NCBI RefSeq assembly: GCF_017357385.1
Contig: NZ_CP071632.1
Span: 1,121,501-1,185,500 of the forward strand
Direction of reading: 5' to 3'
Length of the DNA stretch: 64,000 nucleotides
From: Rhizobium sp. NZLR1
Lineage (GTDB): Bacteria > Pseudomonadota > Alphaproteobacteria > Rhizobiales > Rhizobiaceae
The notes beneath the pieces were generated by a model, which saw only the letters and a list, made by a program, of their open reading frames with translations, ran no database searches and was not told the origin of the DNA. Positions 1-64,000 of this stretch are shown piece after piece. Both the position numbers and the translations under genes were made by a program. Each line of letters opens with the position of its first letter. Positions within the stretch are counted from its first letter, which is position 1.

Positions 1-206
1 AACCTAATTACTCAGCTGAAAAGCTGGCAATCAAGCGTTGCGCATTGTCAAATTTGCGTGCGGTTTTCCGGGCGAGGGCAAGAACCGGAAGCCGTTAGCG
101 CAATTCGAGGGGAAGGACAGATCTGTTTTCCCCGGAGTTGCGTAAGATGATGGTCAGAGCGGTTCCTTTTTCAAAAAGCTGAACCGTTCCTGGGTTGTGG
201 GACCCC

Positions 207-231
207 CCGTCCGGTTTTCCTGGCCGGACGG
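207..231 (+). other. Hairpin preceding the terminator
   Basis: CCGTCCGG (207-214) pairs perfectly with CCGGACGG (224-231) around a 9-nt loop. It sits five bases before a strong rho-independent terminator, so the two hairpins would form in tandem in one transcript. It has no U-tract of its own. Confidence 0.5.
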
Positions 232-236
232 AAACA

Positions 237-278
237 AGGCTTTGCGGGACATTGTTGCAGTCCCGCAAAGCTTTTTTT
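237..278 (+). terminator. Strong rho-independent terminator
   Basis: A 12-bp perfect stem, GCTTTGCGGGAC pairing with GTCCCGCAAAGC, is followed directly by seven T. It would stop transcription arriving from the left before ppdK, implying that ppdK has its own promoter between here and 429, or that this is an attenuator in a ppdK leader. Confidence 0.75.
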
Positions 279-428
279 GTGCCTTTTTTCTGGCGTTCAC
301 CGTTTTAATCGTTTCGACTGTGGCGCGCGCCCCAGATTTATTGTGCAACGCAACATTTTGCCGCATTTGTCGATTTTCATTTCAACACCAACGGATTAAG
401 CTAATCCCGGTTTGGTGTTGGGGGGAAG

Positions 429-3113
<2,685 letters not shown>

Positions 3114-3121
3114 TCAGAGAT

Positions 3122-3163
3122 GGGCTGCCCTGTGGGCGCCCTGGGCAGCCCTTGCGGGCGCCC
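3122..3163. terminator. Likely bidirectional terminator between convergent genes
   Basis: GGGCTGCCC (3122-3130) pairs with GGGCAGCCC (3143-3151), and two copies of the self-complementary GGGCGCCC (3134-3141 and 3156-3163) are interleaved. It lies between the convergent ends of ppdK and the lipoprotein gene. No long T-tract follows, so efficiency is uncertain. Confidence 0.5.
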
Positions 3164-3166
3164 GGC

Positions 3167-3442
3167 TTAATGATGATGGTGCCAGTGATCGTGGTAGACA
3201 TAGGGCCCGTTGAGATCCCAGGCCATGCTCTGCATCATCTCGGCACTTTGCGCCCGCGATTCGGCCCGCCGGTCGAGATCGATGCGCTGCAGGCAGGTGG
3301 CAAACCCATCCGTGCCGCGCCGGAAACCATAGCTCAGGCACCGCCCTTCATCCGCTGCCCGCCGCTCCTCCGGCGTCATCGTCTGGCAGGCGGAAAGCGC
3401 GGCGGCGACGGTGGCAACGGTGATGAGGAGCGGAAGGCGCAT
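3167..3442 (-). CDS. Small putative lipoprotein with His-rich C terminus
   Basis: A 91-aa protein. The N terminus is a lipoprotein signal: MRLPLL, a hydrophobic stretch, then the lipobox LSAC with the lipidated Cys at residue 19. The mature part is charged, has two further Cys residues and ends in a histidine-rich tail (HDHWHHHH), which could bind metal. I chose the internal ATG at 3442 because it begins the signal peptide; the frame is open upstream only through repeat DNA. No domain recognised. Convergent with ppdK. Envelope location is inferred; function unknown. Confidence 0.75.
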   Translation of the reverse strand: MRLPLLITVATVAAALSACQTMTPEERRAADEGRCLSYGFRRGTDGFATCLQRIDLDRRAESRAQSAEMMQSMAWDLNGPYVYHDHWHHHH

Positions 3443-3551
3443 CGGGGTATTCCTTGCTTTTCCCTGAGGAAATGCCATTCGGGTGCGGGCGTCAAGCTGC
3501 GGCGGTGAGGCGTGTAGTGGATGTGAACGGTTTCTCCCGCCTATCCCACCC

Positions 3552-3642
3552 TCCGTCATGCTCGGCCTTGAGCCGAGCATCCACGCCGCATCCATCAGCA
3601 GCAGCCGTATGGATCCCAGGCTCAAGGCCTGGGATGACGGAG
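3552..3642. repeat. Rhizobial palindromic intergenic repeat (copy A1)
   Basis: The element is bounded by inverted TCCGTCAT and ATGACGGA. Two internal hairpins are built on CTCGG-CCTTGAG-CCGAG and CCCAGG-CTCAAGG-CCTGGG. The same architecture recurs at about 34.1, 36.2, 49.7 and 49.9 kb, and related ends occur around 14.9, 16.8 and 22-23 kb. It resembles the mosaic palindromic elements described in Rhizobium genomes. Confidence 0.8.
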
Positions 3643-3808
3643 AGTGTGGTTGGCGTTTCCGTCAAACTCGTCGCCAGAGAACAGGGACACACTACACCGG
3701 GTGCTCAATTGGCCCAGCGTTTACTAAGTTCCAGTGCCTGTCACAGTGCGCCCAAATCCTTCGGTAGGGGACACTCCGCACAGGAGCGAGCGGGCGTGAA
3801 GATGACGC
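3643..3808. other. Short intergenic stretch after repeat A1
   Basis: No gene recognised. It separates the palindromic repeat from the C terminus of the proline-rich protein encoded leftward. Confidence 0.4.
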
Positions 3809-4006
3809 TCACGCCGCCCCAGCCGGATCCCCAATCGGCAGCAGGGCCGGATCGAGCGGTGGGTCCTGTGGGTTCTTCGTGTCCGACGGGTCCTGCACCG
3901 GCGTCAGCGGCGGTTTTTGCTGGGTGGGGTCGGGAATGCCCGGCGTCGGCGTTGGGCCGCGCGGCGTGTCGGCATTCGGGATCGGCATCGGGTCTCTATT
4001 GGGCAT
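3809..4006 (-). CDS. Small proline-rich hypothetical protein
   Basis: A 65-aa protein dominated by Pro, Asp, Thr and Gln (it begins MPNRDPMPIP), with no hydrophobic segment; probably unstructured. The start at 4006 is fixed by an excellent Shine-Dalgarno, AAAAGGAGG, seven bases upstream of the ATG; the longer upstream frame is not needed. Divergent from the zinc-ribbon protein at 4111. No family recognised and no function proposed. Confidence 0.65.
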   Translation of the reverse strand: MPNRDPMPIPNADTPRGPTPTPGIPDPTQQKPPLTPVQDPSDTKNPQDPPLDPALLPIGDPAGAA

Positions 4007-4110
4007 GATCGCCTCCTTTTCAAAAAAAGGAACGGCATCCCCCGCATATGGTTCCACTTTCGCCACCGGAGATTCCTCTGTAAGAGAGGTCGGCAAACAC
4101 TGGAACGAGC

Positions 4111-4356
4111 ATGGCCATCCGCGATCGATTTTCGAAAAAACTGAACTGTCCGCAATGCGGCAACGAGGGCTTTGCCGAAGCCTCGGAAGTTGACGATCCG
4201 AAGCGCAAACACCCGGATTTCAAGGTCGATCGGCTGCCGCGCGGCTTTGGCGTGCAGCGTCCATCCAACCACCAGGAAAATTTCGTCATCAAATGCGAAT
4301 GCGGCCGCAAGTTTCCCTTCCGCAGCGTTGCGGAAGCGGCGGCCGAGCGGCGCTAG
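4111..4356 (+). CDS. Small zinc-ribbon-like hypothetical protein
   Basis: An 81-aa basic protein with CPQC near residue 13 and a second Cys pair, CEC, near residue 63; this spacing suggests one zinc-ribbon module. Charged, with no signal peptide or membrane segment, so probably cytoplasmic. Divergent from the proline-rich ORF, with about 100 bp between the starts for shared promoters. Function unknown; metal binding is inferred from the cysteines alone. Confidence 0.7.
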   Translation: MAIRDRFSKKLNCPQCGNEGFAEASEVDDPKRKHPDFKVDRLPRGFGVQRPSNHQENFVIKCECGRKFPFRSVAEAAAERR

Positions 4357-4385
4357 CCCATCTCTCGGCATCACGCTCCGAAGCT

Positions 4386-4775
4386 CTAAATCCGCTCCAG
4401 CACTTCGATAAAGGCTTCGGCGAAACGCACCAGATGCGCAGTTTGCTCATCGGGCGCCTGCATGCGGATTTCGGTGCCGGCATAATCGAGCAGCGCCAGC
4501 ACGACGCGCATCTCACTGCCGTCATCGGGAATGCGCAGCACCGCGATGCGGCGGCAATCCTCGATAAGACCCCCGGCCGGCAGGTCGAACAGCAGCTCGC
4601 CACCCGACCGTTGCGCTGCCTGGCGCACCGCCTCGCAGAAGCCGGCATCGCCGCCGGCATACCCTTCGAGCGAAAGTTCGAGCTCGACGAGCTCCATCGG
4701 CAGCATCGGCTCGCTGTGGTCGATCCCGCCAAGCGCAGACGCCTGCGGCCTTGCGGCTATCTCGGTTGAAATCAT
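4386..4775 (-). CDS. Hypothetical acidic protein
   Basis: A 129-aa soluble acidic protein with no membrane segment. I start it at the ATG at 4775 because AAGGAG lies seven bases upstream; the frame extends 21 codons further but without a better start. The C terminus of the gene at 4111 faces its own C terminus (convergent, about 30 bp apart). No domain or motif recognised. Codon use is typical of the chromosome, so it is probably real. Confidence 0.65.
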   Translation of the reverse strand: MISTEIAARPQASALGGIDHSEPMLPMELVELELSLEGYAGGDAGFCEAVRQAAQRSGGELLFDLPAGGLIEDCRRIAVLRIPDDGSEMRVVLALLDYAGTEIRMQAPDEQTAHLVRFAEAFIEVLERI

Positions 4776-4966
4776 CCCGTCGCTCCTTGCCTTTAAAATC
4801 GGAGATGAAACCGCGGCAGAATGGCTCTTTTTTACCATATCAGCAAGAGCTTATGGAATCGCCCCGTCTTCGCCCCGGTCTTCATCATGGTCTCGTCATG
4901 GTCTTCGCTCGCGAATTCCATCTGATATTCCGAGACAACAGTTTCAATTCAGCCGAATCTTGCCCA

Positions 4967-5079
4967 GATCCGGATGATTTTAGGCCGGGCTGGCCTAAAA
5001 TCTGAATCCGGATCTAAATCAAAGAAATAGAGCATGATGTCGTCCGAAAACCGCTTCACACTTTTCGGCATCATGCTCT
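4967..5079. repeat. Pair of palindromic repeats
   Basis: The first hairpin (4967-5014) is nested: GATCCGGAT and ATCCGGATC flank GATTTTAGGCC-N5-GGCCTAAAATC. The second (5029-5079) has arms AGAGCATGATG and CATCATGCTCT with GTCCGAAAACCGCTTC inside. The second resembles the element at 61.9 kb (shared GGAAAACCGCTTC core and GCTCTA end). They are intergenic repeats and could also act as transcription stops. Confidence 0.75.
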
Positions 5080-5142
5080 AAACAGGGGTATGGCGATTTG
5101 CGTGGTTGAAGGCGCGGCGCTGACGAGCAACCGGTAAGTTTG

Positions 5143-6051
5143 ATGGCCATCCGTTTCGACCGTCCCGTTTCCAACGCCGCCCGCTTTTCGCGGCTGCTCG
5201 GGGCGTTTTCCCTGGTGCTGGCGCTGGCGGTGCTGGTCGCCCATCGTTTCGGCGGCCTCGCCACCCCCTATCTGGTGCTGCTGTTGATTGCCGCCGCCGG
5301 CGGCGCGCTGCTGGCCGCCCTTCTGGCCGTCGTCGGGCTGCGCAGCCTCTGGATGACGGGCGCCGAAGGCGGGCTGGCCGCACTCGCCGCGCTGATCTAC
5401 GCCGCCTTTCCCTTAGCGCTCGGCGCCTTTGCCACCGAGCATTATCTGACCTTGCCGGATATCTACGACGTCTCCACCGATCCGGTCTCGGTGCCGGATT
5501 GGCTGTCGCCGCCGAAAGCCGACCAGATCTGGCTGAAGCGCAATCCGGTGATGCCGGAGGATCGTGAAAAGCAGATGACCGCCTATCCCGAGCTGACCGG
5601 CCGGCGTTATGAGGGCGCACTCGACCGCGTGCTGGAGGCGGTGCGCAAGGTCGCCAAGCTGCGCGGCTTCACCATCATCCGGACCACCGGCGATACCGAG
5701 CCCGACCGCGACCCCGAGGACCGGCCGGCCAAGCCTGAGCCGAGCGATGATGCTGCCGTCGCCGATGCGCCCGATATCGTGCCCGTGCCGACGCCGCGCC
5801 CCTATGACGACGATGTCGCCAAGCTGATCCGCGGCGCCAACGGCGTGACGCTGCAGGCAACCAACCGCACGCTGATCCTCGGCCTGCGCTTCGATATCCT
5901 CATCCGGCTGCGCGAAGAGGCCGAAACCACCTTCGTCGACATCCGCGTCGCCTCCCGCTACGGCCAACACGACCTCGGCTTCAGCGCCGACATCGCCGGC
6001 GATTATCTGAAGGCGCTGGATTCCGAATTGCTGGGGATTGCGGGTGGGTGA
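5143..6051 (+). CDS. DUF1499 family membrane protein
   Basis: A 302-aa protein. The N-terminal third carries about three hydrophobic segments (residues about 15-35, 40-62, 70-95) and the remainder is a soluble DUF1499-like domain, beginning about residue 130 around the phrase YPELTGRRYEGALDR and ending with the DLGFSADIAGDYLKALD region. The ATG at 5143 is preferred over a TTG one codon earlier. DUF1499 proteins have no assigned biochemical role; membrane anchoring is inferred from hydrophobicity. Stands alone on the + strand. Confidence 0.85.
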   Translation: MAIRFDRPVSNAARFSRLLGAFSLVLALAVLVAHRFGGLATPYLVLLLIAAAGGALLAALLAVVGLRSLWMTGAEGGLAALAALIYAAFPLALGAFATEHYLTLPDIYDVSTDPVSVPDWLSPPKADQIWLKRNPVMPEDREKQMTAYPELTGRRYEGALDRVLEAVRKVAKLRGFTIIRTTGDTEPDRDPEDRPAKPEPSDDAAVADAPDIVPVPTPRPYDDDVAKLIRGANGVTLQATNRTLILGLRFDILIRLREEAETTFVDIRVASRYGQHDLGFSADIAGDYLKALDSELLGIAGG

Positions 6052-6191
6052 GCCGCGGTGCCGCCAGAGGCGGCAGCAATCGATCCAGCGAATCGATTGC
6101 AGCGGCGAACGCCCTGTGCCCAAAGCGAAGGGCCGGGATAGGGTGCGGCAGGCTCGACAACCTTATGCCGCACCAAAGGAGGAGAGCTGTG

Positions 6192-6614
6192 ATGGGAAGC
6201 AAGGCCGATTTTCTGAGTGTGCCTGACCAGGACACTCTTGATACTTCAGGTTTTGTGAAAACGCTCTCAGGCGAGATTTATCTCAAATTTGTCAGCGGCT
6301 GCCGCTTTATGGAGTTTCCCATAGGGAAGCTCTTCTCTCTTCATGTTCCGGATGACTTTCTTGAGTTTGATCGGGTTGTGAAATGTGCACTGCAGATTCA
6401 GCCCGATGTTAAAAATTCAGTCATCCATACATTTGCCGTTCGAAAGCGGGGAGGGGTGAGTGTAGCTGCAGAGAAAAGGCCGGATGATCTTTACATATAT
6501 GTTCCTGAGAAATGTGAGGTCGATGTTCAGTTATTGAGCAGTTTGACAATCTCAATTCTCTCGATGGAATACACGACCGAGCCCCATCCATTGAACAAGC
6601 TCTATGTTAGTTGA
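6192..6614 (+). CDS. Hypothetical protein, AT-richer than its neighbours
   Basis: A 140-aa protein starting at the ATG at 6192 behind AAAGGAGGAGAG, an excellent Shine-Dalgarno; the longer frame beginning at 6048 is rejected for that reason. No signal peptide, transmembrane segment or recognised motif; the sequence mixes aromatic and charged residues as in a compact soluble domain. Codon use is clearly less GC-biased than the DUF1499 gene before it, which suggests acquisition by transfer. Function unknown. Confidence 0.7.
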   Translation: MGSKADFLSVPDQDTLDTSGFVKTLSGEIYLKFVSGCRFMEFPIGKLFSLHVPDDFLEFDRVVKCALQIQPDVKNSVIHTFAVRKRGGVSVAAEKRPDDLYIYVPEKCEVDVQLLSSLTISILSMEYTTEPHPLNKLYVS

Positions 6615-6675
6615 CCGGTGGATGGGGCCTCTTACGTCTCCAGACGCAGCCACCCTCTATTACGCCACCACCCGT

Positions 6676-6853
6676 CAGCCCCCCTCTGCCCTGCCGGGCA
6701 TCTCCCCCACAGGTGGGGAGATTGGCAAGTGGCGAAAACTTCCCGTCCCTCCGCCGTTTCGCCGGGCTGTGACACCGGTTGTTTGGGGAAGCCAGCGAGC
6801 CCAGCCAATCTCCCCACCTGTGGGGGAGATGCCCGGCAGGGCAGAGGGGGGCT
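6676..6853. repeat. Long inverted repeat with about 49-bp arms
   Basis: The left arm (about 6676-6725) and right arm (about 6805-6853) are almost perfect reverse complements. Both contain CTGCCGGGCATCTCCC and a nested CCCCAC-AG-GTGGGG palindrome. The 80-bp centre is unrelated sequence. In RNA it would form a very stable long hairpin. It lies between two converging genes. Confidence 0.85.
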
Positions 6854-6892
6854 CACACGGCACGCCGGCTCAGGTGAGGAAGAACCACCCCC

Positions 6893-8638
6893 TCACGCCA
6901 CCACCAACCACCCCGTATACCGCACCACCAGCCCCGTCAGCCGCCCGCCGATCTCCACATAGAAGTGGAACCGCCCCTCACGCTCCTCCTCATAAGTCTC
7001 GCCGCCCGGCGCCAGGAACAGCGGCAGCGGAACCCTTAAAAACCGCCAGCCGCGCACCACCAGCCGTAACTTATTCTCCTCCGGCACCAGCGCCACCAGC
7101 ACCCGGAACGGCCCGAAGACTTCGGCGAGCAGGTGCCGGTCGCGGCCCTTGCCCTCGAGCTGCAGGCTGCGGAACCTCTTCTCCCCGAAATCCCGCGTCC
7201 AGATCTCTTTATCGCCCTCGGCGACAAAACGCACCGTCACCGGCACATCCTCGCCCGCCGCGGGAAAGCCGATGAGGCGCGCGACGATGCCGGCAAGCCA
7301 CCCCCCACCGCGTTCGATCCGCGCCCGGCCGGAGGCGACGTGCGCCCCGCCCGCATGCCCGGCTGAGTGCCCAACTGAATGCATCGCGGCAATCGCCGGC
7401 GGCAGCCGCTCGAAGGCGCTGCCGAGAATCCTGTGGTAGAGCGGCAGGCAGGCACCCTCGCTTTCCATCCGGATCCCCGTCGCAATCGAAAACCGCCGGA
7501 ATTCCGCTTCGAAATCTTCCAGCCGCAATTCCCCCGTCGCCGGCCGCGCGCCGTTCTCCGGCCGGTTGCCGGTAAGCAGCCGGCGGACCAGCGCCGCGAC
7601 GCCGGTGATCGGAATGAACGGCCCGTCATCACCCTCGGCAATCAGATGCCAGCCGCAGGTGAGGCTTTTGCCCGCGGCATCGATGCCGCCGACCCGCACG
7701 AACATGCCGCCGCGATGGTCGCCGATCGCCAAGGCATGGCTGGCGCGCTGCAGCAGCGGCGAAAACGGCAGCAGCGATGGCAGCAGCTTCAGGTGCACCA
7801 GCCGGGCGGCGAGGCTGAGCAGGCGCTGCAGCAGCTGCGGCTCCGTTCCGACCCCGGTGAAGCTGGATTGCAGAGTGGGAAGGCGCGCCGGCAGCAGCGC
7901 CAGATCCGGCGCATCGACCAGCAGGAATGTCCGGCTGCGCAGCGGCACCGCGCCCGGCGGCGCCACCGTCACCCGCATCGCCTCGATCAGCCCAAGCCCG
8001 GTCGAAGGCTGCCCATCGCGCAGCACCGCCACTTGTCTGCCGGCATAACTGGCGATCGCCCTCACAACATTGAGCCCGATCTTCACATGCGCCGACGGGG
8101 CAATGCCCGCAGCCACCCGATCGATCCGGGCAAACTGCGGCGCCATGACATCGAGCGCCGCAAAGGAAAGCGCCGGCAGGCTGCTCAGCCCCGACAGCGC
8201 GAAGATGCCCTTCGCCCTGGCCGCGGCATCGAGCCCGCCAATACCGGCGACGAAGCCGGTGCTGTCGGCGATATCGGCATAATCGATGCCGAGGCCAATG
8301 CAGGCGCGCACCACCTTATAGGGGTCGTCCCCGAAGCTCTGAAACGGCCCGGAGGCATCGATGACGAGATCCGGCCTCAGCCGCGTCAGCTGTTCCGCCA
8401 GATCGCCATCGCGATCGAAGCGTACGGCCTGCAGCGTCGCCCCCAGATTGCTGCTTCCCAAGCCCTCGGATCCATCTTTCGGGGCTCTGAGATCCGCAAC
8501 GAAATCGTCTGCCTTTTCAAGCGACCGCCCGGCGATCAGCAGTCTGAGCCGCGGTTCATCGCCAAGCAGCCGCGCCAGCCGGCCGCCAAACGTGCCGTAG
8601 CCGCCGATGATCAGCAGCGAAAGCCTGTCGCCGCTCAT
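6893..8638 (-). CDS. Saccharopine dehydrogenase-like protein with C-terminal DUF4166-like region
   Basis: A 581-aa protein. The N terminus has a Rossmann NAD(P)-binding motif (LLIIGGYGTFGGRLARLL, residues about 7-24), followed by the saccharopine-dehydrogenase-type catalytic region. The last about 200 residues look like the DUF4166 domain often fused to this family. The true substrate is unknown; in bacteria such fusions are not the lysine-pathway enzyme. Its ATG overlaps the stop of the DCC protein gene by four bases, so the two are translationally coupled as the last members of a three-gene leftward operon. Confidence 0.85.
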   Translation of the reverse strand: MSGDRLSLLIIGGYGTFGGRLARLLGDEPRLRLLIAGRSLEKADDFVADLRAPKDGSEGLGSSNLGATLQAVRFDRDGDLAEQLTRLRPDLVIDASGPFQSFGDDPYKVVRACIGLGIDYADIADSTGFVAGIGGLDAAARAKGIFALSGLSSLPALSFAALDVMAPQFARIDRVAAGIAPSAHVKIGLNVVRAIASYAGRQVAVLRDGQPSTGLGLIEAMRVTVAPPGAVPLRSRTFLLVDAPDLALLPARLPTLQSSFTGVGTEPQLLQRLLSLAARLVHLKLLPSLLPFSPLLQRASHALAIGDHRGGMFVRVGGIDAAGKSLTCGWHLIAEGDDGPFIPITGVAALVRRLLTGNRPENGARPATGELRLEDFEAEFRRFSIATGIRMESEGACLPLYHRILGSAFERLPPAIAAMHSVGHSAGHAGGAHVASGRARIERGGGWLAGIVARLIGFPAAGEDVPVTVRFVAEGDKEIWTRDFGEKRFRSLQLEGKGRDRHLLAEVFGPFRVLVALVPEENKLRLVVRGWRFLRVPLPLFLAPGGETYEEEREGRFHFYVEIGGRLTGLVVRYTGWLVVA

Positions 8639-9093
8639 GCGATGAAGCGGCTGCGCTGCTCCGGCGTCGGCACCATGCAGCTCTGCCGGCCGGCGATCTT
8701 CAGCCGGTTGCGGGCGATGAATTCATAAAGCGTGTCGGCCAGCCGCCGCGGCAGCAGCCGGAAAAGCCTGATCAGCGAATAGGGAAAACCGAGGCCGGCG
8801 ACCATGCGGATCGAGCCGTCGGATTTGAAGAAGGCGCGGCCGTTCTCGATGAGGATATTGGTCTCGTAGTCGCGCCCATCCAGCCCATAATGCCGGTAGA
8901 GCGCGGCGCCGAGCGGCGTCTGCGCCGCGAGAAACCGGTAGCGCCGCTGCTTGTCGTGTTTCAGCGCGAATTTCACCCAGCCGGAGCAGAACACGCATTC
9001 GCCATCAAAGACGATCAGCGGCCGGTCATCGGCAAAATCGGGCACATCGGCATCGTCGCGATAGCTGTAAGCGGCTAGCATCGCCTGGCTCAT
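8635..9093 (-). CDS. DCC-family thiol-disulfide oxidoreductase-like protein
   Basis: A 152-aa protein with the defining motif near the N terminus, DGECVFC (residues about 30-36), giving the family its name (Asp-Cys-Cys), and a thioredoxin-like predicted fold. The family (YuxK/DUF393) is assumed to do thiol-disulfide chemistry, but substrates are unknown. It overlaps both neighbours by four bases (ATGA junctions), linking it to the metallo-hydrolase upstream and the saccharopine-dehydrogenase-like gene downstream. Confidence 0.9.
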   Translation of the reverse strand: MSQAMLAAYSYRDDADVPDFADDRPLIVFDGECVFCSGWVKFALKHDKQRRYRFLAAQTPLGAALYRHYGLDGRDYETNILIENGRAFFKSDGSIRMVAGLGFPYSLIRLFRLLPRRLADTLYEFIARNRLKIAGRQSCMVPTPEQRSRFIA

Positions 9094-10103
9094 CTCCCTG
9101 CTGCAGGCCGGTAGAGGGCGGAAAGCGAAGGCGGCCCATCCGCGGCAATCTCGCCGCGCTCGAAGAGATCCTCGATATGGGCGAGCACGGAAAGCGCTGC
9201 CGCCCCATGCAGCTTCGGATCGGTATCGCTGTAGATCGCCTTGACCATCTCCGGGATGCCACGGTCGCCCGCCCGGATGCGCGTCAGGATCGCCTGCTCG
9301 CGCCCGAGGCGATGCGCCTTCAGCGCCCGGAGGAATGTGGCCGGATCCGTCACCGGCCCGCCATGGCCGGGCAGCAACAGCCCGTCATCGCGGGCGATCA
9401 GCTTCTCGAGCGAGGCCATGTAATCGGCCATCGAGCCATCCGGCGGCGCGACGATCGAGGTCGACCAGGCCATGACATGATCGCCTGTGAATAGCAGATC
9501 GCCGCCATCGAGCGCGAAGGCGGCATGATTGGCCGTGTGCCCCGGCGTCGGCACGCCTGAGAGCACCCAGCCATCGCCCTTGATGGTCTTGCCGTTGCCG
9601 ATCGAAATGTCGGGCACGAAGGCCATGTCGGAGCTTTCGGAAAACGGATTGATCTCGCCGGCGCGCAATGGCCTTGCCGGCCGGTGCGGCCCCTGGCCGA
9701 CGGTCACCGCCCCGGTTGCCGCCCGCAGCCGGCGGGCGAGCGGCGAGTGGTCGCGATGGGTATGGCTGACGAAGATATGCGTCACCTCGCGGCCGGAAAG
9801 CGCCGCCATCAGCGCCTGGAAATGCGCCTCGTCCTCCGGCCCGGGATCGATGACCGCGACCGAGGAGCCGCCGACGATATAGCTGTTGGTGCCGTAAAAG
9901 GTGAAAGGCCCGGCATTGTTCGCAGTGATCCGCTCGACCCCCGGCGCCACCGGCACGGCCCGCCCATAGGCCGGCTCGAAGACGAGGTCGAATGCGGGAC
10001 TGTCCATGAAGGCAATGATCTCGAGGCCGATGACACCGCCAATTCCTAGCACGGCCCACCGCCCCGCGCGCGCATAAATCTGCTTGAGGCGCAACTTAGT
10101 CAT
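9090..10103 (-). CDS. MBL-fold metallo-hydrolase
   Basis: A 337-aa metallo-beta-lactamase-fold hydrolase. The metal site is intact: HTHRDH (His114, His116, Asp118, His119), a later Gly-His-Thr-Ala-Asn region, TGDHV, and PGHGG near residue 245. It fits the large glyoxalase-II-like/LACTB2-like branch; the substrate cannot be told. A hydrophobic stretch near residues 17-32 may anchor it. First gene of a tightly coupled three-gene operon with DCC and saccharopine-dehydrogenase-like genes; the promoter should lie in the about 70 bp between it and tRNA-Gln. Confidence 0.9.
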   Translation of the reverse strand: MTKLRLKQIYARAGRWAVLGIGGVIGLEIIAFMDSPAFDLVFEPAYGRAVPVAPGVERITANNAGPFTFYGTNSYIVGGSSVAVIDPGPEDEAHFQALMAALSGREVTHIFVSHTHRDHSPLARRLRAATGAVTVGQGPHRPARPLRAGEINPFSESSDMAFVPDISIGNGKTIKGDGWVLSGVPTPGHTANHAAFALDGGDLLFTGDHVMAWSTSIVAPPDGSMADYMASLEKLIARDDGLLLPGHGGPVTDPATFLRALKAHRLGREQAILTRIRAGDRGIPEMVKAIYSDTDPKLHGAAALSVLAHIEDLFERGEIAADGPPSLSALYRPAAGR

Positions 10104-10172
10104 TGTGACGGACGGAGAGCTTTGCTAATCAGGCGTCGATTTCAGCAAGCGGTTTGCCGCTGAAAGCTCTGG

Positions 10173-10246
10173 TGGGGCGTCGCCAAGCGGTAAGGCAACG
10201 GTTTTTGGTACCGTCATCCCTGGTTCGAATCCAGGCGCCCCAGCCA
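10173..10246 (+). tRNA. tRNA-Gln (anticodon TTG)
   Basis: Complete cloverleaf: acceptor TGGGGCG pairs with CGCCCCA. The anticodon loop TTTTGGT, within ACGG-loop-CCGT, reads TTG, and the T arm CTGG-TTCGAAT-CCAG is canonical. The CCA end is encoded (10244-10246). It marks the left border of an AT-richer accessory region, a common integration site, but no attachment-site duplicate or integrase was found. Confidence 0.95.
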
Positions 10247-10720
10247 CCGCGGACTTATTAAATTATTTCAATGGCTTAGAAAATATTAGCGAAAGCTAAC
10301 CGTAACAGTTTTCCGGTGCGTGTTTCCGTAACATGGTCGGGGCCGCTTCGCCTCCGGCATCGTCGCCAAACGCGGCATCAAACCGGGCGACAGGATCGAC
10401 AGCGCCACGACGACGAAGAAGGCGAAGTGACGGCGCGCACGCCCGACAATGCGGGACATGCTGCGGCAGTCAAAAACTCAAGAATATGAGGATATTGAAT
10501 GGAGTGGAGAGATTCTAAATCAAATAGTCCATTGATTTTCAATGGTTATTTTCAATCTTTGTAACGCCGTAACGACCGTCTTTCTGTTGCGCCAATGCTA
10601 TACAGAACGGATTCAGACGATGCAAGCTCTCGCGAATCTGTGAACAACGCAACTTCTACGAAATTCCGATTTCCGAAGCCAATGTGATGCGCGAAAATCG
10701 CGTGATTCGGAGACCTGAGA
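10247..10720. other. Gene-poor stretch at the left edge of the tRNA-Gln island
   Basis: The first half contains a possible small leftward ORF (10286-10459). The second half, about 10490-10720, is AT-rich with no gene seen and should hold the promoter of the nuclease/PLD pair. A TAACAGTTTTCCG/TTTCCGTAACA pair near 10303-10333 is a minor inverted motif. Confidence 0.4.
10286..10459 (-). CDS. Possible small membrane peptide or gene fragment
   Basis: A 57-aa frame beginning MSRIVGRARRHF, with a hydrophobic segment (about residues 12-28) and then a non-hydrophobic tail of different composition. The first 40 codons are strongly GC3-rich and chromosome-like, whereas the tail is not. This may be a gene whose 3' part was replaced when the island arrived. 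No Shine-Dalgarno stands out. Low confidence. Confidence 0.3.
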   Translation of the reverse strand: MSRIVGRARRHFAFFVVVALSILSPGLMPRLATMPEAKRPRPCYGNTHRKTVTVSFR

Positions 10721-11770
10721 ATGTCGATTTTCGCACCCCATAACATTGACCACATGAACGAAGACGACGTTTCAGGAGAGCTGATAAGGCCCCTGTGCCG
10801 CGCGCTAGGCTACACGCAAGGAAACCCGGAAGCCAATTTGCGAAGCCAGGTTTCGTTGCAATACGACAAGGCCTTCCTGGGGCACAAGAAGGGCGAGAAA
10901 GACCCTGTCTTGCGCGGGAAGCCTGATTTCGTCTGCGAGGTCGTGTCATACGCTCGGTGGGTGGTTGAGGCTAAGAAGCCGTCAATTCAACTTTCTCAGG
11001 ACGACAGCTATCAAGCGCACACGTATGCTACCCATCCCGAAATCGCCGCGGAATTCTATCTTCTGTCAAATGGCCGGGAGTTCAAAGTCTATCGGGTAGG
11101 CAATCCCGACGCCCCGATTTTTGCGTGGTTGAAGGATGAAACCGACGAAAAGCTACCGACCGTGCGCAATCTGCTGGGACCGGATGCAATGCGAAAGCGG
11201 GCAGACGTGAAGATCGATATCGGTAAGCCACTATCAGAAGGGCTGGGGTCTGAGGCGCGGATCTTGAACGGCCACGTCGTCTACGAAAGGAACACGTGTT
11301 CTCTTCCGGTCGATTTGAGGATGGATGGGATCAGGAACGGTATAACTGGGAGCCGAGTGTTTCGGACGGATGACGGTCTCATTTCAGCCGTAGTTGAGAT
11401 CGTTTCCGCATTTGCGGGGCTTGATGAGCTAAATAAGCGTTTCGGTTTTTCACCTTTCCTTTTCAAGACCGCTGACGAATACATCTCTGTTAATCGAGAG
11501 AGCCCGACGTTGATGCAAAATCTCGTTGCGATCGATATCCCGGCAGGAACGCAAATCCCTGCGACTCTGCTCAGCCCAGCGGGCGTGCTTCCCTTTGCCC
11601 TTGTGGGTGAATGCTATACGGAAGCAACAGGCTTTGTTGAGGATAAGCAGTTCAAGGGCACTTTCGTTATCGACTACCTTTACAAGATGGTTGGGGCAAA
11701 AATGCTCGGGCTGCCGGCCGAAGAAGTTCGGATCCGTTCGGAAGGTCCGTTTGAGGTGACTTTTGAATAG
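10721..11770 (+). CDS. HsdR_N-like PD-(D/E)xK nuclease-domain protein
   Basis: A 349-aa protein. The N-terminal half resembles the nuclease domain at the start of type I restriction HsdR subunits: GKPDF (Asp69), a short beta hairpin, then VVEAKKP (Glu83, Lys85), the D...ExK catalytic signature, followed by a conserved helix region (QAHTYATHP). There is no helicase/translocase domain, so this is not a complete restriction subunit. The C-terminal half is unrecognised. ATG chosen at 10721 with GGAG eight bases upstream. Nine bases before the PLD-like gene, so co-transcribed. AT-richer codons than the chromosome indicate transfer. A defence role is inferred. Confidence 0.75.
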   Translation: MSIFAPHNIDHMNEDDVSGELIRPLCRALGYTQGNPEANLRSQVSLQYDKAFLGHKKGEKDPVLRGKPDFVCEVVSYARWVVEAKKPSIQLSQDDSYQAHTYATHPEIAAEFYLLSNGREFKVYRVGNPDAPIFAWLKDETDEKLPTVRNLLGPDAMRKRADVKIDIGKPLSEGLGSEARILNGHVVYERNTCSLPVDLRMDGIRNGITGSRVFRTDDGLISAVVEIVSAFAGLDELNKRFGFSPFLFKTADEYISVNRESPTLMQNLVAIDIPAGTQIPATLLSPAGVLPFALVGECYTEATGFVEDKQFKGTFVIDYLYKMVGAKMLGLPAEEVRIRSEGPFEVTFE

Positions 11771-11779
11771 GAGCTGGCG

Positions 11780-12487
11780 ATGACCGAACGCTTATCAGAT
11801 GCCGATCTGCTTGCGGAGATTGAGGATATAATCCGCACAACTCCCGGATTCTCCGAGATGAGCGGCACAGATGACGAGACCTTTGATTGGCTCGGCAGAG
11901 TAAAAGCCATATTTTCCGACACACGGCTTGGCGGTCAACTGGAAGCCAATATGGCAATCATGGGGCTCAACTCGTCTATCTCGTCATGGGATCACCAACG
12001 CAACTTACGAGTTCTATTGAGATCTGCTCGGCATAAATTGCGTATGGCGACGGTCGGACCGTTGAGCGTGACTGTGGATCGCGGGATGGTGTTCGACTAT
12101 TATGATGCACTTAAGAAAGTCATCCAGGAGGCGCGAAGCGATCTGTTTTTTATTGATCCATATCTCAATAGCGACTTCTTGGCGCGGTATCTCCCGGACG
12201 TGAGCAAATCGGCGTCGGTCCGATTGTTAGGCAAAAAAGGCGCCGAAGGTTTGTTGCAAGCTGCAACCCTCTTCGCAACTCAATATGGTCTCACAGTTGA
12301 GGTTCGACGCGCGCCGGAGATTCACGACCGTTACGTTTTGGTCGATGGATCTCAAGGATATCATTCTGGCGCCTCGTTCAAAGACGGCGGTCTTCACAGC
12401 CCAACTTCGTTGATGCAAGTCACTGACACGTTCTCCGCAGTCAGGGAGACATATGAGAGAATCTGGGCCAACAGCTCAAGTCCTTAG
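11780..12487 (+). CDS. PLD-like domain protein, putative partner of the HsdR_N-like nuclease
   Basis: A 235-aa protein. Residues about 100-235 look like a single phospholipase-D-superfamily half: a FIDPYL strand (about 124-129), then HDRYVLVDG (His182, Asp189) and a downstream SGAS (about 196-199). The canonical HxK lysine is replaced by Arg (HDR), as in several prokaryotic PLD-like nuclease or toxin families. The N-terminal 100 residues are helical and unrecognised. A Shine-Dalgarno (AGGAG) precedes the ATG, nine bases after the upstream stop. Probably works with the upstream nuclease-domain protein; the activity (nuclease, binding scaffold or lipid enzyme) is unknown. Confidence 0.7.
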   Translation: MTERLSDADLLAEIEDIIRTTPGFSEMSGTDDETFDWLGRVKAIFSDTRLGGQLEANMAIMGLNSSISSWDHQRNLRVLLRSARHKLRMATVGPLSVTVDRGMVFDYYDALKKVIQEARSDLFFIDPYLNSDFLARYLPDVSKSASVRLLGKKGAEGLLQAATLFATQYGLTVEVRRAPEIHDRYVLVDGSQGYHSGASFKDGGLHSPTSLMQVTDTFSAVRETYERIWANSSSP

Positions 12488-12497
12488 CGGCGTCCAA

Positions 12498-12761
12498 CTA
12501 GCAATCATGGCGTTGATTTTCGGCTGCACCCGTCGCCGGGGCTTCCTCCCGATCGACGCCAGCAAGGAGCAATTGGTCGTAATCGGTCATCGAATGGCGA
12601 AGCACGCTCTGCATAGTGATCCCAACTGCTTTGCCGATCGATGCGCCTTTCCAGTCCTTCTTGCCGATCTCGGCAACAAAGAATGCGACTGCGAAATCAG
12701 GGCAAGTGGGATGCTTGCGGCGTAAGTGCTTCTCGATTGTCTGATGTGAGAATTTTGCCAT
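12498..12761 (-). CDS. DUF2293-like protein
   Basis: An 87-aa protein starting at the ATG at 12761. The C-terminal half matches the DUF2293 pattern, with a helix ending in VLRHSMTDYDQLL followed by Gly-Val-Asp-Arg; an N-terminal helix contains KHLRRKHPTCPDF. The function of DUF2293 is unknown. The gene is convergent with the PLD-like gene (stops 10 bp apart) and ends immediately beyond it, so it belongs to the same island. The ribosome-binding site is weak. Confidence 0.65.
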   Translation of the reverse strand: MAKFSHQTIEKHLRRKHPTCPDFAVAFFVAEIGKKDWKGASIGKAVGITMQSVLRHSMTDYDQLLLAGVDREEAPATGAAENQRHDC

Positions 12762-12784
12762 TAAGGATAATCCAGAGCGAGAAA

Positions 12785-12804
12785 GGCCCGCTGTGAAGCG
12801 GGCC
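12785..12804. terminator. Hairpin between DUF2293 gene and island gene at 12966
   Basis: GGCCCGC pairs with GCGGGCC around a TGTGAA loop; TTGCCCATTTATTT follows on the + strand. It lies upstream of the DUF2293 start on the opposite strand and downstream of the PUA/GIY-YIG-like gene reading leftward, so it may end that transcript. Confidence 0.45.
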
Positions 12805-12965
12805 TTGCCCATTTATTTGCCTTCCCGGCGACTGCTAATCGCTCTCACGCGAATACGTGGCTTGATTGCGTCAGCAAATCCTTGGCGACACGCTCGGCGA
12901 CGTCAGCAGATCGCGTCTCGCCTTCGAAAGCCAGCCGCCGGGCATGAGGGTCTGGTAGTTGGGGA

Positions 12966-13847
12966 TCACGTGCCAGTCTCCAGTTTGCGCATGATGTCGG
13001 CGATGGACGCGGAAATAGTTGCGCTCGAAAGCCCGCTGACAATTTCGCCATTGCTAGCCAGGCGGTTCTTGTTGAAACGGGCCAGGAGAGTCTGCTCGAC
13101 CCTCCTAGCTGCATCTTCAGAGGGCGTGGGTTGCTCGAGGTACACGCTCCATTTTAGGCTCGTCACCTCCGGCGCCAATGGTGTGTTATGGGCGACTGCC
13201 CGGAGAGCCGGATCATGGGAGTAGCCAATCTTGAAGGCCAACTCCTTGTGCTTGGCATCCTTTAAGACGAGCACATAGACATACCAAATATCGTGCGGCG
13301 CGAACGCGCCTGAAAAGACTCCCTGATGCTTGGGAGCAAGCTTGCTGTTCGTCTTAGCAACAAGTCCTTGCCCGAACACAGTTTTTGGAACCGCGATCGG
13401 CAATTGCCGGCGCTCTAGCGCAAGCAAGGGCTCCGCGGTCACCGGATCCAGTTCGACTATTCGCGATTGCCCGTGAAGGTGATGCTTCGGGGTCAATGGC
13501 CCAACGAGGGTTGAAAAGACGTTGTTGGCCGAAGTGATTCCCCAAACAGCTATTGGATGCAAAGCGGCGGGAAAACGAGTGACTGTCTGAACCCACCCGG
13601 CCTCATCCAAATTTGGATCTACATAGTCGCGGGTATTCACCTCAAGGTCGGAGACGATATAAGCTCCCAGCACCCGTCCGTGATCAGCAGGTGGCGTTGG
13701 GGCGCCACGGGTTCCCACGGTGAAGACAATGTCCCCTTCCGAAAGATGCTTCCTTGCGTGCGTTCGCTCGGCCTTACCTGCAAAAGTCAGTGGCCAAGCG
13801 GGGTCACCTGGCTGACCCCATACATATGTAAAAAATACCTTGACCAA
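12966..13847 (-). CDS. PUA-like plus MUG113/T5orf172 (GIY-YIG-like) fusion protein
   Basis: A 293-aa protein. The N-terminal about 70 residues (EGDIVFTVG followed by GRVLGAYIV) resemble the PUA/EVE-like fold that binds modified bases. The C-terminal region has the GIY-YIG-superfamily signature as in T5orf172/MUG113 proteins: YVYVL (189-193), FKIGYS (205-210), Arg216, then Glu251 in an EQTLLARF helix and Glu268. This combination suggests recognition of a nucleic acid followed by cleavage. Codon use is less GC-biased than the flanking chromosome, as for the HsdR_N/PLD pair. Substrate and partners are unknown; the PUA-like call is an inference from pattern. Confidence 0.6.
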   Translation of the reverse strand: MVKVFFTYVWGQPGDPAWPLTFAGKAERTHARKHLSEGDIVFTVGTRGAPTPPADHGRVLGAYIVSDLEVNTRDYVDPNLDEAGWVQTVTRFPAALHPIAVWGITSANNVFSTLVGPLTPKHHLHGQSRIVELDPVTAEPLLALERRQLPIAVPKTVFGQGLVAKTNSKLAPKHQGVFSGAFAPHDIWYVYVLVLKDAKHKELAFKIGYSHDPALRAVAHNTPLAPEVTSLKWSVYLEQPTPSEDAARRVEQTLLARFNKNRLASNGEIVSGLSSATISASIADIMRKLETGT

Positions 13848-14080
13848 ACGCCCTCACAAAACCTTGCTCGCCGATGACAACTGCTCTACCCAATGCCGCA
13901 TTCCGCCACCTGGCATAGACATGCCACACGTTCTGAGTGCGGGCAAATAGCTCCTAGAAATGTTGAGCGGAAATCATTTCCGATACATTAAATGTCTTAG
14001 AGCTAAGAACGAAAAAGAAATTCAACAAACAAGCTGGCAAATATAGAGCAACGGCAACGCCCGCTAACCCGCCTCACACC

Positions 14081-14860
14081 TTACCGCCGACCTTCAAAAA
14101 GCCGCACGCCCGTCAATCCCGCCAGCTTCTCCATAAGCGCATCCTGAAACCCCGCATCAGTCACCTCCGCCGCCGCCTCCCGCTGCTGCCGATGATGCCA
14201 ATACCCACCGCTCACCTTCGCAGCTCCCGCATCGCTCACCGCAAGCCATGTCTGCGTCAGATGCCCCATTTCAAGGTCATCCGGCGCGCCGGCGCCGCCC
14301 ATCTTTGTCGGCACCCAGCCGGGGTCGACGGCGTTGCTGAGCACATCCGGCCAGTGGCGGGCGAGGGCGGCGGCGAGGGTGGCGATGTAGAGCTTGCTTT
14401 CCGAATAGGCCTGGCTGGCGCTCCACGGCCGCGTCTTCCAGTCGATATCGTCAAGGGCGCTGGCGCCGCTGCGGTGCATGCCGCTGGTGAGATAGATCAG
14501 GCGGTCGGGGCGGGTGATCCAGGCGGTGAGGAGATAGGGGGCAAGGGTGTTGACCGCGAGCGTCTTGGCGTGGCCTTCCGGGGTGTCGCCGCGGCTGCGC
14601 TCGAGGTAGATGCCGGCATTGTGGATGACGGCGTCCATGCGGCCGATGGCGTTGACCTGTTCGGCGATCGAGCGCGTCTCGGCGGCGCTGGCGAGGTCGC
14701 CGATGACGATGCCGAGCGCGGCAGCGGAGATGTCTGCGAGGGCGGCGGCGCGCTCGCGGGAGCGGGCGTGCAGCACGACGTCATGGCCCTCTTTCATCAG
14801 GGTGCGGGCGGCGGCGAGGCCGAGGCCATCGGTGGAACCGGTGATGAAGATGCGGCTCAT
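14081..14860 (-). CDS. SDR-family NAD(P)-dependent oxidoreductase
   Basis: A 259-aa short-chain dehydrogenase. The N-terminal cofactor motif is TGSTDGLG, followed by NAG in strand 4 (VIHNAGIYLERS) and the catalytic Ser and Tyr-x-x-x-Lys (YSESK). Substrate unknown. Codon use returns to the chromosomal GC3 pattern, so the accessory island ends in the 230 bp to its left. Monocistronic; a degenerate repeat copy lies upstream of its start. Confidence 0.9.
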   Translation of the reverse strand: MSRIFITGSTDGLGLAAARTLMKEGHDVVLHARSRERAAALADISAAALGIVIGDLASAAETRSIAEQVNAIGRMDAVIHNAGIYLERSRGDTPEGHAKTLAVNTLAPYLLTAWITRPDRLIYLTSGMHRSGASALDDIDWKTRPWSASQAYSESKLYIATLAAALARHWPDVLSNAVDPGWVPTKMGGAGAPDDLEMGHLTQTWLAVSDAGAAKVSGGYWHHRQQREAAAEVTDAGFQDALMEKLAGLTGVRLFEGRR

Positions 14861-14904
14861 GGGGGTTCCTTTCGCGTGCGGCGTGGGTGGGCCCAGAGTG
14901 CTTG

Positions 14905-14990
14905 GCCATGGGTCCTCGGGTCAAGCCCGAGGGCGACGGAGATTGAGGTCAGCGATCGGCAAGAGGCGCGACGTTGGGAGCAATTCCTCG
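14905..14990. repeat. Degenerate half copy of the MITE-like repeat
   Basis: A CTCGGG-TCAAGC-CCGAGG palindrome with GACGGAG, then a core related to the 22-23 kb elements (CGGCAAGAGG, GACGTTGGGAG, AATTCC). Only one terminal palindrome is present, so this is half an element. It lies between the SDR and hipA genes. Confidence 0.65.
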
Positions 14991-14996
14991 TTTTCC

Positions 14997-16265
14997 TCAA
15001 TCTTTCGAGGTCAGCCTGGCTGCCTCGGCCCGGCTCTTTATCAAGCCGGCGATTTCATCGATTGGGTCTCGATCAGGCGATATGTCTGCGAGCTCGTCAG
15101 CGACCTTATCGGCCGCTGCTATCACCTTGTCGCAGAGCTCGTTTACCCGGCGGCGCAGCAGCGGAGTGCCAACGCCGGCTTCTCGCGCAAAGACCTGCCA
15201 GCCCTCCGCATCCATCTCGGCGAGCGTGGCACGTTTGCCGATTCTCATTGCCAGCTTTGGCGACAGCTCCGGATAAATCACGGTGGAGAGGAGGTCGTAG
15301 AGTTTTGCCAGCCGCGGGCCTTGGCTATCGTAAAGGATGGAGAAGTTCTTGCCGTGGGCATCGGCATTTCCGGCGATCAGGTTGAAGATGGCAGCGTCCA
15401 GCAGCTTCAGAACATCGATGGCCGGTCTTGCCGAAATCCGTCTCAGCAATTCGAAACAATCCTTGAAGGTCGGCCCGCCTTCGCTCGCATATTTCGTTTC
15501 CGGCGGTACGCCGAGCGCCTGGCAGAAATCCTCCTGATGGATGCGGCGAACCAGGCCGCCGGCGTCGCGGACGCGGTCATATCGTTCGACCAGAAGAAAC
15601 GGGCGTTCCCGCACATGTCGCGGTTCGACCGCTGCGACATCCAGCTCGATGGCGGCTGCGAGCCTCATCACGAAAGCTTCGTTTTCGGTCGTCGCCTTGA
15701 AGCGCGCTATTGGTGGCTTCAGAATATGAGTGGTCGCCTGGCCAGGCAGGGGAAGGCCGATCCGGCCGTCGATCAGAACAACCGGCACCTTGGATTGCGC
15801 GCCGGCGAGCGACAGTCTCAAGCCTTCCTCGCCGGCCAGCAAAGGGCGCACGGGAAGCGCCTCCAGCACCCGAACAATGCCGGCTTCGTCCAAAGGCGCG
15901 GATTGGCGATCTGCAGTCGTCGCGGTTTCCGCGGGCTCCTGGCCCTCGGCAAGCAGTTGCAATGCACCGGCGACATCGCCGCCAAGGTGATCGAGAAGCG
16001 CAAAGTCATTGGCCGGAGAAACGCCCAGGGCCTGCGCGGCAGCTATCCGCTGGTTTTCCTCGGGCAACAGGCCGCCGAAAAACGGCCGGCATTCCCGGCG
16101 GGAAAATCGCTCCGGTCGTTTCGGGAGAGAGGCCGAGAGCGGCAGCGCATCATCATCGCCGAGCCAGCCTTCAGCATAGGCAAAGCCGATATCACCGTGT
16201 CGGTCCTGCGTGAATTGACCGACAATGCGGCCGTTCCACCAGACGTTGAGGATCCTGTCCGTCAT
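14997..16265 (-). CDS. hipA: HipA-family Ser/Thr kinase toxin
   Basis: A 422-aa type II toxin kinase. The N-terminal subdomain has the HipA couple-hipA pattern (SLPKRPERFSR, then FFGGLLPEE). The kinase core includes SLAGAQSKVPVV (glycine-rich loop with Lys), ERYDR and the catalytic NADAHGKNFS loop. In studied homologues the kinase phosphorylates glutamyl-tRNA synthetase and HipB neutralises it. Its start overlaps hipB by four bases, so antitoxin is made first and coupled. All key motifs look intact, so it is probably functional. Confidence 0.92.
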   Translation of the reverse strand: MTDRILNVWWNGRIVGQFTQDRHGDIGFAYAEGWLGDDDALPLSASLPKRPERFSRRECRPFFGGLLPEENQRIAAAQALGVSPANDFALLDHLGGDVAGALQLLAEGQEPAETATTADRQSAPLDEAGIVRVLEALPVRPLLAGEEGLRLSLAGAQSKVPVVLIDGRIGLPLPGQATTHILKPPIARFKATTENEAFVMRLAAAIELDVAAVEPRHVRERPFLLVERYDRVRDAGGLVRRIHQEDFCQALGVPPETKYASEGGPTFKDCFELLRRISARPAIDVLKLLDAAIFNLIAGNADAHGKNFSILYDSQGPRLAKLYDLLSTVIYPELSPKLAMRIGKRATLAEMDAEGWQVFAREAGVGTPLLRRRVNELCDKVIAAADKVADELADISPDRDPIDEIAGLIKSRAEAARLTSKD

Positions 16266-16492
16266 CGTCTGCGCTCGCCGGGCGCCAGAATGTCGATGGA
16301 GCAGCCGAGCGTTTGCAGAACCTGCAGGACTTTGCCGATCTGCGCCGTGGGTTTGCCGGCTTCAAGGTCGACGATAAACCGAAGCCCGACGCCGGCAACG
16401 CCGGCAAGCTCGTCCTGCCGCAGGTTTTGCTCCTTGCGCGTGCTTCGAACCAGGGCGCCGATATCGGCTGGAGTTTTAATCTGTTTCGACAT
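16262..16492 (-). CDS. hipB: HipB-family XRE antitoxin
   Basis: A 76-aa protein made of a single helix-turn-helix of the XRE type (RQDELAGVAGVGLRFIVDLE, residues about 25-44). It is the antitoxin and autorepressor for the downstream HipA kinase. A perfect 20-bp palindrome begins four bases upstream of its start codon and a second related site lies 50 bp further, fitting autoregulation. Confidence 0.9.
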   Translation of the reverse strand: MSKQIKTPADIGALVRSTRKEQNLRQDELAGVAGVGLRFIVDLEAGKPTAQIGKVLQVLQTLGCSIDILAPGERRR

Positions 16493-16495
16493 GTG

Positions 16496-16515
16496 ATTTT
16501 CCCGATCGGGAAAAT
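16496..16515. promoter_or_regulatory. hipBA operator O1
   Basis: A perfect 20-bp palindrome, ATTTTCCCGATCGGGAAAAT, ends just upstream of the hipB start on the minus strand, where a bound HipB dimer would cover the ribosome-binding site or promoter. Confidence 0.8.
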
Positions 16516-16544
16516 ATAGTGGAATTTCGGCGGGCGTCCAGGGG

Positions 16545-16564
16545 AATTTACCGATCGGGATATT
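16545..16564. promoter_or_regulatory. hipBA operator O2
   Basis: AATTTACCGATCGGGATATT, a near-palindrome sharing the CCGATCGG core with O1 at 49-bp centre spacing. A third, weaker copy (AATTCCCCGCTCGGTAAGAT) lies at about 16595-16614. The series suggests cooperative binding of HipB dimers. Confidence 0.65.
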
Positions 16565-16668
16565 TTGACGATATGGAATGGGTTGGGGCCGCGAAATTCC
16601 CCGCTCGGTAAGATGGGTAGTGGTTTTGGCAGGCGCGACATCCGGCGCAGAAGATTGGCGAGGCCCAG

Positions 16669-16805
16669 CCCCTCATCCGGCTGCCGCCACCTTCTCCCCG
16701 CTCGCGGGGCGAAGGGGATATGCCGCGGCCTTTCCGTTTCTCTCCAACGTCTCGCGTAACACGTCCCCTCGCCCCGTTTACGGGGAGAGGGTTAGGGTGA
16801 GGGGC
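16669..16805. repeat. Palindromic repeat of a second rhizobial type
   Basis: The outer ends GCCCCTCAT and GTGAGGGGC are inverted. Inside are CTTCTCCCCG-CTCG-CGGGGCGAAGGGG and CCTCGCCCCGTTTACGGGGAGAGGG hairpins. It is unrelated in sequence to the CTCGGG family. It lies between hipB and the tetR gene. Confidence 0.75.
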
Positions 16806-16833
16806 ATTTTTTGGGAGGAGTTTCCGCTCCGGG

Positions 16834-16868
16834 CATGGGTCCTCGGGTCAAGCCCGAGGACGACGGAG
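16834..16868. repeat. Single terminal palindrome of the CTCGGG repeat family
   Basis: CATGGGTCCTCGGG-TCAAGC-CCGAGGACGACGGAGG: one terminal end of the MITE-like family with no partner end nearby. It sits 48 bp beyond the 3' end of the tetR gene. Confidence 0.7.
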
Positions 16869-16915
16869 GGGAGGAGGGCTCTTGCCAAACCCACCCCGGC
16901 CGCACTCACCCGCCA

Positions 16916-17521
16916 TCACCGCCGCCGCTCCGCCCCCGCCGCAATCGTCTGCACCAGCTCGTCCACCTCCCGCGCCAGCCGTTCCAGCGGCAGACCCACG
17001 AATCGCCCCTCCAGGCTGATGCTGACCACGCCGTGCACGGCGCCGAACAGCGTGCGGGCGCGGATGGCGCGGTCTTCGGCGGGCATGTCGGGCTGCAGTT
17101 CGGCCAGCGGTTCGGCGATCACGTCCATCAGGAACAGGTGTTCGTCGAGATGCCATTGCGGCGTCGGGCTGGTGTCGGGGGGGAAGTGGTCGAACAGCGC
17201 TTTCCAGAGGTTGCGGTGCTCGACGGCGAAGGCGAGGTAGCCCTGGGCGAGGTTGCGCAGGCGGTCGGTCGGGCTTTTATCCCTGGCCTCGGGCAGGGTC
17301 AGCCTGGCCTCCAGCGCCTTCAGCGTCGCCGAGTTGACGTGGATCACCAGTTCGCCGAGATCTGCAAACACCGTGTAGAGGCCGCCGAGTGCGCAGCCGG
17401 CGTCCTGGGTGATGTCGCGGGCTCTGAGGTTGGTCAGCCCGTCGCGGGCGATGCGGTCGCGCGCCGCCTCGATCAGCCGCGCCTTCAGGTCCTCGCGTTT
17501 TTCTTCTCGTCTGCCGGCCAT
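16916..17521 (-). CDS. TetR-family repressor of the pspA operon
   Basis: A 201-aa regulator. The N-terminal TetR DNA-binding domain (RLIEAARDRIARDG, then a helix-turn-helix around ARDITQDAGCALGGLY) is clear, and the C-terminal ligand domain is of the WHG type. It is divergent from pspA, and the 111-bp intergenic space carries three TGAAC-N3-GTTCA palindromes, so it probably represses both itself and pspA. The inducer is unknown; a membrane-active compound would fit the target genes. Confidence 0.9.
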   Translation of the reverse strand: MAGRREEKREDLKARLIEAARDRIARDGLTNLRARDITQDAGCALGGLYTVFADLGELVIHVNSATLKALEARLTLPEARDKSPTDRLRNLAQGYLAFAVEHRNLWKALFDHFPPDTSPTPQWHLDEHLFLMDVIAEPLAELQPDMPAEDRAIRARTLFGAVHGVVSISLEGRFVGLPLERLAREVDELVQTIAAGAERRR

Positions 17522-17543
17522 TCACATGTTCCTTCAATTTTTT

Positions 17544-17615
17544 TGAACGTCGTTCAAAATTGTTCTTGAACGACGTTCATGATTCTGCCATAACTCAACC
17601 CGTGAACAACGTTCA
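17544..17615. promoter_or_regulatory. Three TetR operators between tetR and pspA
   Basis: Three 13-bp palindromes of the form TGAAC-N3-GTTCA: 17544-17556 (TGAACGTCGTTCA), 17567-17579 (TGAACGACGTTCA) and 17603-17615 (TGAACAACGTTCA). The first two are 23 bp apart, about two helical turns, so bound dimers would lie on the same face. The third is just upstream of the pspA ribosome-binding site. Confidence 0.85.
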
Positions 17616-17632
17616 TAAACCGGAGGAAGGAA

Positions 17633-18319
17633 ATGTTCAAACTGATTTCAATTTTATTGCGGGGCAGGGCGCATGATGCCGAGCAGGCCTTCGCCGATCG
17701 CAACGCCGTGCCGCTGCTCGCCCAGCAGATCCGCGATGCGGCGCAATCGATCCAGTCGGCCAGGCGCAGTGTCGCCGTCGCCATCGCTCAGAACGAACAG
17801 GAGAAGGGGCAGCATGCAACGATCGTTGCCCGTATCGCCGATCTCGAGATCCGCGCCTGCGCCGCTCTGGGCAAGGGCAATGACGGGCTGGCCCGGGAAG
17901 CGGCCGAGGCGATCGCCTTTCTCGAAGCCGAGCGTGATGCGTCTGAGAAGGCGCAGGCTCAGTTCACCACATCAATCGACAAATTGAAGGCGATCGTCCG
18001 GGCCTCCGAAGCGCGGCTGCAGGCGCTGCAGCGCGGCGAGCGGCTGGCCCGGGCGACTGAGGAGGCGCAGAAGCTCGATGTCGTCGTCGCCGGTCCGGGC
18101 CTCGCGACGCTCGACGAGGCCGAGGAGACGCTGGCCCGCCTGCGCATCCGCCAGAGCCAGAATGATCTGACGGCGGCAGCGCTGAAGGAGATGGAAGGTT
18201 CCATCCGCCCGGCCGGCATCATCGAAAAGCTGGCCAATGCCGGCTGCGGCCCAGCCCTCCACTCCACAGCCGATGACGTGCTCGCCCGGCTGAAGAGCCG
18301 CATCACGCCGGCCGCCTGA
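17633..18319 (+). CDS. PspA/IM30-family protein
   Basis: A 228-aa, almost wholly helical protein, rich in Ala, Glu, Arg and Gln with heptad character (coiled coil), matching the PspA/IM30 family of membrane-protecting ESCRT-III-like proteins. It begins MFKLISILLRGRAHD, an amphipathic membrane-binding helix as in the family. The Shine-Dalgarno GGAGGAAGG is strong. Followed after 50 bp by a YiaA/B-type membrane protein and controlled by the divergent TetR through three operators rather than a PspF/sigma-54 system. Confidence 0.85.
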   Translation: MFKLISILLRGRAHDAEQAFADRNAVPLLAQQIRDAAQSIQSARRSVAVAIAQNEQEKGQHATIVARIADLEIRACAALGKGNDGLAREAAEAIAFLEAERDASEKAQAQFTTSIDKLKAIVRASEARLQALQRGERLARATEEAQKLDVVVAGPGLATLDEAEETLARLRIRQSQNDLTAAALKEMEGSIRPAGIIEKLANAGCGPALHSTADDVLARLKSRITPAA

Positions 18320-18369
18320 AATCGCCTTCATCCAACCATCCAATCCATAGAACCTTGAGGGTTACGATC

Positions 18370-18651
18370 ATGAACGACAGTTTCCAGAAACACTCCTCCA
18401 GCTGGGTCAGCTTCTCCTACATCTCCTTCGGCTCGGCCGCCTTCATGCTGGCGCTCGGCCTGTACATGATGCCGCTCGATCTCTGGGGCAAAGGTTATCT
18501 CGCCATGGGCATATTGATGCTGGTGCAGACCACGGTGAACATCACCAAGACGCTGCGCGACAATGCCGAATCCGAAAAGTTGATCCGCAAGGTCGAGGAT
18601 GCCCGCACCGAAAAACTGCTCGTCAAATTCAATCGTAGCGACGAAGATTGA
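18370..18651 (+). CDS. YiaA/YiaB-type two-helix inner-membrane protein
   Basis: A 93-aa protein with two closely spaced hydrophobic helices (about residues 17-35 and 43-62), the YiaA/B two-helix domain, and a charged C-terminal tail likely in the cytoplasm. ATG at 18370 is used rather than the GTG-like frame start 15 bases earlier. It follows pspA by 50 bp and probably shares its transcript; it may serve as a membrane docking partner for PspA, which is an inference from the pairing. Confidence 0.85.
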   Translation: MNDSFQKHSSSWVSFSYISFGSAAFMLALGLYMMPLDLWGKGYLAMGILMLVQTTVNITKTLRDNAESEKLIRKVEDARTEKLLVKFNRSDED

Positions 18652-18744
18652 CCTTCGTTAACCACAGCGCAGAGTTGTTTTCGCACTCAACCATTGCGTA
18701 ACAACTCTGTGGCCTTCTCTGCCAGCCGATAGAGGAAAGCGCCC

Positions 18745-21700
18745 GTGCAAAACAAGCTGATGACATCCAGGAAATTCGCGCCGCTGTTCTGGACCCAGTT
18801 CCTGACCGCGTTCAACGACAATTTTCTGAAGAACACTTTGGTGTTCCTCATTCTCTTCAAGATGTCGGCCAGCGAGGGCGCCGCCCTGGTGACGCTTGCC
18901 GGCGTCATCCTCATCGTGCCCTTCCTGCTGCTCTCGGCGCTCGGCGGCGAACTGGCCGACAAACACGACAAGGCGAAGATCGCCGAACTGCTGAAACGCT
19001 GCGAGATCGGCATTGCCGCGCTTGCCGTGGTCGGCCTCGGCTTTTCCTCGATCTTTGTGCTGATGGCGGCCCTCTTCGGCTTCGGCGTCATCTCGGCGCT
19101 GTTCGGTCCGATCAAATACGGCATCCTGCCCGATCACCTCGAACGCCGCGACCTGCCGAAGGCCAATGCCTGGATCGAGGGCGGCACCTTCATCGCCATC
19201 CTCGCCGGCACCATCATCGCCGCGCTCGCCTTCTCGAGCGGCGACAATGTGCTGCTGTTCGGCTCGATGATGATGGGGCTGTCGGTGCTCTGCTGGCTGG
19301 CCAGCCGGATGATCCCTCCCACCGGCTCGAAGGCGCCGGATCTGCAGATCGACCGCAATGTCATCCGCTCCAGCTACACGCTGGTGATGGAAATCCGTAG
19401 GGATAAGCGGCTGTGGCGTTCGGCGCTGATGAACTGCTGGTTCTGGCTGGTCGGCGCTTTCGTGCTGTCGATCCTGCCGACCATGGTGACCGAGCTGCTC
19501 GGCGGCTCCGAACTGGTCGTTCCCGCCTATCTCACCGTTTTTGCCATCGCCGTCGCCGTCGGCTCGGGCATTGCCGCCTGGATGTCATCAGGCCGCATCG
19601 TGCTGCTGCCGGCCCCGGTGGGAACGGCGCTGCTCGGCCTCTTCAGCCTCGACCTCGCCTGGAACCTCTGGGGCCTGGCATCGGCTGTCCACGCAACGAC
19701 GATTGCCGATTTCTTTGCCGGTCAAAATACCATCCGCGTCGCCATCGATCTCGCCGGCATGGCGATTTCGGGCGCCTTCATCGCCGTTCCCACCTTCGCC
19801 GCGCTGCAGACCTGGGCGCATGAGGACCGCCGCGCCCGCGTCATCGGCGCCGCCAATGTGCTGTCGGCGCTGTTCATCACCGTCGGCCTCGGCCTCGTCG
19901 CCGCCATCCAGGCGCTCGGCGCTTCTATTCCGCAGATCCTGATCGGCCTCGGCATCATCAATTTCGCCGTCGCCTGGCTGATGCTGAAGACGCTGCCGAC
20001 CAATCCCTTCCGCGATTTCATCTCGATCCTGTTCCGCGCCTTCATGCGCCTCGAGGTCGAGGGCCTGGAGAATATCAAGAAGGCCGGCCGCGCGCCGATC
20101 ATTGCGCTGAACCATGTCAGCCTGCTCGATGGTGCGCTGGCGCTTGCCATCACCGAGGAGGAGCCGACCTTCGCCGTCGATTACAAGATCGCCCAGGCCT
20201 GGTGGGTGCGCCCCTTCCTGAAAATGTGCAAGTTCCTGCCGCTCGACCCGACCAAGCCGATGGCGACGCGTTCGCTGATCAAGGTGGTGCAGGACGGCAA
20301 CCCGATCGGCATCTTCCCCGAGGGCCGGCTGACGGTGACCGGCACCTTGATGAAGGTCTATGATGGCGCCGCCATGGTCGCCGACAAGACCGGCTCGATG
20401 GTCGTGCCGGTCAGGATCGACGGGCTGGAGAAGAGTTATCTCTCCTATCTCGACAACGGCAAGATCCGCCGCCGGTTGTTTCCCAAGGTCAAGGTCACCA
20501 TTCTCGAGCCGGTGAAGCTCGAAGTGCCGCCGGAGCTGAAGGGCCGCAAGCGCCGCACCGCGGCGGGTGCAGCACTTTATCAGGTGATGTCGAACCTGAT
20601 GTTCCAGACTGCCGACACCTCATCGACCGTTCTTGGCCGCGTCATCGAGGCCGGCCACGAATTCGGCATGAAAAAGCTCGCCGTCGAGGATCCGGTCACC
20701 GGCCGGCTGACCTATGGCAAGCTCTTGACCGGGGCGGCCGTGCTCGGCGCCAAATTCCGCGCGCGCTTCCCGGAAAACAACCTCGGCGTCATGCTGCCGA
20801 ATGCCAATGGCGCCGCCGCCACCATTCTCGGCGTGATGAGCGCCGGCAAGGTGCCGGCGATGCTGAATTTTACCGCGGGTGCCGCCAATATTCTCTCCGC
20901 CTGCAAGGCCGCCGAGATCAGGCACGTGCTGACCTCGCGCGCCTTCGTCACCCAGGCCAAGCTAGGCCCGGTGATCGAAGAGATGGAAAAGCAGGTGACG
21001 ATCGTCTGGCTCGATGATCTGAGAGCCGAAGTCGGCCTTCTCGACAAGATCCGCGGGCTGCTGCGCAAGGGGCGGCCGCTGGTCAAGCGCCAGCCGGATG
21101 ATCCAGCCGTCATCCTCTTCACCTCGGGCTCGGAGGGCACGCCGAAGGGCGTGGTGCTCACCCACCGCAACATCCTGTCGAACGCCGCCCAGGCCGCCGC
21201 CCGCATCGATTTCCACAGCGGCGACAAGGTGTTCAACATCTTACCCGTTTTCCATTCCTTCGGGCTGACGGCCGGCACGGTGCTGCCGCTGATCTCCGGC
21301 GTGCCTGTTTATTTCTATCCGTCGCCGCTGCATTATCGCATCGTGCCTGAGCTGATCTATGTCTCCAACGCCACGATCATCTTCGGCACCGACACCTTCC
21401 TCAACGGTTATGCCAGGACGGCGCATCCCTACGATTTCCGCTCGATCCGCTATATCTTCTCCGGTGCCGAGCCGGTGAAGGCCTCGACTCGCCAGACCTA
21501 TATGGAAAAATTCGGCCTGCGCATTCTCGAAGGTTACGGCGTCACCGAAACCGCGCCGGTCATTTCGATCAACACGCCGATGTACAACAAGTCGGGCACC
21601 GTCGGCAAAATCCTGCCGGGCATGGATTGGAAGCTCGAACCGGTGCCCGGCATCGATGAGGGCGGAAGGCTGCATGTGCGCGGCGCCAATGTCATGGCCG

Positions 21701-22140
21701 GTTATCTCCGTGCCGAAAAGCCCGGCGTGCTTGAGCCGCTTGCCGATGGCTGGCACGATACCGGCGACATCGTCACCATCGACGAGGACGGCTTCGTCAA
21801 GATCCGCGGCCGCGCCAAGCGCTTCGCCAAGATCGCCGGCGAAATGATCTCGCTCGCCGCCGTCGAAACGCTTGCCGCCGAACTCTGGCCGGGTGCGCTC
21901 TCGGTCGTCTCCTCGCTGCCCGACGCCAAGAAGGGCGAGCGCCTGGTGCTCCTGACCGACGCCCCCGCCGCCACCCGCGCCGAATTCCTCGCCTTCGCCA
22001 AATCCAGGGGCGCCATGGACATGATGGTGCCGGCCGAGGTCACCATCGGCAAGGTCCCGGTGCTGGGCTCCGGCAAGGTCGATTTCGTCGCGGCGCGCAA
22101 GCTGGCGGAGGGTGCGGTGCAGGCGGGCGAGGCGGCGTAG
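18745..22140 (+). CDS. Fused lysophospholipid transporter / acyltransferase / acyl-ACP synthetase (LplT-Aas type)
   Basis: An 1131-aa three-part protein. Residues about 1-420 form a 12-helix MFS transporter like LplT. Residues about 430-640 form a PlsC-type acyltransferase with NHVSLLDG (His about 457) and FPEGRLT. Residues about 650-1131 form an AMP-binding acyl-ACP synthetase with FTSGSEGTPKG (about 792) and a GYGVTETAP segment. In E. coli the transporter and Aas are separate; here import and re-acylation of lysophospholipid would be one polypeptide in the inner membrane. Start is GTG at 18745 after GAGGAAAG; ATG 15 bases later is the alternative. It follows the PspA module, consistent with membrane repair. 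Confidence 0.93.
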   Translation: MQNKLMTSRKFAPLFWTQFLTAFNDNFLKNTLVFLILFKMSASEGAALVTLAGVILIVPFLLLSALGGELADKHDKAKIAELLKRCEIGIAALAVVGLGFSSIFVLMAALFGFGVISALFGPIKYGILPDHLERRDLPKANAWIEGGTFIAILAGTIIAALAFSSGDNVLLFGSMMMGLSVLCWLASRMIPPTGSKAPDLQIDRNVIRSSYTLVMEIRRDKRLWRSALMNCWFWLVGAFVLSILPTMVTELLGGSELVVPAYLTVFAIAVAVGSGIAAWMSSGRIVLLPAPVGTALLGLFSLDLAWNLWGLASAVHATTIADFFAGQNTIRVAIDLAGMAISGAFIAVPTFAALQTWAHEDRRARVIGAANVLSALFITVGLGLVAAIQALGASIPQILIGLGIINFAVAWLMLKTLPTNPFRDFISILFRAFMRLEVEGLENIKKAGRAPIIALNHVSLLDGALALAITEEEPTFAVDYKIAQAWWVRPFLKMCKFLPLDPTKPMATRSLIKVVQDGNPIGIFPEGRLTVTGTLMKVYDGAAMVADKTGSMVVPVRIDGLEKSYLSYLDNGKIRRRLFPKVKVTILEPVKLEVPPELKGRKRRTAAGAALYQVMSNLMFQTADTSSTVLGRVIEAGHEFGMKKLAVEDPVTGRLTYGKLLTGAAVLGAKFRARFPENNLGVMLPNANGAAATILGVMSAGKVPAMLNFTAGAANILSACKAAEIRHVLTSRAFVTQAKLGPVIEEMEKQVTIVWLDDLRAEVGLLDKIRGLLRKGRPLVKRQPDDPAVILFTSGSEGTPKGVVLTHRNILSNAAQAAARIDFHSGDKVFNILPVFHSFGLTAGTVLPLISGVPVYFYPSPLHYRIVPELIYVSNATIIFGTDTFLNGYARTAHPYDFRSIRYIFSGAEPVKASTRQTYMEKFGLRILEGYGVTETAPVISINTPMYNKSGTVGKILPGMDWKLEPVPGIDEGGRLHVRGANVMAGYLRAEKPGVLEPLADGWHDTGDIVTIDEDGFVKIRGRAKRFAKIAGEMISLAAVETLAAELWPGALSVVSSLPDAKKGERLVLLTDAPAATRAEFLAFAKSRGAMDMMVPAEVTIGKVPVLGSGKVDFVAARKLAEGAVQAGEAA

Positions 22141-22185
22141 GCGGGGCTTGGCCGGCGTCAGGCGCCGAACAAATTCAAGCGAAAT

Positions 22186-22500
22186 GCTTGCGGCATCGAT
22201 ACTCGGGTCAAGCCCGATACTCGGGTCAAGCCCGATACTCGGGTCAAGCCCGATACTCGGGTCAAGCCCGAGTATGACGGAGGGTGGGGCACGCGGGGCA
22301 AGAGGCGAGACGTCTGGAGGGAATTCCAGCAAAATGGGAATTGCGTAAACAACGACGGCACGACGGCAATTCTAACAAAACATCACGCGTTTGCGGCCCT
22401 TGCCCCATAGGCTCCACCACCCTCCGTCATACTCGGGCTTGACCCGAGTATCGGGCTTGACCCGAGTATCGGGCTTGACCCGAGGACCCATGCTGCAAGC
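22186..22500. repeat. MITE-like repeat, copy 1
   Basis: The ends are inverted: GCTTGCGGC...CTCGGG-TCAAGC-CCGAG...GACGGAG on the left and the reverse complement on the right. The left end is expanded into four exact 18-bp tandem units (GATACTCGGGTCAAGCCC, 22198-22269) and the right end into three inverted ones. The core carries GGAATTCCAGCAAAATG and GGCGGCAATTC-like words shared, with changes, by copies 2 and 3. It is preceded by CGCCGAACAAATTCAAGCG, as is copy 2. Confidence 0.8.
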
Positions 22501-22554
22501 GCTGCGTTGCGCTCACACTGACAATAGCGATCGCCGAACAAATTCAAGCGGAGT

Positions 22555-22793
22555 GCTTGCGGCGTGGATACTCGGGTCAAGCCCGAGTATGACGGAGAGC
22601 GGGGACAACGAGCGGCAAGAGGGGATACGTCCGGAGGAATTCTAGTAAAATGCGCGAGCGGTCTTGCGCGGTAATCGCGTAAAATTAATAGGCGGCAATT
22701 CCAATAGACCGCGGCATACTTCGCTATTTGTCGCGCTCGCTCCCCCACCCTCCGTCGTCCTCGGGCTTGACCCGAGGACCCATGGCCGCAAGC
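22555..22793. repeat. MITE-like repeat, copy 2
   Basis: A 239-bp element with about 43-bp terminal inverted repeats, each holding the CTCGGG-TCAAGC-CCGAG hairpin. The core is nearly identical to copy 3 (GGAATTC-AGTAAAATGCG, GGCGGCAATTCCAATAGACCG). Its right end stops 12 bp before the stop codon of the GIY-YIG gene. Confidence 0.85.
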
Positions 22794-22805
22794 ACTGCGT
22801 TCGCG

Positions 22806-23090
22806 TCACCACAGCGTAAGATAGAGATCATCCCACCCGGGATTCATCGCCTCGACCAGATCGATCTTCCATTGCCGGTACCAGCGTTTCAACGACTTCT
22901 CACGCTGGATCGCGCTGCCGATATCCCAATGTTCCTCGTACCAGACGAGGCGCGTGCACCCATATTTCCAGGCAAAGCCCGGCGTCAGCCCTTCGCGATG
23001 TTCATAGATGCGGCGCTCCAGATCGGATGTCACGCCGATATAGAGCGTGCCGTTTTTCTGGTTGGTGATGATGTAGACATATCCCGCCAT
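22806..23090 (-). CDS. Small GIY-YIG nuclease-domain protein embedded in repeats
   Basis: A 94-aa single-domain GIY-YIG protein of the YhbQ/UPF0213-like size class: YVYIITN (about 4-10), LYIGVTSDLERR (about 16-27) and a conserved Glu in a helix near residue 71 (IQREKSLKRW). I start it at the ATG at 23090; the longer frame runs through repeat DNA. The gene occupies almost exactly the gap between repeat copies 2 and 3 (12 and 11 bp to spare). It ends Trp-stop on a TGGTGAC sequence also found at the far end of copy 3. A role in cutting or spreading these repeats is an inference. Confidence 0.88.
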   Translation of the reverse strand: MAGYVYIITNQKNGTLYIGVTSDLERRIYEHREGLTPGFAWKYGCTRLVWYEEHWDIGSAIQREKSLKRWYRQWKIDLVEAMNPGWDDLYLTLW

Positions 23091-23101
23091 GCCCGCAGAG
23101 T

Positions 23102-23391
23102 GCTTGGTTGTGGATACTGGGGTCAAGCCGGATCCTCGGGTCAGGCCCGATACTCGGGTCAAGCCCGATACTCGGGTCAAGCCCGAGTATGACGGAGAGC
23201 GGGGACAACGAGCGGCAAGAGGGGAGACGTCCGGAGGAATTCCAGTAAAATGCGCGAGCGGTTTTGCGCGGCAATCGCGTAAATGATAGGCGGCAATTCC
23301 AATAGACCGCCGCACACGTTGATATTTCTCGCATGCGTTCCCCCACCCTCCGTCGTCCTCGGGCTTGACCCGAGGACCCATGGCCGCAAGC
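23102..23391. repeat. MITE-like repeat, copy 3
   Basis: Same ends and core as copy 2; the left palindrome is expanded into several imperfect 18-bp units (GGTCAAGCC with TACTCG or TCCTCG spacers). It starts 11 bp upstream of the GIY-YIG start codon, so that gene's promoter must lie inside this repeat. Its right end runs to the stop codon of the MFS gene. Confidence 0.85.
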
Positions 23392-23403
23392 ACCGCGTTC
23401 ATG

Positions 23404-24597
23404 TCACCAAACCGCCGCCCGCTCCGCCGTCTTCAGCCGCAAGCCGAGAACCAGCGGCACGGTGAGCGCGTAGACGATGACGACCGATAGCCAGATGGCG
23501 CCCGGCCATTCCTCCCGGACGAGGAAATAGAGACTGGAGAAGCCAAGCGGCGCGACGATGGAGGCGAGGCTGACGACTGAGGCCAGCACGCCCTGGAACT
23601 GGCCTTGGCTGCTCTCATCGACCTGCCGGGTCGCCAAGGACTGCAGCGCCGGCACGCCGATGCCGCCGAGCGCGAAGACCGGCATGATTGCGAAGATCAT
23701 CCAGCCCTGGCCGGCGAAGGCCATGACACCGAGCGCGATTGAGACGCCGGCAACCCCCACGAGGATCGTCGCGCGTTCGCCGAGCAGTTTGACGGCCGGT
23801 CCCGGCAGGAAGGCCTGGGCGAGCGTCTGGCAGATGCCGAAGGCGCCAAGCGAAAGGCCGATCGACAGCCCGTTCCAGTGGAAGCTGTCGCTGCCCCACA
23901 GCGCCCAGCAGGTGCCGTAGGCCTCGCCGGTGGCGCTGAAGATGAAGAACAGGATGACGACCGGCAGCAGGCTCTTGACCTCCAGCACCGAACGCAGCGG
24001 TTTGAGCGGATTGAGTGCCGCCAGATCGATCTTCTCGCGGCTGCCCGGGCGCGATTCCGGCAGGATGAAGAAGGCGAGCAGCAGGTTTGCGCCATTGAGC
24101 GCGGCCGCAGCGATGAAGGGCAGCCGCAGCCAATAATCGCCGAGCACGCCGCCGAGAACCGGGCCGACGATGAAGCCGAGGCCGAACATCGCGTTGAAAA
24201 GACCGAAGCGGCGGGCGCGTTTCTCCTCCGGTGAGATGTCGGTGATATAGGCTGATGCCACCGAGATATTGGCGCTGGTCAGCCCGGCAATCGCCCGGCC
24301 GACGAACAGCAGTGCGAGATTGGGCGCAAAAGCCAGGAACAGGTAGTTGACGGCGGCACCGGCGAGCGAAATCAGCAGCACCGGCCGGCGGCCGAGCCGG
24401 TCGCTGAGGGCGCCGAGCACCGGCGCGAAGATGAACTGCATCACCGCATAGAGCGCGGTCATCGTGCCGATCATGGGCGCGACGTTTTCGGCATGGGTGA
24501 TATCGCGCAGCAGCGACGGCAGGATCGGGAAAATCAGCCCGATGCCGACGGCATCGAGGACAATGGCGGTGAAGATGACGATAAGGGATCTGGTCAT
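23404..24597 (-). CDS. MFS drug exporter, TetA-like
   Basis: A 397-aa 12-helix major facilitator. It shows the family motif between helices 2 and 3, GALSDRLGRRP (about residues 60-70), as in the tetracycline-type DHA1 exporters. Start set at the ATG at 24597, where the first transmembrane helix begins (MTRSLIVIFTAIV); the frame upstream is hydrophilic and unlikely. The last codons, Trp-stop, are formed at the edge of repeat copy 3. The substrate cannot be assigned; no adjacent tetR. Confidence 0.88.
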   Translation of the reverse strand: MTRSLIVIFTAIVLDAVGIGLIFPILPSLLRDITHAENVAPMIGTMTALYAVMQFIFAPVLGALSDRLGRRPVLLISLAGAAVNYLFLAFAPNLALLFVGRAIAGLTSANISVASAYITDISPEEKRARRFGLFNAMFGLGFIVGPVLGGVLGDYWLRLPFIAAAALNGANLLLAFFILPESRPGSREKIDLAALNPLKPLRSVLEVKSLLPVVILFFIFSATGEAYGTCWALWGSDSFHWNGLSIGLSLGAFGICQTLAQAFLPGPAVKLLGERATILVGVAGVSIALGVMAFAGQGWMIFAIMPVFALGGIGVPALQSLATRQVDESSQGQFQGVLASVVSLASIVAPLGFSSLYFLVREEWPGAIWLSVVIVYALTVPLVLGLRLKTAERAAVW

Positions 24598-25043
24598 GGT
24601 GCGTTCCGGGTCGACGCGAGCCTGCAGCACCGCCGGAGCGGTTCCCGCCTTCATCAAGGCGAAAAACGGGTCCAGCCTTGGTCGCCGGGCAATACCTGGA
24701 CAAACCAGTGGAATTGCTCGGGGACGCCGATGGCTCACGATGAAGTCTGACGCTGTGTCAGGCGTTTGGTTTCTGGGAAATGCTGGCCGAACCATGCGCT
24801 GGCGCATGGATGGCGTGTGCTCGACCGCCTGGACGACAATTCGTCCACCTGTTTACTCCGCCACTGAGCGGATCAAGGGAAGCAGCCGCTTTTCGCGACG
24901 GCCAATAGATACGCCGGACGGTTGAGTGCGGCAAGCCCCTTTTTGAGACGGGGTTTGGTCGCAGGTGTGCCGTTGGATCAACAAATCTGTCGACCTGCCC
25001 GCGCGCTGCTTGGCGGGCGCACCGATTTGAGGCGCACTTCTCT
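24598..25043. other. Intergenic region without recognised gene
   Basis: 446 bp between the MFS and LldD-like genes. Several frames are open but lack ribosome-binding sites and recognisable domains. I see no clear palindrome or terminator. It must contain the MFS promoter at its left end. Confidence 0.4.
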
Positions 25044-26231
25044 TTAGCCGTGATGTCGCAGAACGTGCTGTTCATTGAGCTCGGCAAGCGAGGTAATGCC
25101 GAGCAGCGCCATGTTCTGCTGAATTTCCGTCTGAAGGATCTCGATTGCGCGCTCGGCGCCCGCCTGTCCGGCAACTGCGGCCGCGTAAAGAAACGGTCTT
25201 CCAACGAATGTGAACTTCGCGCCCAACGCCAGCGCCTTGAGAATATCGGTTCCCCGCCTTATGCCGCCATCGATCATGATGGTCGCGGACTGTCCGGTCT
25301 TTTCGACGATTCCCGGCAGCGCTTGCAATGGCGACATTGCGCCATCCAGTTGCCGGCCGCCATGGTTCGAGACGATGATGCCGTTGGCGCCGGCCTCCAC
25401 CGCCTTGACGGCATCGTCTTCGTGCAGAATGCCCTTGACCACCAGGTTCCCGCTCCATCTGCTGCGGATGCGCTGCAAGTGCGACCAGTTCAGATGATCC
25501 CGCTTGGCGAAGTCACGCATCACCTTGGAGGAGATGATCGGCGCACCCCGCTCGGCGTAGGAATTCTCGAAATGCGGCATGCCGTGGTTTGCGAGTGTGG
25601 GAAGAAATGTGCCGAGGCTCCAGCGCGGGTGTGACAGGCCTTCCCAGAGCAGCCGAAGACTGGGACGCAGCGGCGTCGAAAACCCCGCCCTGATGTTGTT
25701 CTCACGGTTTGCCAGCGTTGCGGTATCGACCGTCAGCAGGATGGTTTTAAAACCGGCAGCCGCAACACGGTCTACCAGGGCGTCAATTCGATCCGGCGCG
25801 CCAGGCAGATAGGCCTGGAACCAGGCATCGGGATTGACTTCTGCCACCTCCTCCATCCGGATCAGCGACGAGCCGCTCATGATCATCGGAATGCCTGCCT
25901 GCGCCGCTGCCGATGCCAGAACCAGGTCGCCGCGATAGGCCATCAAGGCGCTGATCCCCATCGGCGCGATGCCGAAAGGCCCCGCATATCTGGTTCCGAA
26001 GATCGATGTTTCGCTGCTGCGCGCCGAAACGTCGATGAGCACTCTCGGCTTGAAAGCGTATGTCTGAAACGCATCCCTGTTCATCCGCAGGGATGCGTTG
26101 GTCTCACTCGCGCCGGCAATGTAGCCGAACAGCGGGCGCGGCAGATGGCGCCGCGCTTTGGCCTCGAAATCGTCCAGCGCCAGGACGCCTCGCAACGGAT
26201 GGCTCGCCGGCTTCGTTCGAGCGACTGTCAT
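25044..26231 (-). CDS. FMN-dependent alpha-hydroxy-acid oxidase/dehydrogenase (LldD-like)
   Basis: A 395-aa TIM-barrel flavoprotein of the lactate/glycolate/mandelate oxidising family. The FMN and active-site signature ISNHGGRQLDG (about residues 280-290, with the catalytic His) is intact, as is the upstream DVSARSSETS region. It oxidises a 2-hydroxy acid to the 2-oxo acid; L-lactate is the likeliest but not proven substrate. Monocistronic; about 250 bp of non-coding DNA lies upstream. Confidence 0.92.
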   Translation of the reverse strand: MTVARTKPASHPLRGVLALDDFEAKARRHLPRPLFGYIAGASETNASLRMNRDAFQTYAFKPRVLIDVSARSSETSIFGTRYAGPFGIAPMGISALMAYRGDLVLASAAAQAGIPMIMSGSSLIRMEEVAEVNPDAWFQAYLPGAPDRIDALVDRVAAAGFKTILLTVDTATLANRENNIRAGFSTPLRPSLRLLWEGLSHPRWSLGTFLPTLANHGMPHFENSYAERGAPIISSKVMRDFAKRDHLNWSHLQRIRSRWSGNLVVKGILHEDDAVKAVEAGANGIIVSNHGGRQLDGAMSPLQALPGIVEKTGQSATIMIDGGIRRGTDILKALALGAKFTFVGRPFLYAAAVAGQAGAERAIEILQTEIQQNMALLGITSLAELNEQHVLRHHG

Positions 26232-26433
26232 CGCTTAGTCCAGTCCTCGCTCGCATCGAATGCCGCTTTGCGGCCCTTTCGGATCGCCGGCAGAATGAGT
26301 GTCAGCAACATCAAGGCGGAGCCTTGCGCAAAATGTAGCCGAGAGCACCGAAGAGCACAACCAGGGCCACATCCTTCGACGCCCACAGTGAACCGACGAT
26401 CACCCGCAGGTCTTCGTTTTTTCAGCCAATACA

Positions 26434-26461
26434 AAACAGGCGGCACATCGGCCGCCTGTTT
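26434..26461 (-). terminator. Terminator of the lipoprotein gene
   Basis: AAACAGGCGG pairs with CCGCCTGTTT around a short loop. Read leftward it is followed by TTTGTATTGGC. It begins 23 bp beyond the stop codon of the gene at 26484 (minus strand). Confidence 0.7.
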
Positions 26462-26483
26462 GCTCGTCTCTTAAGGTCGACCG

Positions 26484-26891
26484 TTACTTCTGTTCGGGCG
26501 CCAGGAACTCGGCGCAATAGGACGGGCCGTTGACGCCGGGAATGTCGGCGACGGTGCGGACGTCGCGGATCGTGTAGTCCGAGCTGGTGGTGATTTCGGT
26601 CTGGCAGCGCAGATAGGAGGTGCGGGCCGACGCGATCTGCTTGCCGCGCTTGCCGTCGGCGCCTTCGGCATATTTAGCCGGAATGCGCACGGTCTTGTAG
26701 CCGCCGCGCCAGGTATAGACGGTAGTTGCGCCTTCCTCGCGGTCGCTGAGCGGCGGCCCGTAGGCGGCAAAGAAGATGCCGGCCGATTTGCCGACCCAGC
26801 GGGCCTCGATCGGATTGCCGGCGGAAGGTATGGTGGTGCATCCGGCAAGCCCAATTGCAAGCCCGGCCGCGGTGATGGTGCGGAGTTTCAT
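26484..26891 (-). CDS. Putative outer-membrane lipoprotein
   Basis: A 135-aa protein. The N terminus is a lipoprotein signal ending in LAGC (Cys about residue 18). The mature part contains a GKSAGIFFAAYGPP region, VYTWRGGYK and two Cys residues likely to form a disulfide. No family name recognised; the size and pattern fit small envelope lipoproteins conserved in rhizobia. I used the ATG at 26891, which begins the signal; the frame upstream is not coding-like. A clear terminator follows. Confidence 0.8.
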   Translation of the reverse strand: MKLRTITAAGLAIGLAGCTTIPSAGNPIEARWVGKSAGIFFAAYGPPLSDREEGATTVYTWRGGYKTVRIPAKYAEGADGKRGKQIASARTSYLRCQTEITTSSDYTIRDVRTVADIPGVNGPSYCAEFLAPEQK

Positions 26892-27155
26892 CGTGTCGTC
26901 CCTGATCTCTAGCGCAGTGGCTGCGAATCCGCTCTTTACGCGCGCTTTCGCCTGTCCCGTCGAGCCCTTTAGCGCGGAACCCGGCAAAAGAAAATTGCCC
27001 CTGTGGCACTTCCCGACGATTTGCTCCGAGTGTGTCTTTTTGCAGCAGCGGCGCACCGCCCGCCCTGTCATCAACCCGTCAAAAAATCCACCGGCTTTTT
27101 GGAATTTGGTGCTTGTGCAACCAGATAGGCTGTTCTATAGAAGCGCCGCTGGTCA

Positions 27156-27232
27156 CGGAGTGTAGCGCAGTCTGGTAGCGCACCACGTTCGGGACGTGGG
27201 GGTCGGAGGTTCGAATCCTCTCACTCCGACCA
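27156..27232 (+). tRNA. tRNA-Pro (anticodon CGG)
   Basis: The cloverleaf is complete: acceptor CGGAGTG pairs with CACTCCG, the anticodon stem CCACG/CGTGG encloses TTCGGGA (anticodon CGG), and the T arm GAGG-TTCGAAT-CCTC is canonical. CCA is encoded. The short invariant region TAGCGCAGTCTGGTAGCGCA forms the D arm. Confidence 0.95.
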
Positions 27233-27240
27233 GATAGAAC

Positions 27241-27261
27241 CCCCGCTCCGGCGGGGTTTTT
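27241..27261 (+). terminator. Terminator after tRNA-Pro
   Basis: CCCCGC pairs with GCGGGG around TCCG, followed by five T. It lies eight bases after the tRNA CCA end. Confidence 0.8.
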
Positions 27262-27309
27262 CGTTTCTCGCTGATGTCTGCAAAAATCCCCAGCATGTTT
27301 GCTGCGATC

Positions 27310-28896
27310 TCAGCCGCCGACTGTGATCTCACCATCGGCAACACGTTTCACAAATATCTTCAAACCTTCATGCCTGAGTTTCTTCCAACTGCCGTCGGAA
27401 ACCATTGATTTAGCCAGATCGGCAAACCCCGTGGTGAGGTAGGGAACCTGCGATGCCGGTCGTTGGCCGAGCGCTTGAATCAAGCAGTCAGTTCTTGGCG
27501 GGGACGAGAACGTGTTTCCGGAACGTTGCATGCCGATCTCCACATGATCTGAGCCGTCCGGAAATTTGATCGTCCCATAGCCGCACTTGGCCGCCGCATT
27601 CACTTCGGCCTTGGAGAGCTTGTCTTGCAGAAGAAATGACAGCTGGCTGAACGTGTTGTCAGCGTAGTCGAACTGACCCAGTATAATGAAGTCCAGCTCG
27701 TTCTGCCCCTTCTTGGCGCCTTTGATCTTGCCAAAGAAGTCGGAATTCACCTTGGTGTCTTTGCCGGTCGTCATGGCAAGCATTTCGCCCAGCTTGATAT
27801 AGATCCTCGGCTTTGACGAAACGGTTTCGGTCGCCGCCGCGGCGTTGCCTGAAGGCAGACTTGCGGTCTCCGGCTTGGCATAGGCGTCAGCGAAGGCTTG
27901 CAGCGTCGTGAGGTTGAGCGCTTGGGGAAGCGAACCGCTCTTGAACTTGCGGCAAGAGAGCGCGGCTTGCCGTGTTGTCTTGTCAGGCTTGCCCTCAACA
28001 TTCCCTGGCTTGCAACCCAAATGAGCCAGTTGCTGCTGCAACCTCTTGAGCAAGCCTGCTTGTTCGGCGGAATAGTCGCTGACACCGCGGGTCACACTGA
28101 CATTGCGGACATCGATGCCGATACCATCGCGCTGCACCACGTCAAACTGGGACGTATGATTGTCATAGGTCTTCCAGTCATGACCCCAACCCATCATCAC
28201 CGGGCCGAGAATGAAGTTGAATGATTTCGGGTCGCGGTGTGATTGCGGCTCGCACTCGTTCGATTCCCAGCAATTCGGAGCCTGGTTGGTTGCTTCGCCT
28301 TCGGCGGCGTAGATCACCTTGTTGTCGCAGCTTGCCGTAACCCATCCGCTCTCATCGCTTGCCCATCGGATTTTCAGCGAGAATGTCGCCCATTTGCCGA
28401 AATCTCCCGGTTTTTGGCACTGGTGGGCGAGAAAGTTCACGCCGTTGCGCGTGTCGGCTTTCAGCATGTAGATGAAATTGTGGACTGCCGGCCCTTCCCA
28501 GGAGGCGAAACGCAAATGGCTGTCCCGGCCATCGGGATAAAAGCCATTTGCGGAGTTGTTGTGCCAGCCTTCATAGGCAAAAGTCGGATCGAGCCGGAAA
28601 TCAAACGTGTATTCGACGCTTTCGCCAGCCTTCATGTCTCGGGTATAGCGAATCGTCGAGCGGACGTTGCCATTGCGACAATCATTTTCGCCGCGTCCAT
28701 CTCCATAATCGACATTGGAACACTGACGGTCGAATATCTGAAACCGGGTCACGCCGTCCTTGGCCTCCGGTCTGACCGATCCGTTGAACTTGTGGCGTTC
28801 AAAACCTTTGGGGAGCGGATCGGAGGTCGCGACTGCGTCGGTCAAAAAAACCGCAAGCGCGCCAACCGCCAGTCCAACTATATGATTTTTCAACAT
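27310..28896 (-). CDS. Secreted heparin-lyase-like protein with peptidoglycan-binding-like segment
   Basis: A 528-aa exported protein. The signal peptide covers about residues 1-24 (MLKNHIVG..., ending near AVAT). Residues about 30-260 look like the jelly-roll of heparin-lyase-type polysaccharide lyases (FDRQCSNVD, YTFDFRLDP, YEGWHN, FILGPVMMGWGHDW). Residues about 265-305 resemble a PG_binding_1 repeat (LQQQLAHLGCKPG...TRQAAL). The last 150 residues are unrecognised. ATG at 28896 has GGAGAAAC upstream; the frame start ten codons earlier is rejected. Substrate unknown; a surface or host polysaccharide is plausible. Confidence 0.7.
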   Translation of the reverse strand: MLKNHIVGLAVGALAVFLTDAVATSDPLPKGFERHKFNGSVRPEAKDGVTRFQIFDRQCSNVDYGDGRGENDCRNGNVRSTIRYTRDMKAGESVEYTFDFRLDPTFAYEGWHNNSANGFYPDGRDSHLRFASWEGPAVHNFIYMLKADTRNGVNFLAHQCQKPGDFGKWATFSLKIRWASDESGWVTASCDNKVIYAAEGEATNQAPNCWESNECEPQSHRDPKSFNFILGPVMMGWGHDWKTYDNHTSQFDVVQRDGIGIDVRNVSVTRGVSDYSAEQAGLLKRLQQQLAHLGCKPGNVEGKPDKTTRQAALSCRKFKSGSLPQALNLTTLQAFADAYAKPETASLPSGNAAAATETVSSKPRIYIKLGEMLAMTTGKDTKVNSDFFGKIKGAKKGQNELDFIILGQFDYADNTFSQLSFLLQDKLSKAEVNAAAKCGYGTIKFPDGSDHVEIGMQRSGNTFSSPPRTDCLIQALGQRPASQVPYLTTGFADLAKSMVSDGSWKKLRHEGLKIFVKRVADGEITVGG

Positions 28897-29016
28897 AGTT
28901 GTTTCTCCAAATTGGACTCCAAGCATATCACGATCTCTTCTGGAAGGTAGGGTTTAGATCAGCTGCAGATCGGTCCCTTGGCGCAGAAGGTCTTCACCAG
29001 CTCGCTCTTCTCTCCA

Positions 29017-29046
29017 GTTATAATTTTTCTGCAGGAAAATTATAAC
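29017..29046. promoter_or_regulatory. 30-bp AT-rich palindrome upstream of the DUF982 gene
   Basis: The arms GTTATAATTTT (29017-29027) and AAAATTATAAC (29036-29046) are perfect reverse complements around TCTGCAGG. It lies 128 bp before the DUF982 start and about 120 bp upstream of the lyase-like gene start on the other strand, so it could serve either as operator. Confidence 0.6.
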
Positions 29047-29174
29047 GACGCGATTGAACAGCAGCGCGCGGCATCGGCATTGCCCGAATCAGCTTTGATG
29101 CGCCGGTTTTCGAATCAACCGGAACGAGTCCCAAAGTGATTCGTTGAGTCGGGTTCCGTGTGAGATACTGCGCC

Positions 29175-29414
29175 ATGAGCAAGCGACGAAGCTTCAAACC
29201 GGTGAAGATCACCATCAATGGCAAGGTGAGGACGGTCTATAATGTCGTCCAGGCCGGCAACACTTTGCTGAATGACTGGCCCGACCAGACGGCGGCGGCC
29301 AAGGTTGCCGAGCGGCTTGTGCTTGACGTCTTCAACGATGCCGCCGAGCCCGAGCAGGTGCGGCGGGCCTTCATCACCGCGGCCAAGGCGAGCGACATCA
29401 AATACAGCTCGTGA
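29175..29414 (+). CDS. DUF982 family protein
   Basis: A 79-aa protein matching DUF982, a small family expanded in Rhizobium: a basic N terminus, then VYNVVQAGNTLLNDWP, a central helix, and a C-terminal ARRAFITAAKAS-like segment (here VRRAFITAAKASDI). ATG at 29175 chosen by family length; five extra codons upstream are possible. Soluble; function unknown. Confidence 0.85.
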   Translation: MSKRRSFKPVKITINGKVRTVYNVVQAGNTLLNDWPDQTAAAKVAERLVLDVFNDAAEPEQVRRAFITAAKASDIKYSS

Positions 29415-29440
29415 TCTGCGGTGTTGGGCAAAGCTCCGGC

Positions 29441-29668
29441 TCACTTCCACGAGACCTGCTCCTGATCGGCGCGATCCTGGTGCTTGAACTGCGTCTCCAT
29501 CCAGGCGGCCGAGATGATCGCGGCGAGGAAGCCGAAGGTGAGGCAGGCGATGGCCTGCTTGCGCCAGGAGATGAAGGTGACCGGTGCGGGGGTGAGGGGT
29601 TTTTCCGCGCATTCACGGCTCAAGCTGGCGCAGCCGGAAAAGGCCTTGATGATGCAATCGGCAGCCAT
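29441..29668 (-). CDS. Small single-pass membrane protein of the phage-like cluster
   Basis: A 75-aa protein with one transmembrane helix (about residues 37-57, around ACLTFGFLAAIISAAW) and three Cys residues in its N-terminal 20. It begins MAADCIIKAF at 29668 and lies 11 bp after the gene at 29680 on the same strand, so it is probably co-transcribed from the operator region at 29984-30046. No family recognised. Confidence 0.6.
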   Translation of the reverse strand: MAADCIIKAFSGCASLSRECAEKPLTPAPVTFISWRKQAIACLTFGFLAAIISAAWMETQFKHQDRADQEQVSWK

Positions 29669-29679
29669 CTCCGTTCGCC

Positions 29680-29943
29680 TCAGGCGTAAAGCTGATCGTG
29701 ATCGGTCATGCCCATGATCTCGCGGGCATAGCGGTAATGCTCCGCGACCGAGGCCGCAGCGCCGCGCAGCCAGGAGGGGCCGCGGATCGAATGTTCGGGA
29801 CGGCGCAGGAAGGCAAAGCCGAGGGCGCCCATGCGCTGCGCCTCGATCGCCATATAGGCGCTGCAGTCGTTCATCCCCCATGCGCCGTTCCAGCGGGCGT
29901 CACGCTTGCTCTCCTCGGTCTCGATATTGCGGATGTGCTGCAT
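29680..29943 (-). CDS. Hypothetical small protein of the phage-like cluster
   Basis: An 87-aa soluble protein beginning MQHIRNIETEESKRD; the ATG at 29943 has AGAGGA six bases upstream, better than the GTG five codons earlier. It is the first gene of the leftward arm under the GGTATATACC operator at 29984. No domain recognised. Confidence 0.6.
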   Translation of the reverse strand: MQHIRNIETEESKRDARWNGAWGMNDCSAYMAIEAQRMGALGFAFLRRPEHSIRGPSWLRGAAASVAEHYRYAREIMGMTDHDQLYA

Positions 29944-29983
29944 CGCCTGTCCTCTCACGCCGCTGATCGGCTTGTGAGAAGAA

Positions 29984-29993
29984 GGTATATACC
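29984..29993. promoter_or_regulatory. Repressor operator OL1
   Basis: GGTATATACC, a perfect palindrome 41 bp upstream of the leftward gene at 29943. It shares the GGTAT/ATACC half-site with the operators in front of the S24 repressor gene, 1.4 kb away. Confidence 0.6.
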
Positions 29994-30004
29994 ATACCCG
30001 ATTG

Positions 30005-30046
30005 CGTCAATCATAAAAGGTATAAAAAATACCTCAAAGATTGACG
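30005..30046. promoter_or_regulatory. Repressor operator OL2, nested palindrome
   Basis: The inner site AGGTAT-N5-ATACCT (30018-30034) has the same five-base spacing as the operator at 31476. It is enclosed by an outer inverted repeat CGTCAATC (30005-30012) / GATTGACG (30039-30046), giving two superimposed dyads with one centre. Confidence 0.65.
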
Positions 30047-30359
30047 AGGTACGAATCATAGGCGTATGTCTGTCGCCAGTGATTGGGCGACCGGGTGCAA
30101 CTCCCGAGCTGACGAAGCCCAGCGGCGCGGGAAGCGAAAGTCCTTAAGTGCGCTGTCAGAAAATCAGGACGAGGGCGAAGCGAATGGCCCCTCTGGCACG
30201 TGTCCCATCCCGGCTCCGGCCTTCAGGACCTGGCCAATGCTCTCCCGGCTTCATGGGCTTTGCTCATGGGGTAGGGGGAAGCTTTGGCCGGAACCCTCCC
30301 TCACCAGCCTTCAGGAGCTAAGACAGAGAGATAGAAATCAAAGCCTATCTTGGAGTCTG

Positions 30360-30500
30360 ATGCAGCGAGAAAAACGGACGCCGGCCATGCGCAACGAGAT
30401 CGAAATCACCGACGAGATGATCGGAGTTTACGATCGGTGGAGGAGGGAGTGCCGAAGGACAGGTTCCCCGCAGCCATGCGATCGATCCTGCTGGCGGTGA
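30360..30500 (+). CDS. Possible small protein of the phage-like cluster
   Basis: A 46-aa frame beginning MQREKRTPAM and containing EIEITDEMIGVYDRW, reminiscent of short phage accessory proteins. A GGAG lies close upstream (four-base spacing, short). The frame may instead begin at the internal ATG at 30387. About 310 bp to its left hold no other gene. Low confidence. Confidence 0.35.
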   Translation: MQREKRTPAMRNEIEITDEMIGVYDRWRRECRRTGSPQPCDRSCWR

Positions 30501-30610
30501 CAAGAGATGCAAGCGCGGCATTCGGAGCTTCCACAATTTTTGGTTTCAGGAGGAATGCCCGAGACCCTGATAGATCCTGGTCGCCGGATCGGGGAGATCG
30601 GAGCGAAATC

Positions 30611-30715
30611 CTACAGGCCGTACATCTCGCGGGCGGCGCTGAAGGTCAGCAGAAACACCGCGAGGGTGACGATATAGAACCAGATTCGGCCGGCGCGCGA
30701 GGAAGGGCGGATCAT
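30611..30715 (-). CDS. 34-aa single-pass membrane microprotein
   Basis: A 34-aa protein: a basic N terminus (MIRPSSRAGR), one hydrophobic helix (about residues 11-26, IWFYIVTLAVFLLTFS) and a short tail AAREMYGL. A good Shine-Dalgarno, AAGGA, lies seven bases upstream of the ATG at 30715. It follows the S24 repressor gene on the same strand by 56 bp and may be co-expressed with it. Such peptides in phage regions are often superinfection or toxin-like factors; no function is assigned here. Confidence 0.5.
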   Translation of the reverse strand: MIRPSSRAGRIWFYIVTLAVFLLTFSAAREMYGL

Positions 30716-30771
30716 CTTGGTTTCCTTGATGAATAGGGCTGATTTGCAGTATTGCTGCCGAGCATCGGTCC

Positions 30772-31419
30772 CTACATCTCGATGATCGACCGGCGGACGC
30801 GGCCGACGATGGTGACGGCGCCCTGGAATTCCGGCGGCGGCACGTCCTCATAAGACGCCGGCTGGAAGGGCGGGTCGTCGTTCGGGCGATAACGCTTGTA
30901 GGTAGCAGCACCGGTTTCGTCGGCGACGACATAGAGCGCGTTCGGCGCCAGGCGCTTGTCGCGAAGATTGACGAAGATGATCGAGCCCGGCGGCGAGATC
31001 TTGTTCATCGAATTGCCTTCGACCTCGAGCGCGATCCATTCGCCATCTGGCAGATCGAGGGCGGCCACCGTCGGGAATTCCGAAAAGTCGGTGATCGGCG
31101 CCTGCTCGCTCAGCTGTCCGGCGCTGACCCAGGAGATCTTCGGCACGTCGGCGACGGAGACCGGCAGCTCATCCGGATCGAGCGCGTTGCCGGTTCCGAA
31201 CTGCAGCCAGTTGAGATTGACCTTGAAGGCGCGGGCATATTTCTTCGCATCGGCAATGCCGAAGCCGTTGCGGCCGGACTCATGCGCCTTGTAGACATTC
31301 GCATTCCAGCCGAACCGATCGACGATCGCTTTCGGCCCGGCAAAGCCGGCGTTTTTCCTGGCCATGACCAGCCGCTTTGCGCGTTCTTCGCGTTCAAATT
31401 GTTCCTGATCTTTCAACAT
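30772..31419 (-). CDS. Phage-type repressor: XRE helix-turn-helix plus S24 peptidase domain
   Basis: A 215-aa LexA/CI-like repressor. An XRE-type helix-turn-helix occupies about residues 15-70. An Ala100-Gly101 pair follows (WVSAGQ), the usual self-cleavage site, and then a S24 serine-lysine dyad: GNSMN (Ser137) and TYKRY (Lys175). It could therefore be inactivated by RecA-stimulated self-cleavage after DNA damage. The start at 31419 lies 10 bp from an operator, leaving little room for a leader. It probably represses itself, the rightward genes from 31503 and the leftward genes from 29943 through shared GGTAT/ATACC sites. Confidence 0.9.
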   Translation of the reverse strand: MLKDQEQFEREERAKRLVMARKNAGFAGPKAIVDRFGWNANVYKAHESGRNGFGIADAKKYARAFKVNLNWLQFGTGNALDPDELPVSVADVPKISWVSAGQLSEQAPITDFSEFPTVAALDLPDGEWIALEVEGNSMNKISPPGSIIFVNLRDKRLAPNALYVVADETGAATYKRYRPNDDPPFQPASYEDVPPPEFQGAVTIVGRVRRSIIEM

Positions 31420-31429
31420 GATATAAAAA

Positions 31430-31448
31430 ATACCCCAATTTAGGGTAT
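31430..31448. promoter_or_regulatory. Repressor operator OR2
   Basis: ATACCC-N7-GGGTAT, ten bases upstream of the repressor gene start. Same half-site as OR1 with opposite polarity and a longer spacer. Confidence 0.65.
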
Positions 31449-31467
31449 ATGTCATGCCCTATTGTGC

Positions 31468-31496
31468 TTGACATATAGGGTATTAAATATACCCTA
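31468..31496 (+). promoter_or_regulatory. Rightward promoter and operator OR1
   Basis: A 21-bp perfect palindrome, TAGGGTAT-N5-ATACCCTA (31476-31496), follows a consensus -35 box TTGACA (31468-31473) and ends six bases before the ATG at 31503. The TTGACATAT is itself the inverted partner of ATATGTCA at 31447. With so short a leader the rightward transcript may be leaderless; the -10 box is not obvious. Confidence 0.7.
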
Positions 31497-31502
31497 GTGC
31501 AC

Positions 31503-31712
31503 ATGACAAACAGCGAGACCATCAGCCCCTCCACCCTGGCGGCAATCGGCCTGATCCAGCGCGGAAGCCGCCGTTACACCGGCTGCCCGATGTGCGGCAA
31601 GGCGCTGTCGATTGCCGAGGTGATCGAGCGCCACTGCGAAAATTGCGACCGGCAGACCAGCCCGAAAGACATGCGGGAGATCACCGATCCCGATAGCCTC
31701 ACCCCTCCCTGA
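31503..31712 (+). CDS. Small zinc-ribbon-like protein, first gene of the rightward phage-like operon
   Basis: A 69-aa protein with CPMC (about 28-31) and CENC (about 45-48), a probable zinc ribbon. The ATG at 31503 is preceded directly by the operator palindrome, with no room for a Shine-Dalgarno; a GTG two codons earlier is the alternative. This position suggests translation of a leaderless mRNA. Early gene of the cluster; function unknown. Confidence 0.65.
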   Translation: MTNSETISPSTLAAIGLIQRGSRRYTGCPMCGKALSIAEVIERHCENCDRQTSPKDMREITDPDSLTPP

Positions 31713-31896
31713 CGGCTGTCGGTGGCTGGCGTCGTCGCCTCCCTCGGCGACGCCGGCATCAATTCCCCGGGTAGTAGCCCGGCAGACGACCGGAGCCTTT
31801 GCTCCCGCAACAGAATTCGAAATCAAGCACCGGGGCAGCCCCCGCTTCGGCGGCAACGGTGCGCTGCGCTCGAAATGGACAACAAGGATCACTGGC

Positions 31897-32121
31897 ATGA
31901 ACGCGCTCGAGCTCTTCCGCACCGGCCGGGACTATATCGAAATCGCAGCCATCCTCGGCGTGTCGGTGCCTTCGGTCGAGACCGAGATCCACCGGCTTCG
32001 AAGCGCCGAGAAGGGCGACACCGCGGGGCTGGATCATGCCGGCGCTGAGATCCGCCGGTTTTCCCCGCGCCTCAAGCCGGGCACTTCAGTCAATTTTTTC
32101 GGCGGGCAACGGCGGATTTGA
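31897..32121 (+). CDS. Small helix-turn-helix protein
   Basis: A 74-aa protein whose first 45 residues (MNALELFRTGRDYIEIA, then AILGVSVPSVETEIHRL) form a helix-turn-helix typical of phage adaptors or LuxR/GerE-like regulators. AAGGA lies about ten bases upstream of the ATG. The frame stays open for some 50 codons upstream with protein-like composition but no start codon was found, so the true N terminus could differ. Part of the rightward operon. Confidence 0.6.
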   Translation: MNALELFRTGRDYIEIAAILGVSVPSVETEIHRLRSAEKGDTAGLDHAGAEIRRFSPRLKPGTSVNFFGGQRRI

Positions 32122-32167
32122 GGTCACGGCGGGGCCGTGGCTCGATCGGCGAGAGAAAGGAAACGGT

Positions 32168-32533
32168 ATGGCGAAGGACGCAATGAGCAAGGACATCATG
32201 GACATCCTCAGCCCGGTGCTGGGGGAGGAGCTGGCGGCAGCCGTCATCGAGCATCGCAAGCGCACGCTGAGGAAGCCGCTGACGGCCTATGCCGCCCGGA
32301 TGCAGGCCAGGGAATATCTGCTGACCGGCGATCCGGCCGGCGCCGCCGAGATGCAGATCTTCCGCGGCTGGCAGGCGATCAAATGCGACTGGTACCTCAA
32401 GGAGAAGGCGAGGGAAGCCGGGTCGATCAACAGCAGCACGAGAAGGACGACAGTCGATGCCGCAAGAGATTTCCTCTCCGGTGAAGATCATAGCGGGGAT
32501 GCTTTCGGGCTTCCCGGCATCCGCCGGCACTGA
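32168..32533 (+). CDS. Hypothetical phage-like protein
   Basis: A 121-aa soluble helical protein starting at the ATG at 32168 after GAAAGGAAACGGT. A central segment (MQAREYLLTGDPAGAAEMQIFRG-like) is well ordered; the last 25 residues overlap the next gene in another frame. No domain recognised. Confidence 0.6.
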   Translation: MAKDAMSKDIMDILSPVLGEELAAAVIEHRKRTLRKPLTAYAARMQAREYLLTGDPAGAAEMQIFRGWQAIKCDWYLKEKAREAGSINSSTRRTTVDAARDFLSGEDHSGDAFGLPGIRRH

Positions 32534-32897
32534 TCCCGATATGCAGATCCGCGCCTATCTCGTCGCCATCGACGGCATTTCGGCCGAGGCGGTCTGGCGC
32601 GCCGCCAGAGGCTTCATCTCCGGGAAGGTGAGGGATCATAACCGCGCCTTTGCCCCGAGCAGCGCCAGTTTTGCCGAGGAGTGCCGAAATCAGCAGGCGG
32701 CGATGGCAGCCCAAAGCCGCCCGCGCATCGAACGGGAAGCCGAGGCACCGAAGCCGAAGGTCGCCGCCTACAAGATGCAGCTGCTGCGCGATGCCGCCAA
32801 TGGCAGCTGCAGCGCCAAGCGCGAGCTGGCGAAAATGTTTCCCGACAACCCGATCATCGCAAGAGCCGCGCGCGACGCGCAGGAGGCAGCAGGGTGA
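32457..32897 (+). CDS. Hypothetical phage-like protein
   Basis: A 146-aa protein that overlaps the end of the previous gene by 77 bp. The first 65 residues (including a FISGKVRDHNRAFAPS segment) look like the small phage/ICE proteins that accompany replication or packaging genes; the rest is a charged helix. It ends GTGA, overlapping the start of the GcrA-like gene, so translation is coupled. Confidence 0.6.
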   Translation: MPQEISSPVKIIAGMLSGFPASAGTDPDMQIRAYLVAIDGISAEAVWRAARGFISGKVRDHNRAFAPSSASFAEECRNQQAAMAAQSRPRIEREAEAPKPKVAAYKMQLLRDAANGSCSAKRELAKMFPDNPIIARAARDAQEAAG

Positions 32898-33205
32898 GAG
32901 ACCTATTCTGGACGGAAGACAGGATCGTCAAGGCCGCGCAGCTTTGGCAGGAAGGGCGCTCGGCAAGAGCGATCGCCGAGCTGTTCGGCTCGAAGAAGAA
33001 CACCGTCATCAACATGGCGCACCGCAACCGCGACAGGTTCCCCGCCAGGCAGGACGCCAGGCAGGACACAAGGCAGAAGCCGCCGGAGGCCGATGCCGCG
33101 CCGGCCGCGCCGATCCGCCATCCCGACCGCGTCCGGCGGGTGACGTTTTCCGGCGCCGAAGTGACGATGCCGCGCGTGCCGTTCATCGATGGGCCGGCGC
33201 CATGA
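32894..33205 (+). CDS. GcrA-like DNA-binding protein
   Basis: A 103-aa protein. The N terminus (FWTEDRIVKAAQLW, GRSARAIAELFG, then NTVINMAHR) matches the start of the alphaproteobacterial cell-cycle regulator GcrA, whose Trp-Thr-x-(D/E)-R and following helix-turn-helix bind methylated GANTC promoters with sigma-70. Here the C-terminal sigma-binding domain is short and different (rich in Arg, Gln, Pro). GTG start overlaps the previous stop (GTGA). A phage-borne GcrA variant could redirect host cell-cycle transcription; that is inference. Confidence 0.7.
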   Translation: MRDLFWTEDRIVKAAQLWQEGRSARAIAELFGSKKNTVINMAHRNRDRFPARQDARQDTRQKPPEADAAPAAPIRHPDRVRRVTFSGAEVTMPRVPFIDGPAP

Positions 33206-33399
33206 GCAAGATCACCCCACGCGAGACCGAAATCATCGGCTGGATGGCGGCCGGAAAGACCGCCGCCGAGATCGGCACCATTCTCGGCATCTCCCACATC
33301 ACGGTGAATACCCACATCGCCAACGCCAAGGCGAGACTCGGCATCTTCAAGGATACCGCCCTGGTCGCCGCCGCACTGCGCAACGGCATCATTCGATAG
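33202..33399 (+). CDS. LuxR/GerE-type helix-turn-helix protein
   Basis: A 65-aa protein that is nothing but a LuxR-type DNA-binding domain: LTPRE-like start (ITPRETEIIGWMAAG), AAEIG, then HITVNTHIANAKARLG. No sensor or receiver domain. The ATG overlaps the GcrA-like stop by four bases. Possibly a co-regulator acting with the upstream GcrA-like protein. Confidence 0.85.
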   Translation: MSKITPRETEIIGWMAAGKTAAEIGTILGISHITVNTHIANAKARLGIFKDTALVAAALRNGIIR

Positions 33400-33413
33400 G
33401 AAGGACAATCAGC

Positions 33414-34007
33414 ATGGGTGGCAAAGCAGCCAAGGCTAGGACACAACGGGCAAACAAGGGCGCCGGCCGGCCGCGCAAGGAGAATGTCGAGCGTTTTCCC
33501 TGCGGCAAGATCAAGCCTTTCGAGACCGAGAAGGACAATATCAGCGTCGCCATATCAGCCCGCCGCCGCATCCACGGCTTCGGCCGGACGGTCGATGACG
33601 AGACGGTCAAGAGCCCGTTTGCCGGTTATACCCTCGGCCGCATGTTCCTCGACGGCTTGATCAGCGCCGAGCAGCGCCAGGCCGGCGACGACTATGCCGA
33701 GGCCATGGCCCGCTACCACAAGACCACCGGCATCCCGGCCCCGAGCCCGCGCGCCCAATCGCTCTTCACTGTCAAAGGCCACGAAGGCGAAGTGACCGAA
33801 AGCCTCGCCGACCGCGCCCGCAAAGCCAGTAACCGCATGATGGCCCTGCAGGGCATCCTGCTGCGCTGCCAGGACGGCCCGCAGGTCAGGAGCACGGTCT
33901 ATAACGTCACGGTGATGGACTACGAACACCTGCGCCAGATGCCGCCGCAGCAATTGCTGTGGCTGCGGCGGGGGTTGATCGCGTTGCGCGGGGCGAGGGG
34001 TGGGTGA
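33414..34007 (+). CDS. Hypothetical phage-like protein
   Basis: A 197-aa protein with a Lys/Arg-rich N terminus (MGGKAAKARTQRANKGAGRP) likely to bind nucleic acid, a central conserved-looking region (YTLGRMFLDGLISAEQRQAG) and a Gln/Leu/Arg-rich C terminus. AAGGA lies upstream of the ATG at 33414, 15 bp after the LuxR-HTH stop. Last gene of the rightward operon; no virion or integrase gene follows. Confidence 0.65.
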   Translation: MGGKAAKARTQRANKGAGRPRKENVERFPCGKIKPFETEKDNISVAISARRRIHGFGRTVDDETVKSPFAGYTLGRMFLDGLISAEQRQAGDDYAEAMARYHKTTGIPAPSPRAQSLFTVKGHEGEVTESLADRARKASNRMMALQGILLRCQDGPQVRSTVYNVTVMDYEHLRQMPPQQLLWLRRGLIALRGARGG

Positions 34008-34045
34008 GGCTTGTGGTTGAGCGTCGGATTGGCGGCATGACGATG

Positions 34046-34250
34046 ATTGCGGACCGAAGCAAAATTGGCCCCTTCCTCCGTCCGCCGTCGCTGAGTTTGC
34101 CAGAGTGTTTACCCCACCTCCGTCCTCCTCGGGCTTGACCCGAGGATCCACGCCGGCCTCCATCAGCTGGGGCATGGATCCCAGGCTCAAGGCCTGGGAT
34201 GACGGAGGTTGGGGGCGCGTTTTCGACAAACGCCTCGCCGATCGAGCGCA
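34046..34250. repeat. Direct repeat DR-left around HNH/kinase genes (copy A10)
   Basis: The palindromic core (34118-34207) is of the CTCGGG/CCCAGG family. Flanking words on both sides (AAGCAAAAT, CTTCCTC-GTCCGCC, TTACCCCA before; TTTTCGACAAACGC-TxGCCGATC after) are shared with the copy at 36.1-36.3 kb in the same orientation, so the repeat unit is about 200 bp, longer than the palindrome itself. Confidence 0.75.
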
Positions 34251-34274
34251 ACATTTGCGAGCGGGCGACGCTTG

Positions 34275-34568
34275 CTATGAGAACCCGTGCCATTTGCCTA
34301 TAGCGCGCCTCCTCTGGACGAACTTGCGGTATTTCTCGGGTGCTAGCACGTGCCTCTGCCTGTGGCGGATTTGGTTGCAAAACCAGCAGGCAGCCACCAC
34401 GTTCCCAACGTTATCTTTGCCGCCGCATGATTGCGGCACCAAGTGCTCAGCTGTGCACCGGCGGATTGAAGCTGCAGTGCTATTGATCATCTTGCAATCA
34501 CAATACCAGCAGCAACCGGCCTGACGGACGGACGCTTCGTTTCTCAATTTCTGTAACTGTTTTGACAC
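34275..34568 (-). CDS. HNH endonuclease-domain protein
   Basis: A 97-aa HNH nuclease. Zinc ligands CWYC (about 20-23) and CWFC (about 61-64) frame the core AEHLVPQSCGGKDNVGNVV, with His42 and the Asn of the motif, and a final IRH. It is a free-standing domain with an AT-richer composition than its neighbours, as in mobile HNH genes. It lies inside a pair of direct repeats together with the SrkA-like kinase gene. Confidence 0.88.
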   Translation of the reverse strand: MSKQLQKLRNEASVRQAGCCWYCDCKMINSTAASIRRCTAEHLVPQSCGGKDNVGNVVAACWFCNQIRHRQRHVLAPEKYRKFVQRRRAIGKWHGFS

Positions 34569-34749
34569 GTAAACTCCTGAGATCTTTTCGTTGATCCAGA
34601 AGTTGCTTAGCTCGAAGAGCCCACCCGCACTCGGCCGCTGATACGTGCAACGGACTGAGTTATACCCTCAACCCTGATGTGTACGCTCTTAATTTAGTTG
34701 AAGCCGAGGAACTTGGCAATATCGTTGCTGACCAGGCCGAGAACCTCTT

Positions 34750-35733
34750 TCAGAACAGACGATCGACAAATTGCTCTGTCTCCCAGGTCTTCAGAAAATC
34801 CGCTTCCCGCGCGATCCAGCCGACGGTCTCGCTTCCCCATTCCTGTGCCCGGCTGGCATATTCGCCCATCAGCCAGAAGTGGCGGACGATCACGAAGCGA
34901 AGGGCTGCCTCAAAATCGTCCGGCGTGATCGGCCGGACGGCGCGATAGCCGTCGATGAAGGCGTTCCACATGGCGGTCGAGCTCCGGCCGAAGGAGACTT
35001 GCGCCCACAAAAAGACTGAGAGGTCGTAGGCGAGGTACCCCGGGCCGCCGTCGTCGAAGTCGAAAAATACCGCTTCGCCAGCGTCGTTGATCCGCGAGTT
35101 GAAGCCGTGACAATCGCCATGACAATAGGTCCAGGTCAGATCTCCGAAGGCTTCGATCGCCTTTGCGGTCCGCGCCGCGATCTGTTCGAGATCGCTACGG
35201 ACGTCGGCGTCTTCGACAATGCCGCTGTCGCGTATTCGCGCGAGCGGCCGAAACAGCAGGTGTTCGAGGTCAAGCCGATAGAGTGCTCCGTCCGGAGAAA
35301 ATGTCTCGGCTGCATTGTGCATCAGAGCAAGGGTCTTGCCGTTGGCGGCGGCATCGCCGGCATCCGCCGCCTGCGGCTTGCGGCCCTCGATCTCCCGGAA
35401 GAGCACCCCCTCGCGCGCACCCTCCGGCGCATATCCCTGCAGGGACAGGGCGCCATCGCGTGTCGGGATCGGTGCTGCGACCGGAACGGCCGATTGCGTG
35501 AGATGTGTGAGGAAAGCCGTTTCGGTTCTGACGTCGGCCGGACCCCGCGCCCGCTGATGGGAAAGTCGGAAGACATAACGCTCGCCGTTGCTCCCAACGA
35601 CAAGATAAACATCGTTCAGGCCGCGTTGCAGCATTCGGCAAGAGACCGGCCCGGCAAGCGAATAGTGCTGATCGATGAACTGTTTGACAGCCTCAACCCG
35701 CGGGGTCGAATACAGCGGATCAAAGTCGAGCAT
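34750..35733 (-). CDS. SrkA/aminoglycoside-phosphotransferase-family kinase
   Basis: A 327-aa kinase-fold protein. The catalytic Brenner motif is HGDCHGFN (about residues 200-207) and the metal-binding DFDD follows (about 222-225); the N-terminal lobe contains YVFRLSHQ with the ATP-binding Lys position uncertain. It resembles SrkA (YihE) and homoserine-kinase-like proteins rather than antibiotic phosphotransferases. The ATG at 35733 with GGGAG upstream is chosen; the frame is open a further 190 codons through repeat DNA, which is rejected. Substrate unknown; stress-linked protein kinase is possible. Confidence 0.85.
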   Translation of the reverse strand: MLDFDPLYSTPRVEAVKQFIDQHYSLAGPVSCRMLQRGLNDVYLVVGSNGERYVFRLSHQRARGPADVRTETAFLTHLTQSAVPVAAPIPTRDGALSLQGYAPEGAREGVLFREIEGRKPQAADAGDAAANGKTLALMHNAAETFSPDGALYRLDLEHLLFRPLARIRDSGIVEDADVRSDLEQIAARTAKAIEAFGDLTWTYCHGDCHGFNSRINDAGEAVFFDFDDGGPGYLAYDLSVFLWAQVSFGRSSTAMWNAFIDGYRAVRPITPDDFEAALRFVIVRHFWLMGEYASRAQEWGSETVGWIAREADFLKTWETEQFVDRLF

Positions 35734-36471
35734 CGGCGCTGCTCCCGCGTTTTGCAGACAACTGAGAGGGGATGCTCGGGTGCGTGAGGTCGCGTGAGGG
35801 CTGCGGGATCTCGCTGCGTTTTGACGCTTCTGTCGCCGGTTTGCCCATTCCGTTCCACTTTCGAATCGAACTTTTCCGCTGATCGCTCTGGAACAACCAG
35901 ATAGCATAAGACGCGAAAGCCTGTCGCTGACCGCGAGCTTGGCAAGGCAACTGGCAATTGTGGCTGCTGCCGGCCCAAGGCGGTCCGGTTGGCGCGGCGT
36001 GGCTCGACCCGTCCTTCGAACTCCCGAAAAATGGGGAGAGGGGACGTGCATGGTAGAGCGGGCGGGGAACGGAGAGGGGCAAGGCTTATGATTACGGACT
36101 GGCGGCGTAAGCGCGGACGCCTTTGCATGACCCAAGCAAAATCCGCCGCTTCCTCTGTCCGCCATCCTGTGTTTACCGGAGAGCTTACCCCAGCCTCCGT
36201 CCTCCTCGGGCTTGACCCGAGGATCCAGTTTGGCCTCCACGAGCTGCGGCATGGATTCCAGGCTCAAGGCCTGGGATGACGGAGGTTGAGGGCCTGCTTT
36301 CGACAAACGCGTTGCCGATCTGGCCGAACAACTGCGCTGAATTCTGCCGCAGCGATTGTTGTGGCGGCGGAGGCGATTGATGGCTTTGGGTCCACGTCCT
36401 GTTGACGCCGTGGCTCCGCGCCTGGTCTTTGTTTTAACCGCCGGCGCGAACCGGACAGCCGAGGCGTCCTG
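35734..36471. other. Intergenic region with repeat, no gene recognised
   Basis: 738 bp upstream of the kinase gene. It contains the direct repeat at 36115-36340; the rest shows no coding-like frame with a start site. The kinase promoter should lie near 35750-35850. Confidence 0.45.
36115..36340. repeat. Direct repeat DR-right around HNH/kinase genes (copy A11)
   Basis: Same orientation and flanking words as the copy at 34046-34250. The palindromic core is 36194-36285. Together the two copies bracket about 1.9 kb. Confidence 0.75.
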
Positions 36472-37044
36472 CTATCTCCGCCGCATCTGCGTCACAGCCA
36501 GCCATACCGCCGAGACCAGGAAATAGAAGGCGCCGAGGCCGGCGTAGCCGGCGATGTTGGCGATGGATGGTGGTTCCGGCATTTGCGCCTGGGCGATGAA
36601 GAAGGCGCCGGCGACGGCCGACTGGCCGCCGCTGAGGATCATCGACCATTGGCCGCCGTTGGTCTTCCAGCGGCGAACGGCCGTTCCGAGCTGCAGCAGA
36701 CCGGAAAAGATCGCCCACAGGCCGAAGACGGCGAGGACTGAGTTCATGCTCATGGTCAGCGCGGCGATCACGGCGGCCGTTGTCACTGCGCTGACGGCGA
36801 CGTTGATCGCCTGGCTGCGGTTATTTGCCAGGCCGCCATGTCGAGCAGCATCGACGAAATTGGCGGCGGCATCCCAGGCCGGGTAGAGGATCAGCAGCGC
36901 TGCCGCCACCGAGAAGGACTGGCGGCCGGCAGTCAGGGCGGCTGCGACCCAGAGGAGAGAAAACGCTGCGCGGGTGAAATAATACCGCGTCAGCCATTGT
37001 TCCCTGTCGCCAGCGGCGACGGTGGTTTGATCGTAGGTCATCAT
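36472..37044 (-). CDS. DUF308/HdeD-like membrane protein
   Basis: A 190-aa protein with six hydrophobic segments in three pairs, as in the HdeD/DUF308 acid-resistance membrane protein family. It ends in a basic MRRR. The start at 37044 (two tandem ATG) has AGGAAAG upstream. It is 75 bp downstream of the periplasmic-protein gene on the same strand; both are probably controlled by the TetR encoded next to them. Confidence 0.8.
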   Translation of the reverse strand: MMTYDQTTVAAGDREQWLTRYYFTRAAFSLLWVAAALTAGRQSFSVAAALLILYPAWDAAANFVDAARHGGLANNRSQAINVAVSAVTTAAVIAALTMSMNSVLAVFGLWAIFSGLLQLGTAVRRWKTNGGQWSMILSGGQSAVAGAFFIAQAQMPEPPSIANIAGYAGLGAFYFLVSAVWLAVTQMRRR

Positions 37045-37119
37045 GAGTTCTTTCCTGAGTTTGGGATTGTTGGTCGCCGATCGACCCGGGGCGGCCGGGC
37101 CGACCGGCGACGGCGTGGC

Positions 37120-37749
37120 TCACATCGGCGGAACCACGCCATTCCTGCCGACAAGCACCTGATGGGCGATGGTGCCGGCGGCGGCCTTCTCGGCGGGCAC
37201 GAAGACGACGGCGCCGGCAACAAGATCATCCTTGGTTGCCGGAGCGATGGTGACGACCGGCGTGCCGTCCGGAATGGAAATCTTCTTTTCCTTGCCGTGA
37301 TAAGAGACGGTGACCGTCCGGCCGTCGACGCCCTTGACGGCGTCGGCGACGGTGGCATTGGTCATGCTGCTGTCCGGCTTGAGATCCCAGCCGTAGCTGC
37401 CTTCACCGGCGCCTTTCATGGCCGGCGGGAAGATCAGCACCTCAAGCGCGCCGTCACCGCCGCCCTCTTTCGGCAGCGAGGCGATGCCGACGAAATCACC
37501 CGGCTTGATGTCGGTGACCTCAGCCTTGGCGACGCCCGCAAGTTTCCAGCCGTCGGCGAGGGTGACATCGACGCTCGCCCCTTCGCGCGTCTTCACCGTG
37601 AGGGTCGAGCCGCTGTAATTGACGATGCTGCCTCTGACGTGAATCTGCTCGGCCTTCTGGTCCTCAGCGAAGACAGGCATGGCCGATAGAGCCACCGACG
37701 AGATCGCCGAGAGGCTGAGCATAAGGGCGGGGAGAAAGTTCGTTTTCAT
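37120..37749 (-). CDS. Exported periplasmic protein of unknown function
   Basis: A 209-aa secreted protein; the signal peptide covers about residues 1-28 (cleavage after AFA near VFAEDQ). The mature part begins with an OB-like beta segment (VRGSIVNYSGSTLTVKTREG) and contains repeated valine/glycine strands (MTNATVADAVKGVDGRTVTV), as in DUF5666-like surface proteins. It lies between the TetR gene and the DUF308 gene, all on the minus strand; an operator copy sits ten bases upstream of its start. Confidence 0.7.
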   Translation of the reverse strand: MKTNFLPALMLSLSAISSVALSAMPVFAEDQKAEQIHVRGSIVNYSGSTLTVKTREGASVDVTLADGWKLAGVAKAEVTDIKPGDFVGIASLPKEGGGDGALEVLIFPPAMKGAGEGSYGWDLKPDSSMTNATVADAVKGVDGRTVTVSYHGKEKKISIPDGTPVVTIAPATKDDLVAGAVVFVPAEKAAAGTIAHQVLVGRNGVVPPM

Positions 37750-37758
37750 CTTGTTCTT

Positions 37759-37773
37759 CCTACTAGTTGGTAG
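37759..37773. promoter_or_regulatory. Putative TetR operator upstream of the periplasmic-protein gene
   Basis: CTACCAACTAGTAGG on the minus strand. It matches the site upstream of the tetR start (CTACCTTCCAGTAGG) at 12 of 15 positions, so the TetR protein probably controls this gene as well as its own. Confidence 0.65.
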
Positions 37774-37821
37774 TTTTGTAGGCCGGAATTGTCACTCCGG
37801 GCGGCCATTCCGCCCGGAACC

Positions 37822-38412
37822 TTATCGAGCGACGGTCGGAGACAGCCGCTGCAGGGTCGGGGCCAGAATGGTGGGAAACACCTCCGGCGTCCCGTAAGCC
37901 CGTGCGGAAAGCATGGCGCCATGGACGGATGCCATGAACACTTCGGCCTCGACGCGGGGTTCGCTGGACAGGCTCAAAGCCCCGGTCTTGGCGCCGCGTT
38001 CCATGACCGAAGTCAGCCAGGCCGAGAGAAAGCGGAAAAACCCCTTGACCTCCTCGGCGACCTCGGGCGGCAACGCCGGCAGTTCGCTCGCCAGCAGCGC
38101 GCAGACGCAAAACGGCCGGCTGGCATCGTCGATGCACTTGGCCCAATGGCCCGCATAGGTTTTGAGGAGCTCGAGCGGGTCCTGCACGTTCCGCTCCAGA
38201 GCCGCCACCCCCATCTCGGCATCGTCCCGATATCGCTGGATAAGTGTGCGCACCAGATCGGTCTTGCTGGGAAAATGATGATGGATGCTGGCCTTGCGGA
38301 TGCCGACGACCTCGGCAATATCGGCATAGCTGAAGCCGTTATATCCGCCGGTGGTAATCAGCGCCCGCGCCGAGGCAAGGATCTCATCGGATGTCGTGAG
38401 AAGATTGATCAT
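37822..38412 (-). CDS. TetR-family regulator
   Basis: A 196-aa TetR/AcrR repressor. The N-terminal helix-turn-helix is clear (YADIAEVVGIRKASIHHHFPSK, about residues 28-49), followed by a QacR/TetR_C-like helical ligand domain. A CTACCT-N6-AGGTAG palindrome lies just upstream of its start, and a related site precedes the downstream periplasmic-protein gene, so it probably governs the three-gene minus-strand module. Ligand unknown. Confidence 0.88.
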   Translation of the reverse strand: MINLLTTSDEILASARALITTGGYNGFSYADIAEVVGIRKASIHHHFPSKTDLVRTLIQRYRDDAEMGVAALERNVQDPLELLKTYAGHWAKCIDDASRPFCVCALLASELPALPPEVAEEVKGFFRFLSAWLTSVMERGAKTGALSLSSEPRVEAEVFMASVHGAMLSARAYGTPEVFPTILAPTLQRLSPTVAR

Positions 38413-38421
38413 GGGTTGCTT

Positions 38422-38439
38422 CTACCTTCCAGTAGGTAG
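38422..38439. promoter_or_regulatory. Operator at the tetR (37822) promoter
   Basis: CTACCT-TCCAGT-AGGTAG, a perfect 6-bp-arm palindrome nine bases upstream of the start codon on the minus strand. Confidence 0.75.
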
Positions 38440-38460
38440 GCAGTCAAGCGGAAAACGATA

Positions 38461-38770
38461 GTTGTTAAACCGATTGGGCCGGCGCTGTTGGTTGTCGTGT
38501 TGCTTGCGCTTTCGACAAGGCACTCGTCTTCGGCGCAGCTCGCTGGACTGCCACGCGGTTACGTCGACCTGCCGGGCCTCGACAAGGAAACGGAAACGTT
38601 CAACGGCTACACCGTCGGCGCTGGCGTCGACTTTGCCTTCACCGACAATATCTTCGTCTGTGGCGAATATCGCTTCAACGACTTCGGCAAAAAGATATTC
38701 TGGGTGTTGATGTCGACCTCGACCAGCACGAGCTCAAGTTCGGTATCGGCGCAAAGTTCTATGAACTGTC
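38461..38770 (+). pseudogene. Remnant of an outer-membrane beta-barrel protein (Omp25/RopB-like)
   Basis: The translation GYTVGAGVDFAFTDNIFV-GEYRFNDFGKK is the typical C-terminal strand sequence of small rhizobial outer-membrane barrels. About 38696 the reading frame must shift to continue as GVDVDLDQHELKFGIGAKF, the expected terminal strand. The N-terminal barrel is missing and upstream sequence is non-coding. A deletion plus a frameshift make this a pseudogene. Confidence 0.7.
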
Positions 38771-38934
38771 GGCCAGATCAGCAGTCGGAGAGCCTCGCCA
38801 TGTTGGCGGGGCTTTTTACGTTCCCCATACGACCGAGCGCCGTCATTGGCTGCCCGCCCCCGCATCGGCGAGTGGTTCGCGACCCTGGCGCTCTGCAAGG
38901 CTTGGAATAACGTCTGAGCCGAAGAACCGGGATG
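38771..38934. other. Short spacer between barrel remnant and tetR
   Basis: No feature seen; it continues as degraded coding sequence of the barrel remnant's frame and then ordinary intergenic DNA. Confidence 0.3.
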
Positions 38935-39522
38935 TCATTCCGCCGCTGTCTCGCCGGCGATCCGTTTGACCGCATCGGTCGCGGTTTCGAGCACACGCTC
39001 CGACATGCCTTGATCGGTCATGACGCGCGAGATGGTGACGGCGCCCACCATCAGCGACAGGATGACCATGGCTTTGTCATAGGGTTTTGCGCCGTCCGAC
39101 GCGGGGATCAACTCGTCGAGAATCTGAAGATGAGCTTCGATGCCGTTCTGGAATGGAGCGCGGACCTCTTCGCTCTGGCGGGCCGCATCGGCGCCGAGCG
39201 CCGCCAAGGGACAACCATCGCCTTTCTCCTCCCGGTGGCCGGGCGAGAGATAGAGATCGACAACCGCTTCAAGCGGATTGGGACTTCCGGCGGCAACCCT
39301 CGACCATCTGCGCACCGCGCTCTCCATCGCTCGCCCGGATGCCAGCGCCACAAGATCATCCTTCGATTCGAACTGCTTGTAGAACCCGCCTTGGGTGAGG
39401 CCGGCTCCTTTCATCAGGTCCTTCAGGCCGATGCCGTCGAAGCCATGCTCGCGGAAGAGCCGGCTTGCGACATCGATCACCGTCTCACGATTGGCCTCGG
39501 CCTGAGCGCGACTGACTCTCAT
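38935..39522 (-). CDS. TetR-family regulator divergent from the RND pump
   Basis: A 195-aa TetR repressor: HTH region LKDLMKGAGLTQGGFYKQFESK (about residues 31-52) and a C-terminal domain with a conserved GDGCPLAALGAD. It is of the AcrR-C/NemR-like type. Start at 39522 (GGAG six bases upstream). Divergent from the membrane-fusion protein gene across a 98-bp space with a TTAGAT-N4-ATCTAA palindrome; the obvious role is repression of the pump. Confidence 0.9.
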   Translation of the reverse strand: MRVSRAQAEANRETVIDVASRLFREHGFDGIGLKDLMKGAGLTQGGFYKQFESKDDLVALASGRAMESAVRRWSRVAAGSPNPLEAVVDLYLSPGHREEKGDGCPLAALGADAARQSEEVRAPFQNGIEAHLQILDELIPASDGAKPYDKAMVILSLMVGAVTISRVMTDQGMSERVLETATDAVKRIAGETAAE

Positions 39523-39569
39523 ATCGATCTCCAATTAGATTTCATTTGACATCTATACCAGAATTAGAG

Positions 39570-39585
39570 TTAGATCGCAATCTAA
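39570..39585. promoter_or_regulatory. TetR operator between tetR and the RND operon
   Basis: TTAGAT-CGCA-ATCTAA, a perfect palindrome. It is 35 bp upstream of the membrane-fusion gene start. A TTGACATCTA word lies at 39546-39555, the same ten bases that occur in the operator at 45944. Confidence 0.75.
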
Positions 39586-39620
39586 ATTAATCACTGCGCA
39601 GGTCAAGAAGGCTTACCGAC

Positions 39621-40736
39621 ATGAACCGCAAAATTCTCCTCGCCTCGTTCGGCCTGCTGGCAGCTGCCGGCGCCATGGCATACTTCTTTGTCGGGGCGTC
39701 CTCGCAAGGAAGCGCACAAGCTGCCGATCCCCGCACCGCACCGCCTTTCGTCAAGCTGGTTGAAGCAACGACGCCGGAGACAGCCGAGCGCAGCTTCACC
39801 GGCACCATCGCCGCGCGGGTACAAAGCAATCTTGGATTTCGGGTGCCCGGCAAGATCGTCCAGCGTTATGTGGACGTCGGCGTGCAGGTCAAGGCCGGTC
39901 AGCCGCTGATGCGCATCGACGAAACCGATCTGCGGCTCGCCCTGACGGCGAAACGAAACGCGGTCGCTGCCGCTGAGGCCGTGCTGACCCAAGCGCAGGC
40001 AGACGAGAGACGCTACGCCGCTTTGGTGAAAAACGGATTGGCCGCGACGCCGCAGCGCTACGAGCAGGCAAAGGCAGCGCTTGACACCGCCACCGCGCAG
40101 CTTGCCGCGGCGGAGGCGGACGCCAAGGTGGCGGAAAACGAGACTGCCTATTCCGTCCTGGTTGCCGATACCGATGGAACGGTTGTCGAAACGCTGGGCG
40201 AGCCGGGGCAGGTCGTGACCGCGGGCCAAACCGTGGCCCGGCTCGCACAGGCCGGCCCGCGTGAAGCGCTGGTCTGGCTTCCGGAATTCCTCAGGCCGCA
40301 GCTCGGCGAGATAGCCGATGCCAGTCTCTACGGAAACGAAAGCCGACAGGGCAAGGCGCGGCTGCGCCAGATCTCCGACGCTGCCGATCCGCAAACCCGC
40401 ACCTATGAGGCACGCTGGGTTCTGGATGGCGCTGCAGCGTCAGCGCCGCTGGGCGCGACGGTGACGATCAGGATCGCCAACAGCAGCGGCCAATCGCATG
40501 CCGCGGTGCCGGTCGGCGCCGTGTTGGACGATGGCAGCCGCACCGGCGTCTGGGTCTTCGATCAGACATCGTCGACCGTCCACTTCCGGCAGGTGAAAAT
40601 CGAACAGATGGGTGAGGAGGTGGCGGTGGTTTCCAGCGTCAAATCAGGCGAGCCGGTCGTCGCTCTCGGCGCCCATCTGCTGCAGGACGGCGCCAGCGTG
40701 CGCGCCAAGGTGGAACAGGCAGAGGCGGCAAACTGA
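39621..40736 (+). CDS. RND efflux periplasmic adaptor (membrane fusion protein)
   Basis: A 371-aa HlyD/AcrA-type adaptor linking the inner-membrane pump to the outer membrane. It starts with an N-terminal hydrophobic anchor (about residues 5-25), then the biotinyl-lipoyl-like halves (FRVPGKIVQRYVDVGVQVKAG and DTDGTVVETLGEPGQVV), the helical hairpin between them and a beta-barrel region. Overlaps the pump gene by one base (TGATG). No outer-membrane factor gene is adjacent, so a separately encoded TolC is presumably used. Confidence 0.93.
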   Translation: MNRKILLASFGLLAAAGAMAYFFVGASSQGSAQAADPRTAPPFVKLVEATTPETAERSFTGTIAARVQSNLGFRVPGKIVQRYVDVGVQVKAGQPLMRIDETDLRLALTAKRNAVAAAEAVLTQAQADERRYAALVKNGLAATPQRYEQAKAALDTATAQLAAAEADAKVAENETAYSVLVADTDGTVVETLGEPGQVVTAGQTVARLAQAGPREALVWLPEFLRPQLGEIADASLYGNESRQGKARLRQISDAADPQTRTYEARWVLDGAAASAPLGATVTIRIANSSGQSHAAVPVGAVLDDGSRTGVWVFDQTSSTVHFRQVKIEQMGEEVAVVSSVKSGEPVVALGAHLLQDGASVRAKVEQAEAAN

Positions 40737-43700
40737 TGAACTTCAATCTTTCCGCGCTCGCCGTTCGCGAGCGGGCCGTCACCCTGTTCTTCATCGTACT
40801 GCTCGCCGCCGCCGGGGCCTATGCCTTCGTCAAGCTTGGGCGCGCCGAGGACCCGTCCTTCACCATCAAGACCCTGACCGTGACAACGGTGTGGCCGGGC
40901 GCGACAGCGCGCGAAATGCAGGATCTGGTCGCCGAGCCGCTCGAAAAACGTCTCCAGGAACTCACCTGGTACGATCGTGTCGAGACGACAACGCGGCCCG
41001 GCTACGCCTTTTTGACCGTCACCTTGAAGGACAGTACGCCGGCCACGGCCGTCGAGGAGGAATTCTATCAGGCTCGAAAGAAGCTTGGAGACGAGGCCCG
41101 CAACCTGCCCAGGGGCGTGCTCGGTCCCTTTGTCAACGACGAGTATTCCGATGTCAGCTTCGGGCTTTATGCGCTGAAGGCCAAGGGCATGCCGATGCGC
41201 GAGCTTGTGCGCCAGGCCGAGGTGATCCGCCAGGATCTCCTGCATGTGCCTGGCGTCAAGAAGATCAACATCCTCGGAGAGCGGCCCGAACAGATCTTCG
41301 TCGAGTTCTCCTATGCCAAGCTCGCCACCCTCGGCATTTCGGCACAGGACATCGCGGCCGCCTTGCAGCGGCAAAACACCCTGACGCCGGCCGGATCGAT
41401 CGATACGCGTGGGCCCCAGGTGTTCATTCGCTTCGACGGCGCCTATGACAGCATCCAGGCGATATCAGACACGCCGATCGCTGCGGCCGGACGCACCTTG
41501 AAGCTCTCGGATTTTGCCGAAGTGCGGCGCGGTTATCAAGATCCGGCCACCTATCTCATTCGCCATGACGGCGAACCCGCCATCATGCTCGCCGCGGTGA
41601 TGCAACAGGGCTGGAACGGTCTGGACCTCGGCAAGGCGCTGGAAGAAAGATCCGTCGCCATCGCAAAGACCTTGCCGCTCGGCATGACGCTCGCCAAGGT
41701 CAGCGACCAGGCCGTCAACATCGACGAAGCCGTCGGCGAGTTCATGCTGAAATTCGCCATGGCGCTCGGCGTCGTGTTGTTCGTCAGCCTGATTGCGCTC
41801 GGCTGGCGTGTCGGCATCGTCGTCGCCCTGGCCGTTCCGCTCACCCTTGCCGTCGTCTTCCTCATCATGCTGGAAACCGGCCGGTTCTTCGATCGCATCA
41901 CCCTTGGTGCGCTCATCCTGGCGCTTGGCCTCCTGGTCGACGACGCCATCATCGCCATCGAGGTGATGGTGGTGAAGATGGAGGAGGGGATGGATCGCAT
42001 CAAGGCGGCAGCCTATGCCTGGAGCCATACCGCGGCCCCGATGCTGTCGGGCACGCTGGTGACGATCATCGGGTTGATGCCGGTCGGCTTTGCCCGGTCG
42101 ACCGCCGGCGAATATGCCGGCAACATCTTCTGGGTCGTCGGCTTTGCCCTGATCGTCTCCTGGATTGTCGCGGTAACCTTCACGCCCTATCTCGGCGTCA
42201 AGATGCTGCCGGCGATCAAGCCGGTCGAAGGTGGCCATCACGCCATCTACAACACCCCGAACTACCGGCGCCTGCGGCGGGTTATCGAGTTCACCGTGCG
42301 CCACAAGTTCGTCACCTGTGTGGTGGTCGCCATCGCCATGGGGGCCTCCGTCGTTGGAATGGGATCGGTGAAAAAGCAGTTCTTCCCGACCTCGGACCGT
42401 CCCGAAGTCCTCGTCGAAGTCCGCATGCCCGAAGGCACCAGCATCGAGACGACGACTTCAACGGTTGAGAAGCTTGAAGACTGGCTGCAGAAGCAGCCGG
42501 AGGCAAAGACCGTCACCAGCTATGTCGGTCAGGGCGCTCCCCGCTTCTTCTTTGCCATGGCGCCGGAATTGCCGGACCCGTCCTTCGCCAAGATCGTCGT
42601 GCTGACCCCTGACGCTCACACACGCGAGGACTTGAAGCTTCGCCTGCGCGCCGCCGTTTCGGACGGGCTCGCCCCTGAAGCCTATGTCCGCGTCACGCAG
42701 CTGGTCTTCGGTCCTTACACGCCGTTTCCGGTCGAATTCCGGATCACCGGCCCGGATCCGCAGCAACTGTACCAGATCTCCGACAAAGCCCTCGATATCA
42801 TGAAGAGCGTGCCGGATGTGCGCCAGGCAAACCGCGATTGGGGCAACCGCACGCCGGTGTTGCGCTTCGTTCCCGATCAGGATCGGCTGAACCTGATCGG
42901 CCTGTCGCCGGCCGAGGCGGCCCAACAGCTGCAATTGCTGCTGAGCGGAGTTCCGATCACCGAGGTTCGCGAGAATATCCGCAACGTGCCTGTCGTTGCC
43001 CGCAGTGCCGGCGGCAACCGGCTCGATCCGTCCAGATTGGCAGACTTCTCGCTGATGAGCCGGGATGGGCGACAGGTTCCGCTCGATCAGATCGGCCACT
43101 CGGAAATCCGGTTTGAAGAACCGATCCTGAAACGCCGCGATCGTACGCCTGTCATCACCATCCGTTCCGATATCAGCGAGGCGTCGCAGCCGCCTGAAGT
43201 CTCGGAGCAGGTCATGAAGGCGCTTCAGCCGCTGATTGCCTCGCTTCCTGTCGGATATCGGATCGAGATGGGCGGCAACATCGAGGAATCAACCAAGGCC
43301 AACGACGCCCTGGTGAAAATCTTCCCGATGATGATTGCCGCCATGCTGATCGTTATCGTGCTGCAGGTCCGTAGCCTGGCGACGATGACCATGGTCATGC
43401 TGACGGGGCCTCTCGGTCTTGCCGGAGCGGTTCCGGTTCTGCTGCTCTTCGACAAGCCCTTCGGCTTCAATGCCATTCTCGGATTGATCGGGCTGGCCGG
43501 CATCCTGATGCGCAACACCTTGATCCTGACCGAACAGATCAAGGACAATAAGGCAGCCGGTCTCGACGATTATCACGCCGTCATCGAAGCGACGGTGCAG
43601 CGGACGCGACCGGTGATCCTGACCGCCCTTGCCGCCGTGCTTGCCTTCATTCCTCTCACGCACTCGGTGTTCTGGGGGTCGATGGCCTACACGCTGATCG

Positions 43701-43846
43701 GCGGAACGGCGGTCGGCACGGTGATGATCCTGCTCTTCCTTCCCGCTCTCTACGCCATCTGGTTCCGCATCAAGCCGACAAAAAACGAGAGCCATGAAAA
43801 TTCACCGAAGGCGGTGGAGTTACCGACGGCAATGGCTGCCGAGTGA
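40736..43846 (+). CDS. RND-family efflux pump permease
   Basis: A 1036-aa resistance-nodulation-division transporter with two sets of six transmembrane helices and two large periplasmic domains. Signatures include ALGLLVDDAIIAIE in helix 4, the proton-relay acidic pair, and LIGLAGILMRNTLILTEQI in the second half. It is of the AcrB/hydrophobe-amphiphile type with the divergent N terminus (FNLSALAVRERAVTLFF) of the subclass common in alpha- and betaproteobacteria. Exports hydrophobic compounds; substrate unknown. Followed by a second tetR gene 18 bp downstream. Confidence 0.95.
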   Translation: MNFNLSALAVRERAVTLFFIVLLAAAGAYAFVKLGRAEDPSFTIKTLTVTTVWPGATAREMQDLVAEPLEKRLQELTWYDRVETTTRPGYAFLTVTLKDSTPATAVEEEFYQARKKLGDEARNLPRGVLGPFVNDEYSDVSFGLYALKAKGMPMRELVRQAEVIRQDLLHVPGVKKINILGERPEQIFVEFSYAKLATLGISAQDIAAALQRQNTLTPAGSIDTRGPQVFIRFDGAYDSIQAISDTPIAAAGRTLKLSDFAEVRRGYQDPATYLIRHDGEPAIMLAAVMQQGWNGLDLGKALEERSVAIAKTLPLGMTLAKVSDQAVNIDEAVGEFMLKFAMALGVVLFVSLIALGWRVGIVVALAVPLTLAVVFLIMLETGRFFDRITLGALILALGLLVDDAIIAIEVMVVKMEEGMDRIKAAAYAWSHTAAPMLSGTLVTIIGLMPVGFARSTAGEYAGNIFWVVGFALIVSWIVAVTFTPYLGVKMLPAIKPVEGGHHAIYNTPNYRRLRRVIEFTVRHKFVTCVVVAIAMGASVVGMGSVKKQFFPTSDRPEVLVEVRMPEGTSIETTTSTVEKLEDWLQKQPEAKTVTSYVGQGAPRFFFAMAPELPDPSFAKIVVLTPDAHTREDLKLRLRAAVSDGLAPEAYVRVTQLVFGPYTPFPVEFRITGPDPQQLYQISDKALDIMKSVPDVRQANRDWGNRTPVLRFVPDQDRLNLIGLSPAEAAQQLQLLLSGVPITEVRENIRNVPVVARSAGGNRLDPSRLADFSLMSRDGRQVPLDQIGHSEIRFEEPILKRRDRTPVITIRSDISEASQPPEVSEQVMKALQPLIASLPVGYRIEMGGNIEESTKANDALVKIFPMMIAAMLIVIVLQVRSLATMTMVMLTGPLGLAGAVPVLLLFDKPFGFNAILGLIGLAGILMRNTLILTEQIKDNKAAGLDDYHAVIEATVQRTRPVILTALAAVLAFIPLTHSVFWGSMAYTLIGGTAVGTVMILLFLPALYAIWFRIKPTKNESHENSPKAVELPTAMAAE

Positions 43847-43863
43847 TATCTCCGGAGGCGGTC

Positions 43864-44508
43864 ATGACTTTTGCGGATCCGACAGCAACTGACCTCGAGC
43901 AGTCGCGGACGCGGATACTCGAAGTGGCGGAAAGGTATTTTCGGCGGATCGGCTATCATAAGACGTCGGTCGCCGACATCGCCGCCGAACTCGGCATGAG
44001 CCGCGCCAATATCTATCGCTTCTTTCCCTCGAGGACGGCAATCAACAGTTCCGTCTGCGGGCTGGTGGTCAAAGAGGTTGCTGAAATCGCTCTGGCAATC
44101 GCACAAACCGATGCGCCGGCGAGCAAAAAGCTGGCGGATCTCTTGACCGCCATTCATGGGCACAGCGCGAGAAGGCTGGTGGAGGATAGACCCATGCACC
44201 AGTTGCTCGTCGCCGCCGCGGATGGAAGTTGGGCAACCATCAACGCCCATAATGAGCAGATCCTGGCAATCCTCAAAGCGCTTGTCCGCGAGGGTGTGCA
44301 GACAGGCGAGTTCAAGGTTGAAGACGCCGACGAAGCCGCGCGCGGCATCATCACCGCCTTCCTGCCGTTCTTCCATCCGGTTCTGGTCGAGCAGCGCGTT
44401 CAGGAGGGTGAGGCGACCGCAGTCAGCGTCCATGCCCAAATCCGCTTCATCCTGACAGCGCTCGGCACGTCAGACCGCGCGACGTCACCGAAAGGGATCA
44501 GCGCGTAA
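43864..44508 (+). CDS. TetR-family regulator at the end of the RND operon
   Basis: A 214-aa TetR protein with a standard HTH (SVADIAAELGMSRANIYRFFPS, about residues 36-57) and a C-terminal region of the TetR_C_7-like type. ATG at 43864 is chosen for its CCGGAGG; a GTG 21 bases earlier would overlap the pump gene stop. The operon is therefore flanked by two different TetR genes, one divergent and one co-transcribed. Confidence 0.88.
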   Translation: MTFADPTATDLEQSRTRILEVAERYFRRIGYHKTSVADIAAELGMSRANIYRFFPSRTAINSSVCGLVVKEVAEIALAIAQTDAPASKKLADLLTAIHGHSARRLVEDRPMHQLLVAAADGSWATINAHNEQILAILKALVREGVQTGEFKVEDADEAARGIITAFLPFFHPVLVEQRVQEGEATAVSVHAQIRFILTALGTSDRATSPKGISA

Positions 44509-44545
44509 TTTAGCGCTGCCGGCCTTGTTCTTTCCGATAAAGCCA

Positions 44546-44565
44546 TTATCTAGCACACTAGATAA
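44546..44565. promoter_or_regulatory. MarR operator
   Basis: TTATCTAG-CACA-CTAGATAA, a 20-bp palindrome with perfect 8-bp arms, 19 bp upstream of the marR start. A further half-site CACTAGAT follows at 44571-44578, overlapping the region just before the start codon. Confidence 0.8.
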
Positions 44566-44584
44566 ATGCACACTAGATGAAGCC

Positions 44585-45028
44585 ATGTCGAACAACGAGA
44601 TCGCATCCCGCCGCGCGGTCGGCACCCAACTTTCGTTTGCGCTTTATGGCGCCGCCAATCGGATGGCGCGCCTTCACAAGCCATTTTTGCAGCCGCTCGG
44701 CCTGACATTCCCGCAATACCTGGTGATGCTTGAACTTTATAGCGGTACGCCCCGCGCCGTTGGAGAGTTGGGTTTAAAGCTCGATATGGACACCGGAACG
44801 ATCACGCCGCTGCTGAAGCGTCTGGAATCGGCCGGCACGGTGACCCGGACGCGCGATCACCATGACGAGCGGCGGGTGCTCATCCATCTGACCAAAGCCG
44901 GTGAATCCCTGCGCGAGGAACTTTGGGCCGTCACCGACAAGATCAAAACCGCCTGCCAGCTCGCGGACGAGGGGCTGGCCGATCTGCGCGACACGCTGCA
45001 CGCATTCGCTCGCCCCGCCCGCGATTGA
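44585..45028 (+). CDS. MarR/OhrR-family regulator
   Basis: A 147-aa winged helix regulator. The sequence LTFPQYLVMLELYSG and MDTGTITPLLKRLESAGTV with the wing RTRDHHDERRVLIHLT is that of the OhrR/MarR family; the Cys used by OhrR as peroxide sensor (near residue 15-22) is not visible at the usual place, so the signal may differ. It overlaps no other gene and is followed 36 bp later by the F420-reductase-like gene, its likely target. Confidence 0.88.
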   Translation: MSNNEIASRRAVGTQLSFALYGAANRMARLHKPFLQPLGLTFPQYLVMLELYSGTPRAVGELGLKLDMDTGTITPLLKRLESAGTVTRTRDHHDERRVLIHLTKAGESLREELWAVTDKIKTACQLADEGLADLRDTLHAFARPARD

Positions 45029-45064
45029 GCCGGGCGTCCCTCCACATCAGAGAAAGGACATCCC

Positions 45065-45811
45065 ATGAAGATCGGGATCATCGGCGCTGGAAATATCGGC
45101 GCGACGCTGGCGAGAAAATTCGCCGCCGGCGGCCATGAGGTCAAGCTCGCCAATTCGAAGGGGCCGGACACCATCCGCGATCTTGCCGGCGATATCGGAG
45201 CGGCCGCCGTTTCGAAGGAAGAAGCCGTCCGGGGCGTCGAGGTGGTGGTTCTTTCGATCCCATTCGCAAGCTGTCGCGATCTCGGTGGGCTCTTCAATGA
45301 CGTACCCAAAGAGGTCGTGGTGATCGATACGTCAAACTATTATCCGTTTCGCGACGGTGCGATCGCGGACGTCGATGGCGGGATGCCCGAAAGCGTTTGG
45401 GTGAGCGGGCAAATCGGCCGACCCGTCGTCAAGGCGTGGAATGCCGTACTGGCGGCAACGCTCTCGGAGAAGGGGCGGCCTGACGGCACGGATGGACGCA
45501 TCGCCATTCCGGTTGCAGGCGATGCTCCGGAAGCCAAGGCGACTGCCATGGAGCTGGTTGAGGCCACCGGCTTTAATGCGCTGGATGCAGGAGGGCTGGC
45601 GGAGTCCTGGCGTCAGCAGCCCGGCAACCCAGCCTATTGCACCGAGCTTGCAGCAAGTGAGCTGGAAGAGGCGCTGCGATCGGCGGATCGATCCCGCGCA
45701 GCCGATCATCGCGACGCCCTGATCAAGGAATTCTTCGCGGCAGGCACGAGCCTGACCCACGACGAAATGGTCGCTCGAAACCGAGCCGGGACTGCCGCTC
45801 CGAAATCCTGA
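45065..45811 (+). CDS. NADPH-dependent F420 reductase-like oxidoreductase
   Basis: A 248-aa Rossmann protein with the N-terminal GIIGAGNIGATLARKFAAGGHEV dinucleotide site, of the family of F420-dependent NADP reductases and related flavin/quinone reductases (also called NAD(P)-binding oxidoreductases in rhizobia). Most alphaproteobacteria lack F420, so the partner is uncertain. Downstream of marR in the same direction, consistent with a response to an electrophile or oxidant. Confidence 0.82.
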   Translation: MKIGIIGAGNIGATLARKFAAGGHEVKLANSKGPDTIRDLAGDIGAAAVSKEEAVRGVEVVVLSIPFASCRDLGGLFNDVPKEVVVIDTSNYYPFRDGAIADVDGGMPESVWVSGQIGRPVVKAWNAVLAATLSEKGRPDGTDGRIAIPVAGDAPEAKATAMELVEATGFNALDAGGLAESWRQQPGNPAYCTELAASELEEALRSADRSRAADHRDALIKEFFAAGTSLTHDEMVARNRAGTAAPKS

Positions 45812-45936
45812 GTTCGTGAGGCTCGTGCTGCTTGGTCACCTCGGCGGGCCGCACGGGCTCGGCGTTATGCCCCGGCGCGTCCGGAGGCGTGATCACCGAA
45901 AAAAATCTCCGTAAAGCAAAAAGTGCTTGATTTTAT

Positions 45937-45979
45937 ATTTCGATTGACATCTAAAGTGTAGATAGATGTCGATCGAAAT
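45937..45979. promoter_or_regulatory. Large operator upstream of the SDR gene at 46088
   Basis: The arms ATTTCGATTGACATCTA (45937-45953) and TAGATGTCGATCGAAAT (45963-45979) are reverse complements with one mismatch around a nine-base centre; the inner ATCTA-N5-TAGAT is a second register. A consensus -35 box TTGACA (45944-45949) lies inside the left arm, so a bound protein would block the promoter. Confidence 0.8.
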
Positions 45980-46087
45980 CTTACGCGCTTGGATGCCAGG
46001 TTCTGCTGTCCTTTGCCGACAGGGTGAAAAGTCCGACCTTTCTAGCGAAGCCCGCAATCAACCACTCGCGCCCAACCAGGAGCATCC

Positions 46088-46909
46088 ATGTCTCAAAATA
46101 AAGTTGTCGTCATCACCGGGGCATCCTCCGGAATAGGCGAAGCGTCGGCCCGTCTTCTTGCCCAAAACGGCTTCCAGGTGTTTGGCGGCGTGCGTAACCC
46201 GCAGCGCGTCAATGCCATTCCCGGCGTGCGTTATGGGACTGCCGACGTGACCGATGACGCCTCGGTCTCCGATTTCGTTCAATGGGTTTTGTCCGAGGCA
46301 GGCAGGATCGACATCCTGATCAACAATGCCGGCGTTTCGCTGGTCGGCCCGGTCGAGAACACGTCGCCTGCCGAAGCTCAAGCGGTCTTCGATACCAATG
46401 TTTTCGGCCCTCTGCGCATGATCCGCGCGGCCTTGCCCTCCATGCGCGCCGCTCGGAGCGGTCTGATCATCAATATCAGCTCGGTCCTCGGCTTCCTGCC
46501 GGCCCCGTTCATGGGATTATATGCCAGCAGCAAGCATGCACTCGAAGGACTGTCGGAGTCGCTGGACCATGAGATCCGAGAGTTCAACGTGCGCGTCGTG
46601 CTGGTTGAACCGACCTTTACCAACACCAAGCTCGATGTAAACGCGGCCCAAACCGCAGCGCCCCTGGGCGCTTACGCCACGCAGGCCGACGCGACCATCA
46701 AGGCGGTACAGGCCCAGATCAAAACCGCGCCGTCGCCACTGGCAGTCGCCGAGAAAATCCTCGCCGCAATCAACGGTCCATACAAAATGCGTCAACCGGC
46801 CGGTGGCCAGGCGACGCTTCTCAGCCGGCTGCGCCGGTTCATGCCGGCAAACGCGGTCGACAGCAGTCTGCGAAAGACATTCGGCTTCGCAAAGCGCAAG
46901 GCGTCGTAA
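46088..46909 (+). CDS. SDR-family oxidoreductase
   Basis: A 273-aa classical short-chain dehydrogenase: TGASSGIG cofactor motif (about residues 10-17), NNAG (about 79-82), catalytic Ser and YASSK (about 146-150). The C terminus resembles the acyl/aldehyde-reducing or quinone-related SDRs. Under the large palindromic operator at 45937; monocistronic. Substrate unknown. Confidence 0.92.
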   Translation: MSQNKVVVITGASSGIGEASARLLAQNGFQVFGGVRNPQRVNAIPGVRYGTADVTDDASVSDFVQWVLSEAGRIDILINNAGVSLVGPVENTSPAEAQAVFDTNVFGPLRMIRAALPSMRAARSGLIINISSVLGFLPAPFMGLYASSKHALEGLSESLDHEIREFNVRVVLVEPTFTNTKLDVNAAQTAAPLGAYATQADATIKAVQAQIKTAPSPLAVAEKILAAINGPYKMRQPAGGQATLLSRLRRFMPANAVDSSLRKTFGFAKRKAS

Positions 46910-46961
46910 GTCTTGGCCCAAATATCCGGGGCGCCGGGTGCACTTGCCGCCTTCCTTCCTG

Positions 46962-47789
46962 TCACCCATCGGTCGAGAGGGTGACAGGCTTCCACGCCTC
47001 GATCTCGTGGCTAAGGCGGGCGATCCTGCCCGTCACATGCTTCAGCGCATCGCTGCCGAGCAGAAGTTGCGGCGGTGGCGTGTCGGATTCCACCAGCGCC
47101 AGGACGGCGGCGGCCAGTTTGGCGGGATCGCCGAGCTGCTTGCCGCTGACCGCCTGCCGCGCCTGGCGGATCGGATCGAACAGGCCATCGTAATCGGCGA
47201 TCGTCCGCTCCGTGCGGACCATCGATCGACCGGCCCAGTCGGTTCGGAACGAGCCGGGGCAGAGCGTCGTCACATGCACATCGAACGGCGCCATTTCCGA
47301 GCGCATCACCTCCGATATGCCTTGCAGCGCAAACTTGCTGCCGCAGTAATAGCCGATGCCGGGCATGGTGATCATCCCGCCCATCGAGGTGACGTTGACG
47401 ATGAACCCCTTGCGTCGGGCGCGGAACCTCGGAAGAAACGCCTTGGCCACCGCCACCGCGCCGAAGACATTCACCTCGAACTGACGCCGCATCTCTTCGA
47501 TCGGCGACTCCTCGAGCACGCCCTCATGGCCGTAGCCGGCATTGTTGATCAGCACGTCGACCGGCCCATGCGCGTCCTCCGCCTGGCCGACCACGTCAGC
47601 GATACGGTCGAACTCGGTGACATCGCAGAGGACCGGCCGCAGGGCAGGCAGGGCTGCGGCGAGCGCTGCGCGTGAGGCCTCCGAGCGAACGGTGCCAATC
47701 ACCCTGTGGCCGGCCGCGACCGCCGCCGTCGCAATGGCCAGCCCGAAGCCGGAATTGGCGCCGGTGATGAAGAAGGTCTTTTTCGACAT
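46962..47789 (-). CDS. SDR-family oxidoreductase, divergent from the AraC gene
   Basis: A 275-aa classical SDR with TGANSGFG (about residues 8-15), NNAGYG and YCGSK (about 155-159). Convergent with the previous SDR and divergent from the AraC-family gene at 47852; in many genomes such SDR/AraC pairs form an inducible unit. The ATG at 47789 is used; the upstream frame is AT-rich and unlikely. Substrate unknown. Confidence 0.9.
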   Translation of the reverse strand: MSKKTFFITGANSGFGLAIATAAVAAGHRVIGTVRSEASRAALAAALPALRPVLCDVTEFDRIADVVGQAEDAHGPVDVLINNAGYGHEGVLEESPIEEMRRQFEVNVFGAVAVAKAFLPRFRARRKGFIVNVTSMGGMITMPGIGYYCGSKFALQGISEVMRSEMAPFDVHVTTLCPGSFRTDWAGRSMVRTERTIADYDGLFDPIRQARQAVSGKQLGDPAKLAAAVLALVESDTPPPQLLLGSDALKHVTGRIARLSHEIEAWKPVTLSTDG

Positions 47790-47851
47790 GATCTGCAAAC
47801 ACTCCTTGATTGCGGGTGTTTGACAAATAATATGAAGCGATCGGTGCTTCG

Positions 47852-48793
47852 ATGGCGGATTGTTTGAATATGTTGCCAAATCCTATCAACGATCGAAACC
47901 CGTCGAGGCGGCGAGAAATGGTCGAGCTGGCCGCAGCGCTCGCGCCCCGCCATGGTTACAATCCGATGGCGCTTGGCTACGTCCGCATCTTGCGGACCGA
48001 AGCGGTGCTCGACGACGTGCCCGTGCTCTATAAGCCAGGCGCGGTGTTCGTCCTGCAGGGCAGCAAGCAGGGCATCCTCGAAGGGGAAGTCTTCACTTAC
48101 GATGAAGACCACTATCTGGCGGTTTCGCTGCCCGTTCCCTTCCGGATGAAGTCGACCGCCAGTGCCGAGCGGCCATTGCTGGCCGTCTATGTCGAGTTCG
48201 ATATGCAGATGGCGGCCGAGATCGCCCTGCAGATGGAAAAACACGCCGAACTGAGAAGCGACGCGCCGAGAAGCCTGGTGTCGAGCCGGATGGCCGGCGA
48301 TATCGAGGATGTCCTGCTGCGCCTCTTAGTGGCGCTTCGCAGCACCGCCGACATTGCCGTGCTCGGCGCCGGCCTGCTGCGTGAACTGCACTACCGGGTG
48401 CTGGTCGGGCCGCAAGGCGGCGCGATGATCGCGGCGCTGCAGCAGAAAGGCAGATCCGGAAAAATCATCCGGAGCCTCGCCTGGTTGCGGGAAAACTTTG
48501 GCTGCGAGATCGCGGTCGCCGATCTGGCCAAGGAGGTGGGCATGAGCATTCCCTCCTACCATGTCCACTTCAAGGAACTGACCGGCAGCAGCCCGATGCA
48601 ATATGTCAAAGCGATCCGCCTCCACGAAGCACGGTTGATGATCGCCCGCCAGACGCGCACGATCGCCGAGGTCGCAGCCTCCGTCGGCTACGCCAGCCCG
48701 GCCCAATTCAGCCGCGACTTCAAACGCCATTTCGGCCGCACCGCATCGGAAGAGACAAAGTGGGTCCAACGCCATCTGGGCGAGGTGGGGTGA
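47852..48793 (+). CDS. AraC-family transcriptional regulator (AraC_N type)
   Basis: A 313-aa regulator. The N-terminal cupin-like AraC_N domain spans about residues 25-190; the C-terminal double helix-turn-helix is present (ADLAKEVGMSIPSYHVHFKE and AEVAASVGYASPAQFSRDFKRHFG). It is divergent from the SDR gene at 46962 by 62 bp and likely activates it. Ligand unknown. Confidence 0.92.
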   Translation: MADCLNMLPNPINDRNPSRRREMVELAAALAPRHGYNPMALGYVRILRTEAVLDDVPVLYKPGAVFVLQGSKQGILEGEVFTYDEDHYLAVSLPVPFRMKSTASAERPLLAVYVEFDMQMAAEIALQMEKHAELRSDAPRSLVSSRMAGDIEDVLLRLLVALRSTADIAVLGAGLLRELHYRVLVGPQGGAMIAALQQKGRSGKIIRSLAWLRENFGCEIAVADLAKEVGMSIPSYHVHFKELTGSSPMQYVKAIRLHEARLMIARQTRTIAEVAASVGYASPAQFSRDFKRHFGRTASEETKWVQRHLGEVG

Positions 48794-48941
48794 GGATCAC
48801 TGGGGGTGGGGCAGGAGTGGGCCGCACAGAGTATCGAAGTGCATGGCTGTGTTATGACGCACCTCCGCACGGCCCATCATACTTACGATTGGCGGAGGCT
48901 GTTGTTCCCGAGCGGAGGGAAAATTTTTATCATCCACATCG

Positions 48942-49637
48942 TCATGTTTTCACCACCGAAAAGAACAGGAACCGCGGCGTCATCGTCAGGCTCCGATAGG
49001 CCTCAGGGAATAGCGTCCGGGCGCCAGGATCTGGCTGCGGCTCGCTGACGATATCGATCTGAAATCCAGCCGATTTGAGTGCGTCGAACATGGCGTGCAG
49101 CGGCCGATGCCAGAAGCGCATGGCGATTTGCTTTTCGCCGCGCTGCCAGGTCTCGTCAAAGCTGTAGGTCTCGAGATAGTTGTCGCGGCCGCTCGACGGG
49201 TGATCCATGAAGGGATGGTGTGTCGAGAAAACCAGGCGGCCGCCTTGCGGCAGCAGCCGGTTGAACTCCATGAGCGGCCCCGACCAGTCCGGCAGATAAT
49301 GCAGGACCAGCGAAGCGAGGATCAGCCCGAAAGCGTGATCCTCGAACGGCAGGGCGTCGCCGAGATCCGCCTGTAGCAGGCGCGCCCGCCCATCGAGGCG
49401 ACGTTGCGCGATCTGCAGCATGCCGGCACTGGCATCGATCCCGGTCACCACAGCCCCACGCTCGACAAGCGCTGCCGCATGCGCCCCGCCGCCGCATCCC
49501 GCATCGAGCACGGAAAGCCCGGCGACCTCGCCGACCAGGGCAAGAATGGCCGGCCGCTCGTAATAGGCATTCCAGGCGTTGGCCTCATTATCCGCGTCGT
49601 ATGCCGCCGCGAAGGCATCATAATCATTCTCGGCCAA
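48942..49637 (-). CDS. SAM-dependent methyltransferase
   Basis: A 231-aa class I methyltransferase: motif I VLDAGCGGGAHAA (about residues 43-55), an Asp-x-Ser after strand 2 (TGIDAS), and LPFEDHAFGLILASLVLHYL for motifs II-III, as in the UbiE/Methyltransf_11 group. I start it at a TTG (49637) with AGGGGA five bases upstream; an ATG at 49682 is the alternative with 15 more residues. Substrate unknown. Confidence 0.85.
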   Translation of the reverse strand: MAENDYDAFAAAYDADNEANAWNAYYERPAILALVGEVAGLSVLDAGCGGGAHAAALVERGAVVTGIDASAGMLQIAQRRLDGRARLLQADLGDALPFEDHAFGLILASLVLHYLPDWSGPLMEFNRLLPQGGRLVFSTHHPFMDHPSSGRDNYLETYSFDETWQRGEKQIAMRFWHRPLHAMFDALKSAGFQIDIVSEPQPDPGARTLFPEAYRSLTMTPRFLFFSVVKT

Positions 49638-49734
49638 GATTTTCCCCTTCTTCAATGACCGCTTCGGCTCATTGCCGCCCATGTCCTGACACAACAGTGT
49701 ATTTATCCCAAAGCTCACCCCACGCTCCGTCCTC

Positions 49735-49814
49735 CTCGGGCTTGACCCGAGGATCCACGGCGGGCTCCGTCGGCGGCGGGCATGGATCCCAGGCTCAAGG
49801 CCTGGGATGACGGA
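49735..49814. repeat. Palindromic repeat copy A12
   Basis: Complete element, CTCCGTCC...CCCAGG-CTCAAGG-CCTGGGATGACGGAG. Preceded by AAAGCTCACCCCA, the same word as in copy A13. Confidence 0.8.
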
Positions 49815-49946
49815 GATTGGGGATGTGTTTTCGCCAAACTCCCGGCCTGCGCAACGGATGGCGCGTCGGCGTTGGATGTGAACCGCAGTCTTTACGTTGC
49901 CTCTCCCGCCATTCCCGATGCTATTTGCCCCAAAGCTCACCCCACA

Positions 49947-50023
49947 CTCCGTCCTCCTCGGGCTTGACCCGAGGATCCACGGCGGCATCCGTCAGCGGCG
50001 GACATGGATCCCAGGCGGAGGTT
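49947..50023. repeat. Palindromic repeat copy A13, right arm deleted
   Basis: Same orientation as A12. The right palindrome stops at CCCAGG and jumps to CGGAGGTTGG: about 17 bp (the CTCAAGGCCTGGGATGA part) are missing, so only one of the two hairpins can form. Confidence 0.75.
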
Positions 50024-50056
50024 GGGGAGACGTTTCGCCCAAACCCCCGGCTGAGG

Positions 50057-50527
50057 CTAAGCCTTGCCCAGATGTTTCGGCCAGAATTCCTGATGCACTG
50101 CGGCGGCTTCGTCTTCGAGGACCGGCCCAACCACAGTGACAATGCGCGCGCCGGTTTGCAGCACCGCCCGGCTCGGCACGTTCAATCCGATCCCGGCGAT
50201 CTCGCCAAGCCGGGCTTCGGAGCACGCAAACACCATACGCCCGATGCCCGACCAGTAAATCGCCCCGGAGCACATCGCGCACGGCTCCGTGCTGGTGTAG
50301 AGCGTGCAGTCGGCGAGAAAACCGGTGTCGTAGTGCTGCGCCGCAGATTTAACCAGGTTCATCTCGGCGTGGTTCGTCATATCGTGGCCGGTGAAGACGC
50401 TGTTTTCGGCGCGCAGGATGATCTCGCCGTCCTTCACCAGCACCGAGCCGAATGGTTCGTCGCCTCGGTCCATCGCGGATTTCGAGAGCGCAATCGCCTC
50501 GCGTAAAAACGGCTCGTGGTTTTCCAT
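50057..50527 (-). CDS. Nucleoside/cytidine deaminase-fold protein (guanine-deaminase-like)
   Basis: A 156-aa zinc deaminase of the CDA superfamily: HAE (about residues 53-55) with the catalytic Glu, and PCAMC (about 83-87) as the other zinc ligands; the sequence FGSVLVKDGEII at the front and ending with DEAAAVHQEFW resemble the guanine/tRNA-adenosine-type deaminases. Start at 50527 by family length. Probably purine salvage; the exact base is not certain. Confidence 0.9.
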   Translation of the reverse strand: MENHEPFLREAIALSKSAMDRGDEPFGSVLVKDGEIILRAENSVFTGHDMTNHAEMNLVKSAAQHYDTGFLADCTLYTSTEPCAMCSGAIYWSGIGRMVFACSEARLGEIAGIGLNVPSRAVLQTGARIVTVVGPVLEDEAAAVHQEFWPKHLGKA

Positions 50528-50830
50528 CAGATTGTCCCCAAGAGTTAGAGCGGGACGAGTCTGTCTTGAATCGGCGGGATTTCCAAGGGCTGCAAATCCG
50601 ATTGAGGATCGGCGATCCGGATCGCGGCAACCGTCTTCTTGTCGCTTAGCAAAGTCTGCCGTCTGGGGACCGCCGCCGGATGTCTCGTCCGGGTGCAGGC
50701 GCCCGCACGTCAGCCGCCCCACACTCGAACCCTTGCCACCTTACGAAAATGTATAGCCCCGGCGAGGTGCCGGTGAGATTTCGAGCGCAGGTTTGGCGCA
50801 GTCATTGCCAGGTCGAAGGCCAGATTTCTC
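50528..50830. other. Intergenic region between deaminase and GT25 genes
   Basis: About 300 bp, divergent promoters; no gene recognised. Confidence 0.35.
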
Positions 50831-51679
50831 ATGAACATGCACGCTACACCTGCCGCCCTGATGCCGGCGATCCATCCGGTCAGCCTGCGGGTCAACACCT
50901 ATCTGATCAATCTCGACCGGGCGCCATTGCGGCGGTTTCGCATGGAGCGCCTGCTTTCCGGCATCGGCCTTGCCTTCGAGCGGGTGGCGGCGGTGGATGG
51001 CGCAACGCTCAGCCTGCCGCATCCGGATTTCGACGAAGCCTCCTATCTGAGCCGGCATGGCCGCCGGCCGAACCTTTTCGAGATCGGCTGCTATCTCAGC
51101 CACGTCGAATGCGCCTGGCGCTTCCTCTCCGGCGACGCCGAATTCGCCCTCATTCTGGAAGACGACCTCGATTTCGACGATGACCTCGCCGATGTGGTGG
51201 AAGCTGCCCTGCAGCACCAGGAGCGCTGGGACATCCTGCGTCTCTCCACCGTCAACACCGGGCGCAAACACCAAGTGGCGCCGCTGACGGCATCGCGCTC
51301 GCTCGCCATCGCGCTCACCCGCGAGAAAGGCTCCGGCGCCTATCTGATCAACCGCAGGGCGGCCGGCTGGATGGTCGGCGCGCTGCTGCCGATGCGGCTG
51401 CCCTATGATCTCGCCTTCGACCTGGAATTCGACGAGGGCTTAAGCGCCTGCTTCGTCGATCCGCTGCCGGTCAGCCAAAGGGCGGATGCCTGCTCGCAGA
51501 TCCAGGCAGGGCTTTCGGCCTACCGGCTTGGCCGCCGCCGGCCGTGGAGCGTTCTGCCCTATCGCACTGCTGCCGAAATACGCCGCTTTGCTGCCCGCTT
51601 CAGCCGCCTCGCGGCATCAAGGGTGAGCGGTCGGGACCGCTCACCCGGGATGAAAGGTCAGGATCGCTCGCCGGGTTGA
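50831..51679 (+). CDS. Glycosyltransferase family 25 (LPS biosynthesis type)
   Basis: A 282-aa GT25 enzyme: INLDR (about 26-30), a Gly-Cys-Tyr-Leu-Ser-His segment, then ILEDDLDF (about 109-116) with the metal-binding acidic motif. Expected to add a sugar to lipopolysaccharide or another surface polymer. The last 20 residues (RDRSPG and QDRSPG) are encoded by a short tandem DNA repeat at 51630-51700 that also forms the end of the neighbouring kinase gene, so the natural C terminus may have been altered. Confidence 0.88.
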   Translation: MNMHATPAALMPAIHPVSLRVNTYLINLDRAPLRRFRMERLLSGIGLAFERVAAVDGATLSLPHPDFDEASYLSRHGRRPNLFEIGCYLSHVECAWRFLSGDAEFALILEDDLDFDDDLADVVEAALQHQERWDILRLSTVNTGRKHQVAPLTASRSLAIALTREKGSGAYLINRRAAGWMVGALLPMRLPYDLAFDLEFDEGLSACFVDPLPVSQRADACSQIQAGLSAYRLGRRRPWSVLPYRTAAEIRRFAARFSRLAASRVSGRDRSPGMKGQDRSPG

Positions 51680-51700
51680 GCTGTCAGGACCGCTCCCCGG
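51625..51700. repeat. Three imperfect tandem units at a convergent gene end
   Basis: Three copies of GGTC-GGA-CGCTC-CC-GG (first GTCGGGACCGCTCACCCGGG, then GTCAGGATCGCTCGCCGGG, then GTCAGGACCGCTCCCCGG) about 28-30 bp apart. The stop codons of both converging genes lie within or beside them. Confidence 0.7.
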
Positions 51701-53081
51701 AGAGTAGGGGGAAGGCGATCGAGACGATGAGGCCGGGTTGACTGTCTCCCATGGTGATCTCGGCCGCATGCAGCTCGGCGATCGCCTTGACGAGGCTGAG
51801 CCCGAGCCCGCTTCCGGGCGTCGTGCGGCTTTTGTCCAGCCGGTAGAGCCGCCGGAACACCTTGTCCCTTTCGCCGGCGGGAATGCCGGGGCCGGTATCG
51901 GCGACCGAGAGGATGGCGCGATCGTGCTCACGGCGCAGCGAAACCGTGATCACCGTTCCAGCCGGGCAGTGGTTGATCGCATTCTCCACCAGGTTGGCGA
52001 TCATCTGGGTCAGCAGATCGCGGTCGCCGCGGATGATGGCGGGAGCGCGCGCCGTTATCCGCAGCGACTTCTGCGCATCTTCGGCGACATCGACATAGAC
52101 CTCGGAAATCACCGCAAGCACGGCATCGAGATCGGTCGGCTGGAAACGCTCCTTGCGGGCGCCGGCCTCGATCTGGGAAATGCGCAGCAGCGCCTCGAAA
52201 GTGGCGTTGATCCGGTCGCTCTCGTTTCTCGCTTCGTCGAGAAGGACCGACACATCCGCCTGCCGGTCATTGCCCGCCACCGCGGCATCCAGCGTCAGCC
52301 GCAGCCGGTTGAGCGGCGTTTTCAGATCATGGGCGATATCGGTGCTCACCTGCCGCATGCTCTCGACCAAAGTCTGCAGCCGCACCAGCGCCGCGTTGAT
52401 CTGGATCGCCACCGTATCGAGATCGTCGCCATTGCCGCTGATCGGAATGCGGGCGTCGAGCGCGCCGTGGGAGACGTCGTTCATGGTGTTGGCCACCCTG
52501 TCCAGCCGCGCCTGGGCGCGAACGGCGAGAAAGGCGCCGCCGCCGATCGCCGTCGCCACGACGATCGCCGCGGCCCATTCGAAACTTTCAAGCACGATCC
52601 TCAGCATCTCGTCGACATCGTTGAAGTTGTCGCCGACCACCAGGCTGTAGGGGCCGATCGTCGACACCTGCATCCGGTAGCGTTCATGCCCCTTCAGCCC
52701 GACATCGCCCGAGCTGACGGTATAGACGCCGTTCGGGATGGGCGGTGCGGCGAAATTGCCGGCGAGCTTCTTGCCGGCATGGTCGGTCAGCGAATAAAGC
52801 CCGTCGGAGGTCGACTGGAAGCTCGCATAATTGTTCAGCGTGTTGACGAGATCCCCGGTGTCACCGGGCTCGTAGGTCGAAACGATCAGCGAATTCATCT
52901 CGGTGAGCGACTGTTCGAGATCGCGGGAGAGGCCAAGGTCCAGCATGTGATAGATGATCGCGCCGCTCAAGAAGAAGGTGACGACGAAGAGCAAGCCGAA
53001 GGTGACGGCAAGCCGGAACGGCGTGCTCCGGCGCAGGCTGGAGAACGATGCCAAAAAGCCTGTGGGGTTGGGAGCCATCAT
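51684..53081 (-). CDS. Sensor histidine kinase, EnvZ/CpxA-like
   Basis: A 465-aa sensor kinase. TM1 about residues 22-44, a periplasmic sensor of about 125 residues, TM2 about 170-188, HAMP (about 190-240), HisKA with DIAHDLKTPLNRLR (His251), and a HATPase domain with the N, G1 (DTGPGIP) and G2 (GSGLGLSL) boxes. It is three bases after the response-regulator gene in the same direction, so the two form a pair. The signal is unknown; the PhoP/PhoQ- or CpxAR-like arrangement suggests an envelope or ion cue. Confidence 0.94.
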   Translation of the reverse strand: MMAPNPTGFLASFSSLRRSTPFRLAVTFGLLFVVTFFLSGAIIYHMLDLGLSRDLEQSLTEMNSLIVSTYEPGDTGDLVNTLNNYASFQSTSDGLYSLTDHAGKKLAGNFAAPPIPNGVYTVSSGDVGLKGHERYRMQVSTIGPYSLVVGDNFNDVDEMLRIVLESFEWAAAIVVATAIGGGAFLAVRAQARLDRVANTMNDVSHGALDARIPISGNGDDLDTVAIQINAALVRLQTLVESMRQVSTDIAHDLKTPLNRLRLTLDAAVAGNDRQADVSVLLDEARNESDRINATFEALLRISQIEAGARKERFQPTDLDAVLAVISEVYVDVAEDAQKSLRITARAPAIIRGDRDLLTQMIANLVENAINHCPAGTVITVSLRREHDRAILSVADTGPGIPAGERDKVFRRLYRLDKSRTTPGSGLGLSLVKAIAELHAAEITMGDSQPGLIVSIAFPLLSGERS

Positions 53082-53084
53082 GTT

Positions 53085-53762
53085 CTAACGCGGCGCATGC
53101 AGGCTGTATCCGGTGTTGCGGACCGTGTGCAGAAGCTGGGCCTGGAACGGTCTGTCGACCTTGGCCCTCAAGCGGCTGATATGGGTCTCGACGACGCTGG
53201 TCTTCGGATCGAAGTGGAAATCCCAGACCCGCTCCAAAAGCATCGTCTTGGTGATGACCCGACCTTCGCCGCGCATCAGCACTTCGAGCAGGACGAACTC
53301 ACGCGGCTGCAGCTCGATCACCTGGCCGGCGCGGCGGGCTTCGCGGCGGATCAGATCGAGCTCGAGATCGGCAACCTTCAGCACCGTCTTCTGCTCTTGC
53401 ACCGGCGGCCGGCGGCCAAGCGCATTGACGCGCGCCATCAGCTCGGAGAAGGCAAAGGGTTTGGTGAGATAATCGTCGCCGCCTGCCTCCAGCCCCTCGA
53501 CCCGGTCGTCGACGCCGCCGATCGAGGTCAGGAACAGCGCCGATGTGCCGATCTTGGCAGCCCGGAGCGAGCGAACGATCGCCAGCCCATCGAGCCCTGG
53601 CAGCATGCGATCGACGACGATCACGTCATAGGCCTCGCGCTGCGCCTGAAACAGCCCATCGCGGCCGTCGCCGACCACGTCACAGACATGGCCTGCCTCG
53701 GAAAGGCCCTTGGCGATATAGTCGGACGTCTTGGTATCGTCCTCGATAAGCAGGATTCGCAT
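53085..53762 (-). CDS. OmpR/PhoB-family response regulator
   Basis: A 225-aa response regulator: receiver with acidic pocket IEDD (about 7-9), phosphoacceptor Asp51 (VVDRMLPG), Thr/Lys at the switch (LTKPF) and a C-terminal winged helix (SVVETHISRLRAKVD). A second, truncated copy of this gene lies 10 kb to the right in the same orientation. An inverted repeat CTTAC-N6-GTAAG upstream is shared by both copies and is the likely binding site. Confidence 0.95.
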   Translation of the reverse strand: MRILLIEDDTKTSDYIAKGLSEAGHVCDVVGDGRDGLFQAQREAYDVIVVDRMLPGLDGLAIVRSLRAAKIGTSALFLTSIGGVDDRVEGLEAGGDDYLTKPFAFSELMARVNALGRRPPVQEQKTVLKVADLELDLIRREARRAGQVIELQPREFVLLEVLMRGEGRVITKTMLLERVWDFHFDPKTSVVETHISRLRAKVDRPFQAQLLHTVRNTGYSLHAPR

Positions 53763-53827
53763 CGGCCCCGATCATTCCCGGCATGCCTGGAGCGGGCAAT
53801 TTAGCCGAGGCGCCGGCTTGGCCACAA

Positions 53828-53843
53828 CTTACGGATTGGTAAG
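53828..53843. promoter_or_regulatory. Probable response-regulator binding site
   Basis: CTTAC-GGATTG-GTAAG, 65 bp upstream of the regulator start; the same inverted repeat (N6 GGATTT) lies upstream of the second copy at 63908. Confidence 0.6.
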
Positions 53844-54003
53844 GTGCGGGGGCCCTGCTCAGTCAGGGCCTCCTGCCGTGGAATTATCCCGCAGGGTATA
53901 TGTTTCCAAAGGCTCTATAGGTTCAATTGCGGCCATGAAGTTCTCGACCTCAGGCCCCCGATTAGTAAGATGCCTTCGCGACGACAGACGGAAACGGGAT
54001 GCC

Positions 54004-55335
54004 ATGACCATTAAACCTACACTCCAAACCGGCTCTCAAGACGAGTTCATTGGTAGGGAGAAGCTGATTGCCCATTCGGAGGAATTTCGGCCACGCGTCG
54101 TCCACGTCACCGACGGGGTATATGCCGCCATCGGCTACTCGGCGAGCAACGTCACCTTGATTGCCGGCCGGGGAGGTTCGATTATCGTCGACACCGCCGC
54201 CAATCCTGTTGATGCGACGGCCATCGTAGAGGCGTTTGGTTCTCACCTCGTTCGTCCCGTCAAGGCGATCATCTATACCCATAATCACCCCGACCATACG
54301 GGCGGTGCGACTGTGTTCGCGGGCAATGAAAACCCAGGAATTTATAGCCACGAGCTTTTGCGTTCTGCGACACCCAGCATGGGTCGCGGTCAGCGCGATG
54401 GAGGCGATGCCTTCGGCATGCATCTTCCGGCCGAGGACTTCATCAACGCGGGCACGCAGTTGGAATACGGCAGGACGATGCCTCATACCCGCCAAGGTTT
54501 TTTGCCGCCGACCAATACGTTCGATGGTGATGAGAAACCTATCACTATCGCAGGTATCGCACTTCAACCGATTTTGACCCCTGGGGAAGCGGACGACAAC
54601 ATTTCGGTATGGCTCCCGGAGCAAAAGGTACTCATCGCCGGCGATGTCTTGCTGAAGACTTTTCCGAATATCGCTCCGTTGCGCGGCCTGCCGACGCGCC
54701 CGGCAGATAAGTGGATCGAGAGCTTGGACAAGCTGCTCTCGCTCGAAGCGGATTTTATTGTACCGGGCCACATGGGTGTGATCGAGAATGCGGCCGATGC
54801 TCGCAACGCACTGACGGCTTATCGGGATGCCATCAAGTTCGTGTACGAAAAGACGATGGAAGGCATTGCCAAGGGTATGACCCCTGATGAGCTGGTACAG
54901 CAAATCAAGTTGCCTGAAGAGCTAGCGCAGCATCCCTACCTGCAGGAATTCTATGGGACCGTGCTGTGGTCGATCCGTGGCATTTATTGCCAGAATGCAG
55001 GCTGGTTCGATGGTAACCCAACCAATATTTGGCCCCTTCCTGCGAAAGAGCGAGCGGGAAAACTCGTAGCGATGTCGGGCGGCTCCGCCAAAATGCTGGA
55101 AAGTGCTGAAGCGGCGCTCGCAGCCGGTGAGTTTCAGTGGGCTGCAGAGCAAGCGGACTATCTGCTCGACCTCGAGCCCGGCAACCGCGCGGCGATGACA
55201 GTCAAGATGAAAGCGCTGCGCGAGCTAGGGGAGCGCCAAATGAACGCCACTGCTCGAAACTATTATCTATCGGTCGCCAATGATTTGAAGGCTCGCTATC
55301 TGGACGACGGTGATGGTCTCCGTAGTCCAGCCTGA
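54004..55335 (+). CDS. Alkylsulfatase-like MBL-fold enzyme, short form
   Basis: A 443-aa member of the SdsA1/BDS1-type alkyl sulfatases. The metal site THNHPDH (His93, His95, Asp97, His98) and VPGHMG are intact, and an alkylsulfatase dimerisation domain follows (about residues 290-430, including NPTNIWPLPAKERA). Full-length SdsA1-type enzymes (about 650 aa) also carry a C-terminal SCP2-like lipid-binding domain that is absent here. ATG at 54004 chosen; the frame is open 270 bases upstream. Isolated from other sulfur genes except the TauE/SafE exporter 2.6 kb away. Confidence 0.82.
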   Translation: MTIKPTLQTGSQDEFIGREKLIAHSEEFRPRVVHVTDGVYAAIGYSASNVTLIAGRGGSIIVDTAANPVDATAIVEAFGSHLVRPVKAIIYTHNHPDHTGGATVFAGNENPGIYSHELLRSATPSMGRGQRDGGDAFGMHLPAEDFINAGTQLEYGRTMPHTRQGFLPPTNTFDGDEKPITIAGIALQPILTPGEADDNISVWLPEQKVLIAGDVLLKTFPNIAPLRGLPTRPADKWIESLDKLLSLEADFIVPGHMGVIENAADARNALTAYRDAIKFVYEKTMEGIAKGMTPDELVQQIKLPEELAQHPYLQEFYGTVLWSIRGIYCQNAGWFDGNPTNIWPLPAKERAGKLVAMSGGSAKMLESAEAALAAGEFQWAAEQADYLLDLEPGNRAAMTVKMKALRELGERQMNATARNYYLSVANDLKARYLDDGDGLRSPA

Positions 55336-55573
55336 AGAAACGGATGCATAATCGTGTAGATATAACGCGCTACTGCGCGAAGTTGCCGTCCGTCATGGTG
55401 GCAGCCTTGGGGCGGCTTGCTCAATGAGCGAGAGAGATGGCGCTTAAACCCAAGCTCGTAAAATCCGCGCAACTACGCGCCATTCAACGTCGGTTAGATC
55501 ATAGCGGCTCATCCTGGAATCTGAATCAGGTTCCGCTACTACAGGAAAGTCTCAGCTCCAAACGAACGCAAAA
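55336..55573. other. Intergenic spacer
   Basis: Convergent ends of the alkylsulfatase-like gene and the hypothetical gene at 55574. No terminator or palindrome stands out. Confidence 0.3.
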
Positions 55574-56053
55574 TTAGACCGTCAGGCTAGGGATGAAAGA
55601 CCACTCCTCGGCCATGAACTCAAGCGTTTCGTCGCGAAAATAATAGAGGAAATGTCGGGAGTTAGCGGTGTCTGCCCGGATTGTCTCCCAAGGCACGGCA
55701 TCGCGGATCGTGTCGTGGCCAACTAACTCATAGAACTCGCCCCAACGCGGGGCTATGCCACTGTAGCGACCATGGCCATCTACCTTATACCATTCATGAT
55801 CGTTGGTGTCGTCCCAGCGCCACCGGCTGCAACCAATGAAGCTTAGAGTGCCCCATGTCTCATCAAACTTCGGACCGGCCTTCGAAAATAGGTTCAAAGC
55901 CCTGAGAATACCCGACGGTTTTCTGTCTTGCACGGGCCTATACGAGCGGAAACAGACGTTGACCGAGGGGCCTGCAACTGAAACCTGAGGCTCTGGCGCA
56001 TTTGGCTCGGCGACCCAACCTTGGCCGAGCTGTTGTTCTACAAACTTAAGCAT
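55574..56053 (-). CDS. Hypothetical protein
   Basis: A 159-aa protein with Trp/Asp-rich segments (SRWRWDDTNDHEWYK; RDETLEFMAEEWSFIP) but no recognised family, no signal peptide and no membrane helix. Codon use is less GC-biased than the chromosome average, consistent with the accessory character of this segment. It may be a toxin/immunity-type or phage-derived protein, but nothing in the sequence settles that. Confidence 0.55.
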   Translation of the reverse strand: MLKFVEQQLGQGWVAEPNAPEPQVSVAGPSVNVCFRSYRPVQDRKPSGILRALNLFSKAGPKFDETWGTLSFIGCSRWRWDDTNDHEWYKVDGHGRYSGIAPRWGEFYELVGHDTIRDAVPWETIRADTANSRHFLYYFRDETLEFMAEEWSFIPSLTV

Positions 56054-56123
56054 GGACTACGACTAGTCGATTTGCATGACGGGTTCCACCCAGGGCGGTC
56101 ATCAAGACTTATGGGTTCACGGC

Positions 56124-56945
56124 CTAGTCCTGTTGTGGGTCGGCCTCGATCGCCCGGATGTATCTCGCGATTGATCGCTCCACGACATGCGATCCTTCGC
56201 GTTTGATCGTCCTGCCTGAAAATCCTCCATAGATCGCCTCGAACCGGAAGGGACGCACCGCTTCTCCTATGCCTTTCACCGCGCGCGCATTTAACGGTAT
56301 GAGGTTCGGATAACTGCGCATGAAGCTGACATATCTGCGATCGAGGGTTACCTGCATTGTGTCACCAGCAAACAGCGCACCCCGTCCGTCTTCCAGCCAG
56401 GGGCAATAGAGCACCGAACTGCCGGCGAAATGGCCGCCGCAGCGGACCAGGGTCGCCTGGTTCAATTCGAAGATTTCGCCCGTCCATGGGCTGAGTGCCG
56501 GCCCTGATCTCCGCACCCATTGGCTATCATCGGCGTGGACATAGACAGGCACGTCGCCAAGGGCTTCACTCCACGCCATCATCGACGAATAGAAATGCGG
56601 GTGCGAAATCGCGATGGCCGCAAGGCCGCCCATGGCAGCAATTTTCGTGATGCTGGTCTCGTCCAGCAGGCTGAGGCAGTCCCACAGAATATTGCCGTCG
56701 GGGCCTTCGATGAGGAAGGCTCGCTGGCCGATCCCGAACTCTGGTGACATCTGAAGAGAGTGAAGGCCCTTGGCTTCCTCGGTCCAGAGTATTTTATGGG
56801 TCGAGCCGATGACCGCCATGTTCGTCCATGCCTGACCTGATGGCGGCACGAACTGTCGATCATCTTCGCAAACGGGACAGGCAGAGGGTGGCTCCGTGCT
56901 TTCGCCGAACTGAGTGCCGCAGGCGGTGCAGATATGACATGTCAT
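56124..56945 (-). CDS. Rubredoxin-like zinc ribbon plus degenerate MBL-fold protein
   Basis: A 273-aa two-part protein. Residues 1-30 carry CHIC-TAC and CPVC, a rubredoxin-like Cys pattern. The rest follows the metallo-beta-lactamase fold with GGHF (His172) and FAGDTMQV, but the usual HxHxDH metal motif reads SHPHFYSSM: two His only, Asp and the last His are lost. It should bind metal weakly or differently. This matches a known family of MBL-fold proteins with this replacement rather than a damaged gene. Function unknown; redox or regulatory binding is possible. Confidence 0.75.
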   Translation of the reverse strand: MTCHICTACGTQFGESTEPPSACPVCEDDRQFVPPSGQAWTNMAVIGSTHKILWTEEAKGLHSLQMSPEFGIGQRAFLIEGPDGNILWDCLSLLDETSITKIAAMGGLAAIAISHPHFYSSMMAWSEALGDVPVYVHADDSQWVRRSGPALSPWTGEIFELNQATLVRCGGHFAGSSVLYCPWLEDGRGALFAGDTMQVTLDRRYVSFMRSYPNLIPLNARAVKGIGEAVRPFRFEAIYGGFSGRTIKREGSHVVERSIARYIRAIEADPQQD

Positions 56946-57173
56946 GGTCAGGTTCCTCGCAAGCTTGGTACGTGTTCAGGGCCAGCATCCCGGTCGTATT
57001 CGACGATTTGGCCGGGATCGCTTCACGTCGGTAGAGCCACAGCCCACCCGCGTCCCGGAACAGCTTCGACAGGACATGCAATCCGATCATCCCGCGCGAG
57101 CGCCCAGGCATGAATATCGGCATCGCTGTCGATTTCACCTCGCTGACGCCCGCCGGCATCCGGCACGGCTCTG
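56946..57173. other. Intergenic spacer
   Basis: Open frames here have no coding-like pattern; nothing recognised. Confidence 0.3.
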
Positions 57174-57611
57174 TCAGCGTTCGTAGCGGATGAAAGAGGT
57201 GCGTCGCGCCAGCGTATCGTAGAGCGCACGACCATCGGCGTTGAACTCCTGCGTCATCCAATAGACGGTGGCCGCGCCGGACGCATCGGCGTAGTCGTAG
57301 ACCGCCTTGATCAGGGCCCGCCCGGCGCCACTGCCGCGCGCCTCAGGCGAAACGAACAAATCCTCGAGATAGCAGACGTCGTTGGCTGCCCAGGTCGATG
57401 GATGGAACAGATAATGGGCAAACCCGATCAGAGCGCCGTCGCGCTCGGCCACCAGCCCATGCGGCTGGCATCCGGGATCGACCAGGCGCGAAAAGGCGAG
57501 CGACGTGAGTTCCTCCGGCAGGCGGTGGCGGTAGAAGCGCAGATAGCCTTGCCAGAGCGGCAGCCATTGTGCCTCGTCCGGCGAAGCGATGGGGCGGATC
57601 ACGGTCGTCAT
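57174..57611 (-). CDS. GNAT-family N-acetyltransferase
   Basis: A 145-aa GNAT acetyltransferase with the acetyl-CoA binding signature VSPEARGSGAGRALI (about residues 88-102) and the beta4-beta5 splay (LEDLFV). Close in length and pattern to the diamine-acetyltransferase-like group. Substrate unknown. Monocistronic. Confidence 0.9.
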   Translation of the reverse strand: MTTVIRPIASPDEAQWLPLWQGYLRFYRHRLPEELTSLAFSRLVDPGCQPHGLVAERDGALIGFAHYLFHPSTWAANDVCYLEDLFVSPEARGSGAGRALIKAVYDYADASGAATVYWMTQEFNADGRALYDTLARRTSFIRYER

Positions 57612-57634
57612 GGGGTGTGGCTTTCAAGGTTATC

Positions 57635-57663
57635 TGGCACTGAATTCATCCAGTGCCATTTTT
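57635..57663 (+). terminator. Rho-independent terminator upstream of the GNAT gene
   Basis: TGGCACTG pairs with CAGTGCCA, then five T on the + strand. It lies 24 bp beyond the GNAT start on the other strand and would stop rightward transcription entering from the left; no + strand gene ends here, so its role is unclear. Confidence 0.65.
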
Positions 57664-57908
57664 GCGATGAAAATCACAACAATTCTCGCCGCAAAAGTCA
57701 GGATACTTACATATGTACAGAGACGGATGACGTGAAGAGCGCACTCGGCGACATAGGCAGGTTGACCGAGAAACTCATGTTCTGGGCGCCGCATGGTTCG
57801 CAGGTTTGCCATGCGCCACTCGCGGTGACACGCGCCATGCTACCCTTGTCGATGCGCGGCTTCCGGGTCATAGGTCATGGCCCGTGATTTCCTTGAGAAC
57901 ATAACGCC

Positions 57909-58715
57909 ATGGCCGATCCCGCCTTGAAGGACCTTTCCAGCAATCGGCCAGCGGCGTTTATCTGCGGAGCGGCTATCGGCACCCTTGGTGGCCTGATCGG
58001 ACTTGGAGGAGCAGAATTCCGTCTGCCCCTTCTGATCGCTCCGTTCGGCTTTGCAGCGTTGGAGGCGGTGATCCTCAACAAGGCCATGAGCCTGGTCGTC
58101 GTAGCATTCGCTCTGCCATTTCGGGCGGCGACGGTTCCTTTCGACCAGATTGCGGCGCATTGGCCAATCATCGTCAACCTCCTGGCCGGAAGTCTCGCGG
58201 GTGCCTGGCTCGGCGCGGGCTGGGCGACGCGACTGAAGTCCGAGACGCTCTACAAGGTGATCGCCATCTTGCTGCTCATGATCGCGGGCGTGCTGGTGTT
58301 AGGTCACGACATCTCAGCCGGGTCGGCCCTTGTGACGGGGACTGCGCAGATCATAGCAGGCGTGGTCGCGGGGCTCGTGATTGGTATCGTGGCATCCCTG
58401 CTCGGGGTCGCGGGCGGCGAGCTTCTGATTCCAACCCTCATTCTTCTCTTCGGCGCAGACATCAAGCTCGCAGGTAGCCTTTCCCTGGCTGTCAGCCTGC
58501 CGACGATGGTCGTCGGCTTTACCCGCTACAGCCGTGACCAAAGCTTTGCCGTCATCAGAAGCAACCGTATGTTCCTGCTCGTCATGGCCCTTGGATCGAT
58601 CCTTGGCGCGTTTATCGGCGGACAGCTCCTCGGCATCGTCCCGAGTGTCGTGCTGCTGCCTGCCCTTGCTGTGATCCTGGTGATTTCCGCAATCAAGGTA
58701 TGGCGGCACGCATGA
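57909..58715 (+). CDS. TauE/SafE-family membrane exporter
   Basis: A 268-aa protein with about eight hydrophobic helices and the GLGG and GVAGGE glycine motifs (IGTLGGLIGLGGAEF; GIVASLLGVAGGELLIP) of the TauE/SafE sulfite/sulfoacetate exporters. It may export sulfite or another small sulfonate; the alkylsulfatase-like gene nearby makes a sulfur context tempting but they are not in one operon. Predicted inner membrane. Confidence 0.9.
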   Translation: MADPALKDLSSNRPAAFICGAAIGTLGGLIGLGGAEFRLPLLIAPFGFAALEAVILNKAMSLVVVAFALPFRAATVPFDQIAAHWPIIVNLLAGSLAGAWLGAGWATRLKSETLYKVIAILLLMIAGVLVLGHDISAGSALVTGTAQIIAGVVAGLVIGIVASLLGVAGGELLIPTLILLFGADIKLAGSLSLAVSLPTMVVGFTRYSRDQSFAVIRSNRMFLLVMALGSILGAFIGGQLLGIVPSVVLLPALAVILVISAIKVWRHA

Positions 58716-59305
58716 CCGCGGGCGTCCTGCCGCAACCTCATGATCTTCAGCGGTCCTGCGACAGGAATCTGGCAGCAGTTGATCGATCCGGCTCTGTCTG
58801 TGGCCGTTGACGATGGCGGTGAGCGTGGCGGTCCGATAGGCCAGCGGATCAACGCCGTTGAGTTTGCAGGTCTCGACGAGCGAGGCGATGGTCGTTCAGC
58901 TCTCTCTCAACCGTCGCCAAACTGATAAGGGGGGTTGACGGTATCGTGCAAAAATCAAGAATTCTGCCCGATGCGGTTGGCCTGGAATGGCAGGGCTTTT
59001 CAGAGTGGACTGTGTGAGAAGAAGCACGGGGCGGGTTCGCGCCGCCGTGTTTTATCGTTCGAAATTCGAGGTTTCTGCTGCTCTACTGACGGCGGCGTCG
59101 TCCCGCGTACCTGCTGTTTGCGGTCTAAACCCATGCTCATGATGATGCCACCTATTCAAGGGGCCATCAACTACGGGCGTGAAGACAAGTAAAGGGTCAA
59201 TGTTCGAGGCCTATTCACACTCAAACCACGAGGGACTGATTGCGGCCAGCTGCATTGAGAAGGAAGCCCGGTTTGGGCCAATGTCGGACATGGCGAGAGG
59301 CTCGA
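58716..59305. other. Region with IS66 remnant and no intact gene
   Basis: 590 bp between TauE/SafE and the acetyltransferase gene. The left half has an IS66 transposase fragment (58735-58893, minus). The rest (58894-59305) shows no convincing coding pattern. Confidence 0.5.
58735..58893 (-). mobile_element. Remnant of an IS66-family transposase (C-terminal part)
   Basis: The minus strand reads SLVETCKLNGVDPLAYRTATL, then IVNGHRQSRIDQLLPD, the very conserved C-terminal end of IS66 transposases (SLIETCKLNGVDPxxY, NGHPxSRIDELLPW). No catalytic domain, terminal inverted repeats or partner genes were seen, so this is a dead fragment marking past insertion. Confidence 0.85.
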
Positions 59306-59836
59306 CTACAGATGCTTGATCACTCGGGCTGGCACCCCGGCTACCATAGAGTTCGCCGGGACGCTTCGACTAACCACTGCACCGGCTGCAATTACGGCAT
59401 TCTCACCAATGGTGACGCCTTGGAGGATGGTAGCCGCAGCGCCGATCCAGACATTCTTGCCAATGATGACAGGTGCCGCAGTGATACCGTTTCGACGCTT
59501 CGAAGGAGACACAGGGTGTCCCGCGGAAACAATGGTTACCTTCGGCCCTATCATTACGTCATCGCCGATAGCGATGCCGCCCATATCCATGAAGTGGCAA
59601 CCCTGGTTGATGAAGACGTTGGCTCCCACGCTTATGTTCAAGCCGCAGTCGGTCGAGAAAGGAGGGATCACCATGAACCGATCGCCCACTGGCTTTCCTA
59701 CTAGCTCTTCAAAGGCGGAGCGCAGGCCGGGAAGATCGTCGAAGCCGATCGCGCTAAGTCTTGCCGATAGGCGGACCGCCCGTTGCACATTTTCAAAGCG
59801 GGCGCGACCTTCGGCGGAGCGGGCTGAACTTGTCAT
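59306..59836 (-). CDS. Sugar O-acetyltransferase (LacA/Maa/NodL-like hexapeptide)
   Basis: A 176-aa left-handed beta-helix acyltransferase: the N-terminal helical cap, then hexapeptide repeats (IAIGDDVMIGPKVTIVSAGHP, NVWIGAAATILQGVTIGENAVIAAGAVV) with the catalytic His in the SAGHP segment. NodL and maltose O-acetyltransferase share this design; there is no nod gene cluster here, so a general sugar-acetylating role is likelier. Confidence 0.92.
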   Translation of the reverse strand: MTSSARSAEGRARFENVQRAVRLSARLSAIGFDDLPGLRSAFEELVGKPVGDRFMVIPPFSTDCGLNISVGANVFINQGCHFMDMGGIAIGDDVMIGPKVTIVSAGHPVSPSKRRNGITAAPVIIGKNVWIGAAATILQGVTIGENAVIAAGAVVSRSVPANSMVAGVPARVIKHL

Positions 59837-59900
59837 ATGCTGGTATCCCGGCGATTCGGCGCAATTATAGATGATGTCATTGGAAAATGAGAGAAAAGTG

Positions 59901-59929
59901 CTTTAGCCCATGTCCGCTATGGGCTAAAG
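59901..59929. promoter_or_regulatory. 29-bp palindrome upstream of the acetyltransferase gene
   Basis: CTTTAGCCCAT-N7-ATGGGCTAAAG, perfect 11-bp arms, 65 bp upstream of the start. No T-tract follows on either side, so an operator is as likely as a terminator of the DUF992 transcript. Confidence 0.5.
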
Positions 59930-59986
59930 GAGGCAAGCACCCTTGGCCGCTTCACGCAACTCCTAGATTCGCGTTTTAGGCAATTC

Positions 59987-60523
59987 CTAGCGCTGCCGCG
60001 CAGCCTTAAGCTGGAGACGGGAGACGCCTGCAGCCACATTCAGGCCGGTTCCGGCTTCACCGCTGAGTGGTTGCAATGCGTAGTTTTTCGCATTTCCTCC
60101 CACCAGCGCGTTGGCACCGAGGCCGACGCCGACGGACGCACTGGCTGACGCGCCGACATAGGTACCCGCAAGGGCGCCGTCGCCTACGCGCGTAGGGGCA
60201 GTATTGACGACGACCCAGCTAAGGTACGATTTGCCGGTTACGCCGATATCAAGGCCGAGCTTTCCGATCGTACCGGTGTAGTGCTCAACCTTGCCGGTCT
60301 TCTGCTTGAAGCTGCAGTCGATCGCCTTGCTCGAACCGAGGACCATGCCGACGCCACCTGCGACTTCGCAAGACAGGGTTCCAAGACGGGTCTTCGGTGT
60401 ATTTACGACCTGCTGAGCGGCATGCTTCGGTTGCTTGGGCTGGCTGGCAGCCTCTGCTGCCGGGACGAACGAGGGAACGACGCCGAGGGTAGCTGCGGCT
60501 GCGGTCATCATGAGCTTGTTCAT
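59987..60523 (-). CDS. DUF992-family exported protein
   Basis: A 178-aa periplasmic protein with a signal peptide (cleavage near AEA, residue about 25). The DUF992 pattern is clear: GTLSCEVAGGVGMVLGSSKAIDC, then LGLDIGVTGKSYLSW, GTYVGASASASVGVGLGANALVGG and LQPLSGEAGTGLNVAAG. Widespread in Rhizobiales and of unknown function. Divergent from the ORF at 60538 with only 14 bp between starts. Confidence 0.9.
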   Translation of the reverse strand: MNKLMMTAAAATLGVVPSFVPAAEAASQPKQPKHAAQQVVNTPKTRLGTLSCEVAGGVGMVLGSSKAIDCSFKQKTGKVEHYTGTIGKLGLDIGVTGKSYLSWVVVNTAPTRVGDGALAGTYVGASASASVGVGLGANALVGGNAKNYALQPLSGEAGTGLNVAAGVSRLQLKAARQR

Positions 60524-60537
60524 GGGATTTTCCTTTC

Positions 60538-61110
60538 ATGAATACCGCGGTAAACGCATTCCAACAAACTTCGTTCAAGCGCCGACTGGGGCTTTTCCTT
60601 CGAGAAGTCGACAACCCTGCCGGATTCGAAGCGGCGGCCGCCGACGTAGATCCGGGCGGCGGACTGGTATGCGGCGGCTTCGCTCCCGGCGGACGGACGA
60701 CGGCGATCGATAGCTGTAACCGCTCCGCCCGGTACGGAACCGTCGTCAGCAAGCTCATCGAGGAGGCGGCACAGACCGCGGTTTCGAACAGCGGCGACTG
60801 GGAGAGCACCGGGAGCATCATGACGAGGCTCGTGAAGCCCGGAGGCGATTATCATCATCTCCGCGTCCTCGTCGTCGACGAGGACGGCGTCTGCAAGATT
60901 TCGGGCCGCACGATCCAGCGTGTGCTCGGCAAGATGAATGCGTTCGTCCGTGACTTCTTGCTGTTCGGGGCGGACTACGCCGAACGAAGGCACATGCGCG
61001 CTCTGCGTCAGGTCGCCGCACGACCGAGCGTCTCGAAGCTCTGCGCGCCGACCCGTTTCCCACGCTCTCGCTGGAATTCGATGATGGAGAACTTTGTCAA
61101 CAGGACCTAG
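60538..61110 (+). CDS. Hypothetical protein divergent from DUF992
   Basis: A 190-aa soluble protein; its third codon positions are strongly GC-rich, unlike the opposite-strand frame, so this strand is taken as coding. There is a LRVLVVDEDGVCKIS segment with a receiver-like look but no full response-regulator domain. The last 30 residues are basic and may be disordered. The start codon lies 14 bp from that of DUF992; no Shine-Dalgarno other than TTTTCC. Function unknown. Confidence 0.55.
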   Translation: MNTAVNAFQQTSFKRRLGLFLREVDNPAGFEAAAADVDPGGGLVCGGFAPGGRTTAIDSCNRSARYGTVVSKLIEEAAQTAVSNSGDWESTGSIMTRLVKPGGDYHHLRVLVVDEDGVCKISGRTIQRVLGKMNAFVRDFLLFGADYAERRHMRALRQVAARPSVSKLCAPTRFPRSRWNSMMENFVNRT

Positions 61111-61442
61111 TCCGGCATAACTTGACGCTGTGGACTTGAATTGAACACAATCAGCGGCTACATACTGCCCATCGGCATCGCTGGTGAGTGCTCCACAGGA
61201 GCGTTCGCGACGCCGAAGTCGTTAATCTGCCCTTGACCACGGATGTACTGGCACTGGTGTGAAGAGCGATGTTGAGAAGGTCGGTGCGTTTCGCCCGGCC
61301 TTTTTTATTGTTCGGAATTGCAGAGTGCGCGCCCGATCGATCCTTCCAGACATTTTCCCTAAAGATTCTGATAGCGATGTCGGGAGCGATGGCCCATGCA
61401 CGTCCTGGAAGGAAATCGAACGACAAGGGGGAGAGTACAAGC
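61111..61442. other. Intergenic region with a terminator
   Basis: 332 bp; holds a terminator at 61277-61306 and the ribosome-binding site of the VOC gene (CAAGGGGGAGAG). No gene recognised; the longer open frame before 61443 is non-coding. Confidence 0.4.
61277..61306 (+). terminator. Terminator
   Basis: AAGGTCGG pairs with CCGGCCTT (one G-U) around a ten-base loop, followed by six T. It ends transcription from the left before the VOC gene. Confidence 0.7.
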
Positions 61443-61880
61443 ATGGCGCTCAAGCGGATGGACAACGTAGGGATCGTCGTCGAAGACCTCGACGTGGCGA
61501 TTGATTTCTTTCGCGAACTGGGCCTCGAACTCGAAGGGCGGGCCACGATTGAGGGAGAGTGGGCCGGGCGCGTCACCGGACTGGGAGATCAGCATGTCGA
61601 GATCGCAATGATGCGCACGCCGGACGGACACAGCCGGCTAGAACTCTCCCGCTTCCTGCGGCCGACTGTCGTCGCCGATCACCGCGATGCCCCGGTTAAC
61701 GCGCTTGGCTACCTCCGTGCCATGTTCACCGTCGACGACGTCGACGAGACGCTTGGACGACTGCGTGCGCGGGGCGCGGAGCTAGTGGGCGAAGTCGTTC
61801 AGTATCAGGAGTCCTATCGGCTTTGCTACATCCGCGGGCCTGAGGGGCTTCTTGTCGGACTCGCGCAGGAGCTCAACTGA
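61443..61880 (+). CDS. VOC/glyoxalase-family protein
   Basis: A 145-aa vicinal-oxygen-chelate protein with two beta-alpha-beta-beta-beta modules: VGIVVEDLDVAIDFFRELG at the start and FTVDDVDETLGRLRARG in the second half. Potential metal ligands are His58 (DQHVEI) and Glu residues of the second module. Substrate unknown (glyoxal, fosfomycin-type or aromatic ring-cleaving enzymes share the fold). A strong terminator palindrome follows. Confidence 0.88.
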   Translation: MALKRMDNVGIVVEDLDVAIDFFRELGLELEGRATIEGEWAGRVTGLGDQHVEIAMMRTPDGHSRLELSRFLRPTVVADHRDAPVNALGYLRAMFTVDDVDETLGRLRARGAELVGEVVQYQESYRLCYIRGPEGLLVGLAQELN

Positions 61881-61887
61881 GCAGCAA

Positions 61888-61988
61888 GAGCGGTTCAGCT
61901 TTTCACGGAAGCGCAGAACCGCTCTAAATTTTTGTTTTTACGCAATTCCGGACGGAAAACCGCTTCGCGCTTTTTCTGGAATTGCTCT
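61888..61988. repeat. Pair of palindromes downstream of the VOC gene
   Basis: The first hairpin, AGAGCGGTTC (61888-61897) with GAACCGCTCT (61916-61925), is followed by AAATTTTTGTTTTT and works as a terminator of the VOC gene. The second (61942-61988) has GCAATTCCGGA and TCTGGAATTGC arms around GGAAAACCGCTTC, the core also seen at 5.05 kb. These are of the same rhizobial repeat type as at 5.0 kb. Confidence 0.8.
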
Positions 61989-62187
61989 AGCCATCCTTCG
62001 CCCGTCTCCACTTCACGAGATATCCAAACCCCGGCACGATCAGGATGCCACCGATCACCCATTCGATCAGGGTCAATGGACGCTCGTCCGGATCGTGTCC
62101 TGTGAGATAGAGAAAAAGAAAAAAGCCTACGAAGCCCGCAGCTATCAGAGCCAGTGCGATCAGCAGGTCCTTGCGCGAACTTTGCAT
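61987..62187 (-). CDS. Small two-helix membrane protein
   Basis: A 66-aa protein with two hydrophobic helices (about residues 8-27 and 40-57) and basic ends (MQSSRKDL; KWRRAKDG). GAGGA lies upstream of the ATG at 62187. No family recognised. Confidence 0.6.
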   Translation of the reverse strand: MQSSRKDLLIALALIAAGFVGFFLFLYLTGHDPDERPLTLIEWVIGGILIVPGFGYLVKWRRAKDG

Positions 62188-62404
62188 GGAAATCCTCTTC
62201 GAGAGTTTAGATTTTCGGGGGAGCAAGCTAGTGGACTTAACCGGCCGTGGCGGTTCTTCGAGAAGCTGGAATGATGGGCACCTTTCCGTTGCTACACAAT
62301 TCCGCATATTTCAACACTCGCAATCGAAGATCATCGCTTAAGACTCGTGCCATCATCTACCTCTCCAAAGTGAATCTTGAATCGGCTTCGACCTGCGCCG
62401 TCAT

Positions 62405-62896
62405 TCATCGATCGCAGGATCTGCTCTCGTCGCTGATTTCCCCGACAAGCTCCCATATGTCGACCTTCTCGGCGCGTCCCTTGACCGGGGCCAGGCCGAA
62501 GGGGCGAAAGTCGAAGCGGTCGGCGACGGCGGCGCGGGTGGCGGCGCTTGTCAGGATCGATGTGTTCAGATCCTTGTTCATGCCTTCCAGCCGTGATGCC
62601 ACATTGATCGTATCGCCCATCGCCGTGTACTGCTGACGCGAAATCGCCCCGAAGCTGCCGACGACGGCCGGGCCGGTGTGCAATCCGAATCGCGTCAGGA
62701 GCTCGGGGCGGCCATTGCTGAGATTGGCTTCGTTCAAGCCGTCGACCGCCGCTTTCATCGCCAGTGCGCATCGCCAACCATGTTCGGCATGGCTGATATC
62801 GTCGACCGGGGCATTCCACATGACGAAAATGGAATCGCCGAGATATTGCACGACGGCCCCGCCATTGCGCTCGGCAATGCTTGATAACTCATGCAT
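62405..62896 (-). pseudogene. Truncated class III adenylate/guanylate cyclase domain
   Basis: A 163-aa fragment covering the second half of a class III cyclase: YLGDSIFVMWNAPVDD, then FGLHTGPAVVGSFGA, MGDTINVASRLEG and the C-terminal sheet. The N-terminal part with the DIRGFT-like metal-binding Asp is missing: upstream the frame is open only to a stop near 62960. Without the first Asp it cannot bind both metal ions, so it is inactive. The full-length gene would be about twice as long. Confidence 0.8.
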
Positions 62897-62960
62897 GGCG
62901 GAACGAATGGCGATGTCGGATGCTAAGATAGCGGCTGGTCTGCCGGTGGATTATTTCGAT

Positions 62961-63195
62961 TACGGAAAAGGGCGACACGAAGTCTCATTATGGTGGGTGC
63001 GCTATTCACAGTAGACTCAGAATAAGCGGTCAACAGCCATCAACCTCTGCATAGATGTCAACACCTGAAACTCATGGCAGCGCTGGCCGAAGTGGGCCGT
63101 GTCGCGCTCGTTGCAGTCAGTCAGCCACACTTCTCGCGGATGACGCCGCGCGGTGATCCGCGCGGGCTGAAGACTTTATCGATGAGTGTTATCTC
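62961..63195. other. Spacer between cyclase fragment and gene fragment
   Basis: No gene or regulatory element recognised. Confidence 0.3.
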
Positions 63196-63366
63196 TTAAA
63201 TCCCCGACCCATCGAGCTGCTGGGCGTCGTCGCCTTCCCAGGGGGAGGGCATCGAGATGCGAGCGAGATTGGCCGAGGGCATCGGCATCCAACACTTCAA
63301 TTCCGGCTCGGCATATTCGATGATCTGCCCCGGCGAGGAATCAGAGGCGCGCCAGCCTTCTGCGCC
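63196..63366 (-). pseudogene. C-terminal fragment of an unidentified gene joined to the regulator copy
   Basis: In a frame different from the regulator copy to its right, the minus strand reads about 56 residues with coding-like composition: EGWRASDSSPGQIIEYAEP, then LKCWMPMPSANLARISMPS and a terminal WEGDDAQQLDGSGI before a stop. It starts exactly where similarity to the response regulator ends, so it is the 3' end of another gene fused at a recombination point. Family not recognised. Confidence 0.5.
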
Positions 63367-63845
63367 TCGAGCAGGGTGAACTCGCGCGGCTGCAGCTCGA
63401 CCACCTGGCCGGCGCGGCGGGCTTCGCGGCGGATCAGATCGAGCTCGAGATCGGCAACCTTCAGCACCGTCCTCTGCTCCTGCACCGGCGGCCGGCGGCC
63501 AAGCGCATTGACGCGCGCCAGAAGCTCGGAGAAGGCAAAGGGTTTGGTGAGATAATCGTCGCCGCCCGCCTCCAGCCCCTCGACCCGATCGTCGACGCCG
63601 CCGATCGACGTCAGGAACAGCGCCGATGTGCCGACCTTGGCCGCCCGCAGCGAGCGGACGATCGCCAGCCCGTCGAGCCCCGGCAGCATGCGATCGACGA
63701 CGACGACGTCATAGGCTTCGCGCTGCGCCTGAAACAGCCCATCGCGGCCGTCGCCGAGCACGTCGCAGACATGGCCTGCCTCGGAAAGGCCCTTGGCGAT
63801 ATAATCGGACGTCTTCCGATCGTCCTCGATAAGCAGGATCCGCAT
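63367..63845 (-). pseudogene. Truncated second copy of the OmpR-type response regulator
   Basis: The receiver domain (phosphoacceptor VVDRMLPG) is whole and almost identical to the gene at 53085, but similarity stops within the winged helix after ELQPREFTLLE; the recognition helix is missing. The frame continues to a stop at 63297 with 20 unrelated residues. The region upstream, including the CTTAC-N6-GTAAG site, is conserved too. A receiver-only protein could still titrate phosphoryl groups; otherwise it is a dead copy. Confidence 0.85.
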
Positions 63846-63907
63846 CAGCCCCGATCATTCCCGGCATGCCCTAAAGCACTCTAGCTGAGGAGGCGCTTTG
63901 GCGACAA

Positions 63908-63923
63908 CTTACGGATTTGTAAG
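63908..63923. promoter_or_regulatory. Conserved inverted repeat upstream of the truncated regulator
   Basis: CTTAC-GGATTT-GTAAG, 63 bp upstream of the start; the equivalent of the site at 53828. Its conservation while the surroundings diverge supports a functional role. Confidence 0.6.
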
Positions 63924-64000
63924 GTGGGGGCGGGGACGTCCTCGGCAGACGGCGCTGCTGGAAAAATCGATCCGTATGGTTTTATGCCTGTCGTCTGCCC

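Follow-up and report, generated by a model that had tools for sequence, protein, structure and literature searches.

The window analyzed here, a stretch of 64,000 nucleotides of Rhizobium sp. NZLR1, belongs to a 4.58-Mb contig in a genome of 6.86 Mb, and it carries three repeats of about 220-315 bp each, lying head to tail, with a small GIY-YIG nuclease gene (gene A) filling the gap between the second and the third. This arrangement, first proposed in a sequence-only reading of the same DNA, was confirmed. Copy 1 (about 22186-22500) and copy 2 (about 22565-22792) are gene-less pairs of CGTC-tagged REPs and copy 3 (about 23102-23391) is a further REP pair; none of the three is assigned a strand, and their ends were placed by eye. 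Gene A occupies positions 22806-23090 on the minus strand, with a spacing of 11 bp on one side, as had been proposed, and of 13 bp, instead of the proposed 12, on the other. Copies 2 and 3 share 97% identity over 117 nt and 87% over 134 nt. The word CGCCGAACAAATTCAAGCG stands, on the plus strand, in front of copies 1 (22163-22181) and 2 (22532-22550) only, in agreement with the earlier reading, and is part of a 55-nt repeat found at 22163 and 22532.

The arms of these elements follow the order TGG-palindrome-GACG on the left and CGTC-palindrome-CCA on the right, which turns the tags inward and the tails outward, so that gene A is bordered on both sides by the tail end of a REP pair. The left-arm order is clearest in copy 2; in copies 1 and 3 this arm is made up of tandem units that are in part degenerate. 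In copy 1, whose tags point inward, 18-bp tandem units number four in the left arm and three in the right. The left REP of copy 2 (22565-22594) bears the GACG tag in reverse at 22591, and its right REP (22753-22782, plus strand), beside the 3' end of gene A, comprises CGTC at 22753-22756, a 9-bp stem, the loop CTTGA and a CCA tail directed towards the gene; the computed folds of the two hairpins yielded z values of -3.5 and -3.3. The arm of copy 3 facing the gene consists of degenerate 18-bp tandem units, the outermost of which showed no stable fold (z -0.1), and the intact REP on the 5' side of the gene lies at 23168-23194 on the minus strand, reading on the plus strand as the stem ATACTCGGG, the loop TCAAG and then GACG (at 23191). 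The outer REP of copy 3, whose tags likewise point inward, spans 23351-23380 on the plus strand, with CGTC at 23351-23354, the stem GTCCTCGGG, the loop CTTGA and the tail CCA (fold z -2.2).

According to the excerpted text of PMC3733652, CGTC-tagged REPs carry the tag CGTC (or TGTC, CCTC), a stem of 8-9, a loop of 4-5 and mostly a CCA tail, occur predominantly as head-to-head dimers, and are known from five phyla, mostly from alphaproteobacteria; in the same excerpts they are described as having no dedicated transposase. The CGTC tags, 9-bp stems and 5-nt loops of the window fit this definition, and CCA tails combined with inward tags (a head-to-head dimer) were observed in copy 2 and at the right end of copy 3, with the deviation that some stems start with GT instead of the usual AT. 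The three window repeats are pairs of CGTC-tagged REPs, sharing tag, stem, loop, CCA tail and dimeric organization with the CGTC-1 to CGTC-4 REPs, which include the Neisseria dRS3 and the Rickettsia RPE-4 and RPE-6 elements. In having terminal inverted repeats, no gene of their own and multiple copies, they also resemble MITEs.

Gene A encodes a single-domain protein of 94 aa (Pfam: PF01541, E 1.5e-18). Pfam searches detected GIY-YIG and T5orf172 alone, with no HUH/Y1 tyrosine transposase domain. The Tyr, Arg, His and Glu residues with a catalytic role in GIY-YIG enzymes are all present (Y6, Y17, R27, H31 and E64), and over 97 aligned rows they were conserved at 100%, 100%, 98%, 97% and 100%, respectively. 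The structure model (pLDDT 96.4) exhibits the GIY-YIG fold, with Slx1, UvrC-N and I-TevI among its structural neighbors. With I-TevI-like homing endonucleases gene A shares the catalytic domain, the key residues and the character of a nuclease that might promote its own spread; unlike them, it has no separate C-terminal DNA-binding domain, no intron was found with it and it is flanked by palindromes. The Rfam scan of the window returned no intron family at the gathering threshold, and gene A is intergenic. Its small single domain and its occurrence in several copies per genome resemble the COG2827 "UvrC-like" endonucleases, of which we take it to be a member. In the excerpts of PMC1839093, these small nucleases appear as possible repair enzymes whose role in Caulobacter is an open question, one Caulobacter gene is reported to carry an SOS box, and no link to repeats is drawn. 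Two other readings were considered and rejected: a phage source, given zero matches at E 1e-5 among 50,697 phage records, and a defense role, since the PADLOC matches were weak and the best of them was a homing endonuclease.

The sequence-only reading had held that the promoter of gene A must lie in copy 3, which we could not confirm: no sigma-70-like site was detected at 22100-23450 in a scan confined to that promoter type, which alphaproteobacterial promoters may escape. An MFS-type ORF ends at 23404, and since gene A lies downstream of it in the same direction, read-through is possible. The frame of gene A also stays open across the whole of copy 3 (22806-23402, minus strand, 198 aa from an ATG at 23402), so that databases may annotate an N-terminally extended protein containing translated repeat.

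The core of the repeat, CTCGGGTCAAGCCCGAG, has 21 exact sites in the genome (none for the backward pattern) and up to 57 per genome in relatives. We assigned by hand 100 genomes of the genus to those with intact gene A (25), with a broken or fragmentary copy (6) and without it (69). Genomes with intact gene A had a median of 12 cores and none was at zero, those with broken or fragmentary copies had a median of 3, and those without the gene had a median of 0, 38 of them being at zero and 17 carrying 4 or more; the p-value of 3e-9 for this difference overstates it because the genomes are related, and the p-values for the clustering described below overstate in the same way. Those 17 of 69 gene-less genomes with at least 4 copies led us to reject a strict one-to-one rule linking gene A to the CTCGGG/CCCAGGG core; in them the repeats either persist or are served without gene A.

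These repeats are concentrated around the gene. In the genome of the window, after exclusion of the array surrounding gene A, 8 of 11 loci fell within 100 kb of it against 0.32 expected, and the corresponding counts were 9 of 20 in G060, 8 of 14 in G073, 9 of 21 in G088 and, least strongly, 4 of 9 in G069 (for which 40 of 41 sites entered the test), so that clustering was seen in all five genomes tested; the draft G076 was left out. Chance clustering was rejected, as reversed-pattern controls gave 0 in every count and far positions, ORFs and shuffled sequence were also low. The control is only partial, because G007, which lacks gene A and has 44 cores, also clusters them near the syntenic locus; past presence of gene A, or a favorable region, may have contributed to such a cluster. 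In G060, a tandem array of 11 REP cores with a spacing of 171-173 bp was observed about 38 kb from the gene (C1:1170272-1171990).

The palindrome accompanying the gene can differ among close relatives. Several Rhizobium strains harbor a 94-97% identical protein flanked by CCCAGGGTCAAGCCCTGGG in place of CTCGGGTCAAGCCCGAG, and in G060, G069 and G073 the CCCAGGGTCAAGCCCTGGG-flanked gene occupies the chromosomal site of the window, with both site flanks found. As near-identical proteins thus lie between two palindrome types, recognition must tolerate an altered stem. In G005, G009 and G023, the same site is 245-430 bp long and contains neither gene nor core.

Taking the analysis beyond the genus, we searched 299 Pseudomonadota genomes, 145 of which match the gene, and retained 80 strong-match regions (E 1e-20 or better) from 52 genomes outside the genus of the window; these were taken down the ranked list before their flanks were looked at, with some qualifying matches left out and several genes sharing a genome. 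The flanks were compared by a motif-free inverted-flank test, in which the upstream flank is aligned with the reverse complement of the downstream flank and the cut-off of 28 corresponds to the 99% quantile of the controls in the genus test. In the genus, 14 of 20 genes passed the test. In the phylum set, 57 of 80 did (36 of 52 with one gene per genome), whereas the pass rate was 21 of 2484 for positions taken as controls, 18 of 776 for ORFs of 150 aa or longer in these regions and 5 of 140 for ORFs that stand isolated. A YGTC palindrome was present on both sides of 31 of the 80 genes, versus 6 of 776 ORFs and 3 of 140 isolated ORFs. The strict literature-defined motif, fixed beforehand, had a density of 2.23 per kb in the 200 bp next to the gene and of 0.044 at 3-10 kb, and only 33 of 80 genes had it in those 200 bp; for a relaxed motif the density was 3.50 per kb up to 250 bp from the gene, 0.215 at 3-10 kb and 0.084 in Markov-shuffled sequence; such counts vary between tests as motif definitions and flank lengths differ. 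The REPs were mostly oriented with their tails towards the gene (upstream 49 plus and 17 minus, downstream 23 plus and 50 minus). The gene starts in this set are those of local tblastn matches, which puts distances off by up to about 15 nt. Among 80 loci from named genomes, of which 78 were scored, 46 passed the inverted-flank test versus 9 of 943 control positions, and the motif was found on at least one side in 74 and on both in 38; at one locus of this set (L269) the frame stops after 17 bases and its downstream flank is consequently wrong.

The enrichment of GIY-YIG genes near the repeats, which had been predicted for Rhizobium, thus holds in the genus and in the phylum against both position and ORF controls. 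Orthologs without any repeat, named beforehand as the contrary outcome, do occur, as a minority: 71 of the 80 phylum genes satisfied at least one loose criterion (versus 210 of 2484 positions), the remaining 9 satisfied neither mechanical test, several of them showing palindromes by eye, and 6 of the 20 genus genes fell below the inverted-flank cut-off. Five A-type genes (L092, L101, L117, L118 and L144) are found in draft assemblies less than 1 kb from where a contig ends, and the module is probably under-assembled and under-counted in consequence.

Phylogenetic analysis of 120 proteins separated an A clade of 100 rows (support 100/97), a weakly supported B group of 12 (84/63) and a C clade of 8 (96/99). 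The second small GIY-YIG gene of the same genome, gene B, is 36% identical to gene A and is flanked by CCTTCGAGGC..GCCTCAGGATGAGG, a family with 15 exact genome sites, 4 of them within 1 kb of gene B (region C1:3149700-3150800). Three relatives of gene B from one other family of the class (L175, L176 and L179) adjoin CCCTTCGACAAGCTCAGGGCGAACGG-type repeats. All 12 B genes have a palindrome of the CCTGAG..TCGAAG type or the TGGTGAG..CGAACCACG type on at least one side and 7 of 12 on both, versus 12 and 0 of 404 control positions; this pattern was written after the B flanks had been viewed, which makes the enrichment descriptive, and in the motif-free test 8 of 12 B rows passed. In the C clade 0 of 8 rows passed, and one member (L181) has a B-type palindrome on one side. 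The member of this clade from the genome of the window has a very long branch. No palindrome family brackets the third GIY-YIG gene of the genome (99 aa, near a tRNA). The divide between flanked and unflanked genes does not coincide with the UPF0213 name: gene A is similar to UPF0213 proteins in fold and size, with 1zg2 as the nearest solved chain by sequence at a weak E of 7e-4, whereas gene B (E 4e-12) and two C-clade proteins (E 3e-16 and 2e-14) match UPF0213 far better. Within the A clade, flank similarity tracked protein similarity in pairs across host families, the correlation being small (rho 0.16) and reached by 0 of 500 free shuffles and by 1 of 500 shuffles within families. The gene is multi-copy in some genomes, the highest count being 8 matches, fragments included.

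The pairing extends far beyond the rhizobia, to Neisseria, a cyanobacterium and a plasmid of Bacteroidota. Out of 44 matching records in a plasmid collection we examined seven, all of which scored at least 33 in the inverted-flank test (cut-off 28). Next to the homolog of Neisseria gonorrhoeae lies CGTCATTCCCGCGCAGGCGGGAATC, of the dRS3 type, and the other records passing the test derive from Planktothrix agardhii (Cyanobacteriota), Spirosoma oryzicola (Bacteroidota, on a plasmid), Azospirillum lipoferum, Sinorhizobium meliloti, Novosphingobium aromaticivorans and Aeromonas caviae; A. lipoferum, S. meliloti and Neisseria are also among the carriers of CGTC REPs named in the excerpts of PMC3733652. 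On the P. agardhii plasmid, the homolog has a type IIL restriction-modification gene on one side and a DISARM helicase gene on the other. For the dRS3-like repeat, A-type genes (75 genomes with a match at E below 1e-11, set by hand) were found in 19 of 36 genomes with at least 4 copies versus 56 of 263 others, many of the genomes being incomplete; the presence of the gene predicts this repeat only in part.

Alleles with and without the gene module, whose existence the earlier reading had put forward as a check, were found at sites in both Azospirillum and Rhizobium. In A. lipoferum 4B the module sits between sufB and sufC, and the same gap is devoid of it in A. ramasamyi, A. oryzae, Azospirillum sp. 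B510, A. thermophilum and A. brasilense; in strain B510 the gap holds another inverted repeat. At one Rhizobium site, G026 carries the gene module, the genome of the window, G040 and G046 carry a gene-less REP pair, and in G027, G014, G045 and six more the site flanks are no more than 26 bp apart. Across the strains compared at this site (L300-L310), different repeat families or none were present, as if it were an insertion hot spot. No clean target-site duplication was seen at the two polymorphic sites, nor was a fixed junction found. We further compared 12 pairs of paralogous regions, 10 of them within one genome, and examined the edges of the shared block in 8 within-genome comparisons. In 5 of these 8, one edge of the block lay at the tag or at most 4 bases from it: a 449-bp block of G026 starting CTCCGTC, a block of G216 starting CCGTCA, two of G153 starting CTTCGTC and CCTTCGTC, and one of G147 ending AATGACG. 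In the other 3 (two in G268, one in G088) neither edge was at the tag, and in 0 of 8 were both. Together, these observations show a recurrent, clade-specific association between GIY-YIG genes and repeats, with signs of mobility.

The closest known counterparts of this association are the RAYT (TnpA-REP) genes and their REPtrons, in which a small nuclease gene likewise lies between inverted REPs with multiple REP copies elsewhere, gene and repeat form subfamily-specific pairs, and gene-less dimers exist. Unlike RAYTs, which are HUH/Y1 enzymes associated with GTAG-tagged REPs, the enzyme of the window belongs to the GIY-YIG class and its REPs bear the CGTC tag; moreover, the palindrome loci are concentrated near the GIY-YIG gene in the five genomes tested. 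Compared with the published CGTC-tagged REPs, a nuclease partner is proposed here, and among the matches listed in a search of open-licence PubMed Central articles, preprints excluded, no paper joined GIY-YIG genes with REPs. The sequence-only proposal of a nuclease gene travelling with the palindromes, analogous to RAYTs and of another enzyme class, is thereby supported by the enrichment and by the alleles with and without the module. We consider it fairly probable that the window holds a selfish module composed of the GIY-YIG gene and inverted CGTC-REPs, on which the enzyme would act.

Under such a model, the enzyme would recognize an extruded or single-stranded hairpin next to the CGTC tag and nick or cut beside the tag, as structure-specific GIY-YIG nucleases do on branched DNA, and the REP unit, alone or together with the gene, would then be copied by host replication and repair into that break or into a site close to it. 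The gene-less, MITE-like REP pairs would then be derived from the gene module or mobilized together with it. GIY-YIG enzymes hydrolyze DNA and are not known to form a covalent intermediate, which leaves the joining step to host repair; junctions should then vary and a fixed duplication should be absent, in accord with the observations. This course of cutting and host repair would account for the tandem arrays, the exchange of palindromes at one locus, the local spread and the unfixed junctions. The GIY-YIG enzyme may thus be the functional counterpart of RAYT for the CGTC superfamily, relying on hydrolysis and host repair instead of HUH-tyrosine chemistry; that its cutting of REPs drives their spread is what we infer from these sequence comparisons.

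A homing parasite would explain part of the same evidence. Here, a free-standing GIY-YIG nuclease would invade REP pairs that spread by other means and serve it as target and as source of homology. GIY-YIG homing enzymes such as I-TevI spread by break repair, the weak NCBIfam and PADLOC matches of gene A fall on intron and homing endonucleases, a site with the gene in one strain is taken up by gene-less REP pairs in others, and one protein type resides within two palindrome types, all of which would suit such an invader. The scenario accords poorly with the co-variation of gene and palindrome type across host families, with the clustering of repeats around the gene copies, with the joint presence of gene and REPs in A. 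lipoferum where five other records show no CGTC-REP, and with a different GIY-YIG clade being paired with palindromes of its own; we hold it to be unlikely, while keeping it in consideration.

Still less probable is an enzyme of maintenance or repair that resolves REP cruciforms and is kept adjacent to them for regulation or co-inheritance, the repeats spreading independently. Slx1, which cuts branched DNA, is among the nearest structures, and the SOS box at one Caulobacter COG2827 gene (excerpts of PMC1839093) points the same way; this role leaves unexplained the position of the gene between inverted REPs and its multi-copy state (up to 8 matches, fragments included), as well as its absence from REP-bearing genomes, since 17 of the 69 genomes without gene A have 4 or more cores and 17 of the 36 with at least 4 dRS3-like copies have no A-type gene. 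The intergenic nature of REP arrays and the several unrelated repeat families at one site might otherwise suggest passive hitchhiking, in which REP-dense intergenic spots tolerate insertions and small genes gather there by chance. Ordinary genes do not behave in this manner, with inverted flanks at 18 of 776 ORFs of the regions compared and 5 of 140 isolated ORFs against 57 of 80 GIY-YIG genes, and neither does the third GIY-YIG clade (0 of 8); this already disfavored account is to us scarcely credible. The selfish module is the reading that we retain.

As an extension held a little less firmly, and still probable in our judgment, stand-alone GIY-YIG nucleases may be the missing mobilizers of CGTC REPs across bacteria, with one other palindrome superfamily or more (the CCTGAG..TCGAAGG type) having a GIY-YIG partner of its own. 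Two orphans would meet in this pairing, namely the CGTC REPs, described as having no dedicated transposase, and the small COG2827 nucleases, whose role in Caulobacter is regarded as unsettled. The genomic patterns suggest that a tiny nuclease contributes to the spread of a widespread class of bacterial repeats. Should the pairing prove functional, it would explain the origin and spread of these repeats from rhizobia to Neisseria and would introduce a new chemistry into transposase-like repeat mobilization; if true, it would define a class of minimal mobile elements that depend on a hydrolytic, structure-specific nuclease and on host repair, with no transposase.
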